64,000 bases of DNA, from positions 434,001 through 498,000 of the forward strand of contig JANQPL010000004.1 in assembly GCA_028289425.1 (NCBI GenBank), given 5' to 3'. The notes under the pieces are model-generated. The model had not been told where the DNA came from. It did no database searches and saw only the letters and a list, made by a program, of their open reading frames with translations. Source of the DNA: Alphaproteobacteria bacterium (GTDB taxonomy: Bacteria; Pseudomonadota; Alphaproteobacteria; JANQMY01). Positions 1 through 64,000 of the stretch are shown here, piece after piece. How positions within the stretch are numbered: position 1 is the first letter of the stretch; the number at the start of each line of letters is the position of its first letter. The translations under genes were made by a program, and so were the position numbers.

Positions 1-674
1 GCGGCGCGGGCCTCGTGACCGCCGAAAAGGCGGATATGAGCCTTAAACACATCGAGTTCGTGTCGCTGAGCCCCGGTCAAGCGCTTGCCGTAATGGTTGC
101 CGAAAACGGGGACGTGGAAAACCGGGTCATTCAAGTGCCGGCGGGCATGCCCCAATCGACGCTGGTCGAGGCCACCAATTACGTAAATGCCCGCCTGCGC
201 GGGCAGACCTTGGATGAAGCCCGCGACCGCATCCGGGCGGAAATCGAAAACCAGCAGGCGGAGCTGGACAGCCTGGCCGCACAAATCGTGGAGCAAGGCC
301 TGGCTACCTGGAGCGGGCCCGAGGGTGGTGCGCCGCAGCTCATCGTGCGCGGGCGCGCCAATTTGCTCGACAACGTCACCATTACGGAAGATCTGGAACG
401 CATTCGCATGCTGTTCGAAGACTTGGAAACCAAGAACGAGCTCATCCAATTGCTCGAGCTTGCCAAAGATGCAGAGGGTGTGCGCATATTCATCGGCGCC
501 GAGAACAAGCTGTTCAGCCTGTCGGGTTCATCCGTCATCGCGGCGCCCTATATGAACAATGCCCAAAAGGTGGTCGGCGTGATCGGCGTGATCGGGCCGA
601 CGCGGCTCAACTATGCCCGGGTCATTCCCATGGTGGATTACACCGCAAAGCTGATCGGCCGGGTAATCAAGTAA
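1..674 (+). CDS. hrcA: Heat-inducible transcription repressor HrcA, 3' part
   Basis: C-terminal ~220 residues of HrcA, the repressor that binds CIRCE operators of heat-shock genes. The frame is open to the left window edge (codons run from base 3), so the N-terminal winged-helix domain lies outside. Visible family features are the segment LKHIEFV near the start, a GAF-like ligand domain, and the closing block with IGPTRLNYARVIPMVDY, typical of HrcA C-termini. It is followed after 53 bases by grpE on the same strand, the common alphaproteobacterial hrcA-grpE pair. No CIRCE element was noticed in the visible promoters. Confidence 0.93.
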   Translation, partial: GAGLVTAEKADMSLKHIEFVSLSPGQALAVMVAENGDVENRVIQVPAGMPQSTLVEATNYVNARLRGQTLDEARDRIRAEIENQQAELDSLAAQIVEQGLATWSGPEGGAPQLIVRGRANLLDNVTITEDLERIRMLFEDLETKNELIQLLELAKDAEGVRIFIGAENKLFSLSGSSVIAAPYMNNAQKVVGVIGVIGPTRLNYARVIPMVDYTAKLIGRVIK

Positions 675-727
675 GGGGCCGCACCGGCCCCGCGAGAGAA
701 AACGGAATTGGTGAAGATTGAAACGTC

Positions 728-1363
728 ATGAGCGATCAGGACATTCCAAACGATAACGGTCCCGAAAAGGCCGAGCCCCCTGCAAATGAGGAGGCTGAGG
801 CCCTGGCAGAGGCGGAGGCCCAGGCCGCCGAGGCCGCCGCGGAAGAGCTGAAGCAGCCGCCCACGCTGGAAGAAGAAAACGCCGCACTAAAGGACCGGCT
901 GTTGCGCACCATGGCGGAGTTGGAGAACACCAGGCGCCGCGCCGAGAAAGAACGCGCGGAGGCGTCCTTGTATGGGATCACGAAGTTTGCGCGGGACATG
1001 TTGTCGGTGGCCGACAATCTGCGCCGGGCGATTGACGCGGTCCCTGCGGAAGTGCGCGAGACCGACGAGGCCGTTCAGAACCTGTTGAACGGCGTAGAAC
1101 TCACCGAAAAAGAGCTGCTTTCCGGACTTGAGAAGAACGGGGTGAAGCCGGTCAATCCGAAGGGCGAGAAATTCAACGCCCATTTCCACCAGGCCATGGC
1201 GGAAGTCCCGGGCACCGGCCAGCCGGCCGGTACCGTGGTCGATGTGGTGCAGACCGGCTACATGATCGGCGAGCGCCTGCTGCGGCCGGCTATGGTGACG
1301 GTTGCCAAAGGCGGCGACGGCGAAAGTGGCGGCCCCGGCAGCACGGTCGACACGACGGCTTAG
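728..1363 (+). CDS. grpE: Nucleotide exchange factor GrpE
   Basis: 211-residue GrpE, the co-chaperone that releases ADP from DnaK. The first ~45 residues are acidic and Ala/Glu rich, followed by the long dimerising helix with the conserved NTRRRAEKER stretch and FARDMLSVADNLRRAI (about residues 68-102). The C-terminal beta domain carries FNAHFHQAMAEVPG and GYMIGERLLRPAMVTVA. The ATG at 728 is the family start. It lies in the heat-shock cluster, but an inverted-repeat element and an opposite-strand gene separate it from dnaK, so it probably has its own transcript end near 1400-1480. Confidence 0.97.
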   Translation: MSDQDIPNDNGPEKAEPPANEEAEALAEAEAQAAEAAAEELKQPPTLEEENAALKDRLLRTMAELENTRRRAEKERAEASLYGITKFARDMLSVADNLRRAIDAVPAEVRETDEAVQNLLNGVELTEKELLSGLEKNGVKPVNPKGEKFNAHFHQAMAEVPGTGQPAGTVVDVVQTGYMIGERLLRPAMVTVAKGGDGESGGPGSTVDTTA

Positions 1364-1397
1364 CGACGTGACGTAGGGCGTATTAGGCGAAGCTAAA

Positions 1398-1478
1398 AAG
1401 GGGACACAATACTTAATTCCATCCAAGCCTGACCAAGCTGGATTTCACACATTCTTGAATTAAGTATTGTGTCCCCTT
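1398..1478. repeat. Inverted-repeat element, copy 1
   Basis: Two perfect 21-base arms, 1398-1418 (contains GGGGACACAATACTTAATT) and 1458-1478 (its reverse complement), separated by exactly 39 bases. The same arms, extended to 25 bases, recur at 6761-6849 around another 39-base spacer of unrelated sequence. The spacer here has its own short inverted repeat, ATCCA at 1421-1425 and TGGAT at 1439-1443. It lies between the convergent genes grpE and the DUF1848 gene, so it could act as a bidirectional terminator. From memory, similar arms are widespread in environmental bacteria as REP-like sequences; this was not searched. Confidence 0.9.
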
Positions 1479-1510
1479 AATTGCCCTGCATTACCCTTCG
1501 CTAATGCATC

Positions 1511-2392
1511 CTACGCCCCGAGCAACGGCTGGTCGGGTTGATGGTCGGCGTAAGCGCGTTTCGCCTTGTCGGCGTTCCGCACGGCATAGCAATACACGCA
1601 GCCATGGGGGCAGGTGTCATAGGCGCCGATGTCGCGAGATTGGGCGCACAGGCATCCGGGCCGGTTGCCCTTCTGAGGTGCCGTCAAGGGCCGGCCCGCG
1701 ATGGCCGCCAGGCGCTCCGCATCCACGCATTTGGCGCCGATTACTCCGTCTACCAACAAATCGGGCTGGGCGCAGACCGTGAGCGCCATGCCGTATTCCG
1801 CCGCAAGATCGCGCAAGCGGGACAGCAGCGCTTTCTTTTCGTCCGCGGTCGGGTCCCACCATCTAAACCCGTCGCCGATGCCGTCGAGCCGGCGCTTGGT
1901 TTTCGCATAAGGCGTGGCAAAAGAGACCACGCATTCATCGACGGCACCCTTCAGATCGCGGGCGATCCGTTCAAAGATGAGCAGGTGCTGCGCCACCGGC
2001 GTGACCGACGACAGCACGATGGGGTCGTAGCGCCAAACCACCGCCTTCGGCCCAAACCGACGGGCGACCGCTTTGATTTGGCCAATGGCCGCATCGGGCG
2101 TCACCGTGGAGGTTTCCAGGGTCCGGGGGTACCCGGTGACTGTCATCTGGACCATAAAGGGCGTCCCCTGACGATCGACGGCCTCAAGATTCTCCATAAA
2201 GGGCTTGAGATTCCGGCTCCAGAAAATATATCCCTCCACGTCGCAGGGCTTCAGCGACACGTGATAATCCCGACCGCCATATGGGTTTCGCACGGCCACC
2301 TCGCCGGCCTTCAGCCGTTCCGCAAACCAATCGGCATAAAAGGCGGGGATATCCGTGCGGTACGAGGCAGAAACGATCATCGGGGTCGGCAT
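1511..2392 (-). CDS. DUF1848 family protein (radical SAM-like Cys motif)
   Basis: 293 residues matching my memory of DUF1848, a family of unknown function. The N-terminus (MIVSASYRTDIPAFYADWF) and the internal IFWSRNLKPF are family hallmarks. The C-terminal region is Cys rich: Cys247, Cys249, then CPHGCVYC at 261-268, a CxxxCxxC spacing like the radical SAM iron-sulfur motif but placed near the C-terminus. The catalytic role is unknown. It sits on the opposite strand between grpE and dnaK, an unusual interruption of the heat-shock cluster, and its 3' end abuts the inverted-repeat element. Its start region is divergent from dnaK. Confidence 0.85.
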   Translation of the reverse strand: MPTPMIVSASYRTDIPAFYADWFAERLKAGEVAVRNPYGGRDYHVSLKPCDVEGYIFWSRNLKPFMENLEAVDRQGTPFMVQMTVTGYPRTLETSTVTPDAAIGQIKAVARRFGPKAVVWRYDPIVLSSVTPVAQHLLIFERIARDLKGAVDECVVSFATPYAKTKRRLDGIGDGFRWWDPTADEKKALLSRLRDLAAEYGMALTVCAQPDLLVDGVIGAKCVDAERLAAIAGRPLTAPQKGNRPGCLCAQSRDIGAYDTCPHGCVYCYAVRNADKAKRAYADHQPDQPLLGA

Positions 2393-2515
2393 GAGAACAA
2401 GATGGGGGTGGGCTGGCCGTCCACAAATGATGAATGGTTAATAAAAACGGTTGCGCTGACCGGCCATCTGGCTAAAAAAGGGCGCTAAAACACAGGTTTG
2501 AATGCAGCCCGAGTG

Positions 2516-2544
2516 GTTGCGGCACGTCCTTTGTCCCCCTATAT
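2516..2544 (+). promoter_or_regulatory. Candidate heat-shock (RpoH) promoter of dnaK
   Basis: GTTG at 2516-2519, an 18-base gap, then CCTATAT at 2538-2544. This fits the alphaproteobacterial RpoH pattern CTTG-N17/18-CYTATNT with one mismatch in the -35 element. It lies about 100 bases before the dnaK start. Just after it, CCCCC at 2546-2550 and GGGGG at 2558-2562 could form a small hairpin in the leader. Assigned by pattern only. Confidence 0.42.
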
Positions 2545-2645
2545 ACCCCCAATATACGGGGGCAAACCACAATACCTCCCTTTAGGGGGATTGGCAGGGG
2601 CGTTTAACGGTCTGCCGATCCAGCCGCAGAAATAAAGGAGTGAGC

Positions 2646-4595
<1,950 letters not shown>

Positions 4596-4646
4596 CGTAC
4601 GGAACGTTACGTGTGCGACCGTTGGTGCAGTGCGCGTAAACAATCG

Positions 4647-4683
4647 ATGGCCGGGCGGCAAACCGCCGCCGGGCCATTCTTGT
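4647..4683 (+). terminator. Hairpin with U-rich tail between dnaK and dnaJ
   Basis: A very GC-rich inverted repeat spans 4647-4677 (ATGGCCGGGCGG paired with CCGCCGCCGGGCCAT, few mismatches) and is followed by TTCTTGTT. It has the shape of an intrinsic terminator and lies in the 137-base gap between dnaK and dnaJ. It could reduce dnaJ transcription relative to dnaK or protect the dnaK mRNA 3' end. Confidence 0.6.
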
Positions 4684-4732
4684 TGCGGCATAAACGAAGA
4701 ATAAATCGGGTGGGCTGAGGAACGCTGGGACG

Positions 4733-5860
4733 ATGTCGAAAGAAGACTTCTATGACGTCCTGGGTGTGAGCCGGGATGCAAGCGGCGCCGATATCAAATC
4801 GGCCTACCGCAAGCTCGCCATGAAATACCATCCGGACCGCAATGCGGGCGATGCGGAATCGGAAGCGAATTTCAAGAAGGTGAGCGAAGCCTACGAAATC
4901 CTCAAGGACGACGAAAAGCGCGCGGCCTATGACCGCTTCGGTCACCAAGCCTTTGACGGCATGGGCGCCGGCCCCGGACGGGGCGGCTTCGGCGCCGATT
5001 TCTCATCGTCTTTCGCCGATGTGTTCGATGACCTTTTCGGCGAATTTATGGGGGGCCGCCGGGGCGGCCGGTCCCGCGGCGCCGACCTGCGCTACAATAT
5101 GGAAATCACCCTCGAAGATGCGTTCGAGGGAAAGCAGGCGACCATTCGGGTGCCGGGCTCTGTGGCGTGTGAAGATTGCGAAGGCTCGGGTGCGGCCGCG
5201 GGGACGCGGCCTGAAACCTGCGCCACCTGCAGCGGTCACGGCAAGGTACGCGCCCAGCAGGGTTTCTTCACGCTGGAACGCACCTGCCCGTCGTGCGGCG
5301 GTGTCGGCCGGGTGATCAAGAACCCCTGCGGAACATGCGGCGGCTCGGGCCGCCAGCAAAAGGAACGGTCCCTGTCGGTGGACATCCCCGCCGGCGTGGA
5401 AGACGGCACCCGCATCCGGCTTACCGGCGAAGGCGAAGCGGGCCAGCGCGGCGCGCAGCCGGGCGACCTCTACATCTTTCTAAGTGTCACGCCGCACGCC
5501 CTCTTCCAGCGGGACGGCTTGGACCTTTTCTGCCGGGTGCCCATTGCCATGACCGAGGCGGCCCTGGGTACCCACCTTGAAGTGCCGACACTCGACGGCG
5601 GCCGTAGCCGCGTCACCATTCCCGAAGGCACCCAATCGGGACGCCAATTCCGTTTGCGGGGCAAGGGTATGCCCGCGCTCCGGGGTCGGGGCCATGGGGA
5701 TATGTATGTGCAGACCATGGTGGAAACGCCGGTTCACCTGACCCGAAAACAAAAAGAACTGTTGAAGGAATTCGCCAAGGCGGGCACGGAAAAGAACAGC
5801 CCGGAATCGAGCGGATTCTTTGCCCGGGTGAAGGATTTCTTCGACGGCGCCAAGGGCTGA
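4733..5860 (+). CDS. dnaJ: Chaperone protein DnaJ (Hsp40)
   Basis: 375-residue type I DnaJ that stimulates DnaK ATPase and delivers substrates. The J domain (residues 1-70) contains the YHPDRN motif. A Gly/Phe-rich linker follows ([13 protein letters not shown]...). The zinc-binding region carries four CxxCxGxG-type repeats: [24 protein letters not shown] and CGTCGGSG. The C-terminal peptide-binding domains include [25 protein letters not shown] 4733 is the family start. Confidence 0.98.
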
Positions 5861-5929
5861 TTTACCGCCGTTTTGCCGGCTTGTTTCGGTTTATAGTCTT
5901 CAGCAAATCAACAATGACGGGAGTTAACG

Positions 5930-6742
5930 ATGAGCGATATACGCATCGCCATCATGGGGGCCGCGGGCCGTATGGGCCGCGCCCTGATCGAACAGGTAAC
6001 GCTGTCAGACGGCTGTGTGCTGGCGGGCGGCACCGAGGGGCCGGGGCATGCCGACCTGGGCAAGGATTTGGGAGAACTCGCCGGCATCGGCAAGACGGAT
6101 ATTCCGCTTACGGACGACCCGTTGACCCTGGTCACCCAATCCGATGCGCTGATCGACTTCACCGTGCCGGCGGCAACCGTCGACCATGCGGGCCTGGCGG
6201 CCCAAGGGCGCATCGTTCACGTGGTCGGCACCACCGGCACCACGGACGGCGACGATGAAAAGATTCTCGCCGCGGCGCGGCATGCCACAATCATCCGTGC
6301 AGGGAATTTTAGTTTGGGGGTGAATTTGGTGGCGGCGCTGACCAAGCGGGTCGCGAAGACGCTGGGCGACGATTTCGACATTGAGGTCATGGAAATGCAC
6401 CATCGTCACAAGGTGGACGCCCCCTCCGGCACGGCTCTTATGTTCGGCGAAGCCGCCGCCGAAGGCCGGGGGGTTTCTTTGGGGGACGTGTCGGAGCGCG
6501 GCAGGGACGGCCAAACCGGTGCCCGAAAGCGCGGCGCCATCGGCTTTGCCGCCTTACGCGGCGGCAGCGTGGTGGGAGATCATTCGGTCATCTTTGCCGG
6601 CGAGAAAGAGCGTATTGTGCTGGGCCATGTGGCCGAGGACCGGGCCATTTTCGCCCGCGGCGCGATTGCCGCCGCCAAATGGGGCGCGGGCAAAGGCCCC
6701 GGCCTGTTCAGCATGGCAGATGTGCTTGATCTCAATGACTAA
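5930..6742 (+). CDS. dapB: 4-hydroxy-tetrahydrodipicolinate reductase
   Basis: 270-residue DapB, which reduces the dihydrodipicolinate precursor with NAD(P)H in lysine and diaminopimelate synthesis. The N-terminus has the Rossmann loop GAAGRMGR (about 9-16). The catalytic block [15 protein letters not shown] lies in the middle, and NFSLGVNL is also conserved. The start ATG 5930 is preceded by GGGAG. It follows dnaJ on the same strand, an order common in Alphaproteobacteria. An inverted-repeat element begins 18 bases after its stop. Confidence 0.97.
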
Positions 6743-6760
6743 ACTCGCGCGGCGCGTTTG

Positions 6761-6849
6761 AATTAAGGGGACACAATACTTAATTGTTTTGAAGACCAAT
6801 AGCACTGCACCTCCCTGCATCTTCAATTAAGTATTGTGTCCCCTTAATT
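6761..6849. repeat. Inverted-repeat element, copy 2
   Basis: Perfect 25-base arms at 6761-6785 and 6825-6849, both ending in AATT, around a 39-base spacer. Arms match copy 1 (1398-1478), spacer length is identical, and spacer sequence differs. The spacer has an internal inverted repeat GAAGA (6791-6795) / TCTTC (6820-6824). It lies between the convergent genes dapB and the DUF2244 gene. The right arm supplies the last sense codon and TAA stop of the DUF2244 gene (overlap 6844-6849), consistent with insertion into its 3' end. Confidence 0.92.
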
Positions 6850-7359
6850 CCCGCTAGGTGAGCCGGCTGCCCGCTGCAAAGATGCCTTCAGGGCCTTTGA
6901 AAAATCGAGCCGTTCTTCTGGTGTTAAGAAGGACCCAATCGCCAGCTGCCGGCCGTGGGAAGAAACCGTCAGCATGCTGTGGTGTTCCGGCGGGTCGTCC
7001 ATATGCACGCGCACCCAATAAGGATTGAAGCGCCAGCTCTGCACCTTGCCATTGGGGTGCACCCGGGTGATACGCAAATCGCGGTCGGACACTTGGACCG
7101 TCTCGTGCAACCGGCCGGAACGGTAGCTCAAGCGAAAAGCGATATAGATCAGTAAGGCATCCAGGCCCAAAAACCCGAAAATCGGCCAAGCGCCGATCAT
7201 GATGAACACCACGCCATAGGCGAAGCTCACACCGCAGATGGCGCTCATAAGAATGACGAAACCGGTGGGACCAAGGGACCGATGGGGCCGGAGGACGGCG
7301 TCGAAATAAAGTGGTCCGCCGCCAGGCGTCTCTGCCGAAATCTCTGTTTGTGAACTCAT
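6844..7359 (-). CDS. DUF2244 domain integral membrane protein
   Basis: 171 residues of a small inner-membrane family of unknown function found near nth in Alphaproteobacteria. Two hydrophobic segments (FVILMSAICGVSFAYGVVFIMI and IFGFLGLDALLIYIAFRL) form a helical hairpin. A soluble beta-rich C-terminal half follows, with VQVSDRDLRITRVHPNGK and the WVRV segment. An upstream TTG at 7365 is possible, but ATG 7359 gives MSSQTE. The final Asn codon and stop come from the adjacent inverted-repeat element. The gene is divergent from nth with 68 bases between starts. Confidence 0.85.
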   Translation of the reverse strand: MSSQTEISAETPGGGPLYFDAVLRPHRSLGPTGFVILMSAICGVSFAYGVVFIMIGAWPIFGFLGLDALLIYIAFRLSYRSGRLHETVQVSDRDLRITRVHPNGKVQSWRFNPYWVRVHMDDPPEHHSMLTVSSHGRQLAIGSFLTPEERLDFSKALKASLQRAAGSPSGN

Positions 7360-7427
7360 CGGCAAAGATGATATGGGGGTTCCGTGCCCCCCGCAATTGA
7401 TAGATTGTCGCCGTCAGCCCTGCTCTC

Positions 7428-8078
7428 ATGCCCATCAAACTCAAAGACATTCCAAGCTTTTTCGAGAAGCTAAAGGAAGAGCGCCCGGACCCGCGAGGCG
7501 AGCTCGATTACATCAACGACTACACTCTCCTGGTGGCGGTGGTGCTGTCGGCACAGGCCACCGACAAGGGCGTCAACAAAGCGACCGGACCCTTGTTCAA
7601 GGTAGCCGATACCCCCCAGAAGATGGTGGCCCTGGGCGAAGCCAAGGTGCGCGATTACGTGAAATCGATCGGGCTTTACCGCACCAAGGCCAAAAATGTG
7701 ATCGCTCTGTCCAAGCGGCTGATCGAGGAGTTTGACGGTGAGGTGCCCCAGGACCGGGATGTTCTGCAGACCTTGCCCGGCGTGGGACGCAAGACCGCCA
7801 ATGTGGTCATGAACATTGCCTTCGGCGCGCCAACCATGGCGGTGGACACTCATATCTTCCGGGTGTCGAACCGCACGGGCCTGGCGCCGGGCAAGGATGT
7901 GTTGGCGGTGGAAAAGGCCCTCGACCGTCGGGTGCCCGCCGATTACAAGCTTCATGCCCATCACTGGTTGATCCTGTTGGGGCGGTATGTGTGCAAGGCG
8001 CGCAAGCCGGAATGCCCCGCCTGTGTGGTGCGCGAGATCTGCCAGTTTAAGGGAAAGACGACAGCCGAAGCGCCCTAG
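7428..8078 (+). CDS. nth: Endonuclease III
   Basis: 216-residue DNA glycosylase/AP lyase that removes oxidised pyrimidines in base-excision repair. The helix-hairpin-helix LPGVGRKTANVVMN carries the catalytic Lys, and VDTHIFRVSNR the catalytic Asp. The C-terminal 4Fe-4S ligands are complete: Cys189, Cys196, Cys199, Cys205 with the C-x6-C-x2-C-x5-C spacing. ATG 7428 gives MPIKLKDIPSFF. A palindromic repeat lies directly downstream. Confidence 0.97.
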   Translation: MPIKLKDIPSFFEKLKEERPDPRGELDYINDYTLLVAVVLSAQATDKGVNKATGPLFKVADTPQKMVALGEAKVRDYVKSIGLYRTKAKNVIALSKRLIEEFDGEVPQDRDVLQTLPGVGRKTANVVMNIAFGAPTMAVDTHIFRVSNRTGLAPGKDVLAVEKALDRRVPADYKLHAHHWLILLGRYVCKARKPECPACVVREICQFKGKTTAEAP

Positions 8079-8091
8079 ATTGGCATCTAAA

Positions 8092-8218
8092 ACCAGCGAC
8101 CTCACCCTGAGGAACCGACTGAAAGTCGGTGTCTCGAAGGGCGAGGTCGCAAAGCTGGTAAGCGGATTTCCCATCTTTCGAGACGCTCGCACCGCTCGCC
8201 CTCAGGATGAGGAAATCC
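8092..8218. repeat. Dispersed palindromic repeat (CCTCACCCTGAGG type)
   Basis: Two adjacent inverted repeats fill the space after nth. The first (8092-8159) pairs ACCAGC..GACCTCACCCT with AGGGCGAGGTCGC..GCTGGT and contains an inner ACCGACT/AGTCGGT stem. The second (8164-8218) pairs GGATTTCC with GGAAATCC and contains TTTCGAGACGCTCGC and CTCAGGATGAGG. These motifs resemble a repeat I recall from many alphaproteobacterial intergenic regions. It may also end transcription of the convergent genes nth and the lipoprotein gene. Confidence 0.7.
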
Positions 8219-8234
8219 TTACACGTCAAATGAC

Positions 8235-8681
8235 TTAGAGTGCTGCCTTGGCCACATAGTGGCTCTTGAAGGCGTGGGCCACGCAATCTTCGATGGGCGC
8301 CGGTCCCTTTTTTGGACCCCTGGCGTCCACATGAGTAACGGCGTATTGGGCGGTCAGCGGATCTTCATAGAGGAAAAACAAAAGGATGCACCCGCCATGG
8401 GCGTACTGCCAAACCTTCACCTTCTTTTCCGACCGCGCCAGGCTGGGATCGCCGAAGAGCTCCTTCACTTCTGTGTCATCCTTGCCGATGAGCTCTTGAG
8501 ATGTGGGCACTTTAAGGCGGGCCAATTGGCGCTTGCTCACCCGGCTGGACGAGGTGTCAATATCGCCAAGTTGGACGTCGGTTTCATTCGTCGACGGCTT
8601 GGGCGCGGCGCAACCCGCCGCCAATAGGGCCGCCGCGAACAAAACTCCAAAAAACCGCAACCCCGAATACCGCAAAACCAA
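8235..8681 (-). CDS. Putative outer-membrane lipoprotein, possibly BamE/OmlA-like
   Basis: 148 residues with a clear lipoprotein signal: hydrophobic FFGVLFAAALLAAGC with the lipobox Cys at residue 24. The mature part has a helix followed by LIGKDDTEVKELFGDPSLARSEKKVKVWQY, reminiscent of the SmpA/OmlA (BamE) fold in which a GxxxxEVxxxxGxP pattern precedes a Trp/Tyr strand. A conserved-looking CILLFFLY strand follows. It probably sits in the periplasm anchored by lipid. The exact family is not certain. Transcribed convergently to nth. Confidence 0.65.
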   Translation of the reverse strand: MVLRYSGLRFFGVLFAAALLAAGCAAPKPSTNETDVQLGDIDTSSSRVSKRQLARLKVPTSQELIGKDDTEVKELFGDPSLARSEKKVKVWQYAHGGCILLFFLYEDPLTAQYAVTHVDARGPKKGPAPIEDCVAHAFKSHYVAKAAL

Positions 8682-8921
8682 ACCCTCAACTTGTTCTTAA
8701 TGGCGGCCCAGATCCGGGACACGCCCAATACCATGAACGAAACACAAATTCCTGACCGGCGCGTAAAGAGCGCCCTGCTGTTAACCCGCATGTGTGACAG
8801 GAATTCCGGCGATATTGTGGAGATGTTTGCAAATATGTGTTTAATTTCGCGCCGCCCCGCCGAATTGGGTCAACCGTCCTGAATTAGCCTTCGTCCAACC
8901 GATCTAAAGGAAAAAATCAGC

Positions 8922-9911
8922 ATGTCTGAGTTTCGTCACGATGTCGTGGGCATCGGTAATGCCATCGTCGATGTTCTGGCCCATGCGGACGACGCTTTTC
9001 TCGATACCAACAACATCACCAAGGGGGCCATGACCCTGATCGATGAGGACCGGGCGAAAGAGATCTACGGCAATATGGGATCGGCCGTCGAGATTTCCGG
9101 CGGATCCGCCGCCAACACCATCGCCGGTGCAGCGGGCCTTGGGGCTTCGGCCGCGTTTATCGGAAAAGTGCGCGACGACCAATTGGGCGAGGTGTTCACT
9201 CACGATATCCGGGCCGTTGGCGTCGACTTTGATACCTCGAAAGCCGGCGATGGACCGTCAACGGCGCGCTGCCTGATCTTGGTGACCCCGGATGCACAGC
9301 GCAGCATGAGCACCTATTTGGGCGCCTGTCAGGGGCTGGGGCCGGACGATGTGCCGGAAGAGCTGATCGCCGGTGCCAAAATCACCTATCTGGAAGGCTA
9401 TTTGTGGGACCCGCCGCTTGCCAAGGAAGCGTTCCGCAAAGCCATGACGACGGCGCATCAGGCCGGCCAAAAGACGGCGCTGACCCTGTCCGATTCCTTC
9501 TGCGTGGACCGCTTTCGGGGCGAGTTCATGGACCTGATCAAGAACGGCATGATCGATATTCTGTTTGCCAATGAGGCGGAAATCTCTGCCTTGTTCGAAA
9601 CCGACTTCGATGCGGCCGTATCTTCGGTCAGGGGTCTGTGCGAAATAGCGGCGATCACCCGGTCCGAAAAGGGCTGCCTAATCCTGAGCGCCGATGAAAA
9701 GCATGAAGTGTCGGCGGAACCCACCAATGTGGTCGACACCACCGGCGCAGGCGACTTGTTCGCCTCCGGATTTTTGTTTGGGGTCACCAGCGGACGGCCG
9801 CTGGCCCAATGCGGGCAGATCGGCTGCATTGCCGCCGGTGAAGTCATTTCCCATTTCGGTGCGCGGCCCGAAAAATCGCTTAAGGATCTGATTGCCGAAA
9901 AAGGTCTGTAG
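8922..9911 (+). CDS. PfkB-family sugar/nucleoside kinase, adenosine kinase-like
   Basis: 329-residue ribokinase-superfamily enzyme. Substrate motif GGSAANTIAGAA is near residue 60, and the anion-hole/catalytic motif DTTGAGDLFASGF lies near 275 with the catalytic Asp of GAGD. The overall pattern (VVGIGNAIVDVLAHADDAFL at the N-terminus, ANEAEISALF) matches bacterial adenosine kinases, which salvage adenosine to AMP; sugar specificity cannot be excluded. The start has AAAGGA upstream. The 240-base gap before it (8682-8921) presumably holds the divergent promoters; no clear operator was seen. Confidence 0.85.
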   Translation: MSEFRHDVVGIGNAIVDVLAHADDAFLDTNNITKGAMTLIDEDRAKEIYGNMGSAVEISGGSAANTIAGAAGLGASAAFIGKVRDDQLGEVFTHDIRAVGVDFDTSKAGDGPSTARCLILVTPDAQRSMSTYLGACQGLGPDDVPEELIAGAKITYLEGYLWDPPLAKEAFRKAMTTAHQAGQKTALTLSDSFCVDRFRGEFMDLIKNGMIDILFANEAEISALFETDFDAAVSSVRGLCEIAAITRSEKGCLILSADEKHEVSAEPTNVVDTTGAGDLFASGFLFGVTSGRPLAQCGQIGCIAAGEVISHFGARPEKSLKDLIAEKGL

Positions 9912-9936
9912 GCGGAGTGTCTGTATTCCGTTTTGT

Positions 9937-10042
9937 GTCGTCCCCGTGCAAACGGGGACCCAGTAAACCGTGCGCCGGATGTCCTGCCGCGGCCCTCGAA
10001 CTTCGGCAGTGTTTACTGGATCCTCGCTTTCGCGAGAATGAC
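9937..10042. repeat. Dispersed palindromic repeat (GTC..CCCCGT/ACGGGG..CCAG type)
   Basis: A cruciform-like unit of about 106 bases. Outer pair CCAGTAAAC (9960-9968) with GTTTACTGG (10011-10019). Flanking hairpins are CCCCGT-GCAA-ACGGGG on the left and TCGC-TTTC-GCGA on the right. The ends read GTCGTCCCCG and GAGAATGAC. This resembles the common alphaproteobacterial repeat that begins GTCATTCCCGCG and ends CGGGAATGAC. It lies between the convergent adenosine kinase-like gene and hisE. Confidence 0.7.
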
Positions 10043-10067
10043 AAATCAGGTGGGCTTAGCCCGGCAA

Positions 10068-10409
10068 CTAACTCTTCTTCCGGGCCGCCTTTTCATCCAG
10101 CCCCGAGCGGCCCTCTCGCTTCTCAAGGGCGGCATACACTTCTTGCGGCTTAATCCCAGCTGCGGCCCAAACCACCAAAAGGTGATAGAGCAGATCCGCC
10201 GATTCCGACGCAAGCTCCCCCTTGTCGCCGCCCACGGCCGCAATGACGGTCTCCACCGCCTCTTCGCCCAGCTTTTGCGCACATTTTTCCATGCCCTTGC
10301 CGAACAGCTTGGCGGTGTAGGAGGTGGACGGGTCGGCCCCCTTTCGACTTGAGATTGTTTCGAACAATCGATCGAGAATTTGCGCATCCAGCGCCGGTGA
10401 ATCGTTCAT
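10068..10409 (-). CDS. hisE: Phosphoribosyl-ATP pyrophosphohydrolase
   Basis: 113-residue HisE of the all-alpha NTP pyrophosphatase superfamily; it converts phosphoribosyl-ATP to phosphoribosyl-AMP in histidine synthesis. Diagnostic segments are SYTAKLFGKGMEKCAQKLGEEAVETVIAA and ESADLLYHLLV, which carry the metal-binding Glu/Asp residues. It is last in the leftward series hisB-hisH-hisA-hisF-(CYTH-CHAD)-hisE. hisE usually follows hisF directly; here a 1.5-kb gene separates them. Confidence 0.95.
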   Translation of the reverse strand: MNDSPALDAQILDRLFETISSRKGADPSTSYTAKLFGKGMEKCAQKLGEEAVETVIAAVGGDKGELASESADLLYHLLVVWAAAGIKPQEVYAALEKREGRSGLDEKAARKKS

Positions 10410-10438
10410 CAGACAGGCCTAGTTTCAAGAAATTGATG

Positions 10439-10460
10439 TTCGTGCGTCGGCCCGCACGAA
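10439..10460. terminator. Perfect hairpin after the CYTH-CHAD gene
   Basis: TTCGTGCG (10439-10446), a 6-base loop, then CGCACGAA (10453-10460). It lies between the stop of the CYTH-CHAD gene and the start of hisE. There is no T-run, so it may be a processing or partial termination signal rather than a full intrinsic terminator. Confidence 0.4.
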
Positions 10461-10473
10461 TAGGGCGCCAAGA

Positions 10474-12027
10474 CTAATCCCAAAAGTGGGGCGCGTCTTC
10501 AAGTTCACGCCACAGCGCCTGGGCATCGCCCCACGCTTCGGTGGCCCGGTGCTGGTGCCAGCCCAGAACAATGCCACCCGCCCACATCATAATGTCGGCC
10601 TTGTCGGGTTCCTGGTAGATGACGCGCGAAACCATGGATTCGGCAGTGGAGACATCATTGAGATAACCGAACACATCCTGTGCTCGTGCCAGACTGGACA
10701 GATATTTCTTGGTCTTCTTTTTCTTGAACAGGGAGGAGAAGAACTCGCCCGTGTAGCGATATTTCTTGAGCTGCTTACGCAGGGTGTGACGCTCTTCAAT
10801 GGTGAGGAACTTGATGCGGCTGCCCAGCTTGGTCGCCTTCGCCAGCTGCTTTGTGAGCAATTTGCAGGCGACTTTCTTGGCCGTTTGATCGAGGCGCGCC
10901 TGCTGGGCCGTATCGTCCTTTACCCGCCAGGATTTCTTGTCCATGGCCGCGCCCAATTCCAGCACAAAGTCGGAATACCGCTTGGATTCGAGCGCGCTTA
11001 GGGCATCGGCCCACGCTTCCTCCCGCAGCATGGCGACCGCGTCCCGCATATGAGGCATGGCGCTTTCTTCGGCAAAAGCTTCCGCGACAGGCTCGAAGAC
11101 TTCTAGGGAAAAGACGTCGGTGTCCCGGGCAAAGCCCAACGCCTCGCCGAGCCACTTGGCCTCTTCTTTGAGCATGAGCGTAGTGTCGTCGCGGGAGATC
11201 CGTTCCAGGATCGCGATGCCCGCGCGCAGCCGGCGAAGTGCCACCCGCATCTGATGCAGCCCTTCCATATCCCGGGTTTCGATGACCAGTGCTTCGTTGG
11301 CCAAAAGATGGCGGCTACATTCGCGCAAGATGGTAATCAGCGCCTCTTCGATGGTGTCGCGGGCCCTCAGTTTGAACGATTTCGCCTTTGCGGGCGCGGG
11401 CTGGGCGCCGGTTGCCAGGGCGAAGCCGCGATCTGCCTTGGAGAGGATCGTGGGGGATAGGTGCACCCCTTCGCCCAATCCGCGGACCACTTCGTAAAGG
11501 CCGGAGACATTGCCTTCCTTCAGCTCGAGTTCGATCTCCGACACCAATTCGTTGGAGCCGTCGGCCGCGATGAAGCCTTCGTCGATCGCGAGTTCGATGG
11601 CGTCGCCATCCGGGGTCCTCAGCATACGGACAGTGCGGTTGATGTCGGTTTCGAAAAGCGGTTGGAGCTGTTTGTGCGACGTGGCCTTGTTAAGTTGCCG
11701 GCGCATCAGCCGGTCCGACACGAGGTCAATATTCGGGCGATCGCTCCACAGCTCGACCTCGCACTCCGCCCGGTCGGAAAGCAGACCGGAGCGCGACTCC
11801 GATTTTACGGTTTGGATTTTCCGCGCCCCGTCATGACGTACACGCAGCGCCAGCTTGCGCGCCTTCAGGCTGAAATCGGGCGTGTCGAAATAGACCGAGC
11901 GCAGCTTCTTTTTGGTTTCCACACCAATGCTGCAATCGGCAATCGCGCTGGACCGCTTCAGCCGCGCCATGTCATCCGGCGCAACGCGCAGTTTAAGCTC
12001 TATTTCCCTTTGCAAGGTCTGACCCAA
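10474..12027 (-). CDS. CYTH and CHAD domain protein (polyphosphate-related)
   Basis: 517 residues. The N-terminal CYTH domain (about 5-205) begins with EIELKL (8-13), the ExExK signature of triphosphate tunnel enzymes, and continues with YFDTPDFSLKARKLALRVR and SEIELELKEG. The C-terminal CHAD domain (about 220-510) is helical and rich in His/Arg/Lys (HQMRVALRRLRAGI, LRKQLKKYRYTGEFF), a type known to bind inorganic polyphosphate. A triphosphatase acting on polyphosphate is the likeliest role but is inferred from the family. It is embedded in the histidine gene series. Confidence 0.92.
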   Translation of the reverse strand: MGQTLQREIELKLRVAPDDMARLKRSSAIADCSIGVETKKKLRSVYFDTPDFSLKARKLALRVRHDGARKIQTVKSESRSGLLSDRAECEVELWSDRPNIDLVSDRLMRRQLNKATSHKQLQPLFETDINRTVRMLRTPDGDAIELAIDEGFIAADGSNELVSEIELELKEGNVSGLYEVVRGLGEGVHLSPTILSKADRGFALATGAQPAPAKAKSFKLRARDTIEEALITILRECSRHLLANEALVIETRDMEGLHQMRVALRRLRAGIAILERISRDDTTLMLKEEAKWLGEALGFARDTDVFSLEVFEPVAEAFAEESAMPHMRDAVAMLREEAWADALSALESKRYSDFVLELGAAMDKKSWRVKDDTAQQARLDQTAKKVACKLLTKQLAKATKLGSRIKFLTIEERHTLRKQLKKYRYTGEFFSSLFKKKKTKKYLSSLARAQDVFGYLNDVSTAESMVSRVIYQEPDKADIMMWAGGIVLGWHQHRATEAWGDAQALWRELEDAPHFWD

Positions 12028-12127
12028 ATCTTCTGACGCCTGACGGCACCCACACTGCGGAATTCAATTCGGAATTATTTTTGTGTCGCAAAACCGTCAC
12101 AAATCGCAAGAGCGCGTTTGATCGGAA

Positions 12128-12889
12128 TCACAGTCGAACCGGGATTCCCGCGTCTGCCATATGCTGTTTTGCCTGGGCGATTGTATATGTTCCGAAATGA
12201 AAAATCGATGCTGCAAGAACAGCATTTGCACCACCGTCGCGGACACCGTCCACAAGATGATCGAGGGTGCCGACACCGCCGCTGGCGATGACCGGCACAG
12301 AGACCGCGTCGGAAATCTTTCTGGTCAATTCCGTGTCGAACCCTTTCTTGGTGCCGTCGCGGTCCATGGACGTAAGTAGAATTTCGCCGGCGCCCAGCGA
12401 CACCACCTCTTGCGCGTATTCAATGGCGTCAATGCCTGTGGGTTCGCGGCCCCCATGGGTGAAGATTTCCCATTTGCCGGAGGTGGTCGCCTTGGCATCC
12501 ACCGCCACCACGATGCATTGATTGCCGAACTTTTCGGCGGCACGTTTTACGAAATCGCGGTCATTCACGGCGGCCGTGTTGATCGACACTTTGTCCGCGC
12601 CGGCGAGCAAGAGCTGCCGGATATCATCGGTCGTTCTCACGCCGCCGCCGACGGTGAGCGGCATAAAACATTGTTCTGCCGTGTCCTGCACCACATGAAG
12701 CAGGATGCCCCGGTTTTCATGGCTGGCGGTGATGTCGAGAAAACAAAGTTCGTCTGCGCCCGCCGCGTCATAGGCTTTGGCGCAATCGACTGGGTCGCCC
12801 GCATCGCGCAAATCGACAAAATTGACCCCTTTGACCACCCGGCCGTCCTTCACGTCCAAGCAGGGGATGACGCGCACCTTCAACATCAC
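12128..12889 (-). CDS. hisF: Imidazole glycerol phosphate synthase, cyclase subunit
   Basis: 253-residue (beta/alpha)8 barrel. HisF uses ammonia delivered by HisH to make imidazole glycerol phosphate and AICAR. The first catalytic Asp lies in [14 protein letters not shown] and the second in VVAVDAKA; phosphate loops GGGVRT and ASGGVG are intact. Its ATG overlaps the hisA stop by 4 bases, indicating translational coupling. The start could be either of two adjacent Met codons. Confidence 0.97.
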
Positions 12890-13617
12890 GTCTGCCCCTT
12901 GAGCAGCGCCAGCGCTTGTTCCGCATTGAGGCGCCCGTCATAAAGCGCCCGGCCGCTGATCGCGCCATTGATAGAACCTGGTTCTAGCGCCAGCATGGCC
13001 TTGATGTCGTCGAGCCCGGCCAGACCGCCGCTGGCAATCACCGGGGTTGAGATTTCCCCGGCCAATGCCGCCGTGGCCGGTAGGTTCAGTCCGGTCAGAA
13101 CCCCGTCCCGGTCGATATCCGTGTAAATGATGGCGGCAATGCCCGCCTGCTCGAAGCGCTTAGCGAGCTCCACCGCCGTGAGATCGGAGGTTTCGGCCCA
13201 GCCCGCCACCGCCACCCGCCCATCCCGGGCATCGAGCCCCACCGCCACCTGGCCCGGAAACGATTTGGCGGCCTCTTTGACAAAATCAGGGTCGCGCACC
13301 GCGGCGGTTCCCAGAATGATCCGCCGCACGCCGGCCTCGATCCAATGGGCGGCCTGCGCCATGGAACGAATGCCGCCGCCCAGCTGCACAGGCAACGCTG
13401 TTGCATTGAGAATGGACGTTACAGCGTCAGCGTTCACGGCTTTGCCGGCAAAGGCGCCGTTGAGATCTACCAAATGGAGCCACTCAAACCCCTGGGCTTG
13501 GAAGCGGGCGGCTTGGGCAGCAGGATCCGCGTTGAAGACCGTCGCCTTGGCCATGTCGCCCTTTTCCAGACGGACGCAAACGCCATCCTTAAGATCGATC
13601 GCCGGATACAAAATCAT
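12886..13617 (-). CDS. hisA: ProFAR isomerase HisA
   Basis: 243-residue (beta/alpha)8 isomerase that converts ProFAR to PRFAR. N-terminus [20 protein letters not shown] contains the catalytic Asp (residue 8); the second catalytic Asp lies in [12 protein letters not shown]. Phosphate-binding segments QLGGGIRS and [10 protein letters not shown] are present. It follows hisH by 6 bases and overlaps hisF by 4, forming a tight hisH-hisA-hisF unit. Confidence 0.97.
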
Positions 13618-13623
13618 GGGTCG

Positions 13624-14271
13624 TCAGGGCCGCCATTTCAGGAAATTGCTAATCAAGGTCAGGCCCGTCGCTTGGCTCTTTTCCGGGTGGAATTGGGTTC
13701 CAACCATATTGTCCTGCGCCACGATGGCCGTAATCGGCGCCCCATAGGTCGCCGTGCCGAACACCCGATTGGGATCCGCCGGCTCCATGGCGTAGGAGTG
13801 TACGAAATAGGCATGGCTAAGATCGCCGGTGCCTAACCCCCTGGTGACTGGGTGTTCCTGGGGCAATTGAATGGTATTCCAGCCCATGTGAGGCACTTTG
13901 AAGCCGGTGCCTGGCGCGATGGGGGCCACATTGCCGTCGATCCAGCCGAAGCCCGCATGGCGACCATGTTCTAGACCCCACCGCGCCATCAGCTGCATAC
14001 CAACGCAGATGCCCAAAAACGGCCGGGCTTTTTGGTGAACCAGTTCGACTATGAGGTCCCACATGCCGTCCACGGCCCGAAGCCCGTTCCGGCAATCGCC
14101 AAACGCCCCCACGCCGGGCAGGACGATGCGGTCGGCGTTTTGCACGCGGGCGGCATCTCCGGTGACGTCAATGCGCACATCAAGGCCGTTTTCGCGCACC
14201 ATGCGCTCAAACGCTTTGCCGGCGGACCGAAGATTGCCGGATCCGTAGTCGATGATGGCGACAGTTTCCAT
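13624..14271 (-). CDS. hisH: Imidazole glycerol phosphate synthase, glutamine amidotransferase subunit
   Basis: 215-residue class I glutamine amidotransferase that feeds ammonia to HisF. Nucleophile Cys89 lies in FLGICVGMQLM, and the His195-Glu197 pair in QFHPEKSQ completes the triad. The N-terminus IIDYGSGNLRS and oxyanion region LPGVGAFGDC are typical. The 68 bases between it and hisB hold no further gene. Confidence 0.97.
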   Translation of the reverse strand: METVAIIDYGSGNLRSAGKAFERMVRENGLDVRIDVTGDAARVQNADRIVLPGVGAFGDCRNGLRAVDGMWDLIVELVHQKARPFLGICVGMQLMARWGLEHGRHAGFGWIDGNVAPIAPGTGFKVPHMGWNTIQLPQEHPVTRGLGTGDLSHAYFVHSYAMEPADPNRVFGTATYGAPITAIVAQDNMVGTQFHPEKSQATGLTLISNFLKWRP

Positions 14272-14339
14272 AGATTTGCCACTCGCGGGGCAATGGCTGC
14301 CCCAAATAGAATTTAGTTCTGGAAAGAGGTCGCGCGGGG

Positions 14340-14957
14340 CTAGTCGCCCAGAACCCCCTTGGTGCTGGGAATGTCCGAATACTGGCGCAGGTCGATTTCG
14401 ATGGCATCGCGCAGCGCCCGCGCCAGCCCCTTATAGCAGCTCTCCACAATATGGTGATTGTTCTCGCCGTACAGGTTGTCCACATGCAAGGTAATGCCCG
14501 CGGCCTGGGCAAAAGCTTGGAACCATTCCTTGAACAGCTCCGTATCCATTTCGCCCAGCTTTGGCCGCGTAAAGTCGACCCGCCAGACCAAATAGGGCCG
14601 GTTTGACACATCCAGCGCCACTCTTGTGCAGGTCTCGTCCATGGGGATGGTTGCCGTGCCGAAACGGCGAATGCCTTTCAGATCGCCCAGGGCCCGGTTG
14701 ACTGCCTGCCCGATTACAATGCCCGTATCTTCGGTCGTATGGTGGAAATCGATGTGCAGATCCCCTTGGGCCCGCACTTTCAGATCGATGGCGGAATGTT
14801 TAGAGAAGCTCTCCAGCATGTGATCGAGAAAGCCGATCCCCGTATCCACGTCATATTCGCCCGTCCCGTCCAGATTGACGGACACCAGAATCTCGGTTTC
14901 CCGCGTTTTCCGCTCGACCATGGCGGTGCGCGGCGTTGCGGCGGTTGGTGCGTTCAT
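14340..14957 (-). CDS. hisB: Imidazoleglycerol-phosphate dehydratase
   Basis: 205-residue single-function HisB dehydratase. Manganese-binding His/Glu repeats are visible: [29 protein letters not shown], and the second-half counterpart [25 protein letters not shown]. Start [22 protein letters not shown] has a variable N-terminal tail. It is first in the leftward his series and divergent from hslV. hisG, hisD, hisC and hisI are not in this window. Confidence 0.97.
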
Positions 14958-15044
14958 GTTCCCATCCTGTTCTAACGGGTCTTTTATCAGGTGTTCGCAG
15001 GGCGCGCTACTTTCCCTTGGGCGCCTCCTTAGCCGTGAAGGGGC

Positions 15045-15072
15045 CTTGACGCACCCCGCTCGAATGCCACAT
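15045..15072 (+). promoter_or_regulatory. Candidate heat-shock promoter of hslVU
   Basis: CTTGAC at 15045-15050, then CCACAT at 15067-15072, 18 bases after the CTTG core. The -35 is a good match to RpoH promoters; the -10 is closer to the enteric CCCCAT form than to the alphaproteobacterial CYTATNT. hslVU is a classic heat-shock operon, which supports the reading. Confidence 0.35.
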
Positions 15073-15081
15073 GCAAGGAGG

Positions 15082-15107
15082 GCCCGGCAGCATCTTCGCC
15101 GGGCTTT
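15082..15107 (+). promoter_or_regulatory. Hairpin in the hslV leader
   Basis: Perfect 7-base stem GCCCGGC (15082-15088) / GCCGGGC (15098-15104) with a 9-base loop, followed by TTT. It lies 25-50 bases before the chosen hslV start. It could be a leader attenuator or an mRNA-stabilising 5' hairpin. Confidence 0.45.
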
Positions 15108-15131
15108 CCCAGCTTGAAGTGGAGCGTCTTT

Positions 15132-15680
15132 GTGACTTCTTCAACCAACACATGGCACGGCACGACGATTCTGTCGGTCCGCACCCCAAAAGCGGTCATC
15201 GTGGCCGGCGATGGCCAGGTGAGCATTGGCGACACGGTGATCAAGAGCAATGCCACAAAAGTGCGCCGATTTGGTAAAGGCGGCGTCATTGGCGGCTTTG
15301 CCGGCGCCACGGCGGACGCCTTCACCCTGTTCGAGCGGCTGGAAGCAAAATTGGAGCAGCATCCGGGTAATCTGACCAGAGCCGCTGTCGAGCTGGCCAA
15401 AGACTGGCGCACCGACCGCTATCTGCGCCGGCTGGAAGCCATGATGGCGGTGGCCGACAAATCCACCAGTCTGGTGCTGACCGGTACGGGAGACGTGCTG
15501 GAGCCTGAGGACGGCATTATCGGCATTGGCTCTGGGGGCAACTACGCCTTGGCCGCAGCCCGCGCGCTTAACGGCCTGGACCTGGACGCGGAAGAAATCG
15601 CCCGCAAGGCCATGGGCATTGCCGCCGACATCTGCGTCTATACGAACAATGCGCTCATCATCGAAAAGATAGATCTGTAA
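15132..15680 (+). CDS. hslV: ATP-dependent protease subunit HslV
   Basis: 182-residue proteasome-like peptidase that works with HslU. GTG 15132 is chosen because GGAG lies 7 bases upstream at 15121-15124; an in-frame TTG at 15114 has no comparable site. This gives a 10-residue prosequence ending in TWHG before the catalytic Thr11 ([10 protein letters not shown]), as in other alphaproteobacterial HslV. Other marks are [32 protein letters not shown] and [11 protein letters not shown]. hslU follows after 2 bases. Confidence 0.95.
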
Positions 15681-15682
15681 TC

Positions 15683-16990
15683 ATGACGTCATTCTCTCCC
15701 CGCGAAATCGTCTCCGAGCTCGACCGCTACATTGTGGGCCAGAAGGACGCCAAACGAGCCGTCGCCATCGCGCTCCGAAACCGCTGGCGGCGCCAGCAAC
15801 TGTCCGATGATTTGCGCGAGGAAGTCCTTCCGAAGAACATTCTGATGATCGGCCCCACCGGTGTGGGCAAGACCGAAATCTCGCGCCGGCTCGCGAAACT
15901 GGCCCAAGCCCCCTTCATCAAGGTAGAGGCGACCAAGTTCACCGAAGTGGGCTATGTGGGCCGCGACGTGGAACAGATCATCCGCGACTTGTTGGAGATC
16001 AGCATCGACATGGTGCGCCAGCGCAAGCGCAAAGAGGTGCAAGCCACCGCCCACATCAATGCGGAGAACCGTGTTCTAGACGCTCTGGTGGGCGCGGATT
16101 CAAGCTCTGCGACGAAGGAATCGTTTCGCGCCAAACTGCGCAGCGGCGAACTGGACGACAAGGAAATCGAAGTGGAAGTGGCCGACACATCCAGCGTCAT
16201 GCCCAGCTTCGATATTCCCGGCATGCCAGGCGCGCAAATGGGCATGATCAATCTGAACGATATGTTTGGAAAAGCGTTCGGCGGCCGCACCAAGCGGCGG
16301 CGGACGACCGTGCGCGATTCCTACGAGCACCTGATCGCCGAAGAATCCGACAAGCTGCTCGATGAAGATTCCGTGGTTCAGGAAGCGATCGAGGCGACGG
16401 AAAATGACGGCATCGTCTTTCTGGACGAAATCGATAAGATCTGCGCCCGGTCTGAACGCCAAGGCGCCGATGTAAGCCGGGAAGGTGTCCAAAGAGACCT
16501 TCTGCCGCTGATCGAGGGAACGTCCGTTTCCACCAAACACGGCACAGTCAAGACCGACCATATTCTGTTCATTGCGTCCGGCGCCTTTCACTTGGCCAAG
16601 CCGTCGGATCTTTTGCCCGAGCTACAGGGCCGGCTGCCAAACCGAGTGGAGCTTGCCGCCCTGTCCCGGGACGACTTTCGGCGCATTCTGACGGAACCGG
16701 AGGCAAGCCTGGTCAAACAATACGCCGCCCTTCTGGCCACGGAACAAGTGACCCTCGAGTTCACTGAAGACGGTATTGATGCGCTGGCCGACATCGCCGT
16801 TTCGGTGAATGACACGGTGGAAAACATTGGCGCCCGCCGGCTTCAAACGGTGATGGAGCGGGTCTTGGAAGAGATCAGCTTTCACGCAACCGACCGGTCG
16901 GGCGAGACCGTGGTGGTGGACTCCGCCTTTGTGCAAAAACACGTAGGCGATTTGGCGAAAGACGCCGACCTCAGCAAGTTCATCCTTTAA
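15683..16990 (+). CDS. hslU: ATP-dependent protease ATPase subunit HslU
   Basis: 435-residue AAA+ unfoldase of the HslUV protease. Walker A GPTGVGKT lies at 57-64 and Walker B in [11 protein letters not shown]. The intermediate (I) domain falls between, and the sensor/arm region ends with [20 protein letters not shown]. The C-terminal tail DLSKFIL inserts into HslV in known structures. Gene order hslV-hslU is conserved. Confidence 0.98.
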
Positions 16991-17144
16991 CCAAGAAATT
17001 CGCTGTTTTGCTGGCGTTTTTGTGACGCCCGCCGCTTTCGTTAACGTTGCCCCCAGGGCCGTTTTCCATTAATGTTAAGGAAATCCGGTTCGCGGGAGGG
17101 GTGATCATGTCCGCGCCGGGCCAACCACGAATTTAGAGTATCGC

Positions 17145-18923
17145 ATGGTGGGACAGAATCTCGGATACGGCATTAGCTGCCAAGGCGAAGGGGGGTCGTG
17201 CGCGTTCCGCGCCAGCAGGGTGAAGAACGCGTTGCTGGAGCCGGCCACGCAAAAATCCCATGAAGACGTAATCGAGCGCGTTTGGTCGGGCGGTGTCGGC
17301 CGCGCGATCGTGCCGGTCATGAATCTCAAGGGCGGCGTGTTGACCGATGTGATCCGCCAGATCCCCGCTTCTGATCTGACCATTGTCAGTGAGATTTACC
17401 TGCCCATCGACCATCATCTGTTGATGCCGCGTGAAGTCATCTTCGGCCGCGACGCGGAGATTTACGGCAAGCCGATCACTAAGGCGTCGGTGGCGGAAAT
17501 CGATTTGGCGATCAAGGAAGGCATCCTGTCGCTGGACGACCACCGGCAGCGGGCACTGACCGCACAGATCACTCATGTTTATGCGGACTCACAGGCGTTT
17601 AAGCAATGCGACCGGGGTTTGCGGAACATCATCCCGCGCGCCCAACTCGCCTATACGAACTGCACGTCGGACGCGGCATTGGAAGTGCACAAGATTGCCG
17701 AAGCCGCAGCGCTTAAGAAATCGGAAACCATGCCGATCGTTTCGGCGATTGCGTCGATCGATTGCGCCGAGATGTATAATCTCTATCCGGTCAAACGGAA
17801 CATCCAGGATTTGGGCGAGGACAACCTCACCCGCTATTTGGTCTTGGCGCAGAAGCCCAAAGGCGTTTCAAACGCGAGTCTGCGCCAGCTGATCCGCGAT
17901 CTGGATTACGAGCAGATCCGACGGGTCTTCGACGCAGATGTGATGGCCGACTTGTTCGAGAATGTGCGGTTCCCCCGCGCCGTTCTGGCCGACATTTTGG
18001 ATGTGTTCGACAAAGAGCAAACACTGAATATCTATCAGTTGCTGCCCGATCCCGGACCCGACGGCGACGACGTTTGGACGCTGGACGACCTGCACACGGG
18101 CTGGCTGCGCGAGACCGTGGGCGACCGGGAGATCCGGGATGAAGTGACCGGACAAGTATTGTTCAGTGCATTCCACGAAGCACGCAAGAACCCGTATGAG
18201 CGGGTTAAGCTTTTGCGGGAAGCGCTCTGTCTACGGAACTTTGTCAGCCATGCCGCATTCGACAGCTGGGTGTTGCATTCCCACCCGACGATCGAGAAGC
18301 CGCTTAAGAAATTGCGCTCGGTGATCCGCGGCAGCGAACACCTCATAAAGCAGAAACTGCCGTCCAAGCGTATGGCCGACTTGGTACGGCGCGATTACTC
18401 GAGCCAGGTCATTTCAACCATCTTGGTACGGAGCACGAAGGCGAAGATCTCTCAGCATCATTTGCTCAAGCCCTTCTTCGACAACGAAGTGAATGTGCGT
18501 GTGATCGACAGTCTGCCGGAGGTGCGCAAAGCGAACGGCAGCGATGACACGACCAAGACCGGCTACTGGATGATCCTGGAAGTGGACGGTTATTTGGGCG
18601 ACTACAAAGCGAGCGTGCGCAAGAACGATCGCGCCAATTTCGTGGACGTGCGCGCCCCGCGCCGCACCCCCATCGAGCGGGCGCTTTACCGGGTTCAGTC
18701 CAATGGATCCGAAGTGGCCATTCTGGGCAGTTTCCCCAAAGACGCCACCTGGGATGCCAATTGGCAGTCCGGCCCGCAAAAGGAAACTGCGCGAAATGGC
18801 ATGATGCCCCGGCTGGGTGAGTTGTTTAAACAACCCTGGGCACGCTCGGCCGCGGCCGTATCGGTCGTCGCCATTGGGGGCGTGCTGATGGCCACCGTCG
18901 CCTGGGCAGTCGGCGGGCTCTAG
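17145..18923 (+). CDS. Tail-anchored protein with degenerate prephenate dehydratase and ACT-like regions
   Basis: 592 residues, not a standard annotated protein. Residues ~5-235 follow the prephenate dehydratase (PheA) pattern: GEGGSCAF, RAIVPVMNLKGG, VSEIYLPIDHHLL, VYADSQAFKQC, then AEMYNLYPVKRNIQD and DNLTRYLVLAQKP, where TRY (229-231) stands for the catalytic TRF. Residues ~425-532 resemble the PheA ACT domain and end in VAILGSFPKD (compare VKVLGSYP), but the phenylalanine-binding GAL and ESRP motifs read QHHL and DSLP. Between them is an unrecognised helical, charged insert (~245-420). Residues 567-590 form one C-terminal membrane helix with a two-residue tail. A non-catalytic or altered-specificity role at the inner membrane is inferred. 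Start ATG 17145. Confidence 0.65.
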   Translation: MVGQNLGYGISCQGEGGSCAFRASRVKNALLEPATQKSHEDVIERVWSGGVGRAIVPVMNLKGGVLTDVIRQIPASDLTIVSEIYLPIDHHLLMPREVIFGRDAEIYGKPITKASVAEIDLAIKEGILSLDDHRQRALTAQITHVYADSQAFKQCDRGLRNIIPRAQLAYTNCTSDAALEVHKIAEAAALKKSETMPIVSAIASIDCAEMYNLYPVKRNIQDLGEDNLTRYLVLAQKPKGVSNASLRQLIRDLDYEQIRRVFDADVMADLFENVRFPRAVLADILDVFDKEQTLNIYQLLPDPGPDGDDVWTLDDLHTGWLRETVGDREIRDEVTGQVLFSAFHEARKNPYERVKLLREALCLRNFVSHAAFDSWVLHSHPTIEKPLKKLRSVIRGSEHLIKQKLPSKRMADLVRRDYSSQVISTILVRSTKAKISQHHLLKPFFDNEVNVRVIDSLPEVRKANGSDDTTKTGYWMILEVDGYLGDYKASVRKNDRANFVDVRAPRRTPIERALYRVQSNGSEVAILGSFPKDATWDANWQSGPQKETARNGMMPRLGELFKQPWARSAAAVSVVAIGGVLMATVAWAVGGL

Positions 18924-18935
18924 AGCAACACTGAA

Positions 18936-19541
18936 TTAAAGCCGCTCGAGTTTTCTCAAGAACAGATAGAAGGCGCCATCGCCGCCATGGTGGATATGGG
19001 CTGCCTGATACTTCACCACGTAGCGGTTGAGCGGTGCTGCATGCAGCCAGTTGGGCAGCGCCGTCCGCAATACACCCCGTTGCCTGTCGGTTCCCCATGG
19101 CTTATCGGACGATCCCGCACCGCCCTTGCCGGTGATCACCAGCACGCATTTGAACCGCTGGCGCTGGCCGCTTTCAATAAACCCAATCAGCCGCTTATGT
19201 GCCTCCGATTGGGTAAGCCCATGCAGGTCCAACGTGGCATCGATCGGGATGCGCCCGCTGCGCAGCTTTTGCGAGGTTTTACGGTCGAGGGCCGACAGGG
19301 GCCGCGTATTGTGTTTCGGCCGAAGCTCAGATCCCGCAAGGGGTACGATGGCTTGGGGAGAAGAGGGGGTCTTCTTGTGCAAGGATTGCATAAAAGGCGA
19401 CCGGGGATCGGGCGCGCCGGCCACCGCGCTTGGTTGTAAGGGTGTCGCATCGCGCACCGCATAGTCCCACAGCGCCCGTTCGTCGGGTCCGAGCGGCCGG
19501 GCCTTTTGGCTGCCCGGTTTCGAAGGCTTCTTGCTGGACAT
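18936..19541 (-). CDS. Smr/MutS2-type domain protein
   Basis: 201 residues with a C-terminal Smr domain: LDLHGLTQSEAHKRLIGFIE, VLVITGKGG, and the closing HHGGDGAFYLFLRKLER. Smr domains are nucleic-acid nickases or endonucleases. The N-terminal ~95 residues are basic and low in conservation (alphaproteobacterial Smr proteins next to mltA have this form). ATG 19541 is chosen over an upstream TTG at 19547. It lies 34 bases after mltA in the same direction. Confidence 0.9.
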   Translation of the reverse strand: MSSKKPSKPGSQKARPLGPDERALWDYAVRDATPLQPSAVAGAPDPRSPFMQSLHKKTPSSPQAIVPLAGSELRPKHNTRPLSALDRKTSQKLRSGRIPIDATLDLHGLTQSEAHKRLIGFIESGQRQRFKCVLVITGKGGAGSSDKPWGTDRQRGVLRTALPNWLHAAPLNRYVVKYQAAHIHHGGDGAFYLFLRKLERL

Positions 19542-19575
19542 CTGCAATCACTCTCCAACGCCGCCGGCGGGTTAC

Positions 19576-20826
19576 CTATTGACCCGCCATGAGATCTGCC
19601 GCGATCTCTTTTGGCAGAAACACCGCCAGGCGGCCAGGCTGTTTCATGCGTCCGGCCACATCGCCGGCATCGGCACCAAAGCCGAGAAACACATCACCCC
19701 GCACCGGCCCGCGAATGGCGCCGCCCGTGTCCTGGGCCACCATCAATCGTTGAAGCGGCGCACCCTCCAGAACATCGTTCGCATTCGCATCTGCCGCCGT
19801 CGGCTCGGGCGGCCAGCTTGTGTCCAGCCACAAAGGCAATCCGAGCCCCCAATGCTTTAGATCGACCGCCAAGCTACGACCCGGGGTGAGCGCCACTGAT
19901 TGGGCGCCTAGGGGCCCCAACGTTTCATCGTCGACAATAATCTCGCGAAAGTACACATAAGAGCTGTTGGTGTTCATCACCTCTGCAGCCTGGTCCGGAT
20001 TGTCATCTAGCCATTGGCGGATCGACTGCATGGTCACCTCTTCCAGGGCCATGTGACCGTCGCGCACCAGCACCCGGCCGATGGCGGTATAGGGATGACC
20101 GTTTTGGGCGGCATACCCCACGCGCATCACTTGTCCATCATCGAGAACCACCCGGCCTGACCCCTGAATGTGAAGGAAAAAGGCATCGACCGCGCTGTCG
20201 ACCCACACCAGCGGCTCATGTGCATCGCTTGGTGCCCGCTCGATTTCCGCGCGCGCCGCATAGGGCCGCAGCCGAATGCCATCCACACGGCCCGCGACCC
20301 GGCGCCCCCGCAGGTCCGCGCGAAAATCGCCCAGGTCGACCATGATCAAATCGGCCGGCCGCTGGTAAAGCGGCACGCCAAAGTCATCGCTCTTCGTCCG
20401 GGAGCCGCGCAATTCCGGTTCGTAATAGCCGGTAAACAGACCCTCTGTGTCCTGATGATTGGCGGCGGTGAAAGCGACGAAGCGATCTTCGAAGAACCGG
20501 CGCGCCGTCTCGGGATCGTCCAAGGGCACTTGCCGCGCCTGATCGCACACCGGTCGCCAGGCGCCATAGGTCCCGAAGGCAGGTCGTGCCGACGTCAACG
20601 GTTTGTCTTGCGGGCGTCCTTGCCATCGGTCACAACTGCGCAGGAACGGCGCGATCGCCAAGCGCACATCATCAGACGCCCATCCGGCAAGCGACCGCAC
20701 TTCTATCGGAGTCAGAATCAACCGGTCGGGCTCGGCCGGCGGTGGCGCCCGAAACATGGACAGCAACCCCCACAACAACCCGGCCAACGCCAAAACGCCG
20801 AAGCTGATAATGGCAAGCGGTCGCAT
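19576..20826 (-). CDS. mltA: Membrane-bound lytic murein transglycosylase A
   Basis: 416-residue MltA that cleaves peptidoglycan glycan strands to 1,6-anhydro-muropeptides. An N-terminal hydrophobic segment (LAIISFGVLALAGLLWGLL) anchors or exports it. MltA core marks are GLFTGYYEPELRGSRTKSDDFGVPLYQRP and IQGSGRVVLDDGQ. The 3D domain near the C-terminus carries AQDTGGAIRGPVRGDVFLGFG with the catalytic Asp. No lipobox Cys was seen, unlike the E. coli enzyme. Confidence 0.95.
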   Translation of the reverse strand: MRPLAIISFGVLALAGLLWGLLSMFRAPPPAEPDRLILTPIEVRSLAGWASDDVRLAIAPFLRSCDRWQGRPQDKPLTSARPAFGTYGAWRPVCDQARQVPLDDPETARRFFEDRFVAFTAANHQDTEGLFTGYYEPELRGSRTKSDDFGVPLYQRPADLIMVDLGDFRADLRGRRVAGRVDGIRLRPYAARAEIERAPSDAHEPLVWVDSAVDAFFLHIQGSGRVVLDDGQVMRVGYAAQNGHPYTAIGRVLVRDGHMALEEVTMQSIRQWLDDNPDQAAEVMNTNSSYVYFREIIVDDETLGPLGAQSVALTPGRSLAVDLKHWGLGLPLWLDTSWPPEPTAADANANDVLEGAPLQRLMVAQDTGGAIRGPVRGDVFLGFGADAGDVAGRMKQPGRLAVFLPKEIAADLMAGQ

Positions 20827-20902
20827 CGTTCAACTTCCTGGCTTCAGCTTCCTGGGGTTATCCGCTCTTGGGTTGGGGCAAGGCAGGTTGGCGGTTACCG
20901 CC

Positions 20903-21619
20903 TTAGGCCACAGCCGTGTCGTCGGCGCCGGTGGCCACCAGAACCCAGTTCGGGTTACGGCTTCCCACATCGCGGGCAAAGGTCCAGATGTCCCGGACTT
21001 CACGAACCTGGTTCGGGTCGCCTTCGATCACCGCCCCTTCGGAGTCTTTTGTCACCGAAATCAGTTCGCTGACAAACTTGACGGAAATCTCGGCGGTCGC
21101 ACGCACCAGCGAGGCGGCCGCGATTTCGGCAGAGCGAATACCGACAAAACTCGATTCAACGATCTGCCCGGCCCGCTCCCGCTGGTCGATCACTTGCGCA
21201 AATTGGTCGTAAACATCGTCAGACAAAAGGGGCTGCAACGTGGCTTTGTCGCCATTGGCAAATCCGGTGACGATAATCTCGTAGGCGCCCCGCGCGCCGC
21301 CCAAAAAGTCGTCGGGGGTAAATGTCCGGTCCGCCAGTTCGATATCGGTGAGGGTTTGGGCCACGGTGCCTGAATAGCGATTGCTGCCTTGGGCAAAGGT
21401 TGCGGCAGCTTCGTCGTTGGGTGAGCTGGCGCGGCCGGGCAGCGGCACGGTCTTGTCATCGGCCGGCATGCTTGGCTGGTCTTGCTTATCCCGACGCAAC
21501 CCATCCCGCGGCTGTCCTTCATGGCCGGTACGGCGTCCCAAAACCGTCCACAGCTGGAAGATAAGAAAGACCGCGAGGATCGCGAAAAAAATGATGTCGA
21601 GATACTTCAGTTCTTCCAT
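20903..21619 (-). CDS. Tim44/TimA-like import-inner-membrane domain protein
   Basis: 238 residues. One N-terminal membrane helix (LDIIFFAILAVFLIFQLWTVLG) is followed by a polar linker with RRTGHEG and a C-terminal Tim44-like domain (from about residue 95: FTPDDFLGGARGAYEIIVTGFANGDKATLQPLLSDDVYDQF). In Alphaproteobacteria this family sits between mltA and secB/fxsA genes, as here. It is related to mitochondrial Tim44, but its bacterial role is poorly defined. It is probably a periplasm- or cytoplasm-facing membrane factor. Confidence 0.92.
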   Translation of the reverse strand: MEELKYLDIIFFAILAVFLIFQLWTVLGRRTGHEGQPRDGLRRDKQDQPSMPADDKTVPLPGRASSPNDEAAATFAQGSNRYSGTVAQTLTDIELADRTFTPDDFLGGARGAYEIIVTGFANGDKATLQPLLSDDVYDQFAQVIDQRERAGQIVESSFVGIRSAEIAAASLVRATAEISVKFVSELISVTKDSEGAVIEGDPNQVREVRDIWTFARDVGSRNPNWVLVATGADDTAVA

Positions 21620-21787
21620 CCCTGCCTATTTTCATGTTGCCGGTTGCGTACAACCGGGGCGTCACGCCTTACACTAAACTTCCTTGCCGAAACGGTCCAG
21701 GTCGGCAGCTTGCCGATCTTGCGCCCAAATCATGGACATTTTGCGACCGGGCGCCGATTTGGGCCGATAATGCAAAAAGAATACACC
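21620..21787. other. Intergenic region before the Tim44-like gene
   Basis: Left half of the 343-base gap between the divergent Tim44-like gene and fxsA. It contains one small perfect hairpin, CCGGTTG-CGTA-CAACCGG at 21640-21657, close to the Tim44-like start codon on the minus strand. No open frame with coding character was seen. The right half is described separately as the fxsA promoter and leader hairpin. Confidence 0.5.
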
Positions 21788-21816
21788 TTGGGATACGATT
21801 GCACAGGCCCTACATA
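21788..21816 (+). promoter_or_regulatory. Candidate housekeeping promoter of fxsA
   Basis: TTGGGA at 21788-21793, a 17-base spacer, then TACATA at 21811-21816. This would start transcription near 21823 and give a leader of about 140 bases before the fxsA ATG. Assigned by pattern only. Confidence 0.4.
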
Positions 21817-21831
21817 GATACTGTTAATTAG

Positions 21832-21877
21832 GGCGCGATCCGGTGAAAGGGAACCCGGTTCACCGTCCAATCGCGCC
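21832..21877. promoter_or_regulatory. Structured hairpin in the presumed fxsA leader
   Basis: A 46-base nested inverted repeat: GGCGCGAT (21832-21839) pairs with ATCGCGCC (21870-21877), GGTGAA (21842-21847) with TTCACC (21859-21864), and an inner GGG with CCC. Internal loops are 2 and 5 bases. It lies between divergent genes, so it cannot simply terminate a known upstream gene. It may be a leader structure or part of an unannotated small RNA. Confidence 0.55.
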
Positions 21878-21962
21878 AAAATCAACGACTTTGTACGTGA
21901 TCCAATCCATGAGGAACGATCATACCCCAGGTAATTAGGTGCCTTGCCGCGGAATAGCAACT

Positions 21963-22427
21963 ATGCCCTTCATTTTGTTAGCCCTGTTTATTGGCGTCCC
22001 TCTGATCGAAATTGCCGTTTTTATCCAGGTCGGCGGTTTTCTGGGTCTTTGGCCCACCTTGGCCATTGTTGTGGCGACGGCGGTCATGGGCACGGCCCTG
22101 CTTCAGATCCAGGGCTTCGGGATTCTGAGAAGAGCGGAACAGCATCTTAATCGTGGCGAGCTCCCGATCGGCGAGGTGATCAGCGGCGTATTTCTGCTGG
22201 TGGCGGGCGCCTTGCTGCTGACACCCGGCTTCGTTACGGACGCGGTGGGCTTTGCCCTGTTCATACCAGCCGTTCGGCTCGCAATCGGCCGCGCCATTCT
22301 GCGTGGTCTTGCGTCCCGCGGTTCGCTACACATCTATCGCGCTTCGCCCTCGGGCCCACATCAGGGACCGCGACGTGATGGCGACGGCCCGTGGACCATC
22401 GACGGCGATTATCGGGAACTCGACTGA
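21963..22427 (+). CDS. fxsA: FxsA family membrane protein
   Basis: 154 residues of the FxsA family (named for suppression of F-plasmid exclusion of phage T7). Start ATG 21963 gives MPFILLALFIGVPLIEIAVFIQVGGFLG; in-frame upstream codons lack the family pattern. Several hydrophobic segments follow, including TLAIVVATAVMGTALL and ISGVFLLVAGALLLTPGFVTDAVG, a family signature. The C-terminus is polar. It precedes secB by about 110 bases on the same strand. Confidence 0.93.
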   Translation: MPFILLALFIGVPLIEIAVFIQVGGFLGLWPTLAIVVATAVMGTALLQIQGFGILRRAEQHLNRGELPIGEVISGVFLLVAGALLLTPGFVTDAVGFALFIPAVRLAIGRAILRGLASRGSLHIYRASPSGPHQGPRRDGDGPWTIDGDYRELD

Positions 22428-22538
22428 GGGGCCATCCGTCTTGTGAGGATCGGGCAGACGTGGTAGCTGCCTTCGGACAACCCCTGATCGGCCGATCCGG
22501 CCGGCAAAGCCAATCCATCCAGAGAGGAGTTGCGTCCC

Positions 22539-23051
22539 ATGGCGGAGAACGAAACCACAAATCCCGTCGGCGCGGACGGACAAAACAATCCGGCCATGCG
22601 CGTCATCGGCCAATATGTGAAAGACCTGTCGTTCGAAAACCCCGGCGCGCCCGCATCTCTCACCACAAACAGTGCCCAACCGGCGATCCAGGTGTCCGTC
22701 GATGTGGCCGGCCGGCGCCTCTCCAACACCGAATATGAGTCAGAGCTCAAAATAACCGTGAATGCAAAACGCGGCGACACAACCGCCTTCCTGGTGGAAT
22801 TGTCTTACGCCGGCGTGGTGCAAGTTCAGAATGTTACGAATGAAATGCTGCAGCCGCTTCTCTTGATGGAAGTGCCGCGGCTGCTTTTCCCCTTCGCCCG
22901 CCGCATCGTGGCGGATGTAACCCGGGATGGCGGCTTCCCGCCATTGATGCTGGAGCCGATCGACTTCACCCAGCTCTACCGGGAACAGATGTCGAAACAA
23001 CAAGAAGGCCAAGCAGCTGGGGATGTACCGCCGCCGCCGGCCCCGAACTAA
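22539..23051 (+). CDS. secB: Protein-export chaperone SecB
   Basis: 170-residue cytosolic chaperone that keeps preproteins unfolded and hands them to SecA. Conserved blocks are IGQYVKDLSFENPGAP, VDVAGRRLS, VELSYAGVVQVQN, LLLMEVPRLLFPFARRIVADVTRDGGFPPLMLEPIDFTQLY. ATG 22539 is the start, with GAGAGGAG about 10 bases upstream; an in-frame TTG at 22530 is less likely. Confidence 0.97.
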   Translation: MAENETTNPVGADGQNNPAMRVIGQYVKDLSFENPGAPASLTTNSAQPAIQVSVDVAGRRLSNTEYESELKITVNAKRGDTTAFLVELSYAGVVQVQNVTNEMLQPLLLMEVPRLLFPFARRIVADVTRDGGFPPLMLEPIDFTQLYREQMSKQQEGQAAGDVPPPPAPN

Positions 23052-23070
23052 AGCGCGCCTGTCCTAGACA

Positions 23071-23763
23071 TTATTTACCGCTGTTCCACAGAGCCGGCAC
23101 CGGCAGGGCATCGAGAAATTCTTTGTGCGCCTTCGCTTCTTGCTCGGTGACGAGCGACGGCAACGGTGTCGGGCGTGGCGCGCGGGCCACCAGTTTTCGG
23201 CCGCCATTGCCTGCCGCCGCTTCCCCTCTGTCCGAAAAAGAAAGGCCCGGTTGGGCGCCACCGATAAGCTCCAAATAGACTTGGGCTAAAAGTTCCGCAT
23301 CCAAAAGCGCGCCGTGCACGGTGCGTTCCGATGCGTCGATCTGAAACCGCTTACACAGCGCATCCAAGCTGGCGGGCGCGCCCGGGTATTTGCGCCGCGC
23401 GATCATCAGCGTGTCCACGGATTGTTCCGGCAGGATGGGCTCTGCTTCCAATTGACCCAGTTCGAAGTTCAGGAATTTAAGGTCGAAGGACGCATTGTGG
23501 ATAACCACCGGATCGTCCGCCACGAAGTCTCGGAAATCGACCGCAATCTCTGAAAACACCGGCTTGTCGCTCAAAAAATCCGACGACAGGCCGTGAACCC
23601 GTTCCGCCTCTTCGGGCATGTCCCTTTCCGGGTTGATGTACACCTGATAGTTCCGGCCGGTGGGCACATGGTGTTTGAGTTCCACGCAACCGATTTCGAC
23701 GATCCGGTGCCCTTCGGTGGGATCAAGGCCTGTGGTTTCGGTATCGACGACAATCTCGCGCAT
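23071..23763 (-). CDS. dnaQ: DNA polymerase III subunit epsilon (proofreading exonuclease)
   Basis: 230-residue DEDDh 3'-5' exonuclease that proofreads for the replicative polymerase. ExoI motif VDTETTGLDP (Asp7, Glu9), ExoII HNASFDLKFLNFEL, and ExoIII with HGALLDAELLAQVYLEL are intact. The C-terminal ~45 residues would contact the alpha subunit. ATG 23763 gives MREIVVDTE; an upstream GTG at 23775 is possible but adds an unusual MHAS leader. Gene order coaE-dnaQ-(secB) is typical for the class. Confidence 0.97.
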   Translation of the reverse strand: MREIVVDTETTGLDPTEGHRIVEIGCVELKHHVPTGRNYQVYINPERDMPEEAERVHGLSSDFLSDKPVFSEIAVDFRDFVADDPVVIHNASFDLKFLNFELGQLEAEPILPEQSVDTLMIARRKYPGAPASLDALCKRFQIDASERTVHGALLDAELLAQVYLELIGGAQPGLSFSDRGEAAAGNGGRKLVARAPRPTPLPSLVTEQEAKAHKEFLDALPVPALWNSGK

Positions 23764-23804
23764 GGAGGCGTGCACTCACTGTGAAAGAAGGCGACTCACT
23801 ATCT

Positions 23805-23877
23805 ACATCGATAAAATAGAGCAAGTTTGTGCGCTCAATCCAACCCCGCGTGGGTTGGTTTGAGCGCACGTTGCTCT
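23805..23877 (-). terminator. Strong palindrome after coaE, likely intrinsic terminator
   Basis: Near-perfect long inverted repeat from AGAGCAA (23818-23824) to TTGCTCT (23871-23877), with inner pairs GTGCGCTCAA/TTGAGCGCAC and CCAACCC/GGGTTGG around a 5-base loop. On the minus strand it is followed by ATTTTAT (23811-23817). It would terminate the leftward ppsR-maf-aroE-coaE transcript before dnaQ. A repeat-family origin is also possible. Confidence 0.65.
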
Positions 23878-23886
23878 AGGCGCCGC

Positions 23887-24513
23887 TTAAGCTTGTGGCT
23901 TGCGTTGCGTCCAAACGGTACCGGTGTGTTGTTTCAGGGCCTTGATCACGTCCGCCACTTGCGCCCGCGCATGGTCAAGCCCCTGATTGGTGTCGACGAC
24001 ATAGTCAGCCCTTTCACGTTTTTCCGCATCGGGCGTCTGCCGTTCCAGAATGCCCAAAAACTTTTCCTCGGTCATGCCGGGGCGCTCTAGAACACGCTTC
24101 TTTTGGGTCTCGAACGGCGCCGAGACCACGACAATCACATCCACGCGGGCCTCGCCGCCGGTCTCGAACAACAGCGGAATGTCCAGGATCACCATGGTGG
24201 CCCCGTTTCTTTCCGCTTCAAGAAGCCAATCGAGCTGCGCCTTGCCCACCAAGGGGTGAATAATGGCCTCAAGGCGTTTCATGGCGTCCCCTTCGCCGAC
24301 CACAAATTTGCTCAGCGCATCGCGGTCGATCGCCCCGTCCTTGACGACACCGGGAAATGCCTCGCCGATCGGTTCGACTGCCGCCCCGCCCACGTCATAA
24401 AGCGCATGGACCGCCGCATCCGCGTCATAGACCGGCAGGCCGGCGTCCCGGAACATCTTGGCCGTTTCAGATTTGCCCATGCCGATCGACCCGGTAAGCC
24501 CCACCAGAAGCAT
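23887..24513 (-). CDS. coaE: Dephospho-CoA kinase
   Basis: 208-residue P-loop kinase that phosphorylates dephospho-CoA in the last step of CoA synthesis. Walker A GSIGMGKS lies at residues 8-15, the LID/CoA region includes [13 protein letters not shown], and [12 protein letters not shown] and [14 protein letters not shown] are conserved. AGGAG precedes the ATG. It follows aroE by 11 bases in a leftward operon starting at ppsR. Confidence 0.97.
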
Positions 24514-24524
24514 GTTCTGTTCTC

Positions 24525-25391
24525 CTAAGTTGACCCCAGAATGAGCTGGCGCTGTTGATCCTCCACCGTGGGGTCAATGCCGAACCACGCCTTGAAGGCG
24601 GGCCGCGCCTGGTGAAGCAACATGCCAAGACCGTCTACGGTGACACATCCCCGCGCCGACGCCCCGCGCAGCAGATCGGTCTCCAAGGGCTGATAGACAA
24701 TATCATTGACGACGCAGTCGGAGGACAGGCCCGAGAGATCGATCGTGAGTGGCGGTTGCCCCGCCATGCCGAGAGATGTGGCGTTGATGAGAAAACGAAT
24801 GTTGGGCAACAAGGCCGAAATATCCTCCCAAGGCACAAATCGGATAGAGACATTTCCGTGGGCGACCGCCTTAATGGAACCTGCCATCTGATCGGCGAGC
24901 TGTTCCGCTCGCTTCACGGTCCGGTTGGCAACCACAATATCTGGCACACCAAGCTCGGCAAGACCCGCCACCACCGCGCGAGCGGCCCCGCCTGCCCCCA
25001 AGACCAGCGCCGTCCCGTCCCAACGTGCGTCCGGTGCGCCAAGCCGCAGGTTTTCGGCAAAACCGAAGACATCCGTGTTGTCTCCGATCAACCGGTCGCC
25101 GGAGACTTTGATCATGTTGCAGGCCCCCACCCCGGTCACGAGCGGCGTGACCTCATCCAAAAACGGAATGCAGCTTTCTTTGTGAGGGATCGTCACCGAA
25201 CAGCCGGCTAGCCCCAGTGCCGGGAGCGCGCGCAACGCTTGTTCCAATTGCGCAGGGTCGATGGCGAGCGGCACGACCACGCCGTCAATACCATGCCGGT
25301 CAAGCCAATATTGATGGAGCTGAGGCGATTTGGAATGGGCGATTGGCCAGCCGATGACAGCCGCCACCGTGCCGGCACCCGTAAGTGTCAT
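24525..25391 (-). CDS. aroE: Shikimate dehydrogenase
   Basis: 288-residue NADP-dependent enzyme that reduces 3-dehydroshikimate in aromatic amino-acid synthesis. Shikimate-binding Ser residues are in [10 protein letters not shown] (20-22), the catalytic Lys in VTIPHKES, the NADP loop in [11 protein letters not shown], and NATSLGM is present. The frame is open further upstream, but ATG 25391 overlaps the maf stop by 4 bases (ATGA) and gives the family N-terminus. Confidence 0.97.
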
Positions 25392-26005
25392 GACGGCAAT
25401 ACCTTCTGTGTACGGAAATATTCGAGTAGCGGCAATAAAGGCAGTCCTAGAATGGTGAAATAATTTCCGCGCACCTGCTGGAACAGCTGTGCGCCGGTTG
25501 CCTCCAATTGATAGCAGCCCACCGTGCTCAAGGCCACGTCGCCCAGCTCGGTAAGATACCGTTCGATAAACCCGTCGGTGAGCGGACGCATGGTAAGCTC
25601 CGCCTGATCTATGTGGTGCCAGTCCTCTTCCCCGTTTCGGAAGACGGCGCATGCGGAAATCAGGACATGGGAGCGGCCGCTCAAGCGACGCAGATGGTCC
25701 GTTGCTTCTGCCCGAGAACGCGCTTTGTCGAGGCGTTTGCCTTCTAGAACAAGAATTTGATCGGCGCCGATGGTCAGGGCCGATGCCGGCAGCTCGGGTA
25801 GAGACGATACCTGTTGGGCTTTTGCCCGCGCCAGGATCAGCGCGAGATCCCGCGGCTCGGTCGAGGTTCCATCGTGCTTTGCCTTGATTGCCTCTTCGTC
25901 CACCAAAGAAGACCTGACCGACATAGCAAGACCGGCGGCTTCCAGCATGGCGCGGCGGCTCTTGCTGGCCGACGCCAGAACAACATTCGACTGATGATCA
26001 ATCAA
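25388..26005 (-). CDS. maf: Maf-like nucleoside triphosphate pyrophosphatase
   Basis: 205 residues of the Maf family, which hydrolyses dTTP/UTP or modified nucleotides to monophosphates. N-terminal LASASKSRRAML (10-21) and the EEAIKAKH and GADQILVLEGKRLDKA segments are the nucleotide-binding marks. RSHVLISACAVFRNGEE and VALSTVGCYQLEATGAQLF follow. The start overlaps the ppsR end by 8 bases. Confidence 0.94.
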   Translation of the reverse strand: MIDHQSNVVLASASKSRRAMLEAAGLAMSVRSSLVDEEAIKAKHDGTSTEPRDLALILARAKAQQVSSLPELPASALTIGADQILVLEGKRLDKARSRAEATDHLRRLSGRSHVLISACAVFRNGEEDWHHIDQAELTMRPLTDGFIERYLTELGDVALSTVGCYQLEATGAQLFQQVRGNYFTILGLPLLPLLEYFRTQKVLPS

Positions 26006-26828
26006 CAGATTGCCGATTGTATAGGTTGAGGATGGCGGCAGCCGTTTCCTCGATGGACCGACGTGTCACATCGATGACGGGCCAGCCATAGCGGGCAAAC
26101 AGCCGCCGGGCCTGCTGGGTTTCTTCGCGGATTTTTTCGATGTTCACGTAATCCGTCTCTTTGTCCTCATTGAGGGACAAGAGCCTGTTGCGCCGAATCT
26201 GGATCAAACGATCGGGGCTCACGGTAAGGCCCACGACCAGTGGGCGCTCGACCTCTTCCAGTTCCTGCGGCAGGGGACAATTGGGCACGACCGGCACATT
26301 GGCTGCCTTGATCCCGCGGTTGGCAAGGTAGATGCAGGTCGGGGTTTTCGATGTGCGGCTGACCCCCACCAGAATGGCATCCGCATCATTCAAGTCCGCG
26401 GCCCCTTGGCCGTCATCGTGAGCCATGGTGTAACGCAAAGCCTCGATCCGCGCGAAATAATCCGCATCCAAACTATGCTGGCCGCCGGGCTTGTGGGACA
26501 GCTCTGTCCCCAAATAGTTGCGCAGCGCCAGGAGCACCGGGTCCAATACCGAGATGCAAGGCATTTGCAGGTCGCGGGCCCGTTCCTCAAGCCGCGCCCG
26601 AAGCTCGTCGTTCATCATGGTATAGAGCACCACACCGGGCGCCGTCTCAATTTCATTCATCACCCGGTCGATTTGTTTGCGCGACCGCACAAGGGCATAG
26701 ATGTGTTCCACCGGTTCCACCATGTCGAATTGGGCACAGGCGGCTTTTGCGATCGCATTCAGCGTCTCGCCCGTGGCATCGGAAACCAGATGCAGGTGGA
26801 AGAATATCTTTGGCTTATCGGCGTCCAT
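25998..26828 (-). CDS. ppsR: Pyruvate, phosphate dikinase regulatory protein (bifunctional kinase/phosphorylase)
   Basis: 276-residue DUF299 protein; the family switches PEP synthase or PPDK by ADP-dependent phosphorylation and Pi-dependent dephosphorylation. N-terminus FFHLHLVSDATGETLNAIAKA and the P-loop GVSRTSKT (155-162) are diagnostic, as is KAANVPVVPNCPLP. It is first in the leftward ppsR-maf-aroE-coaE unit and divergent from hemE. Its homologue RP001 flanks the replication origin in Caulobacter and Rickettsia. Confidence 0.95.
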   Translation of the reverse strand: MDADKPKIFFHLHLVSDATGETLNAIAKAACAQFDMVEPVEHIYALVRSRKQIDRVMNEIETAPGVVLYTMMNDELRARLEERARDLQMPCISVLDPVLLALRNYLGTELSHKPGGQHSLDADYFARIEALRYTMAHDDGQGAADLNDADAILVGVSRTSKTPTCIYLANRGIKAANVPVVPNCPLPQELEEVERPLVVGLTVSPDRLIQIRRNRLLSLNEDKETDYVNIEKIREETQQARRLFARYGWPVIDVTRRSIEETAAAILNLYNRQSVD

Positions 26829-27203
26829 TAATCCCTCACAGAATATCCGCGGGGTTGAGGAAAACCTGACGATTATGGGGGTGGCCGCTTAAGTTTTGCA
26901 ATTTTCGAGAAATCTCTTTGCCGATTTGCCATGTGTGAATAGGTTGACACCCGCGACCATGAAATCTGGGGATAACATCGGCTACGACGGACCGCACCGT
27001 CCGAATCGTACCTCGAAACCGAGGATCCGCCATAACTTTCAGCCGGGTTTTGTGTGGCAACATGTTACATAGCGGTCCTTAAAAACCTGAATAATCCTGT
27101 TGAAATCAAGGGGATATGCGTTAATTCCCAGTTTTCACAGGCCCTACTACTTACAACTACCTTTTCTTTCTTAAGAAGGAAAAAGGGGAAAACAGGCAGC
27201 ACC
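26829..27203. other. Candidate chromosomal replication origin (ppsR-hemE intergenic region)
   Basis: 375 bases without a gene between divergent ppsR and hemE, the location of the mapped Caulobacter origin. Seen here: TTATCCCCA on the minus strand (26967-26975, one mismatch to the DnaA box), GTTTTCACA (27131-27139, one mismatch to TTWTNCACA), and weaker ATTCACACA on the minus strand (26932-26940). There is a hairpin at 26983-27010 (TACGA-CGGAC / GTCCG-TCGTA) and an AT-rich, pyrimidine/purine-biased stretch at 27145-27190. A CtrA-like half site TTAA lies at 27121. Gene polarity changes from mainly leftward to mainly rightward here. Box density is low, so the call rests chiefly on synteny. Confidence 0.55.
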
Positions 27204-28232
27204 TTGTCCTCACACTTTCTCTCCACCTTAGCTCGGCAACAAGGCACCGTTCCGCCAATCTGGCTCATGCGACAGGCGGGCCGCTATTTGTCCGAATACA
27301 GGGCGCTGCGGGCGCAAGCCAAAGATTTTGTCGATTTTTGCTTCTCACCAAAGCTTGCCGCCGAAGCGACATTGCAGCCCATCGACCGTTTCGATATGGA
27401 TGCCGCCATTCTTTTCGCGGATATTCTGCTCATTCCCTATGCCATGGGGCAGGATTTAACCTTCGCCGAGGGGGAAGGACCGCGTCTGCCGGGTTTGGCC
27501 GATGGCCACCAGATTGCCTTCAACGATATTCCCGAAACCATCGACGTGCTGGAGCCAGTGTTCGAAACCGTGCAACGGGTCCGGCAAGACTTGGACAGTA
27601 CCAAGGCGCTGATCGGCTTCGCTGGGGCCCCGTGGACGGTGGCTACCTATATGGTGCGCGGTCGGGGCGGGGAAGGCCACGCGGATGTGCGCGAATGGGC
27701 CTATCGCAATCCGGAGACGTTTGAGCGGCTGATGGATCAGCTGGTTGAGGCTACCTCCGCCTACTTGATCAAGCAGATCGACGCGGGTGCCGATGCGGTA
27801 CAGCTTTTCGATACCTGGGCAGGGGGGCTGCCGCCGTCCGCGTTTCATGCCTGGTGTGTGGAGCCCGTGCGGCGGATTGTCGAGCAACTGAGGGCGGCGC
27901 ACCCCACAATACCGATCATAGGATTTCCAAAATCTGTGGGCAGTCTGGCGGACCCGTATGTGCGGGCGACCAAGGTGGATGCTGTGGGTCTCGATTTTGG
28001 TGTGTCCCTGCAATGGGCGCGGGATGCCTTGTCGGAAAATGCCGTGCTGCAGGGCAATCTGGATCCTGTGGTGTTGGCCGTCGGCGGTGATTTGTTGCTT
28101 AGGGAAATCGACCTCATTCTGGAGACATTGGACGGGGTACCGTATGTCTTCAATTTGGGTCATGGCATCTTGCCCCACACGCCACCGGAGAATGTCAGTG
28201 TTCTGATGAAGCGTGTTCGGGGGTCGGCTTAG
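27204..28232 (+). CDS. hemE: Uroporphyrinogen decarboxylase
   Basis: 342 residues from TTG 27204. HemE decarboxylates uroporphyrinogen III to coproporphyrinogen III. Conserved are PPIWLMRQAGRYLSEYR, the substrate-binding Asp region DAAILFADILLIP, GFAGAPWTVATYMVRG and GHGILPHTPPENV. The frame stays open 150 bases further upstream to an ATG at 27054, but that part has no family similarity and would enter the intergenic region, so the start is placed near the family N-terminus. Purine-rich AAGAAGGAAAAAGGGG lies about 10-30 bases upstream. The start is uncertain by a few codons. Confidence 0.95.
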   Translation: MSSHFLSTLARQQGTVPPIWLMRQAGRYLSEYRALRAQAKDFVDFCFSPKLAAEATLQPIDRFDMDAAILFADILLIPYAMGQDLTFAEGEGPRLPGLADGHQIAFNDIPETIDVLEPVFETVQRVRQDLDSTKALIGFAGAPWTVATYMVRGRGGEGHADVREWAYRNPETFERLMDQLVEATSAYLIKQIDAGADAVQLFDTWAGGLPPSAFHAWCVEPVRRIVEQLRAAHPTIPIIGFPKSVGSLADPYVRATKVDAVGLDFGVSLQWARDALSENAVLQGNLDPVVLAVGGDLLLREIDLILETLDGVPYVFNLGHGILPHTPPENVSVLMKRVRGSA

Positions 28233-29275
28233 TGCGCACGGCCGTCGTGCTGTTCAATCTGGGCGGGCCGGATTGTCCGGAAGCCGTTCAGCCCTTTTTG
28301 TTCAATTTGTTCTACGACCCCGCGATCATCCGGTTGCCGGGATTTCTGCGCTGGCCGTTGGGCCAGATCATTTCCCGCCGGCGGGCGCCGGTTGCACAAA
28401 AGATCTATGCTGAGCTGGGGGGACGCTCGCCGATCGGGGAGCTTACCGAGCAGCAGGCCCAAGCCCTTGAGAAGCGTCTCAACGGCAAAGACGAGCGCCA
28501 ATACCGGTGTTTTGTGGCCATGCGCTATTGGCATCCGCGGGCGGCACAGACGGCAGAAACCGTTAAGGCCTATGGGCCCGACCGGGTGTTGCTGCTGCCG
28601 CTTTATCCGCAATTCTCCACCACCACAACCGCGTCTTCCTTGAAAGAGTGGTATCAGGAGGCGGCAAAGCTCGGCCTAGACTCACCAACTTATTCCGTAT
28701 GCTGCTATCCTGGTCACGCACTGTTCGTGAAAGCTCATGCGGATTTGCTGCGCAAGACACTGGATCAATCGGAGAAGCCGTCGAACGTTCGCGTCCTATT
28801 TTCTGCCCACGGATTACCTAAACGGGTGGTGGAAGCGGGCGACCCCTATCAGAGCCAGGTGGAGTGGACGTGTGAGCAGGTGGTCAAAGCGCTTGGACCG
28901 TCCGACCTGGACTGGAAAGTGAGTTATCAAAGCCGTGTGGGGCCGCTTGATTGGATCGGCCCGTCGACGGAGGCCTGCATCATGGAGGCGGGGGCCGAGG
29001 GCAAGGATCTTGTCATCGTGCCGATCGCCTTCGTCTCGGAACATTCGGAGACGCTGGTGGAGCTCGATATCGAATACAAGGAATTGGCCGACCAGGCCGG
29101 CATATCGTCTTATACGCGGGTGCCCGCGCTTGGAACCCATGATGACTTTGTGGGTGCTCTGGCAGAGATTGTAGAGGCGACCTTGGAATCGAATTCGGAG
29201 ACTCAGAAAGCGGCGGGCTTTGAAGGATGTGCGGACATTCATCGCCAATGTCCGCTACTGACCAGTCTTGCCTAA
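28232..29275 (+). CDS. hemH: Ferrochelatase
   Basis: 347-residue enzyme that inserts Fe2+ into protoporphyrin IX. Marks are VLFNLGGPDCPEAVQPFLFNLFYDP at the N-terminus, LLPLYPQFSTTTTASSL, the catalytic His in LFSAHGLPKRVVEAGDPY, and the catalytic Glu region VPIAFVSEHSETLVELDIEY. The GTG start shares its first base with the hemE stop, so translation is coupled. It is followed by hemJ. Confidence 0.96.
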   Translation: MRTAVVLFNLGGPDCPEAVQPFLFNLFYDPAIIRLPGFLRWPLGQIISRRRAPVAQKIYAELGGRSPIGELTEQQAQALEKRLNGKDERQYRCFVAMRYWHPRAAQTAETVKAYGPDRVLLLPLYPQFSTTTTASSLKEWYQEAAKLGLDSPTYSVCCYPGHALFVKAHADLLRKTLDQSEKPSNVRVLFSAHGLPKRVVEAGDPYQSQVEWTCEQVVKALGPSDLDWKVSYQSRVGPLDWIGPSTEACIMEAGAEGKDLVIVPIAFVSEHSETLVELDIEYKELADQAGISSYTRVPALGTHDDFVGALAEIVEATLESNSETQKAAGFEGCADIHRQCPLLTSLA

Positions 29276-29289
29276 GGAGCGAAAAGTTC

Positions 29290-29736
29290 GTGGATCTACT
29301 GGCTGACTTCTATCTCACTCTCAAAGCGCTGCACATTATTTCCATCATCGCGTGGATGGCCGGCATGCTCTATTTGCCGCGGCTGTTTGTGTACCACGTG
29401 GACGCGCCGGTGGGCTCGGCCCAATCGGAAACCTTCAAAGTGATGGAGGAGCGCCTTCTACGCTACATCATGACCCCGGCCTTGATCGCCAGCTGGGTTT
29501 TCGGGCTGTTACTCAGCCTGATGCCCCATTTGGATGCCTGGTCATCGGGTTGGTTTCACGGGAAATTGTTTCTATTGCTTTTATTGAGCGGGATTCACGG
29601 TTTCTTTGCCAAACTGCGGAAAGATTTCCTTGCTGATCGAAATGAACGGCCGGCGCGGTTCTTCCGGATCATCAATGAAGTGCCGACCGTTCTGATGATT
29701 GGCATCGTGTTTTTGGCCATTCTGAAGCCGTTTTGA
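29290..29736 (+). CDS. hemJ: Protoporphyrinogen IX oxidase HemJ
   Basis: 148-residue inner-membrane protein (UPF0093) that oxidises protoporphyrinogen IX in bacteria lacking HemG/HemY. Four hydrophobic helices are visible. Conserved are LKALHIISIIAWMAGMLYLPRLFVYH, with the essential His near the N-terminus, MTPALIASWVFGL, WFHGKLFLLLLLSGIHG and FRIINEVPTVLMIGIV. GTG 29290 is chosen because AAGGAG (29274-29279) lies 10 bases upstream; the open frame before it overlaps hemH. hemE-hemH-hemJ form a haem operon. Confidence 0.94.
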   Translation: MDLLADFYLTLKALHIISIIAWMAGMLYLPRLFVYHVDAPVGSAQSETFKVMEERLLRYIMTPALIASWVFGLLLSLMPHLDAWSSGWFHGKLFLLLLLSGIHGFFAKLRKDFLADRNERPARFFRIINEVPTVLMIGIVFLAILKPF

Positions 29737-29758
29737 TCATTCCGCTGGTTTGCGCCCC

Positions 29759-29786
29759 TTGTTTGGCGTATCAAATCAGCTTATAT
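29759..29786 (+). promoter_or_regulatory. Candidate promoter of rho
   Basis: TTGTTT (29759-29764), a 16-base spacer and TTATAT (29781-29786), giving a leader of about 185 bases before rho. The 243-base gap 29737-29979 otherwise shows no coding frame. A long leader fits known autoregulation of rho in other bacteria, but no specific structure was identified. Confidence 0.4.
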
Positions 29787-29979
29787 GTGCACAAGGGTGT
29801 CAGAATACCTCTCTAATATGAGTTCTGCTCGTCCGGTCCGAGACCAGAGCCACTGACTATCTGCCAAACTTCATTCCTTTCATAATCCGCTTGGTCACCC
29901 GCGACCGGAATCGCAGACAAAGCGGCCTTATTTCAACCTCTTAACCCACATTAACGTTGCGATTACGAAGTCCAAGCCG

Positions 29980-31251
<1,272 letters not shown>

Positions 31252-31259
31252 AGCCGCTT

Positions 31260-31400
31260 TGGTTTTCTTTGAAACGCAAAAAGGTTCGAGATTCTTTGTT
31301 TTGCGCGTTTCCCCCGATAGATCTTGGGCGTTGAACCGGATTCCACCCATCCGGTCAAGCCGGAGGGCATGCTTCACCTGGAAACGCTATAGGGCGGCTG
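31260..31400. repeat. Palindromic region after rho
   Basis: Structured sequence between the convergent genes rho and the quinone oxidoreductase. GAAACGC (31271-31277) pairs with GCGTTTC (31305-31311), with A-rich and T-rich flanks that extend the stem. ACCGGAT and ATCCGGT form a second perfect 7-base stem within 31336-31356. GGAAACGCTATAG closes the region. It resembles a class of alphaproteobacterial dispersed repeats and may also terminate rho. Confidence 0.45.
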
Positions 31401-31415
31401 GTCTAGAAGGCTGTT

Positions 31416-32387
31416 CTAAGGAATGAGAACAGTTGCACCGGTGGTCCGGCGAGCTTCCAAATCCTTATGCGCTTGGGCCGCATCCTTCAGCGAATAGCGC
31501 TGATGAATATCAATCTTCACAATACCCTTTGAAATGACGTCAACCACGTCTCCGGCGGTTCTCGCCAGATCTTCCGCGGTGAAGGTGTAATTGAACAGGG
31601 TTGGGCGCGTGAGATAGAGCGATCCTTTTTGGGACAGGGTGCCCACATCGATCGGCGGAACGGGCCCCGACGCATTGCCGAAGGACACCATCAAACCGCG
31701 GGGCTGCAGACTGTCCAAAGATCCGTCGAGCGTGTCCTTACCCACCGAATCGTAAACCACCGGCACCCCTTTGCCGTCGGTGAGCTCCCGGACTTTGGCC
31801 GCCACATCCTCTTGCCGATAGAGAATTGTGTGGTGGCAACCGTGACTTTTGGCCAAGGCCGCCTTGTCATCACTGCCCACCGTGCCGATGACGGTGGCGC
31901 CCAAATGGCTCGCCCATTGGCACATAATGAGACCGACGCCACCGGCGGCCGCATGCACCAAAATCGTATCGCCGGATTTGACGTCATAGGTTTGCCGCAG
32001 CAAATATTGGGCGGTCATGCCTTTCAGCATCATCGCCGCAGCGACTTCGTCCGAAATGCTGTCCGGCACCTTGATCACCCGGTCGGCCCCCACATTGGCA
32101 GCCTGGCTGTAGGCGCCAAGGGGGCCGGTGCCATAAGCGACCCGGTCCCCTTCTGCGATTCCGGAAACATTGTCACCCTTCGCAACGACGGTGCCACAAG
32201 CTTCTAGGCCGATTCCCGTTGGCAAGGGGAGCGGATAGAGCCCGGAGCGGTGATAGACATCAATGTAATTGACGCCACAGGCCTGATGCCGAACTTGGAT
32301 TTCGCCCGGCCCGGGGGCCGGCAGGTCTATTTCCTGCCATTTCAGGACGTCGGGCGCGCCGGGCTCGGTGATGCGAAATCCATGCAT
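31416..32387 (-). CDS. Quinone oxidoreductase, zeta-crystallin type
   Basis: 323-residue MDR-superfamily NADPH:quinone oxidoreductase. The N-terminus (GAPDVLKWQEIDLPAPGPGEIQVRHQACGVNYIDVYHRSGLY) and the Rossmann segment AAAGGVGLIMCQWASHLGATVIGTVGSDDKAALA are characteristic. No zinc-ligand Cys cluster is present, as expected for this branch. It probably reduces quinones or alkenals in the cytosol. A dienelactone hydrolase-family gene lies immediately upstream on the same strand. Confidence 0.93.
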   Translation of the reverse strand: MHGFRITEPGAPDVLKWQEIDLPAPGPGEIQVRHQACGVNYIDVYHRSGLYPLPLPTGIGLEACGTVVAKGDNVSGIAEGDRVAYGTGPLGAYSQAANVGADRVIKVPDSISDEVAAAMMLKGMTAQYLLRQTYDVKSGDTILVHAAAGGVGLIMCQWASHLGATVIGTVGSDDKAALAKSHGCHHTILYRQEDVAAKVRELTDGKGVPVVYDSVGKDTLDGSLDSLQPRGLMVSFGNASGPVPPIDVGTLSQKGSLYLTRPTLFNYTFTAEDLARTAGDVVDVISKGIVKIDIHQRYSLKDAAQAHKDLEARRTTGATVLIP

Positions 32388-32405
32388 GATATCGACGCTC
32401 CCGGG

Positions 32406-33104
32406 TCAGCCCAAATGGGCTTTGAAGAAGTCGCTGGTACGCTGGTTGGCGAGATCGGCTGCGGCTTTGTCATAGTGCTCGCCGCCCACTCGGGCAAAAG
32501 CGTGGTCGTTGTCGTCATAGGTGTGAATGGTAACGTGGTTATTTGACGCCAAGCCGTCTTTCACCGCTTGCTGAGCCTCGGGTGGGACAAACTGATCCTT
32601 GGCAGCCACGTGCAGCATCAATGGCTGGGTGATGTTCTTCGACTCATCCAACTTCTCTTGGATGTTGACCCCATAGAAGCCAACCGACGCATCGGCGGAT
32701 GTGCGCGCTGCGGTGAGGTAGGCCAGCAAGCCGCCGAGACAATAGCCCACCGCGCCTATCTTGCCGCTGCAGCCGTCGAGCCCACGCAAATGCGCGATTG
32801 TGGCGTCAATGTCTTTGACACCCGCATCCACGTCGAATTTGCCGAAAAGGTCGAACGCCTTCTGCCATTCTTCCTGGCTTTGGTCGGTAAGCTGGATGCC
32901 CGGTTCGATGCGCCAAAATAGGTCGGGACACAAAGCCACATAACCTTGGGCGGCGAGACCATCTGCGATATCGCGCATGACTTTGTTGACGCCAAATATT
33001 TCTTGGATGACCACGACGCCGGGGCCGCTGCCGCTGGCGGGGATTGAAAGATATCCGGAAAAACTGCCGTCCGGTCCGTTGATGGAAATGTCCTGTCCGC
33101 TCAC
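32406..33104 (-). CDS. Dienelactone hydrolase family protein
   Basis: 232-residue alpha/beta hydrolase. The catalytic triad is visible as Cys122 (AVGYCLGGLLAY), Asp170 (VAAKDQFVPP) and His201 (DNDHAFARVGG), matching dienelactone hydrolase spacing. FGVNKVMRDIADGLAAQGYVALCPDLFWR is also conserved. GTG 33104 is chosen because AGGAGG lies 5 bases before it; the longer open frame upstream has no family similarity. The natural substrate is unknown; it may work with the adjacent quinone oxidoreductase. Confidence 0.92.
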   Translation of the reverse strand: MSGQDISINGPDGSFSGYLSIPASGSGPGVVVIQEIFGVNKVMRDIADGLAAQGYVALCPDLFWRIEPGIQLTDQSQEEWQKAFDLFGKFDVDAGVKDIDATIAHLRGLDGCSGKIGAVGYCLGGLLAYLTAARTSADASVGFYGVNIQEKLDESKNITQPLMLHVAAKDQFVPPEAQQAVKDGLASNNHVTIHTYDDNDHAFARVGGEHYDKAAADLANQRTSDFFKAHLG

Positions 33105-33180
33105 TTGGCCCTCCTGTGTTGAGCTGGGTAAAGTTTGGTTAACCGTAATTCGGTGGATGCCAAAAGAAAACCGGCAATCA

Positions 33181-35226
<2,046 letters not shown>

Positions 35227-35329
35227 AGGGCTTATATAGGGCGTTCGAAGGTCGATGTTATCCGTAATGGATGCCCTGGCATGGGGCGCCGCGGAGGACA
35301 GATACTGAGGCTTGAAAGGAGCCGTGTCT

Positions 35330-35632
35330 ATGAAGATCAAAGTCGAGGTGGATTTGACGCCCATTGAAGCACGGCGCTTGTTGGGGCTCCCCGACGTGGA
35401 GCCCATACAAGAAGCCATGATGAACGGATTGATGGAGCAATTTCAGTCTGCCCGGGGCATGTTGGATCCGGAAGCGCTAATCAACTTCTTTGGTCCCATG
35501 GGCGCACAAGGCCTGGAGCAATTGCAGAAGGTTTTGTGGAGTGCCGCTAGAACGGCGATCGACCCAGGAAAGAAGAGCACCAAGAGCACCACCCGGAAAC
35601 GCACGAAACGGACCGCCGCGAAACAGGACTAG
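35330..35632 (+). CDS. Small DUF6489-like protein
   Basis: 100 residues starting MKIKVEVDLTPIEARRLLGLPDVEPIQEAMM, a pattern I recall for DUF6489 in Alphaproteobacteria. The middle is amphipathic helical (MDPEALINFFGPMG-like segment MLDPEALINFFGP), and the C-terminus is a strongly basic tail rich in Lys/Arg/Thr. The ATG at 35330 is preferred over an upstream start at 35312 that lacks similarity. It lies 12 bases before mnmE. Function unknown; the basic tail suggests nucleic-acid or membrane-surface binding, which is inference. Confidence 0.82.
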   Translation: MKIKVEVDLTPIEARRLLGLPDVEPIQEAMMNGLMEQFQSARGMLDPEALINFFGPMGAQGLEQLQKVLWSAARTAIDPGKKSTKSTTRKRTKRTAAKQD

Positions 35633-35644
35633 GCGGACGGACAC

Positions 35645-36976
35645 GTGGATACCATTGCGGCATTGTCCAGCGGAGCGGTTCCTTCCGGCGTGGCGGTGAT
35701 TCGCGTGTCGGGTCCCCGGGCGAAAGCGGCCGTGGAAGCCCTGACCGGTAGGGCACCCCCCAAACCCGGCAAGGTGAGCTTGAGGGTTTTTCGCAAGGGC
35801 GGCGAGCCGTTGGATAAAGGCCTCTTAGTGTGGTTTGCGTCCCCCAAAAGTTTCACCGGCGAAGACGTGGCGGAGTTCCAAACTCATGGGGGGCGGGCTG
35901 TCGTGGATGGTGTATTGGCGGCGTTGTCCGAGATTGAAGGCGTCCGGTTTGCAGAAGCGGGTGAGTTTTCCAAACAGGCGTTTTTGAATGGCCGCCTTGA
36001 CCTGACCGAAGTGGAAGGCCTCGCCGACCTTGTCAATGCGGAGACGTCGCTTCAGCGCCGCCAAGCTCTCGCCCAGATGAGTGGTGCTCTGGCCGAGCTT
36101 TACGAGTCCTGGCGTGGGCGCCTCATCCGGGCATTGGGTTTTGTGGAGGCTGAGATCGATTTTTCCGATGAGGACCTGCCGGACGGTCTTACAGGCGAAA
36201 CGGTGCCTGTCATCTCTAAACTTATCGAGGAGGTTCGGGGTCATCTTGAGGGGGCTCACCTGGGCGAGCGTTTAAGAGACGGGTTTCGGGTGGCCATTTA
36301 CGGTGCCCCGAATGTGGGAAAGTCGAGCCTGCTCAATCGGCTGGCGGAACGCGACGTGGCCATCGTATCGGAGCAGCCGGGCACCACCCGGGACTTTTTG
36401 GAAGTGCATCTCAATCTGGGTGGCGTGCCGGTGACGGTGGTGGATACGGCCGGCTTGAGATCGGCTGAAGACGAGATCGAACGCATTGGGGTGGCTCGTG
36501 GATTGGTTCAGGCCAGTGAGGCGGATCTTCGTTTGTTGGTCATGGAGGCAGGCGCCGGTGATCCGGTTGATCTCTACGAAACGGCGCGGCCCCATGTGGT
36601 GGCTCTGAATAAGTCAGACCTGATGGCTGGATCTCCTCCGGCCACCCAAAAGGAGCTGGCGGACCTCCCGAGCTTTCTCATCTCAGCGAAGGAAGGGACC
36701 GGTATCGGCGACCTCCTTGACTTCATCAGCAAACGATTTCGGGAAAGAGTTGAGGCAGCGCCGGCGGTGGTGCCGACGAGGATTCGGCATCGGGAGATAT
36801 TGACGCGATATGAGTTCGCCTTGCAACGGGCCTTGAAAGTGGTGGACAAGGAGTCGCCGGATCTTTTGGCGGAGGAACTTCGACAGGCCATGTGGGCTCT
36901 GGGGGAAATAACGGGCCGCGCCGGCGTGGAGGACATGTTGGACGTGGTTTTTAAGGATTTCTGTATAGGAAAATAG
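35645..36976 (+). CDS. mnmE: tRNA-5-carboxymethylaminomethyl-2-thiouridine synthesis GTPase MnmE
   Basis: 443-residue GTPase that, with MnmG, modifies U34 of certain tRNAs. N-terminal domain DTIAALSSGAVPSGVAVIRVSGP with FTGEDVAEFQTHGG, then a helical domain. The embedded G domain has GAPNVGKSSLLN, GTTRDF, DTAGLR and NKSDL. The C-terminal CIGK carries the essential Cys. GTG start. The stop codon is immediately followed by a parS site and then mnmG. Confidence 0.97.
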   Translation: MDTIAALSSGAVPSGVAVIRVSGPRAKAAVEALTGRAPPKPGKVSLRVFRKGGEPLDKGLLVWFASPKSFTGEDVAEFQTHGGRAVVDGVLAALSEIEGVRFAEAGEFSKQAFLNGRLDLTEVEGLADLVNAETSLQRRQALAQMSGALAELYESWRGRLIRALGFVEAEIDFSDEDLPDGLTGETVPVISKLIEEVRGHLEGAHLGERLRDGFRVAIYGAPNVGKSSLLNRLAERDVAIVSEQPGTTRDFLEVHLNLGGVPVTVVDTAGLRSAEDEIERIGVARGLVQASEADLRLLVMEAGAGDPVDLYETARPHVVALNKSDLMAGSPPATQKELADLPSFLISAKEGTGIGDLLDFISKRFRERVEAAPAVVPTRIRHREILTRYEFALQRALKVVDKESPDLLAEELRQAMWALGEITGRAGVEDMLDVVFKDFCIGK

Positions 36977-36992
36977 TGTTTCACGTGAAACA
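36977..36992. promoter_or_regulatory. parS centromere site 1 (perfect)
   Basis: TGTTTCACGTGAAACA, the exact 16-base consensus palindrome bound by chromosomal ParB. It begins at the base after the mnmE stop codon, in the mnmE-mnmG gap. parAB lies 2.5 kb downstream. Confidence 0.95.
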
Positions 36993-37047
36993 TCGGTGAT
37001 AGAAGACCGGCACCGAGCGACGCCGCTAGTTGGGTCGGGAAGGAAGA

Positions 37048-38913
37048 ATGAGCACGCAATTTGACGTCATTGTTGTGGGAGGAGGCCATGCCGGCTGCGA
37101 GGCAGCGGCGGCCGCTGCACGCATGGGGGCCAACACGCTCTTAATCACCCATAAGATCGAGACCATTGGGGAAATGTCCTGCAACCCGGCCATTGGTGGT
37201 CTGGGAAAAGGCCATCTTGTCCGGGAGATCGATGCTTTGGATGGGGTGATGGGGCGTGTGATTGATAAGGCCGGGATCCAGTTTCGTGTCCTCAATCGCC
37301 GAAAGGGGCCGGCCGTCAGAGGGCCTCGCGCCCAGGCCGATCGCAAACTATACCGGAACCACATGCAGTCCGCCTTGTCGGAGGTGGCCGGGCTGACGAT
37401 TTTAGCGGACAGTGTTGAGGACATTGACGTCACTCTTGGCCGGGTGTCCGGCGTGGTCGGGGGCAGCGGGACGGTCTATCGGGCGCCGGCGGTTGTCATC
37501 ACCACGGGAACATTTCTTCGGGGTGTCATCCATATCGGTGATCGCCAGATCAAGGCCGGTCGGGTTGGTGAAGCGCCGGCGGTGGCCTTGTCGGAGCGTC
37601 TGTATTCGTTGGGATTGACTATGGGCCGGTTGAAGACCGGGACACCGCCCCGTTTGGACGGGCGTACCATCGATTGGTCGGGTTTGGTTCGGCAGCCGGG
37701 GGACAATCCTCCAGAACCATTTTCTTTCTTGACGGAGCGGATTGAAACGCGCCAAGTGGACTGTTTTATCACAAAGACGACCCCGGCGACCCATGAGATC
37801 ATCAAGGCGAATTTGGATCGAGCGCCAATCTATTCCGGGCAGATTGAGGGGACCGGCCCCCGATATTGCCCGTCGATCGAAGACAAAGTCGTTCGCTTTG
37901 AGGAGAAGCCCGGCCACCAGATATTTTTGGAACCGGAGGGACTAGACGATTACACGGTTTATCCGAACGGGATTTCGACCTCGCTTCCCGAGGAGGTCCA
38001 ATACGACTTCCTGCGGACAATCCCCGGGTTGGAGAAGGCGAACATCATTCGCCCGGGATATGCCATCGAGTATGATTACATCGATCCGCGAGAGCTGACG
38101 CCGGGCCTCGAAGTGAAGCGATTGGAGGGGTTGTTCTTGGCGGGTCAGATCAACGGAACAACGGGCTACGAAGAAGCAGGGGCTCAAGGGTTGGTCGCGG
38201 GTTTGAATGCCGCCCGATTCGCTGCCGGTCAAGACGCGGTCATTTTGTCCCGGTCGGAAAGCTATGTCGGCGTGATGATCGATGATCTGGTGACCCGGGG
38301 CGTGGCGGAGCCCTATCGCATGTTCACATCACGTGCCGAATACCGTTTGACCCTTCGGGCCGATAATGCCGACCAAAGACTCACGGAACGTGGGATTGCA
38401 CTTGGCTGTGTTGGGCGTCAGCGGGCGGAGGCATACGCCGGCAAAAAAGAGGCTCTCGGCCAAGGGCGTCAGTGGATCGGGTCGTTTTCCATAACACCGG
38501 CCGCCGCAAAGAAGGCGGGATTGAATGTGAATCAGGACGGGGTTCGGCGTTCCGGCATGGACCTCCTCTCTTATCCCGATATTTCGTTCGATGATCTTTG
38601 CCGGCTGGAACCGGGTCTTAACGCGATCCCGAATTTCGTTCGGGAGCAGTTGGAGATTGACGCCCGATATGCGGGTTATCTGGGCCGGCAACAGCGGGAT
38701 ATCGATGTGGTTCAGCGGGACGAGAATGTGCGTTTGGGCGACCGGGTGGATTATGGGTCGATTTCCGGTCTGTCCAATGAGATTCGGCACAAACTGGAAC
38801 TGATTCGCCCGGAAACCCTCGGCCAAGCCGGCCGGATCGATGGCATGACCCCAGCGGCGTTGGCTTTGGTCTTAGCCCATGTGAAGAACGGAAAAGCACG
38901 AAAATCCGCGTAA
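37048..38913 (+). CDS. mnmG: tRNA uridine-5-carboxymethylaminomethyl modification enzyme MnmG
   Basis: 621-residue FAD protein, partner of MnmE in U34 modification. FAD-binding [17 protein letters not shown] near the N-terminus, then [49 protein letters not shown]-type segment [15 protein letters not shown], and [17 protein letters not shown]. The C-terminal helical domain ends with [18 protein letters not shown] 37048 has GGAAGGA just upstream; an in-frame TTG at 37030 is unlikely. Confidence 0.98.
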
Positions 38914-38932
38914 CGAAAAGGGCAAGCTTGCC

Positions 38933-39556
38933 GTGACCTATGGGCCGGAGCAACTGCGACGGGATCTGGATGTTTCACGTGAAACAATCGAACGCCTCGA
39001 AAAGTTTCGCGCCCTTCTGGCCAAATGGCAGAAATCCAAGAATCTAGTGGCCGCCTCTACTCTAGAGGACTTCTGGCATCGACACATTCTAGACTCAGGC
39101 CAACTGATTCGCAGTGTGCCCGGGTGGACAAACGGTTCGTGGATTGATTTCGGCTCTGGGGCCGGATTCCCGGGCCTTGTCATGTCAATTCTAAGGCCTG
39201 CAGACGCCCTCCCAATCCATCTTGTGGAAAGTAATCGGAAAAAGTGTCAGTTCCTTAAGGAGGTGTCGCGTATATGTTCTGCCAATGTCACCATAGTCAA
39301 TGATCGCATAGAGAATGTGAGCACCTTGAAGGCGGATATTGTGTCTGCACGCGCCTGTGCCCCCTTGCCGCTATTGTTGGAGTGGGCGGTGCCTTGCCTG
39401 AACAATGACGGTGTTTGTGCATTTCTCAAGGGACAAGATGTTGAGGAAGAATTGACCGAAGCCCATAAATATTGGAATATGCGCGTCGAAGAAATACCCA
39501 GCCTATCCCATGACCACGGAAAAGTTCTGTTGATAGGAGATGTCCAGCGTGTCTGA
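38933..39556 (+). CDS. rsmG: 16S rRNA (guanine527-N7)-methyltransferase RsmG
   Basis: 207-residue SAM-dependent methyltransferase acting on 16S rRNA G527. SAM loop IDFGSGAGFPGLVMSIL and VESNRKKCQFLKEVSR are characteristic. GTG start at 38933. Codons for DVSRET (38970-38987) contain a perfect parS site, so this stretch is constrained both as protein and as centromere. The 3' end overlaps the parA translation-start region. Confidence 0.96.
   Translation: MTYGPEQLRRDLDVSRETIERLEKFRALLAKWQKSKNLVAASTLEDFWHRHILDSGQLIRSVPGWTNGSWIDFGSGAGFPGLVMSILRPADALPIHLVESNRKKCQFLKEVSRICSANVTIVNDRIENVSTLKADIVSARACAPLPLLLEWAVPCLNNDGVCAFLKGQDVEEELTEAHKYWNMRVEEIPSLSHDHGKVLLIGDVQRV
38971..38986. promoter_or_regulatory. 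parS centromere site 2 (perfect), inside rsmG
   Basis: Second exact TGTTTCACGTGAAACA, within rsmG codons for VSRET. It is 1,994 bases from site 1 and about 570 bases before parA. A coding-embedded parS in rsmG is a known feature of several bacteria. Confidence 0.95.
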
Positions 39557-40457
39557 AAGCGCCGTCGCCTTTGTTGCTCCCCCGGAAGCGGCCCGCCGCA
39601 AGACCCGAGTGATCGTTGTCGCCAACCAGAAGGGTGGGGTTGGCAAAACGACAACCGCCATCAATCTGGGGACAGCCCTGGCCGCGGTCGGCGAAAAAGT
39701 CATGGTGATCGATCTGGATCCCCAGGGCAATGCAAGCACCGGATTGGGGATCGATCAGGCCAGTCGGGGTGTCTCGTCCTACCACGTTCTGATGGGGGAC
39801 AACCCGATGGGTGACGCTGTTACCCCAACAAGAATTCCGGGACTTTTCGTGATTCCGTCCACCGTGGATCTTTCCGGGGCAGAGCTCGAGTTGATCGATT
39901 TCGATCGCCGTGCGCACCGGCTGCTGGATGCGCTGGAAACGTTCCTGGATGGGCCCGCCCCCATACATAAATTCGATCCCAGAGACACGGACGAAAGGCC
40001 ACTGGACTATATTCTCATAGACTGCCCGCCTTCACTGGGCCTGCTGACCATTAATGCCATGACCGCCGCCCAGTCGATACTCGTTCCCTTGCAATGCGAG
40101 TTCTTTGCGTTGGAAGGCCTTACCCAATTGGTCCACACCGTGAAGCGGGTTCAGGCCAACCTGAATCCGGATCTAGAAATCCAGGGTGTGGTTCTCACCA
40201 TGTTCGACCAACGGAACAAACTTTCGGATCAGGTGGCGGCGGATGTGCGTGGGTCTCCCTTGGGCGAGAAGGTATACCGAACGGTCATTCCAAGGAATGT
40301 GCGGGTATCGGAAGCGCCCTCCCATGGCAAGCCGGCGCTTCTCTATGACTACCGGTGCGCCGGCAGTCAGGCCTATATCCGGCTCGCCAGTGAAATCATC
40401 CAGAAAGAAAGAGCGGCCCAGGCCTCAATGCCCGGTCGGTCGGTCCATCAAACATGA
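39549..40457 (+). CDS. parA: Chromosome partitioning ATPase ParA
   Basis: 302-residue deviant-Walker ATPase that moves ParB-parS complexes. Walker A KGGVGKTT at 28-35, VIDLDPQGNASTGLG, and IDCPPSLGLLTINAM are intact. GTG 39549 is chosen because AGGAG (39535-39539) lies 9 bases upstream; the in-frame ATG at 39540 would directly touch that site. The start lies inside the 3' end of rsmG and the stop overlaps parB (ATGA). Confidence 0.96.
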   Translation: MSESAVAFVAPPEAARRKTRVIVVANQKGGVGKTTTAINLGTALAAVGEKVMVIDLDPQGNASTGLGIDQASRGVSSYHVLMGDNPMGDAVTPTRIPGLFVIPSTVDLSGAELELIDFDRRAHRLLDALETFLDGPAPIHKFDPRDTDERPLDYILIDCPPSLGLLTINAMTAAQSILVPLQCEFFALEGLTQLVHTVKRVQANLNPDLEIQGVVLTMFDQRNKLSDQVAADVRGSPLGEKVYRTVIPRNVRVSEAPSHGKPALLYDYRCAGSQAYIRLASEIIQKERAAQASMPGRSVHQT

Positions 40458-41374
40458 ACGAAAGTCCTAAGATGGTAGAGGAAAATGCCGTGGCGCAAGA
40501 GAAGAAACCCACTCGATTAGGACGAGGACTGTCTGCCCTCTTGGGAGAAGAACCTCCCGAGAGCCCCCAATCAGAACCAAGTTCTAATGCCAAGGTGCCG
40601 ATTGCTTATATTGACGCCAATCCGCTCCAGCCACGGCGCACCTTTCGTGCCGAGGACATTGATGATCTGGCGGCGTCGGTTCGGGAAAATGGCATCCTGC
40701 AGCCAATATTGGTACGGCCCCATCCCCGGGAACAGGGGCGCTATCAGATCGTTGCCGGTGAGCGGCGCTGGCGGGCGGCTCAGAAAGCACAACTTCACGA
40801 AATCCCGGTGCTCGTGCGAGAGCTGAACGATTCAGAAACCCTCGAACTCGCCCTTGTGGAGAATATCCAACGGGCCGATCTGGACCCAATCGAAGAAGCA
40901 AAAGGGTACGAAACCCTCATCGAGAATTTCGGCCACACACAAGAACAGCTTTCTAAGACGATCGGCAAGAGCCGCAGCCACATCGCAAATACCATGCGCC
41001 TTCTGACCCTGCCGGATGAAGTGCAGGCGTTTCTGAAAGAAGGCCAGCTGACACCGGGGCATGCCCGGGCGCTGATCACCACCGATCAACCGCTCGCCCT
41101 GGCCCGTCAGATTGTGGAAGAAAGCCTTTCGGTACGGGATACTGAGACCCTCGCCAAATCCCAGAAACCAACATCCGTGCCGACGCCAAAACCGGCACAA
41201 ACCAAGGATGCCGACACGCGCGCCCTGGAGGAGAATGTTTCCCGGTCGCTGGGCCTCCGGGTTTCCATTGACGACCGCGGCCCCAAAGGGGGTGTCTTGA
41301 AAATCAGCTACAAAACCCTCGAGCAATTGGATGATGTTTGCCGGCGGCTCGCTTCGGTGACGGAAGCGCTCTGA
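40454..41374 (+). CDS. parB: Chromosome partitioning protein ParB
   Basis: 306-residue CTPase/DNA-binding protein that loads at parS and spreads. The ParA-contact motif LGRGLSALLG lies at 22-31. The N-terminal domain contains IDANPLQPRRTF and the CTP-binding GERRWRAA (102-109). The helix-turn-helix region includes GHTQEQLSKTIGKSRSHIANTMRLLTLP, and a dimerisation domain ends the protein. A proline/lysine-rich linker precedes the C-terminal domain. Confidence 0.97.
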   Translation: MNESPKMVEENAVAQEKKPTRLGRGLSALLGEEPPESPQSEPSSNAKVPIAYIDANPLQPRRTFRAEDIDDLAASVRENGILQPILVRPHPREQGRYQIVAGERRWRAAQKAQLHEIPVLVRELNDSETLELALVENIQRADLDPIEEAKGYETLIENFGHTQEQLSKTIGKSRSHIANTMRLLTLPDEVQAFLKEGQLTPGHARALITTDQPLALARQIVEESLSVRDTETLAKSQKPTSVPTPKPAQTKDADTRALEENVSRSLGLRVSIDDRGPKGGVLKISYKTLEQLDDVCRRLASVTEAL

Positions 41375-41406
41375 TCCAATTTAGGTAATTCCGAGATTGT
41401 TTGACT

Positions 41407-41550
41407 CGTCGTCGCGAGCGGGCCCAGGCCCGCGCAGTGATCCAAGGCAGCAAATCTCCAAACAAGCGGTCCTGCATTGCTTCGCCTGCCTGTGGGAAGC
41501 CGGCGCTTCGCTTCGGCGAAGGCAGGTCGCTTAAGCGCCTCGCAAAGACG
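41407..41550. repeat. Dispersed palindromic repeat (CGTC..GCGAG / CTCGCAAAGACG type)
   Basis: Ends CGTCGTCGCGAG and CTCGCAAAGACG are imperfect inverted repeats. Inside are GCGGGCC-CA-GGCCCGC, TGCATTGCTTCGCC, and the hairpin CTTCGC-TTCG-GCGAAG. It resembles the common proteobacterial repeat that begins CGTCATTGCGAGC and ends GCTCGCAATGACG. It occupies most of the 297-base gap between the convergent genes parB and holA; nothing else was seen in that gap. Confidence 0.65.
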
Positions 41551-41671
41551 TTCCATTCTTCAACAATCAATTCAAATCAGAATCGCACTAGAACATCGTT
41601 CTACGCCTAAACCACACGCGCGGGCGCCGGCGATGACGCTTTTGCGCCAAGACGCGGAAATGTCCGTTTCT

Positions 41672-42727
41672 CTAAGCGCGGCCCCGCAAGGATCGGGCGC
41701 GAACCGCCAGCCGCACAAGGGCATCTCCGCAGATCATCACATCCGGAGCTCCTGTCGTTTTGCAACGCGCTTCCGATGCGAGCAACAAGTCCAACGCCTG
41801 GGCCAGAAGCTTGGGCCGCCAAAGCGAAACCTGCCGCTCGAAGGATTGCCGGCGCTTGAAATGAATAGGCGGACGCAATTTTCCGATCGCTTGCCCCGCC
41901 GGGACACCCGTTCCCACCAACGCAGCGACCCGCGCCAGTCGGGAAAAATGGCCGGTCGCCGCCCTCAGCAGCCCGACCGGCGTCTGACCGCCATCGAAGC
42001 ATTTCGTAAGTTCCGTATCCACCCGGTCCACATCGCCGGCGCCGACTGCATCAAGCAACCCGTCCACCGTCAACGCGCTGGCATCCCCGATGGCCGCTTG
42101 AGCATCGGCCAAGCTGACCGGGGAGCGCCCTTCTCCCTTGCCGAGATAGAGAACCAGTTTCTCCAATTCTTGGCGGGTCAGCTGACGGTCGCTTCCCAGG
42201 TGGCTTACCAAAAAACCCATGGTTTCCATGGGCGCCTGCCAGCCGTGTCCGCGCAATGTATCTTCAATGAGCTTCTCGACCGTGCCCGCATCGTCCGGAT
42301 AACAGGGAAGGGCTGCCGCCGATTTGCTGGCCTCAAACAATTTCCGTACGGACGATCTGGGCCCGAGATCACCCGCTTCCACGAGCAAGAAGCCCTCAAG
42401 GGCTTTGTTACCCGCATCCAGATCGGAAACGAATTCGCCAATCACCTTCGACTGGGAATCGCCATTAATCCGTAGACGTATTAACCGACGCCCCCCCATC
42501 ATCGAAAGGGCCGCCGCCTCGTCGAACAAGCGCGCGGGATCATTCTTAAGGTCGCTTTCGGAAAGCCCACACACCAAGAAGGGGTCGGAAAGGTCCGCGA
42601 CGATGGCGCGCGCCAATTGGGCGCCGCGCTCGCGGGCAAGGCCGCTATCGGGGCCATAAACCAAGGCCGCCGCAAGCTCGCCCGGGTTTCTTACAATGCG
42701 ATCAATCTCGCCGGCTTTGGGTTTCAT
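41672..42727 (-). CDS. holA: DNA polymerase III subunit delta
   Basis: 351-residue clamp-loader subunit that opens the sliding clamp. Conserved pattern: ALVYGPDSGLARERGAQLARAIV near the N-terminus, SMMGGRRLIRLR, FLLVEAGDLGPRSSVRKLFE, and the C-terminal collar region with LLRAATGHFSRLARVAALV and CKTTGAPD. Gene order leuS-lptE-holA, converging on parB, is the usual alphaproteobacterial arrangement. Confidence 0.95.
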   Translation of the reverse strand: MKPKAGEIDRIVRNPGELAAALVYGPDSGLARERGAQLARAIVADLSDPFLVCGLSESDLKNDPARLFDEAAALSMMGGRRLIRLRINGDSQSKVIGEFVSDLDAGNKALEGFLLVEAGDLGPRSSVRKLFEASKSAAALPCYPDDAGTVEKLIEDTLRGHGWQAPMETMGFLVSHLGSDRQLTRQELEKLVLYLGKGEGRSPVSLADAQAAIGDASALTVDGLLDAVGAGDVDRVDTELTKCFDGGQTPVGLLRAATGHFSRLARVAALVGTGVPAGQAIGKLRPPIHFKRRQSFERQVSLWRPKLLAQALDLLLASEARCKTTGAPDVMICGDALVRLAVRARSLRGRA

Positions 42728-42736
42728 GTATGGGTT

Positions 42737-43453
42737 TCATATGTCACCGGCATCATCTTCCGGCGCGGGCGTTCCCAAGGGCCGATCCACGGGCACGCGC
42801 GGATTACCCTTCTCATAGGACGGCAAATTCCGGTCTGGCCCGGTTTCCTCCTCTTCCAATTCCGCGGTCCACGCGCCGCCGGATTTGAAGAACAAGGCAA
42901 GCTGCAGTTTTACGTTCTCCGCAATATTGCGGGCCGCCCGGAACTCGGCATCGCGCCGCGCGGTGACGGTGGCAAATTCGGAATCAACCACATTGTACGC
43001 AGAGAAGGCCCGGGAGGTCCCGGCGACCAATGTCTTACCGGACCCATTTTCCACCAGTTCGTAACGGCCCCATAGGTCGTAGTTAAAGCGCGTCACCGAG
43101 GCGTCCGATTGAACCGCCAGGCCGCGGCGGAACCCACGCAACGCGACCCTCAACGTATATTTCGACGTTTCCGCTTGGGTGGCATCGAGCAAGTCGATCA
43201 ATTGGTTGCGGGCTTCAAAACCCACCAAACCGCTTCCGCGGCCATCCACGTCTTCAGCGGCCGTCACGGAAACGGACACTTGGCTGAGTTCTTGGGACAC
43301 GCTGGTCGATAGAGACTCATCCCCCAGCGTACCGCCTTCCCCATAGAGCGGCTGAAAACCGCACGCGCCCAAAAGAATTGGCAACAGCAATGCAAGGCCA
43401 ATTGTCCGGAAGGCGGGTGCGGCGGGCAGAGTCTTGTGCGGACTAGGCGACAA
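42737..43453 (-). CDS. lptE: LPS-assembly lipoprotein LptE
   Basis: 238-residue outer-membrane lipoprotein that plugs LptD in lipopolysaccharide export. The signal [12 protein letters not shown] has its lipobox Cys at 31, followed by [10 protein letters not shown], the typical LptE N-terminus. The start overlaps the leuS 3' end by 11 bases, so translation is coupled. The acidic C-terminus ([11 protein letters not shown]) is probably disordered. Confidence 0.93.
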
Positions 43454-46040
43454 TGTTCACAATCCGATTTGGAACGACAATGACCTTGCGCGGGCTCTTT
43501 TCGCCAAGGGCTCGTTTTATGGCTTCGTCGCCCAACGCAATTTCTTCTACCTTATCCTTTCCAAGATCGGGCGCCACCTCTATTTCGGCGCGGCGCTTGC
43601 CGTTCACCTGCACCGCCATTTTGATGACGTCATCCTTCACCAGATCGGGATCGGCCACTGGCCAATCCGTGTCAGCCAATAACCGGTCATGTCCCAGGGC
43701 CGACCAGGCCTCTTCGGCCAGATGGGGCATCATGGGCGCGGCGAGCTGAACCAAGGTTTCGGCCGCCTCTTTCAAAGCGGCAAGTTCGGCGGCGCCCTGA
43801 GGGTTCTGGCCGTTGAAAGATTGAACCGTCGAGGTAAGTTCATAGAGGCGGGCGACCGCTCGGTTGAAGCGAAACCCTTCAATGTCGCCGGTTACATCGG
43901 CGATGGCTTTATGGGCAGCCTTCCGAAGAGCGGCTGCGCGGCCTTCGTCGGACGTTCCTTTCGCCGCTTCCTCGGATGCAATGTGGCCGTTGGCGTCATC
44001 CACGGTTCGCCACAAGCGTTGGGTAAATCGCCATGCCCCCTCGATGCCGGCTGCCGTCCATTCTATGTCGCGTTCCGGCGGTGTGTCCGACAACACAAAC
44101 CAGCGTACCGTATCCGCCCCGTATTGATCGATGATGTGTTCCGGGTCGATGGTGTTTTTCTTGGACTTGGACATCTTTTCGACAGGGCCGACCGTCACCT
44201 CCTCACCGGTGTCCCGCTGCACCGGGCGGCCGCCGTCGTGGATCACGTCTTCTGCCGGCACCCAATCGCCATTTTTATCCTTGTAGGTTTCGTGGCACAC
44301 CATGCCTTGGGTAAACAGACCGGCAAACGGCTCGGCCACCGCCACGTGGCCCAAATCTTTGAGGGCGCGGGTAATGAAGCGGGCATACAGCAGATGCAAA
44401 ATCGCGTGCTCCACACCGCCGATATATTGGTCGACCGGCAACCAATAGGTGGACGCGGCCGCGTCGGCCGGCGTCGCCGAAGCGGGGTCGCAAAAACGGA
44501 TGAAATACCAAGACGAATCGACGAACGTATCCAGCGTGTCGGTCTCGCGGGTAGCGTCGCCGCCGCATTGAGGGCAGGAGACGTCCTTCCACGTAGAATG
44601 CCGCTCTAATGGATTGCCGGGCCGGTCGAACGACACATCATCAGGCAGGGTCACCGGCAGGTCTTTGTCCGGCACGGGCACGGCACCGCAAGAGGGGCAA
44701 TGAATGATCGGGATCGGGCAGCCCCAATAGCGCTGCCGGGAAACGCCCCAATCCCGCAAGCGGAAATTGGTGGTCTGATGACCAAACCCGGCTTTTTCGA
44801 TGCGGTCTGCCATTGCCTTTTTGGCTTCCGGAATGGTCATCCCGTCGAGAAATTCCGAGTTGATCATCCGGCCATCGCCGTCAAACGCTTCATCGCCAAT
44901 CTCGAAGCCATCGGCGGTTTCACCGTCGGGCAGCACCACCGGTGTCACCGGCAGCCCGTATTTGCGGGCAAAATCCAGATCCCGCTGATCATGCCCGGGG
45001 CAGCCGAAAATGGCGCCCGTGCCATATTCCATTAGAACGAAGTTCGCAATGTAGACCGGTAGCTTGTGTCCGGCGACAAAGGGGTGATCGGCAAAGATCC
45101 CGGTGTCGAACCCCAGCTTTTCTGCCGTTTCAAGCGCTGCCTCGCTGGTGCCCATTTGCCGGCATTTGTCGACAAATGCTTTGGCGTCGGGCATTTTTTC
45201 CGCGATTGCCTGGGCGAGCGGATGGTCGGCGGACACGGCGCAAAAACTCGCACCAAACAGCGTATCGGCACGGGTTGTGTAAACGTCCAACGTGCCCGGC
45301 GACACGCCTTGCGCCCCATGGCCATCGGGCACCGACAATTGAAATGTAAAATGCACCCCCGTCGACCGGCCGATCCAATTGGTTTGCATCAGCCGGACTT
45401 TGTCGGGCCAGCGCTCCAGGCTTTCGAGCCCGGCCAACAGATCCTGAGCGTAATCGGTGATCTTCAAGAACCATTGGGTCAGCTCTCGCTTCTCCACCAA
45501 GGCGCCGGAGCGCCAGCCACGGCCATCGATCACTTGCTCGTTCGCCAGAACGGTCTGATCGACCGGATCCCAGTTCACCTGGGCCGAACGGCGATAGGCG
45601 ATGCCGGCCTTAACCAGTTCTAGAAAGATCGCCTGTTGATGGCGGTAATAGGTAGCATCACAGGTGGCGAATTCGCGGGACCAATCGATGGACAGGCCGA
45701 TCATCTTGAGCTGCGCCCGCATGGCATCGATATTGGCGTAGGTCCATTCGGCCGGGTGGACCTTCTTTTCCATGGCCGCGTTCTCCGCCGGCATGCCAAA
45801 TGCGTCCCATCCCATGGGATGCAGCACGTTGTGGCCGGTGGCGCGCTTATACCTGGCCAGCACGTCCCCCATCGTATAGTTGCGCACATGGCCGATATGG
45901 ATCCGCCCCGAAGGGTACGGAAACATTTCCAGAACATAGTATTTGGGTTTGTCGGACGAATTTTCCGTTTGAAAAATGCCCTTGTCGTCCCACGCTTTCT
46001 GCCATTTCGCCTCGGCGACTCGGGCGTTGTAGCGTGACAT
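43443..46040 (-). CDS. leuS: Leucyl-tRNA synthetase
   Basis: 865-residue class I aminoacyl-tRNA synthetase. The HIGH-type motif lies in [20 protein letters not shown], the zinc-like domain has [16 protein letters not shown] and CPQCGG, the editing domain includes the segment around [10 protein letters not shown], and the catalytic KMSKSKKN loop is intact. The anticodon-binding domain and the C-terminal RAEIEV region close the protein. It is followed by lptE and holA in one leftward unit. Confidence 0.98.
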
Positions 46041-46120
46041 GGTCGGTTTCCTCTTGTGGCGGCAGCCGGGCCTGGCGGTCCCGTTAAGGGAATTAGTAGC
46101 GGCCGATCCTTGCGGGGCCG

Positions 46121-46672
46121 TTACTCTTGGATCGTATCGATCCGCAACTGGCGCGCGCGAATTAGAATGGCGTTCTCAAGCCGGATGGCCGTGTCGGGAG
46201 AGGATTCGCTGTCGCGCCATTCACCGCGCTCGCGCACCTGACGGAACACGGAAACCCGCAAGCCATCGGCGCGCAATCGCTTGTCGAGAATATAGACAGT
46301 CAGCTTGAACCGCTCGTCGGGTGCCTTTTCGGCCGAATACCAGTCGGTGATGATCACGCCGCCGAAGGGGTCGGCGGAAACCAACGGCATAAACGAGACC
46401 GTGTCCAAAGAAGCCCGCCACAGGAAACTGTTGACGCCAATTTCGGTTGGTGTGCCGGAGCCCCGTCTGATTCCTGTGGATTCCTCGTCGTCGGAGCCGC
46501 CAAAAATACCGAAAAATCCGCCCCCATCCGAAGATGCAGTCACGTCCGTATTGTTGGGCCCACCGTCTTTGTTGCCGCCCGATCCACAGGACGCCAGGAA
46601 AAGACTGGAGAGCAAGAACGCAATCAAAACACCAATGCGCGGCGCGGTTCTGAACAGAGGAGTGTGAGACAT
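46121..46672 (-). CDS. DUF3576 domain lipoprotein
   Basis: 183 residues with a lipoprotein signal ([16 protein letters not shown], Cys29) and a Gly/Asp-rich linker. The DUF3576 core follows: [36 protein letters not shown] and the closing [14 protein letters not shown]. The family is found upstream of leuS in Alphaproteobacteria, as here. It is probably a periplasmic-face outer-membrane lipoprotein; its role in envelope assembly is inferred only from its neighbour lptE. Confidence 0.92.
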
Positions 46673-46767
46673 AGGGCCTTTTTTGTTCCTTGTTTGGGCG
46701 GGTCTTTTCCGATGGCGCTATATAGCGTTAACCACAGCGAACCTGCAATTGTGCCAGGGGTCGTGAT
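46673..46767. other. Divergent intergenic region before the porin, left part
   Basis: First part of the 356-base gap between the DUF3576 gene and the porin. It contains CGCTATATAGCG (46716-46727), a perfect 12-base palindrome with a -10-like core, likely part of a promoter for the leftward DUF3576-leuS genes. No coding frame was recognised. Confidence 0.4.
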
Positions 46768-46825
46768 AAAGGTTTTTCCGGCGCGCCGGAAGCCCTTTAA
46801 TTGTCGCCTAAAACAGGCGGTTTTT
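46768..46825 (+). terminator. Two hairpins and a T-run upstream of the porin
   Basis: A hairpin built on the perfect 16-base palindrome TTCCGGCGCGCCGGAA (46776-46791), extended by AAAGG/CCTTT, is followed by CGCCT-AAAAC-AGGCG (46805-46819) and then GTTTTT (46820-46825). The second unit has the order of a rightward intrinsic terminator, yet no rightward gene precedes it. A third hairpin, GGCGTG/CACGCC, follows at 46847-46863. A short untranslated RNA or porin leader attenuator is possible. Confidence 0.45.
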
Positions 46826-47028
46826 GGGCCTTAACCTTTATTTTGTGGCGTGTGGGCCACGCCTGCCGGGATTCTTATCGTCTGCCGTCATTCCGCCTTG
46901 ACCACGCCAGGCAAACCATACATTACAATATATTACGAGTGCGACATGCGTCCGCGGGTGGCGGCAACCACCTGAAGACAGGATCAAGAGCCCATTTCCC
47001 TCACAATTTGAGGCGGGGCGTGTTCGAT

Positions 47029-48207
47029 ATGGCCAAGAACACAAACATCGCAACCTATCTTGCTTCCGGCATATTGGTAGGATTGTTTGCTGCAACGGCA
47101 GCCGTAGACGATGCGGCCGCTGCAGACCGCGTGCGCATTGGCGTCAGCACCTATGTGGTTCCGCCACACAGCACAGATTTGGGCCGTTCCGGCTTGCCGG
47201 CCGCGAAAACGGCTTCTTTTTCGGAAACGGGGGTTGCCGCCCCTTCAACAGACGCCACCGATCAGACCGGTCTCAAGATTGGTTTTGAAAGCGAAGTCTC
47301 CAAAGACAGGGCAGCCTTCGGCAATGAAGACCGGGTGGACGAAGTTTACATCTGGGCGGAAGGTGCCTTGGGCCGGCTTGAAATCGGCAAACAGGATGGC
47401 GCCGCCGATCAGCTGAGCCTCACGGCCCCTTATGTCACCACGGATGTTCGTGCCAACGACTCCAAATTGTTCCTGCCGGATCTGAGCCCCATCAATCTTA
47501 GGACCGATGTGGGCAATGGGATCTCCAGTGACAATCTGAAGATCATCTATTTCACGCCGCGCATCGAAGGTTTCCAGTTGGGCATGTCCTACACACCAAA
47601 GGGCGGCCCAAGTGACGAAGCGACCCTTGATCTGAGCCAATTTGAGAAAGCGCGGCTCGACCAGCAATCCGAGATTTTTGAGGTTGGCGTCAGCTATCTT
47701 AAGAGCTTCGAGGATCTGACTTTCGCCGTCAGCGGCGTTTATCTCACGGGCGAAAACGAACCGAAGATCAAAATCGACATTCCCGGCGCCGATCAGGTGA
47801 AGGAATGGGGAATCGGCGGCGAAATCGGCTACGGCGGGTTGAGCTTGGGCGGTTCCTACCGGGAATCGAACATCTTTGGCTTGAATTTTGGCCGCGTGAA
47901 TGATCAAGTTGAAAGCGAAGCCTGGGATTTGGGCGCGACCTATTCGGCCGGCTCCTGGAAGTTGGGCGCCGCCTATCTGTCGGCAAGCTCAACGGATACA
48001 GCCCTTTTGGGTGAGCGGCAGGAAGGCGATGCGCTTGAGCTTGCAGGCGGTTATCGCTTCGGATCACGTTTTGAATTGAATGCCGGCGTTCAATTTTGGA
48101 AGTACCAGATTGAAAGCACGGAAAATTTAGACCTCCAGAAGACACAAACAACCTCTTCAAATGAGGACAGTACTGTGATCTTCTTGGAAACCGAATTGAG
48201 TTTCTAG
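47029..48207 (+). CDS. Outer-membrane porin
   Basis: 392-residue general-porin-type beta barrel. ATG 47029 gives a signal peptide (NIATYLASGILVGLFAATAAV, cleavage near AAA-ADR). The mature part is a series of amphipathic strands such as DQTGLKIGFESEV, EVYIWAEGALGRLEIGKQDG, LKIIYFTPRIEGFQLGMSYTP and WDLGATYSAGSWKLGAAYLSAS. It ends in ELSF, the C-terminal Phe needed for BAM insertion. Substrate range is unknown. The frame is open upstream to 46801 but lacks a signal there. A strong terminator follows. Confidence 0.9.
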   Translation: MAKNTNIATYLASGILVGLFAATAAVDDAAAADRVRIGVSTYVVPPHSTDLGRSGLPAAKTASFSETGVAAPSTDATDQTGLKIGFESEVSKDRAAFGNEDRVDEVYIWAEGALGRLEIGKQDGAADQLSLTAPYVTTDVRANDSKLFLPDLSPINLRTDVGNGISSDNLKIIYFTPRIEGFQLGMSYTPKGGPSDEATLDLSQFEKARLDQQSEIFEVGVSYLKSFEDLTFAVSGVYLTGENEPKIKIDIPGADQVKEWGIGGEIGYGGLSLGGSYRESNIFGLNFGRVNDQVESEAWDLGATYSAGSWKLGAAYLSASSTDTALLGERQEGDALELAGGYRFGSRFELNAGVQFWKYQIESTENLDLQKTQTTSSNEDSTVIFLETELSF

Positions 48208-48237
48208 CGCCGCCATTGCGCATGAGGGGAATGGCGG

Positions 48238-48278
48238 AAGAGCGGGTGGCCTCTTAGGAGGCGCCCGCTCTTTCTTTT
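48238..48278 (+). terminator. Intrinsic terminator of the porin gene
   Basis: AAGAGCGGG (48238-48246) pairs with CCCGCTCTT (48264-48272), with an inner GCCTC/GAGGC stem, followed by TTTCTTTT. A smaller hairpin CGCCATT/AATGGCG lies just before it. This is the clearest terminator in the window and also separates the convergent thiE-like gene. Confidence 0.9.
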
Positions 48279-48288
48279 GTGCAAACGC

Positions 48289-48906
48289 TCAGTCCGAAAT
48301 CAGCCCACCGATCACCCCAAATCCTACAGCGCCGGAATGCACCATGCGCGGTGCCGTTTGTTGGGTTATTCCCCCCAACAAGTAGATGGGCACATTGCTT
48401 CGCCGAATCAGAGCGCGCGCCCTCAGGGGACCAAGCCCGCCGGTTATGTCTGGATGGCTTTGGGTCTCAAATATCGGCGACAGGAAGGCGGCCGTCACGC
48501 GCCGCCCCCGCAGGCGAAGAATGGCGGTCAGGGAATGGACGCTTGTGGTCACCATCCAATGGGGCGGTGTTCTCAGTCGCGCGGCAAGCGCAAAGGCGAA
48601 TTGGTTTTCGGGCCAATGAACCCCATCTGCCGACACCCGGGCGGCCAATCCCGCATCCCCGGCAATCAGGCATAGACGGTCTTGCGCGCGACACAACTGC
48701 GCGATGCTGCCGGCCAGGTGGTGGCGGTCCGCCGCATCGTAGTGGCGAAAGATCACGCCGGTATCGGGCGGCAGGCCCGCAATGTCGCTCAACGGATCCG
48801 GCCGTCGATCGGGATCGGTGAAATAGAACAAAGGCGGCAGTTTGCCAGCCCAGGGGGATTGGCGATTGAGATGGGTCGCGGTTCGTACTAAGTGTCGGCG
48901 TGCCAT
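48289..48906 (-). CDS. Thiamine phosphate synthase/TenI family protein
   Basis: 205-residue TIM barrel related to ThiE/TenI. Visible motifs: LPPLFYFTDPDR (first strand), GVHWPEN (in place of GxHLG), TTSVHSL, FLSPIFETQSHP and PIYLLGGI (phosphate loop). These fit the family, but several ThiE residues for pyrophosphate binding are altered, so a TenI-like or divergent role is possible. Its ATG overlaps the divergent yggS ATG by two bases (CATG at 48904-48907). Confidence 0.85.
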   Translation of the reverse strand: MARRHLVRTATHLNRQSPWAGKLPPLFYFTDPDRRPDPLSDIAGLPPDTGVIFRHYDAADRHHLAGSIAQLCRAQDRLCLIAGDAGLAARVSADGVHWPENQFAFALAARLRTPPHWMVTTSVHSLTAILRLRGRRVTAAFLSPIFETQSHPDITGGLGPLRARALIRRSNVPIYLLGGITQQTAPRMVHSGAVGFGVIGGLISD

Positions 48907-49600
48907 GACAGTTTCCGACCTAACAACCTCAATTCAGGCCAACATTCAAGAGTTGCAGGCGCGCATTGACGGGGCGTGTGCCCGTGCCGGCAGGAACCCG
49001 GAAAGCGTCTCGCTCATTGCCGTCTCGAAAACCCATGGGGCCGACCGCATCGAACCGGCCCTTGAGGTGGGCTTGCGGGTGTTCGGTGAAAACCGTGTTC
49101 AGGAGGCGCTCAAGAAGTGGCCGCCCCTGCGGGCCGCCTGGCCCGATACGGAACTCCATCTGATCGGCCCCTTGCAGACCAATAAGGCCAAGGAAGCTGT
49201 AGAGGGGTTTGACGTCATCCATTCGGTCGACCGGCCAAAACTTGCCCGGCTGTTGGGCAAGATCATCGAGGAAAGCGGCAAGAGGCCGGCCTTGTTCGTT
49301 CAGGTAAACACCGGCGAGGAAGAGCAAAAAGCAGGCGTCTTGCCCGCCGCGGCGGACGACTTTATCCGGCAGTGCCGGGATGAATTCGGCCTCTCCATTT
49401 CAGGGCTCATGTGCATCCCGCCGTCGTATGAAGAACCGTCTTTGCACTTTGCGCTGCTGGCGAAGATCGCCGCGCGCAATCAACTCGAAAAGCTCAGTAT
49501 GGGAATGACCGCGGATTTCGAGACGGCCATCGAATTGGGCGCAACCCACATTCGGGTCGGTACCTTTATCTTTGGCGAACGTCAGTCTACAAATCAATAA
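48905..49600 (+). CDS. YggS family pyridoxal phosphate homeostasis protein
   Basis: 231-residue PLP-binding protein (PLPBP family), a fold type III barrel without known catalysis, implicated in vitamin B6 homeostasis. The PLP Lys is residue 42 in LIAVSKTHGADRI. Also conserved: FGENRVQEALKKW, LHLIGPLQTNKAKEAV, VQVNTGEEEQKAG, and LSMGMTADFETAIELGATHIRVGTFIFG. Its ATG shares bases with the thiE-like start on the other strand. Its 3' end overlaps the convergent L,D-transpeptidase gene by 14 bases. Confidence 0.95.
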   Translation: MTVSDLTTSIQANIQELQARIDGACARAGRNPESVSLIAVSKTHGADRIEPALEVGLRVFGENRVQEALKKWPPLRAAWPDTELHLIGPLQTNKAKEAVEGFDVIHSVDRPKLARLLGKIIEESGKRPALFVQVNTGEEEQKAGVLPAAADDFIRQCRDEFGLSISGLMCIPPSYEEPSLHFALLAKIAARNQLEKLSMGMTADFETAIELGATHIRVGTFIFGERQSTNQ

Positions 49601-50093
49601 GCAGGTGGCTGTCGGCTGAAAGCCGTCGGAGCAAAGACACCAGATCGGTCTTTGCCAGCGCCACACATCCTTCGGTGGGGGCCAAGTTTTGCCGGGCCAC
49701 ATGAAGGAAGATGGCACTGCCGCGGCCGGGCACCGCCGGCGCATCGTTGTATCCGAGAACCAGAATGAGATCGTAAACCGGATCGCCGCGCCACAGACGC
49801 TCGGCACGCGCGCCATAGGGCAGGCGGACCTGCCGATTGTAAGACGGATCGTCGGGGGCGTCGCACCAGCCGTCCCGCGGCGATAGGGGGGCCAGCGGAA
49901 GCCCGGCCGTCGGCGGCGGCTTGAGCCGGTCGGCCCGGTAAAAGCCTCCGCGAAGGGGCCAACAGCCTGCCGGCGTGGCGCCGTCGCCCTCGCGCTTATT
50001 GGCAGTGATGCCGCCCCACCCGACAGCGCAGCGCATATTGAGGGGCCCGCAAATGAGCCGCTTCCCGCGTGTCACCACCGCATCCAGGGCCAT
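49587..50093 (-). CDS. L,D-transpeptidase catalytic domain (YkuD) protein
   Basis: 168 residues of the YkuD fold. CAVGWGGITANKREGDGATPAGCWPL matches the substrate-side pattern, and the active-site block has His131 and Cys143 in HVARQNLAPTEGCVAL (canonical form HxnSHGCxR). No signal peptide is visible, which is unusual for a peptidoglycan cross-linker and suggests either a non-classical location or a different role. ATG 50093 lies 2 bases after the ribA stop; a longer open frame would run into ribA. Confidence 0.85.
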   Translation of the reverse strand: MALDAVVTRGKRLICGPLNMRCAVGWGGITANKREGDGATPAGCWPLRGGFYRADRLKPPPTAGLPLAPLSPRDGWCDAPDDPSYNRQVRLPYGARAERLWRGDPVYDLILVLGYNDAPAVPGRGSAIFLHVARQNLAPTEGCVALAKTDLVSLLRRLSADSHLLIDL

Positions 50094-50095
50094 CT

Positions 50096-51199
50096 CTAGA
50101 GCAAATGCCCCGTCTTCTTCTTCTTGGTGTCCAGATAACGCCAATTGTGTTCGTTGGACGGGAACTGGTGCTGCACCCGTTCCACCACGTGAATGCCGAA
50201 GCGGGACAGGGCCTCTACCTTGTCGGGATTATTGGTCAGTAAGCGGACTTTTGAGATGCCCAAATGAGTCAGCATCGATTTGGCCTGACCGAACAGCCGT
50301 TCGTCCACTTCGAAGCCAAGCCGCTCATTTGCTTCCACCGTATCGAAGCCCTTGTCTTGAAGGGCGTAGGCCCGCAGTTTGTTCATAAGGCCGATGCCGC
50401 GCCCTTCTTGGGCGAGATAAAGAACCACGCCGGCGCCTTCATCGGCGATGGTCTTTATGGCGCCGCGCAACTGATCGCCGCAGTCGCATTTGAGGGAGCC
50501 GATCAGATCGCCGGTAAAGCACTCCGAATGGAGCCGCACCAGTGGCGCCTCGGACCGGGTGGGATCGCCGATCACAATCGCAATGTGTTCGGGCCCGCCA
50601 TCGGCCGGGCGAAAGGCGAACAATTGGGTGTCCTCGGACTCGGCCAAAGGAACATGGGCGGTCGAGACCGGGCGCAAGGCGGCGGCGGCGTATCCGTCGT
50701 AAGAAAGAATATGAGCCGCTTGAATACGGAGGATCATCGACTCCATATGGGCGTCGGCCTTAGGCCGCGACGCCTTATCCAACGGCACCACCAGGGCCGC
50801 GGGCAGGAGCCCCGACAGCTTAGCCAAGGCAATGGCGGCAATCGCCGCCTCGCTCGGCGCGTTGCGGCTGGCCTCAAAAGGGCCCTGGAAGGGTTCATCC
50901 AGATCGAAGGCGGGATCCGCCACCCGGTGCACCCACGCCTGATCGCGGGATTTAGCGATCGGCAATGCAACCAGATCCGGCGTGTAAAGACGAATCTTCA
51001 GGGTACGGGCCCGATTATGGGTTAACAGAAGCTGGGGCGTGCCGAGATCTCGCAGATCACTGAGGCCGGCCGCATCGGCGGTTTCGGCGGAAAGCGCAAA
51101 AACGGCCGGTTCGGAAACGGTCGCCCCTTGGACAATAACCGGCAAACCTCTGCGAAAATCGGCGGTGACCCTTTCAAGCTGGATCAGGGGGTCAATCAT
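50096..51199 (-). CDS. ribA: GTP cyclohydrolase II with N-terminal extension
   Basis: 367 residues. The GTP cyclohydrolase II domain (about 175-360) opens GTP in the first step of riboflavin synthesis; zinc ligands Cys227, Cys238 and Cys240 are in SECFTGDLIGSLKCDCGDQL, and YLAQEGRGIGLMNKLRAYALQDKG binds GTP. The first ~170 residues look like a RibB (DHBP synthase) fold that has lost the metal-site DDEDREN motif, so a bifunctional role is unlikely. It precedes the YkuD gene by 2 bases. Confidence 0.94.
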   Translation of the reverse strand: MIDPLIQLERVTADFRRGLPVIVQGATVSEPAVFALSAETADAAGLSDLRDLGTPQLLLTHNRARTLKIRLYTPDLVALPIAKSRDQAWVHRVADPAFDLDEPFQGPFEASRNAPSEAAIAAIALAKLSGLLPAALVVPLDKASRPKADAHMESMILRIQAAHILSYDGYAAAALRPVSTAHVPLAESEDTQLFAFRPADGGPEHIAIVIGDPTRSEAPLVRLHSECFTGDLIGSLKCDCGDQLRGAIKTIADEGAGVVLYLAQEGRGIGLMNKLRAYALQDKGFDTVEANERLGFEVDERLFGQAKSMLTHLGISKVRLLTNNPDKVEALSRFGIHVVERVQHQFPSNEHNWRYLDTKKKKTGHLL

Positions 51200-51347
51200 A
51201 CAGCAAATCCAGTTGACCCCTTGTCGGTTCCCTTATTATCTGGGGGCCTATGATGATGCTCTCCGCTCCTCAAGTTCTTTCACACCCATTTGAATGGTTG
51301 TTACGGGCTGTCGGTTCAAGTGTTCGGCCAAAACGCCCTATATGTCC

Positions 51348-51388
51348 TTCGAGCAATTTATGACGCATTTTTCGAATTTATTGTCGAA
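51348..51388. promoter_or_regulatory. Repeated TTCGA motifs before the OmpR-type regulator
   Basis: TTCGAGCAATTTAT (from 51348) and TTCGAATTTATT (from 51371) are direct repeats 23 bases apart, about two helical turns. The second also pairs as TTCGA/TCGAA (51371-51375, 51384-51388). They lie 35-75 bases before the regulator start and could be an autoregulatory operator. Weak, pattern-based. The rest of the 221-base gap (51200-51420) shows nothing definite. Confidence 0.3.
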
Positions 51389-51420
51389 GTTCTTAACACC
51401 AAAATCATAGGGGAATCTCC

Positions 51421-52107
51421 ATGAGCAGTGTCAAAAGATTACTTTTGGTCGACGACGACGAGACCCTCCGGGAATCCCTGGCAGAACAGCTGGCCCACCA
51501 CGACGAATTCCAGACCGAGCATGCGGCAAACGCGCAGGAAGCCTTGGAAAAGGCGAAATCGGCTCATTTGGATATGGTCATTTTGGATGTGGGGCTGCCC
51601 GATATGGACGGCCGGGAAGTGTGCAGCCTGATGCGCAAATCCGGCGTCAAATGTCCGATCGTCTTGTTGACGGCGGCGGATACAGAAGCCGATACCATCT
51701 TGGGACTGAATGCCGGGGCCAACGATTATGTGACAAAACCATTCCGCTTTGGCGTTTTGCTGGCACGTATTCGGGCCCATCTGCGCAGCCACGAACAAAG
51801 CGAAGATGCCGTTTTCCGCATCGGCACCTATACGTTCCGCCCCAGCGCCAAGCTGCTGATCGATGACGATGATTCCAAAATCCGCCTGACGGAGAAGGAA
51901 ACCTCCATCCTGAAATACTTGTATCGGGCGGGCGAACGGGTCGTGGGCCGCGACATCCTGCTGCATGAAGTCTGGGGTTATAATTCCGGCGTCACCACCC
52001 ACACGCTGGAAACGCATATCTATCGCTTGCGCCAGAAAATTGAGAAGGACCCGTCGAACGCCCAACTGCTCGTGACCGAATCCGGGGGCTACAAGCTGGT
52101 GCCGTGA
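51421..52107 (+). CDS. OmpR/PhoB-family response regulator
   Basis: 228 residues. Receiver domain with acidic DDDE (11-14), phosphoacceptor Asp56 (VILDVGLPDMDG), Thr84 and Lys106 (NDYVTKPF). The C-terminal winged helix (about 130-228) has LTEKETSILKYLYRAGERVVGRDILLHEVWGYNSGVTTHTLETHIYRLRQKIE. No histidine kinase gene is nearby, so it is an orphan regulator in this window. It may control the genes that follow it at 52258-55388, as they share orientation, but that is inferred. Confidence 0.95.
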   Translation: MSSVKRLLLVDDDETLRESLAEQLAHHDEFQTEHAANAQEALEKAKSAHLDMVILDVGLPDMDGREVCSLMRKSGVKCPIVLLTAADTEADTILGLNAGANDYVTKPFRFGVLLARIRAHLRSHEQSEDAVFRIGTYTFRPSAKLLIDDDDSKIRLTEKETSILKYLYRAGERVVGRDILLHEVWGYNSGVTTHTLETHIYRLRQKIEKDPSNAQLLVTESGGYKLVP

Positions 52108-52257
52108 GGCACATGGGCGTTAACCATTTGCCGCGCCGGGATGTGAGCACCGTCACAAAGCCGATGGCCGAGGCTCGACAAACATTTCGGAAACACCAAC
52201 TATAGGCGATAATGCGCCCCCGGCGAGCATTCCTGTCGTCAACCGAATAGGCAAAAG

Positions 52258-53124
52258 ATGGTGCGTTTGAACCCCTGGGGCGGGCGGAAGCCGCCGAGCC
52301 AGGACCAATTTTTCGTAAAGTTCTGGGGGGTTCGGGGCAGCATTGCGTGCGCGGGCCCAGAAGTTCAGCGCTATGGGGGCAATACGTCGTGCCTTGAAAT
52401 CGTCTGCAGCGGCCGGCGCCTGGTCTTCGATGGCGGCACGGGCTTGCGCTACCTCGGCGAGCAGATCGAGGCGGAGGGCCAACGGGACATCGACATCTTC
52501 CTCACCCACAGCCATATCGACCATGTGGTGGGCCTGCCCTTTTTCAGTCCCCTTTTCTGTGAAGATACCACCTGCCGCATTTGGTCAGGGCATCTAGAAG
52601 GCGGCATGAGCACCCACAAGGCGATTGGCGGGCTTATGAATGCGCCGCTGTTTCCCGTGGCGCCGGAAATTTTCAAAGCCCGCGTCCTCTACAATGATTT
52701 CTCAGCCGGCGATACGCTGGAGCCCCATCCGGATATCGTTATCCGCACCGCGGCGCTCAACCATCCCAACGGTGCCACCGGCTACCGGGTGGACCACAAG
52801 GGCAAGTCCATTGCCTATGTGACCGACACCGAACATTTTGACGACGGGCTTGATGAAGCAATCTTAGGCTTGATCGATAAAGCCGATATCTTCATCTACG
52901 ATGCGACGTATACGGACGAAGAGTATCCGGCCAGCAAGGGCTTTGGCCATTCCACCTGGCAGGAAGGGGTGCGCTTGGCGGATGCGGCGGGCGTGGGCGT
53001 CTATGTGGCCTTTCATCACGACCCGTCCCACGACGATGATTTCATGGACCAAGTCGCCCGTGATGTGGCGGCGGCCCGGGCCGGGTCCATCGTTGCTCGT
53101 GAAGGCGAAAGCCTCTTTCCGTGA
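52258..53124 (+). CDS. MBL-fold metallo-hydrolase
   Basis: 288-residue metallo-beta-lactamase-fold protein. The N-terminus KFWGVRGSIACAGPEVQRYGGNTSCLEI is typical of a subfamily sometimes annotated as cyclic-nucleotide phosphodiesterase-like. The metal site HxHxDH is HSHIDH (84-89), with later ligands in LNHPNGATGYRV, YVTDTEHF and FHHDPSHDDD. The substrate is unknown. It overlaps the following methyltransferase by 4 bases (GTGA), so the two are translationally coupled. Confidence 0.9.
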   Translation: MVRLNPWGGRKPPSQDQFFVKFWGVRGSIACAGPEVQRYGGNTSCLEIVCSGRRLVFDGGTGLRYLGEQIEAEGQRDIDIFLTHSHIDHVVGLPFFSPLFCEDTTCRIWSGHLEGGMSTHKAIGGLMNAPLFPVAPEIFKARVLYNDFSAGDTLEPHPDIVIRTAALNHPNGATGYRVDHKGKSIAYVTDTEHFDDGLDEAILGLIDKADIFIYDATYTDEEYPASKGFGHSTWQEGVRLADAAGVGVYVAFHHDPSHDDDFMDQVARDVAAARAGSIVAREGESLFP

Positions 53125-53984
53125 GCGACGGGGCGCGCACCTCGCTGCGGCGCCTCAGAATGGGATTTCAGACCCTTTTGCGGCCCCGAAAGCCCCTCGG
53201 TTTCTTCATTCCCTATCGCTTTGCCGGCGAAGCATGTCGAACGGCGGAACAGACCGTCTATCGGCAGGTGGCGGCCCGTTTGGAGGTCTATCTAGAAGAG
53301 TTCACGGACATTCTAGAGGGCGCCACGCGTTACCAGAGTGACCTTTCTGCCATCGGCACAGCGCCGCCGCCGGCGCCCCGGTGGGACCAGAATTGGTTTT
53401 CAGGCCTTGATGCGATCATTGCCTACACCCTGGTGCGCGCCCGGCGGCCAAAACGGATCGTCGACATCGGTTCCGGTCATTCGACCCGCTTTCTGGCCAA
53501 AGCCATCGCCGATGAGGGGAGCGATACCCAATTGGTTGCGATCGATCCGGAACCCCGAACAAGGATCGAGGGCCTCTCGCTCACGCATGAGAAACGTTCG
53601 GTCCAACAGGCGCCGGTGTCGTGGTTTTCTGAGTTAGAAGCGAATGATTTTCTAACGATCGATTCAAGTCACATCTTAATGCCGGGCACGGATGTGGATT
53701 TCATCTTGAACGAGGTTTTGCCGGCCTTGCCGCCGGAGGTCTTGGTGCATTTTCACGACATATTCCTGCCCGATCCTTACCCCAACGATTGGCGATGGCG
53801 CGGCTATAACGAACAGTCCGCGGTTGCCACATTGGTGACGTCAACGGCCTATAGACCGCTCTTCGCTAGCCATTTTCTCGCAAGTCGTAGGCCCGAGGGT
53901 CTTCAAGGTGCTTGGTATACGCCTCTGCTTGAGCAAGGCGGCGCGCCGCCGTCCAGCCTGTGGCTGCAAAAGGAGATAATGTGA
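53121..53984 (+). CDS. Class I SAM-dependent methyltransferase
   Basis: 287 residues. SAM loop VDIGSGHSTRFLAKAI (114-129), an acidic second strand in LVAIDPEPRT, and FLTIDSSHILMPGTDVDFILNEVLPALPPEVLVHFHDIFLPDPYP, a pattern of the Methyltransf_24 group found near polysaccharide or glycan genes. Target unknown. GTG start coupled to the upstream MBL-fold gene. The membrane cyclase follows within 70 bases. Confidence 0.88.
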   Translation: MSDGARTSLRRLRMGFQTLLRPRKPLGFFIPYRFAGEACRTAEQTVYRQVAARLEVYLEEFTDILEGATRYQSDLSAIGTAPPPAPRWDQNWFSGLDAIIAYTLVRARRPKRIVDIGSGHSTRFLAKAIADEGSDTQLVAIDPEPRTRIEGLSLTHEKRSVQQAPVSWFSELEANDFLTIDSSHILMPGTDVDFILNEVLPALPPEVLVHFHDIFLPDPYPNDWRWRGYNEQSAVATLVTSTAYRPLFASHFLASRRPEGLQGAWYTPLLEQGGAPPSSLWLQKEIM

Positions 53985-54050
53985 ACAAGCTTGATTGGAT
54001 GTCATCCGGCGCCCATGCCAGGGTGCGGCCCGCTTTCGGGGGATGACTTT

Positions 54051-55388
54051 ATGTGGCGCCGCTTGCTTTCTGTTGTCGGAACACCGGATACCGCCGGCCT
54101 GTCGAAGCCGGTGCGCCGCGCCATTGCAGAGCGCGAGCAGGAAAGCGAGGTGCTGGTCGGCTATTTGCAGCTGTTCCTGGTGGGCATGTTTGCGGTCCTT
54201 TACGCGATTGCACCCGCGCCGGCGGCGGCCACCATGTTCATGCCCGTCCCCTATGCGCTTCTGGTCTACACCTTACTGACCCTCGGCAGAGTGTATTGGG
54301 CGCAGCGGGCTCGCATCCCTGATTGGGCGCTTTATCTTTCCATCTTGCTGGATATGGGCCTGCTCATGCTTCTGATTTGGAGCTTTCATCTGCAATACGA
54401 TCAGCCTGCGGCCTTCTATCTAAAAGCGCCCACATTGCTTTACGCCTTTTTCTTTATCGCGCTGCGGGCCCTGCGCATGGAGCCACGATTTGTGATCGCC
54501 GCCGGCGGGGCTGCCGCCGCCGGTTGGGCCCTGATGATCGCCTATGTGGTGGTGGCGGAGCCCACCGTGGTCACGCGGGACTATGTGGAATACTTAACGT
54601 CGAACGCTATTCTAATGGGCGCCGAGTTCGACAAAATCATTTCGATCTTGGTGGTCACCGCCATTCTGGCCCTGGCGATTGCGCGGGGGCGGGAGCTGCT
54701 GATCCGCGCCTTCGCCCAAGAAGCGGCAACCCGCAATCTGTCGCGCTTTTTCGACCCGACCGTGGCCAAAGGAATCACGCAGACCGACCGCCCGATTGCC
54801 CCCGGCGAAGGGGTCGTGCGGGAGGCGGCTATTTTGAATGTGGACATTCGCGGCTTCTCCAAACTTGCGGCCGAGATGACGCCGGCCGAGATTATGGAAC
54901 TGCTGTCGGCCTATCAGGCCCGCGTGGTGCCCCTCATCACCGCCCATGGGGGCGTGATCGACAAGTTTCTGGGGGACGGCATCATGGCGACGTTCGGCGC
55001 CGCCGCGCCTTCCGCTACCTATTCGGCCGACGCGGTAAATGCCGCTGACGACATTATCAGGGAAATGGATGCTTGGCTGTCCAGCCGGGAAGCGCTTGGC
55101 GCAGCGCCATTGAGTATCAATATCGGCATTGCCAGCGGCCGGGTGGTTTTTGGTGCCGTGGGCGACCAATCGCGCTTGGAATACACGGTAATCGGCGACC
55201 CTGTAAATCTGTCCGCAAAGATTGAGAAGCACAACAAGGTGGAAGGTGTGCGGGCCCTGTGCACCAAAAGCTGCATGGCCCAGGCCGTGGCCCAAGGGTA
55301 TGTAGCACCCGCGGAACTAGAAATGCGTTCCAACGTCAGGATCGAGGGGCTTCAGCAACCGGTGGATTTGGTCGTATTGGCCGCATAA
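54051..55388 (+). CDS. Membrane-anchored class III adenylate/guanylate cyclase
   Basis: 445 residues. The N-terminal half holds about six membrane helices (from LQLFLVGMFAVLYAI to IISILVVTAILALAIA). The catalytic domain (about 250-445) has the first metal Asp in LNVDIRGFSKLA and the second in DKFLGDGIMATFG, the adenine-selecting Lys in that same segment, and VIGDPVNLSAKIEKHNK, where the usual Arg of the transition-state site is Lys. It likely makes cAMP. ATG 54051 is preferred; a TTG at 53991 is possible. It converges on the macB-type gene with 8 bases between. Confidence 0.93.
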   Translation: MWRRLLSVVGTPDTAGLSKPVRRAIAEREQESEVLVGYLQLFLVGMFAVLYAIAPAPAAATMFMPVPYALLVYTLLTLGRVYWAQRARIPDWALYLSILLDMGLLMLLIWSFHLQYDQPAAFYLKAPTLLYAFFFIALRALRMEPRFVIAAGGAAAAGWALMIAYVVVAEPTVVTRDYVEYLTSNAILMGAEFDKIISILVVTAILALAIARGRELLIRAFAQEAATRNLSRFFDPTVAKGITQTDRPIAPGEGVVREAAILNVDIRGFSKLAAEMTPAEIMELLSAYQARVVPLITAHGGVIDKFLGDGIMATFGAAAPSATYSADAVNAADDIIREMDAWLSSREALGAAPLSINIGIASGRVVFGAVGDQSRLEYTVIGDPVNLSAKIEKHNKVEGVRALCTKSCMAQAVAQGYVAPAELEMRSNVRIEGLQQPVDLVVLAA

Positions 55389-55396
55389 GGGCGCGG

Positions 55397-56599
55397 TCAT
55401 TCGTAGCGCAGCGCGTCGATGGGATTGAGCCGGGCGGCCCGCCGCGCCGGGAAGAACCCGAAAACGATCCCGACAAAGGCGGAGAACACCACCGCGATCA
55501 GGACGATCGGTACATTCAGAATGAACGGCAAGTTCAGTGCCTCTGAAAGCCAAAACGACACAAATAGACCGAACAATATTCCAGCAATGCCCCCGGCCAG
55601 GGACAGCATCATCGCCTCCACCAGGAACTGAAGCAGCACGTCGCGCTCAAGAGCGCCGATGGCCAAGCGAATGCCGATCTCTCTTGTGCGCTCGGTGACG
55701 GACACCAGCATGATGTTCATAATGCCAATACCGCCCACGATCAGGCTCACCATGGCGACAGCGCTCAACAAAGCGGTCAGCACACCCGTGGTGCTTTCCA
55801 CAACCTTCGTGATTTCCTGAAGGTTCTCTACTTCAAAATCTTCTTGCTCATTGTCGCGGATGCCGCGCCGCTGGCGCAGCAAGGTCTGAATATCGTTCTG
55901 CACTTTGGTGGTCATCTCAGCCGCCGCGGCAGAGACAAAGATCATGCTGATGTCACGGTTGCCGGAAATGCGGCGTTGAAACGTGCGCAACGGCGTAACC
56001 ACCAGATCGTCTTGGTCCGTACCGAAGGTGGCGGTCCCTTTCGGTTCGAGAAGGCCGATCACCTCACAGGGAATGTTATCGGCCCTGATCGTTGCGCCGA
56101 TGGGGTTTTGGAAGCCAAAGAGCTCCCGGCGGATCGTTTCGCCAATCACGCACACAGCCCGACCGGATCGTTCCTCGCCGCGAGTAAAGGCGCGGCCCGC
56201 TGCCAGCGCCCATTCACGCACGCCCATATAGCCGTTATTGGTCCCGTGAATGCTGGTGGACCAGCTTTCATTCCCGTAAATGACGGTAATCGATTTGGTC
56301 GCGGTGGGGGCCACACCGGCAACCCCATCGACTTCCTCTAGAATAGCATTCGCATCCTGAAGCTCGAATGGGGTGCCTTGTTCCCGCCCGCTGGGTCCCC
56401 GCTTGCCGGGCACCACGATAATGAGGTTCCGCCCCAGGCTCGATATGTCGGAGGTGACGCGGGCGGTCGCGCCGCCACCCAATGTCACGATAACGATGAC
56501 CGCCGCCACACCGATGATGATGCCCAGCGCCGTCAGGATGGACCGCATCAAATTGAAGCGGATCTCCCGCAAAGCGAGCTGCATGGTGTTCCAAATCAT
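55397..56599 (-). CDS. MacB-type ABC transporter permease
   Basis: 400 residues: an N-terminal helix, a large periplasmic MacB_PCD domain (SDISSLGRNLIIVVPGKRG to about residue 250), and the FtsX domain with three C-terminal helices (VAMVSLIVGGIGIMNIMLVSVTERTREIGIRLAIGA). This is the mechanotransmission permease of tripartite MacAB-type exporters of peptides, toxins or macrolides. The ATP-binding domain is a separate gene just upstream (4-base overlap), unlike E. coli MacB, which fuses both. Confidence 0.94.
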   Translation of the reverse strand: MIWNTMQLALREIRFNLMRSILTALGIIIGVAAVIVIVTLGGGATARVTSDISSLGRNLIIVVPGKRGPSGREQGTPFELQDANAILEEVDGVAGVAPTATKSITVIYGNESWSTSIHGTNNGYMGVREWALAAGRAFTRGEERSGRAVCVIGETIRRELFGFQNPIGATIRADNIPCEVIGLLEPKGTATFGTDQDDLVVTPLRTFQRRISGNRDISMIFVSAAAAEMTTKVQNDIQTLLRQRRGIRDNEQEDFEVENLQEITKVVESTTGVLTALLSAVAMVSLIVGGIGIMNIMLVSVTERTREIGIRLAIGALERDVLLQFLVEAMMLSLAGGIAGILFGLFVSFWLSEALNLPFILNVPIVLIAVVFSAFVGIVFGFFPARRAARLNPIDALRYE

Positions 56600-57297
56600 G
56601 GGGCCACCGCCTCAGCTTCCGCCGTGTCTTGGGCGATGTGCCCATCACGGAAGGTGATCACCCGTTTGGCGAATTCCGCCATATCGGCTTCGTGGGTGAC
56701 CATGACGATGGTGATCCCCTGTTCTTCGTTCAGCCGCGCTAGAAGATTCATGATCTCAAGGCTGCGCTGGGAATCCAAATTCCCGGTGGGTTCGTCCGCC
56801 AAGAGAAGCAGTGGGCTGGTGATGATGGCGCGGGCGATCGCCACGCGCTGCTGCTGGCCGCCGGACAATTCAGCCGAGGTATGGTGGCCCCGATCCTCCA
56901 GGCCCACCAGTTCCAGAACATGGTCCGCGCGTTCGTGCCGCTCTTTGGCGGGGACCCCCCGATAAACCAGCGGCAGCTCCAAGTTTTCGCGTGCGGTCGT
57001 GCGTTTCAAAAGATTGTAGCCCTGGAAAACAAAGCCCAGGAAGTTTCGGCGCAACAGCGCCCGCTGGTTTTGGTCCAGCGTCGTCACCTCCATATCTTGA
57101 AATCGGTACGAGCCGCTGGTGGGGGTGTCCAGACATCCTAGAATGTTCATACAGGTGGATTTGCCCGATCCGGACGGACCCATGACCGCGACAAACTCGC
57201 CATCCGAGATCGTCATGTGAATGTTGTCCAGGGCGATGACTTGGGCGTCGCCCTGGCCATAAACTTTTGTGATGTTCCGAAGGGAAATCAGCGCCAT
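56596..57297 (-). CDS. MacB/LolD-type ABC transporter ATP-binding protein
   Basis: 233 residues. Walker A GPSGSGKST, signature LSGGQQQRVAIARA and Walker B LLLADEPTGNLD are complete, with the H-loop in VMVTHEADMA. The LolD/MacB/FtsE group is indicated by FVFQGYNLLKRTTARENLELPL. It is coupled to the permease gene (overlap 4 bases) and preceded by the membrane-fusion gene by 2 bases. Confidence 0.95.
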   Translation of the reverse strand: MALISLRNITKVYGQGDAQVIALDNIHMTISDGEFVAVMGPSGSGKSTCMNILGCLDTPTSGSYRFQDMEVTTLDQNQRALLRRNFLGFVFQGYNLLKRTTARENLELPLVYRGVPAKERHERADHVLELVGLEDRGHHTSAELSGGQQQRVAIARAIITSPLLLLADEPTGNLDSQRSLEIMNLLARLNEEQGITIVMVTHEADMAEFAKRVITFRDGHIAQDTAEAEAVAP

Positions 57298-57299
57298 GT

Positions 57300-58523
57300 T
57301 CAGCGTGTCGGTTTGACAATCACGTCCAGCAACACCTCGACCCCCGGCGCCAGCTCTTCGGACTGGATGGCCGTCCTTCGGCCATCGCTCGCCAGCGCAT
57401 CCACCACAAGGGCCGCCGGTGTGCCTGACTTGAGGACCCAGACCAAGGCCTCCGTTCCCGTGGTCTCCGGGATTTCTGTGACCACGCCATCCACCGTCGG
57501 CGGTGTAAACCGCAACGCGCCGTTGGGCACGGACACGGTGTTAGAAAACTGTTCTACAACAATCTCCGACGTGGCCGTCATGCCCGGCCGCAGGGCCAGA
57601 TCGTCATTGTTCACATTCAGCACGGCTTCATAGGTCACCACGCCCTGAACGGTGCGGGGCGCGTTGCGCACGGACTGAACGGTCGCTTCGAAGGTGCGGT
57701 TGGGATAGGCATCGACCGTAAAAGAGGCGGCCTGTCCCGTCCTTACCTGGCCCACATCGGCCTCGTCCACGTCCACATGCAATTGCATACGCCGAAGATC
57801 TTCGGCCAGTGTGAACAGTTCCGGTGTTTGGAAGGAGGAGGCGACGGTCTGGCCCGGTTCAATCTTCCGGTCGAGCACGATGCCGTCGATGGGTGAGCGA
57901 ATGATTGCCTTTTCTAGGTTGGACTTGTCGATCTTCAGCGCCGCTTCCGCCAGTGTCACCTGAGCTTCCGCGTTGGAGACGGCAGCTTCGGATCGGGCAT
58001 AGGTGGCTTCGGCAATTTCAAGCTCTTGCTGAGAGAGGGTCCGCCGCTCGGCGAGATTGGCCACCCGGTCCCGGCGGGTCTTTGCTTCGGCCGCGGTGGC
58101 TTGGGCTTCGGCCAACAAAGCCCGCGCGCTCACCAAAGATGCTTCGCCGCGCACCACCTGGGCTTCCAACTGGTCCGTGTCGAGCCGTGCGATGGGTTCG
58201 CCCTTTTTGACTTCTTCATTGAAGGTGACCAGCACCTCGGCGATCAGCCCGGATATTTCGGCGCCTACATCCACTTGATTGACGGGCTTCAACGTGCCCG
58301 TCGCCGTCACGGTGATGGTCATGTCGCCTTGGGTCACCGCGCCCATGCGATATTCCGTCGACCGATCGCCCCCGGTAAACCAATAGATCAGCAGCAGGAC
58401 AATCGCCGCGCCAATGCCCCCCAGCAGCCAGTTACGGCGCGCAGGACCCGCCCCATCGGTGGCGGTGTTGATGCCGACGGCCCGTTCAATATCTGCTTGG
58501 GTTGGGTGCTTTGGATCGTTCAT
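57300..58523 (-). CDS. MacA/HlyD-type periplasmic adaptor subunit
   Basis: 407 residues. One N-terminal membrane helix (WLLGGIGAAIVLLLIYWF), a barrel/lipoyl part (GTLKPVNQVDVGAEISGLIAEVLVTFNEEVKKGEPIARLD), a long Ala/Glu-rich coiled-coil hairpin (about 120-210), then beta-barrel parts (IDGIVLDRKIEPGQTVASSFQTPELF, GMTATSEIVVE). It bridges the inner-membrane ABC transporter to an outer-membrane channel. First gene of the leftward three-gene exporter unit; no TolC-like gene is in the window. Confidence 0.94.
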   Translation of the reverse strand: MNDPKHPTQADIERAVGINTATDGAGPARRNWLLGGIGAAIVLLLIYWFTGGDRSTEYRMGAVTQGDMTITVTATGTLKPVNQVDVGAEISGLIAEVLVTFNEEVKKGEPIARLDTDQLEAQVVRGEASLVSARALLAEAQATAAEAKTRRDRVANLAERRTLSQQELEIAEATYARSEAAVSNAEAQVTLAEAALKIDKSNLEKAIIRSPIDGIVLDRKIEPGQTVASSFQTPELFTLAEDLRRMQLHVDVDEADVGQVRTGQAASFTVDAYPNRTFEATVQSVRNAPRTVQGVVTYEAVLNVNNDDLALRPGMTATSEIVVEQFSNTVSVPNGALRFTPPTVDGVVTEIPETTGTEALVWVLKSGTPAALVVDALASDGRRTAIQSEELAPGVEVLLDVIVKPTR

Positions 58524-58650
58524 ACGGCGCGATCAAGATGTTTTGGGCCACCGGTGTTATGGTTTCCCCAAAAATATAGGGGCCAAAGCTCCCGATTGCA
58601 CGATAAAGACTGTAACCATCTGTAACTAATGAAACAGATGGTCTCTACCT

Positions 58651-59817
58651 CTACGTGTAGGGGTCGGCGGCGTCCCGAAGCCCGTCACCCAGGAAATTGA
58701 ACGCCAAAATCACCAGGATGACCGGCGCCATGGGCAAGATGGTCCAGGGATAGAATTGGATGGCCGCCAGATTCTGGGCCTCGTTCAGCAACACGCCCCA
58801 ACTGATCACGGGGGGCCTCAGCCCAAGCCCCAGGAAGGAAAGTGCCGTTTCGCCCAAAATCATGGTGGGGATGGACAGGGTGGCGGAGGCGATCAAATGG
58901 CTTGAGAAGCTCGGCAATAGGTGGCGCCGCATGATCCGCCCGGGCGATGCGCCCATCATCACGGCGGCGGTGGCGAAATCCTCTTCCCGCACGCTCAAAA
59001 ATTTGGATCGCACGGCCCGCGCCAAACCCGGCCAGTCCAAGAGGCCGAGGATGACTGTGATCCCCAAATAGATGTAGATGGGCGACCAGGTCACCGGCAG
59101 GGCTGCCGACAGGGCCATCCACAAGGGCAATTCCGGCAGGGAGCGCAACAGCTCGATCAGGCGCTGGATCATGCTGTCGATCCAGCCGCCGTAATAACCG
59201 GACAGGGCGCCGAAAAAGACACCCAGCACAAAGCTGATGGTGATGCCGATCAGCCCGACGGTGAGCGAAATGCGCGTTCCGTAAATAATCCGCGAGAACA
59301 TGTCCCGGCCCAGCCGGTCCGTGCCCATCAGATAGAACGTGCCGTTTTCGGCGGGGCATACCAAATGAAAGCGGCCGGGCCACAAGCCCCAAAAATTGTA
59401 GGGATCGCCCTGGCAAAAGAACCGAAGGGGCTGAACCTTTTCCGTGTTGATGGTGTAAGTGCGCTTAAAGGTGTCAAGGTCAAGCGCATAGTCATAGCCA
59501 TAGACAAACGGCCCCATGAACCGGCCCTGATGAAATAGGTGCAGCGATTGGGGCGGGGCATAAAGGTGGTCCGCATCGCGGGAGACCGGATTGTAAGGCG
59601 CGATCGCTTCCGAAAAAGGAATGGTCGCGTAAAGCACCGCCAAGAAGATGCCCGAGACCAGGGCCAGGCGGTGGCGTCTGAACTTCCACCAAATCAATTG
59701 CCATTGGGACGCAAATGAAGCCGTTTGCTGGTCTTCGCCCGCCCCATCATCCGCCTGCGGATCAAAGGGCCGCGGATTGACATAATGATCGCCCGCCATG
59801 GTGTCGGAGGTGCTCAT
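58651..59817 (-). CDS. Peptide-type ABC transporter permease (YejE-like)
   Basis: 388 residues of the DppC/OppC/YejE family. The N-terminal helix LALVSGIFLAVLYATIPF precedes a long periplasmic insertion (about 60-170) typical of YejE. The core has GTDRLGRDMFSRIIYGTRISLTVGL and the EAA loop AAVMMGASPGRIMRRHLLPS. About six helices in total. Its start overlaps the end of the partner permease by 4 bases. It is the last gene of the importer operon. Confidence 0.95.
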   Translation of the reverse strand: MSTSDTMAGDHYVNPRPFDPQADDGAGEDQQTASFASQWQLIWWKFRRHRLALVSGIFLAVLYATIPFSEAIAPYNPVSRDADHLYAPPQSLHLFHQGRFMGPFVYGYDYALDLDTFKRTYTINTEKVQPLRFFCQGDPYNFWGLWPGRFHLVCPAENGTFYLMGTDRLGRDMFSRIIYGTRISLTVGLIGITISFVLGVFFGALSGYYGGWIDSMIQRLIELLRSLPELPLWMALSAALPVTWSPIYIYLGITVILGLLDWPGLARAVRSKFLSVREEDFATAAVMMGASPGRIMRRHLLPSFSSHLIASATLSIPTMILGETALSFLGLGLRPPVISWGVLLNEAQNLAAIQFYPWTILPMAPVILVILAFNFLGDGLRDAADPYT

Positions 59818-60839
59818 GGCAGGTTCTCCTCCCCAAGCCGAATGCGCGGGTCGAGCAGCGCCAGCAACAGGTCGGAAATCAGCATGCCGATCACGGTCAG
59901 CACAGCGACGAAAAGAAGGATAAATCCGGCCAGGAAATGATCTTGGGATTGCAGCGCGTTCAATAGGGTTGGGCCGATGGTGGGCAGGTTTAGGACCACC
60001 GAAACGATGACCGATCCCGACACCAGCGACGGCAGCAGATTACCGATATCCGCTATGAACGGGTTAAGCGCCATGCGCAGGGGGTATTTGATCAACAGCC
60101 GCGTTTCGCCAAGCCCTTTCGCCCGCGCCGTCGCCACATATTGCTTCTGCAGTTCATCCAGCAAATTCGCCCGTAGACGGCGGATCATGGCGGCCGTGCC
60201 GCTGGTGCCGATCACAATGACGGGCACGATCAAATGGGACAGGATCGATTGCACTTTGGCGAACGACCAGGGGGCATCGATATATTCCGGCGCCATCAAC
60301 CCGCCGATGGACAGGCCGAAGAAAACGTTGAAGTAATAAAGAAGGATGAGCCCCAACAGAAAGTTGGGGGTGGCAAGCCCTAGATAGCCCAGAAACGTAA
60401 AGCCGTAATCGCCCCAGCTATATTGCCGGGTGGCCGAATAAACCCCGATCGGAAACGACACAAGATAGATGAAAATAACCGTGGCAAAGTTGAGCAGGAT
60501 AGTCAGTACAAAGCCTTCGCCCACCACCTCCGCCACCGGGCGGTCGAATTCGAAAGACCATCCCCAATTCCCTTGCAGCAGTCCTGAATAACCGTTCTGT
60601 CCCGGCCATACCCCGATCCAAATGCCGTATTGCTCGAGAATTGTTTTGTCCAAATCGTATTGGGTGACCAGATACTCGATCTTCTCGGCGCTGGCGATTT
60701 CGCCCTGCGCCCGCAGCTCGTCTATTTGATTGGTGACGTAATTGCCCGGCGGCAACTGGATGATGATGAACACCATGATGCTGATCGCCAGCAGAGTGGG
60801 GATCATGATCATTAGGCGTTCGATCAGATAACGGAGCAT
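59814..60839 (-). CDS. Peptide-type ABC transporter permease (YejB-like)
   Basis: 341 residues of the DppB/OppB/YejB family. N-terminus LRYLIERLMIMIPTLLAISIMVFIIIQLPPGNYV is typical, and the EAA loop is in YVATARAKGLGETRLLIKYPLRMALNPFIADIG. The extended periplasmic loop between helices 1 and 2 favours the YejB branch (microcin C/oligopeptide type). It follows the binding-protein gene by 6 bases. Confidence 0.95.
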   Translation of the reverse strand: MLRYLIERLMIMIPTLLAISIMVFIIIQLPPGNYVTNQIDELRAQGEIASAEKIEYLVTQYDLDKTILEQYGIWIGVWPGQNGYSGLLQGNWGWSFEFDRPVAEVVGEGFVLTILLNFATVIFIYLVSFPIGVYSATRQYSWGDYGFTFLGYLGLATPNFLLGLILLYYFNVFFGLSIGGLMAPEYIDAPWSFAKVQSILSHLIVPVIVIGTSGTAAMIRRLRANLLDELQKQYVATARAKGLGETRLLIKYPLRMALNPFIADIGNLLPSLVSGSVIVSVVLNLPTIGPTLLNALQSQDHFLAGFILLFVAVLTVIGMLISDLLLALLDPRIRLGEENLP

Positions 60840-60845
60840 TTGGAG

Positions 60846-62804
60846 CTATGGCATCCGTCTTGGGGCCGCGGCCGGACGCCGGGCCTGTTGGGCCCGGTCG
60901 TCGAACCAGAATTGGTCGGGCCGGTAGAGGCCGAAATGGGCGCCGGGGCTCCAGCTATAAAGGCCCGTTTCGGGCACGTTTCTCAGGCTGTCGGCCACCA
61001 CCACCGGCTGGGCGACCCCGGCAATTAGGCCGATGACGAATTGCTGGTCCGCGTGGATTTCCAGCATTCGGCCCCAGATTTCTGCCCTTTCGGCCGGGGT
61101 TATGGCCTCTTCCCAGCTTTTGTAGAGCGCCAGCAGTTCTTTGGCTTCGGCCGTGTCCGGCGCTTCACCGCTGGCCCGTTTGGTTTGGTGGAATTGGCCC
61201 CATTTGGGCCAGGCAAGGTTCTCTTGGGCCACGGGTGCGAGTTCGATCGGATCCATATCCGCCGTCGCCGTGCCGTTGTTCCAGCCCGACCACAGGGTCA
61301 TCACCGCCGCGCCGCTATAGGCCCGGTTGCGCAGGATTTGCCGTGTGGACGTCTTGATGAAAAGCTTGACGCCGATCTGCGCCCAGGCCTCTTCCACCAA
61401 TTGCAGTACGTCGATCTCTTGGGTGGATTCGCCGGCTGTCTCCAGAATGATCTCAAAGGGCCGCCCATCGGGCAGCAAACGCACGCCGTTTTTATCGCGT
61501 TCGGCAAGGCCTGCTTGGTCGAGCAGCGCATTGGCCATGTCCGGATCATGGCTCGCCCAGCGTTGACGCAATTCATCTTGGTACAGAGGAGATGTGGGCA
61601 GCAGTGTGTTATTGCCCGGCTGCGCCAGCCCGAAGAAGAATGTCTTATTGATGTCGTCCCGGTCGACGCCAAGCGACAGCGCCCGGCGCACCCGCGCGTC
61701 CCGCAACACCGTGCGCCAGACCGGATCGTTGGTGTTCAAGTTTGGATACAGCGCGAAATTGGCGGCGGTACCGATGGGCCAAAGGCGCGTTCGATAGGCG
61801 TTGCGGTCTTCGCCGGATTTAAGGGACGTGATGTCCGAAAAGGCCAGCCCGCGGGCCTGCAGGTCGGCCTCGCCGCTGATCGATTTCGCGGGGATAAGGC
61901 TATTTTCCGCAATCGAAACAATGACTTGATCCACATAGGGCAATTGGCGGCCCAGCCCGTCCACCCGGTGGAAATAGGGGTTGCGCGGCATCACAAAGCG
62001 GGTGGCGGGCGGCTCCGTGGTGTTCATCCAGGGCTGCAGTGTGGGCAGCTCCACCACATCGTTGTTGTACATATTGTCTTTGCGGTTATGGAGCGCGGCC
62101 CAGTTGCGCACGTTCGCTTTGTCGACCCATTTCGCAATCTGCGCTGGGTCGCCGTATTTTTCGTGAAACTGCTTCAGGAAGTGCGCGGGCCGGTAAATGA
62201 AAGGCGGCCGCGGCTGCGCCAACAGGCCTAAGAAGCGTGGGTTGGGTTTGTGCCAGCGATACTGAACGGTCAGGTCATCCAGGATCAGCACTTGCGGCTT
62301 TTGGCCGTCGACCAGCAGGGCCACGGGCGGGCCCGCAGGCGACAGCTCAGGACTATTGGCAACGTCTTCCCAGAAGTATCTAAAGTCTTCAGCAGTAAAG
62401 GGGTGGCCGTCCGACCAGCGGTGGCCGGGGCGCAGGTGAAACGTGTAGACCGCGCCGTCCGCTTCCACATCGACGGCCCGTAGAATATCGGGCTCCAGCT
62501 CCAAATCTTCGTTGTAGCCCACCAGCCGGGCATAGCCGTAGACCACCATGTAGCGGATATCTTTCGACCGGCTGACCATGGTGCGCAGGGTGCCGCCATG
62601 GTGGCCGTAAGACTTGCCTTGGGCTTCCAAATCGACCACCAGCGGCGTGAGCGGCACGCGGGCTTCCACGGGCGGCAGGTCGCCTGCGGCCACGCGCGCC
62701 ACAAGGGCCGGCGTTTCTTCCAGCAAGAAGGCTTGGGCCACGTTGGGCATCAAACAGAGCAGTCCAATCAGCAGTATACGGAGGTTTAGGACAGACGACC
62801 TCAT
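60846..62804 (-). CDS. Extracellular solute-binding protein, peptide type (SBP_bac_5)
   Basis: 652-residue periplasmic binding protein. ATG 62804 gives a signal peptide (LRILLIGLLCLMPNVAQA, cleavage after Ala26). Family 5 marks include VYTFHLRPGHRWSDGHPFTAEDFRYFWEDV and the strand region with DARVRRALSLGVDRDDINK. The length fits YejA-like or opine/peptide-binding proteins of Rhizobiales. The ATG overlaps the stop of the upstream ATPase gene by 4 bases. Ligand unknown. Confidence 0.93.
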   Translation of the reverse strand: MRSSVLNLRILLIGLLCLMPNVAQAFLLEETPALVARVAAGDLPPVEARVPLTPLVVDLEAQGKSYGHHGGTLRTMVSRSKDIRYMVVYGYARLVGYNEDLELEPDILRAVDVEADGAVYTFHLRPGHRWSDGHPFTAEDFRYFWEDVANSPELSPAGPPVALLVDGQKPQVLILDDLTVQYRWHKPNPRFLGLLAQPRPPFIYRPAHFLKQFHEKYGDPAQIAKWVDKANVRNWAALHNRKDNMYNNDVVELPTLQPWMNTTEPPATRFVMPRNPYFHRVDGLGRQLPYVDQVIVSIAENSLIPAKSISGEADLQARGLAFSDITSLKSGEDRNAYRTRLWPIGTAANFALYPNLNTNDPVWRTVLRDARVRRALSLGVDRDDINKTFFFGLAQPGNNTLLPTSPLYQDELRQRWASHDPDMANALLDQAGLAERDKNGVRLLPDGRPFEIILETAGESTQEIDVLQLVEEAWAQIGVKLFIKTSTRQILRNRAYSGAAVMTLWSGWNNGTATADMDPIELAPVAQENLAWPKWGQFHQTKRASGEAPDTAEAKELLALYKSWEEAITPAERAEIWGRMLEIHADQQFVIGLIAGVAQPVVVADSLRNVPETGLYSWSPGAHFGLYRPDQFWFDDRAQQARRPAAAPRRMP

Positions 62805-64000
62805 GCACCACCCCCGCTCATGGCGACAAAATGATCGGGCGTTGTTTCGACCAAACCCTTTCCGCCGCCAAAGCCCGTAAAAGGGGCGGGCCACAAGGCC
62901 GGGTCGTTGATCGGGTTGGCTGCCAGGGCCGCGAAATCGGACGGCTGGTCCGGATCGATGCTGGGAATCGCCGCCAGAAGCGACTTTGTGTAGGGGTGCG
63001 TCGGCTCCGAAAAGATTTTGTCGGCGGAGGCGATTTCCACCAGGCGCCCACCCACCATAACCGCCGCCCGGTCGGCGATATAGTGCACCACCCCCAGATT
63101 ATGGCTGATGAACAGGTAGGTAAGGCCCAGCTTTTCCTTGAGATCCATCATCAGATTGAGGATCTGGGCCTGGACCGACACATCAAGGGACGAGACGGGT
63201 TCGTCCAAGACCAGCACGTCTGGCTGAAGGGCCAAGGCACGGGCGAGGCAAATACGCTGGCGCTGGCCGCCCGAAAACGCATGGGGGTACCGGTTCATGC
63301 AGTTGGGGTTCAGGCCCACCATGCGCAAAAGTTCCGTTACCCGGTCCACTTGTTCCGTATACCCGCATATTCGGTGGATATCCAGCGGTTCGCGGACGAT
63401 GTCGCAGACCGTCATGCGCGGATTGAGCGAGGCAAACGGGTCCTGGAACACATACTGGATGCGCCGCCGATAATCTTTGAGCGCAGCCCCTTCCAACGAA
63501 AGGACCGATTGCGCCGTGCCGTCCCGGTTGAAGGTAATCTCGCCCGCATCCGGCCATACCGCCCGCATCAAGGCGCGGCACAGAGTGGTTTTGCCGCTTC
63601 CCGACCCGCCCACCAGGCCGAGGCATTCGCCCTTGAAAATCGATAGGGACACGTCGTCCAAGGCTTGGGTGCGGTCATCCGTGTCGGACGCGAACATGCC
63701 CTCGCTGCGCGGCCGAAACGATTTGCTGACGTTGCGAATCTCGATCAGAGGGGCATCGTGCCGGCCCGACTTGTGGCCCGATGTCCGATCGAAATAGGGG
63801 TTCAGACCCTGGGTTTCCTTGCCCATGGCGTCCAGCCGGTCGATGCCCGATCCCACAATGGGCACGGCCTTCAGCAGCCCCTTGAGATAGGGGTGACGGG
63901 GGTCTTTCAGGGCAGCGGCGCAGGGGCCGGCCTCCATCACTTCGCCCCGGTGCAGCACCACAATGCGATCGGCGATTTGGCTCACCACCCCCAAATCATG
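62801..64000 (-). CDS. Duplicated ABC transporter ATP-binding protein (YejF-like), partial
   Basis: C-terminal ~400 residues of a tandem-ATPase subunit; the frame is open to the right window edge. It enters within the first ATPase domain's H-loop (HDLGVVSQIADRIVVLHRGEVMEAG), continues with the oligopeptide-type tail HPYLKGLLKAVP, then a complete second domain with Walker A GGSGSGKTT, signature FSGGQRQRICLARA and Walker B VLVLDEPVSSLD. It energises the importer with the binding protein and two permeases downstream. Confidence 0.95.
   Translation of the reverse strand, partial: HDLGVVSQIADRIVVLHRGEVMEAGPCAAALKDPRHPYLKGLLKAVPIVGSGIDRLDAMGKETQGLNPYFDRTSGHKSGRHDAPLIEIRNVSKSFRPRSEGMFASDTDDRTQALDDVSLSIFKGECLGLVGGSGSGKTTLCRALMRAVWPDAGEITFNRDGTAQSVLSLEGAALKDYRRRIQYVFQDPFASLNPRMTVCDIVREPLDIHRICGYTEQVDRVTELLRMVGLNPNCMNRYPHAFSGGQRQRICLARALALQPDVLVLDEPVSSLDVSVQAQILNLMMDLKEKLGLTYLFISHNLGVVHYIADRAAVMVGGRLVEIASADKIFSEPTHPYTKSLLAAIPSIDPDQPSDFAALAANPINDPALWPAPFTGFGGGKGLVETTPDHFVAMSGGGA

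Follow-up and report, generated by a model that had tools for sequence, protein, structure and literature searches.

A PheA-like gene downstream of hslVU

The window, i.e. the whole stretch of 64,000 nucleotides analysed here, comes from a marine alphaproteobacterium with a genome of 5.4 Mb. Its forward strand, which carries all the window features described below, contains an ORF (17145..18923) encoding a non-canonical PheA-like protein of 592 aa, recognized from its open frame, a match to PF00800 and an orthologue in a sister species. This protein comprises successively a prephenate dehydratase (PDT) domain, an insert of about 180 aa, an ACT-like domain and a single hydrophobic C-terminal helix. 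Its gene is preceded by hslU (15683..16990), itself located after hslV, which ends at 15680, and no obvious pathway genes are found nearby. Since its GC3 equals that of hslU, it can be considered as a settled gene. Some 40 bases ahead of the start codon lies a non-coding block (TTCGCGGGAGGGGTGATCAT, 17089..17108) that is also found in the sister species, within a region that has otherwise diverged; this distance is too great for a ribosome-binding site of the gene.

The same genome encodes a normal PheA of 291 aa on contig C4 (PF00800, E 2e-57), which answers a question raised by the initial annotation, and TyrA is also encoded elsewhere in the genome. Hence, the PDT-type gene in the window is an additional one, dispensable for the synthesis of phenylalanine and tyrosine.

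An altered PDT domain with an extended hinge

PheA is a textbook feedback-regulated enzyme with one fixed architecture. As in other PheAs, including the normal one of the same genome, a two-lobe PDT domain and then an ACT-type domain are found in the window protein. Previous work described the catalytic region of PDTs as being of the binding-protein type (PBP), with two subdomains separated by a cleft that harbors the putative active site, and reviewed earlier studies in which phenylalanine governs the open and closed forms (PMC8192741). The match of the window protein to PF00800 (89 bits for a cut-off of 25.2, E 4.3e-25) spans residues 10–240, in agreement with the PDT domain initially assigned to residues ~5–235. 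It is divided into two stretches because an extra segment separates lobe 1 (residues 10–97, 17172..17435) from lobe 2 (residues 141–240, 17565..17864), both lobes being delineated by PF00800 and residue alignment. This extra hinge segment (residues ~98–140, 17436..17564) is revealed by the spacing between two conserved marks, which is 55 residues in the window type and 16 in all 47 normal PheAs. The ~39 additional residues and the retention of catalytic-core residues had both been overlooked in the initial annotation.

In lobe 1, N60, which corresponds to Asn160 of E. coli PheA, is kept; M59 is found where the E. coli enzyme has E159, and V65 where 46 of 46 alphaproteobacterial PheAs have an arginine (Arg165-equivalent). 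In the E. coli enzyme, E159 and E232 have been described as important for binding of the substrate (PMC8192741). In lobe 2, which also includes Q154 and C173, the invariant His209 is replaced by D148 and the N-T-T-R-F sequence by N227-L-T-R-Y231, so that the TRF motif keeps Thr278 and Arg279 and has a tyrosine instead of Phe280. Overall, 20 of the 45 positions conserved in at least 90% of PheAs are changed. The protein had been described as a split, degenerate PheA: it is indeed altered and split by an insert, but "degenerate" is too strong, as Asn160, Gln215, Thr278 and Arg279 (E. coli numbers) are all retained.

That this protein serves as a backup PheA, as an ordinary prephenate dehydratase bearing unusual additions, is very unlikely. 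The PF00800 score above the cut-off and the conserved catalytic-core residues would fit such a role, but the proportion of altered positions, the presence of a normal PheA in the genome and scores far under the cut-offs of the NCBIfam PheA equivalogs (82.5 vs 359, 71.6 vs 219 and 66.7 vs 577 bits) argue against it.

Insert, ACT-like domain and C-terminal tail

The interdomain insert (residues 241–419, 17865..18401) was already noted as a block of about 180 unfamiliar residues, and this holds: it belongs to no recognized family, and its comparison with PDB profiles, Pfam and PHROGs gave nothing convincing. When 385 genomes of the class and 398 of the phylum were scanned with the insert and the C-terminus, matches were obtained in the two members of the genus only. 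One match of the insert to a Chloroflexi sequence (L002) was due to chance, the common peptide DDVWTLDD belonging to a DNA methyltransferase. The full-length AlphaFold model, built from two sequences, predicts a helical insert with very low confidence (pLDDT 35) and was discarded as evidence.

The ACT-like domain (residues 420–535, 18402..18749), which has an extra loop preceding its second helix, thus lies about 180 residues past the PDT domain and not directly after it as in PheA. Pfam gave no ACT match in the window protein, and hhalign gave a weak one (36 columns only, E 0.035). When compared with a profile of the ACT region of some 50 PheAs from Alphaproteobacteria, the two orthologues, which are not independent, obtained 10.9 and 8.5 bits; for each of them, none of 2000 shuffles of the region reached its score. 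The best AlphaFold model of residues 420–542, also from two sequences, reached a pLDDT of 71 and a pTM of 0.64 (pLDDT 42–53 for the other four models) and displays a beta-alpha-beta-beta-alpha-beta order. When searched with VIA against a PDB subset, it matched best the ACT domains of the PDTs from Brucella (6vh5) and Staphylococcus (2qmw), both with a Z of 9.2, the next matches being at Z 7.9. Foldseek E-values are modest, the best being 8.5e-4 for a MetNI domain, with the PDT-type 4lub at 4.4e-3 and the ACT region of the PDT homologue GqqA at 5e-3. Although the sequence evidence alone is weak, the profile, the model and the structure matches, together with the position after the PDT domain, lead us to accept residues 420–535 as a predicted ACT-type domain closest to those of PDTs. 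The structure prediction proposed as a check for this region returned a fold closest to PDT ACT domains, in favor of the PheA ACT domain initially read at residues ~425–532.

The phenylalanine-binding GAL/ESRP-type motifs are absent from this domain, ISQH and DSLP being found at these positions. The initial annotation had read DSLP properly, but its QHHL is displaced since the GAL(V) position aligns with ISQH. This absence means little by itself, as the normal PheA of the same genome does not have the E. coli motif either, with AALY and ESYQ at the corresponding positions.

After a linker (residues 536–566, 18750..18842) delimited by comparison with the sister species, the protein ends with a predicted membrane helix, probably a tail anchor (residues ~567–590, 18843..18914). 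The hydrophobic stretch reported there is confirmed by hydropathy, with a mean of 2.2 (1.75 in the sister species), and this one hydrophobic helix lies at the extreme C-terminus, as in tail anchors. Neither other membrane stretches nor an N-terminal signal peptide were found by hydropathy in the window and sister proteins.

Purifying selection on the gene

The only close relative found, L001 (JANQMY010000132.1), comes from another species of the genus, represented by isolate PL25b_bin.64; PL25b is the sample name of a Porites lutea coral-skeleton metagenome (PMC9868349). The orthologue (L001:6001-7788) is 80% identical to the window gene product across the full length and occupies the equivalent locus, flanked by hslU and smr. 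The dN/dS ratios between the two genes, calculated by the Nei-Gojobori method, are rough since dS is high (1.4 or more); they amount to 0.10 for the whole gene, 0.026 for the PDT part, 0.009 for residues 1–97, 0.10 for the insert and 0.20 for the ACT-like part. The identity comparison, which does not depend on dS, gives 94.6% for the PDT part, 98% for residues 1–97, 77% for the insert, 60% for linker residues 536–565 and 41% for the tail, whose hydrophobicity is similar in both species. Between the same two species, the genuine PheA is 89.8% identical in its PDT part, with a dN/dS of 0.037. Hence, the PDT part of the window protein is held by selection at least as strong as that acting on a working PheA.

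This selection signal refutes the idea of a decaying pseudogene or an assembly artefact, in favor of which nothing but sequence divergence can be put forward: the conserved orthologue, the full-length open frame found at the same locus in two independent assemblies and the low dN/dS all contradict it.

A third member and the origin of the family

A class-wide scan with residues 1–240 retrieved a third member, L106/L115 (genome G237; 36% identity over 131–239, E 3.5e-14). Its frame of 539 aa matches PF00800 with 118.8 bits and is 27% identical overall to the window protein. Judging from its his genes and from hslU (77% identity), the contig is alphaproteobacterial, but its owner is uncertain because G237 is listed with 8% contamination. 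The window protein, L001 and L106, the three sequences from which the family is known, form one clade (support 100/98).

All three members share His209 to Asp (D148 in the window protein), Asp233 to Cys (C173) and Phe280 to Tyr (Y231) replacements, at sites that are fixed in 45–46 of 46 PheAs. They also share a Gln for Cys136, a Gln for the usual Glu at 271, a Tyr for the usual Phe at 185 and a Cys for the usual Ala at 257, and all of them alter Ser116, Glu159 (to Met or His) and the Arg165-equivalent (to Val or Asn). Conversely, Asn160, Gly164, Glu183, Gln215, Cys216, Thr234, Asn276, Thr278 and Arg279 are kept in all three. The ACT-like regions of L106 and the window protein are related (1 of 2000 shuffles), whereas no relation was detected between their interdomain regions, about 170 aa long in L106, or between their tails (796 and 1577 of 2000 shuffles), and the C-terminal hydrophobic helix is absent from L106. 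Therefore, the insert and the tail, although both present in the sister species, are lineage traits. As judged from these sequences, the altered PDT-ACT pair defines the family and the predicted membrane tethering is a trait of one lineage.

Another PheA type, adjacent to tyrA (L007 and L037–L041), shares with the window protein an extra hinge segment and an insertion of two residues between Gln215 and Thr234. It differs by otherwise normal PheA residues, a size of about 310 aa and the lack of insert and tail. The hinge spacing is 45 residues in this type and 35 in L106, and the Gln215–Thr234 spacing is 19 residues in the window type, L106 and the tyrA-linked type versus 17–18 in the others. 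These two common indels suggest that the window type may descend from the tyrA-linked second PheA type. A first tree grouped them (97/82) on a very long stem, and this grouping was lost after L106 was added and the hinge removed; in the tree without the hinge, a single clade of both types is neither recovered nor rejected (p-AU 0.154). Viral contigs, searched in order to deepen the alignment, yielded no PheA relatives.

In the tyrA-linked type, the extra hinge segment is about 29 residues long and tyrA lies directly before L007 and L037–L040, L041 being partial at a contig edge. Five genomes (G051, G074, G190, G284 and G070) carry both this type and a normal PheA, and one (G362) carries the tyrA-linked type only. 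Furthermore, two plasmid records, CP061244.1 and NZ_OL790696.1 (1.4 and 4.8 Mb), look like mis-filed chromosome pieces since they carry a chromosomal pheA.

Association with hslVU

The order hslV-hslU-PheA-like gene, on the same strand, is found in three of three known members. They belong to two lineages: hisB and hisH are found beyond hslV for L106 as in the window, and the genes located further downstream differ. This adjacency is suggestive, and the protein might be a regulator or adaptor that reports a metabolite state to the HslVU protease. We consider this unlikely: the gaps between hslU and the PheA-like gene reach about 150–250 bases, a weak terminator-like hairpin follows hslU, and only three cases are available. 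Moreover, other genes occupy the slot after hslU in other Alphaproteobacteria (L068–L076), for instance a helix-turn-helix regulator followed by smr or a methyltransferase-like gene, so the adjacency may be inherited chance. The hslU neighborhoods of 19 other Alphaproteobacteria contained no hidden family member. A wider proposal, in which the PheA-like family encoded with hslVU would report an aromatic-pathway metabolite either to this protease or to the inner membrane, is also of low probability.

Proposed function and significance

The initial annotation viewed the protein as a repurposed, membrane-tethered paralogue. The paralogue part stands, given the normal PheA elsewhere, the purifying selection and the separate clade, but tethering is not family-wide, as L106 demonstrates. 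A sensor or scaffold role is plausible. Our best explanation, put forward tentatively, is that this PheA paralogue has become a separate, slowly evolving protein that would not act in biosynthesis but as a regulator gated by a metabolite or as a docking protein. The two-lobed PDT cleft would still bind a small molecule, probably not prephenate in the usual way since E159, His209 and the Arg165-equivalent are replaced while Asn160, Gln215, Thr278 and Arg279 stay. The ACT-like domain and the insert would relay the closing of the cleft to partners. In this genus, the tail would keep the whole reporter attached to the inner membrane, on its cytoplasmic side. Two points weaken this explanation: the four polar residues that no member has lost would be expected in a working active site, and the tail is missing in one of only three known sequences.

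We lean towards a ligand-binding regulator, the probability of an enzyme with another specificity being almost as high. Such an enzyme would dehydrate and decarboxylate, or hydrolyse, another substrate, the tail linking it to a membrane-bound pathway. The conservation of Gly164 and Glu183 besides the four core residues in all members and the very strong selective constraint that acts on the PDT domain are in keeping with this possibility. A precedent exists in GqqA from Komagataeibacter europaeus, an alphaproteobacterial PDT homologue whose added function is an N-acyl-homoserine-lactone acylase activity besides the PDT one (PMC8192741). However, GqqA is of ordinary size and domain layout, is described as retaining both positions, E159 and E232, and still complements PDT loss (PMC8192741), whereas the window protein lacks E159. 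The loss of the invariant His209 and of the Arg165-equivalent, the change of Phe280 and the absence of obvious pathway genes next to the window gene also speak against a retained enzymatic role.

Whatever its exact function, this protein is a rare, new variant of the PheA enzyme family under real selection, in which the two halves of PheA are parted by a large insert and the active site is re-tuned at otherwise fixed positions. A clade with defined swaps located beside hslVU in two lineages offers a natural example of the possible conversion of a biosynthetic enzyme into a regulator. If the link to the protease is true, a biosynthetic enzyme would have turned into a protease-linked sensor.
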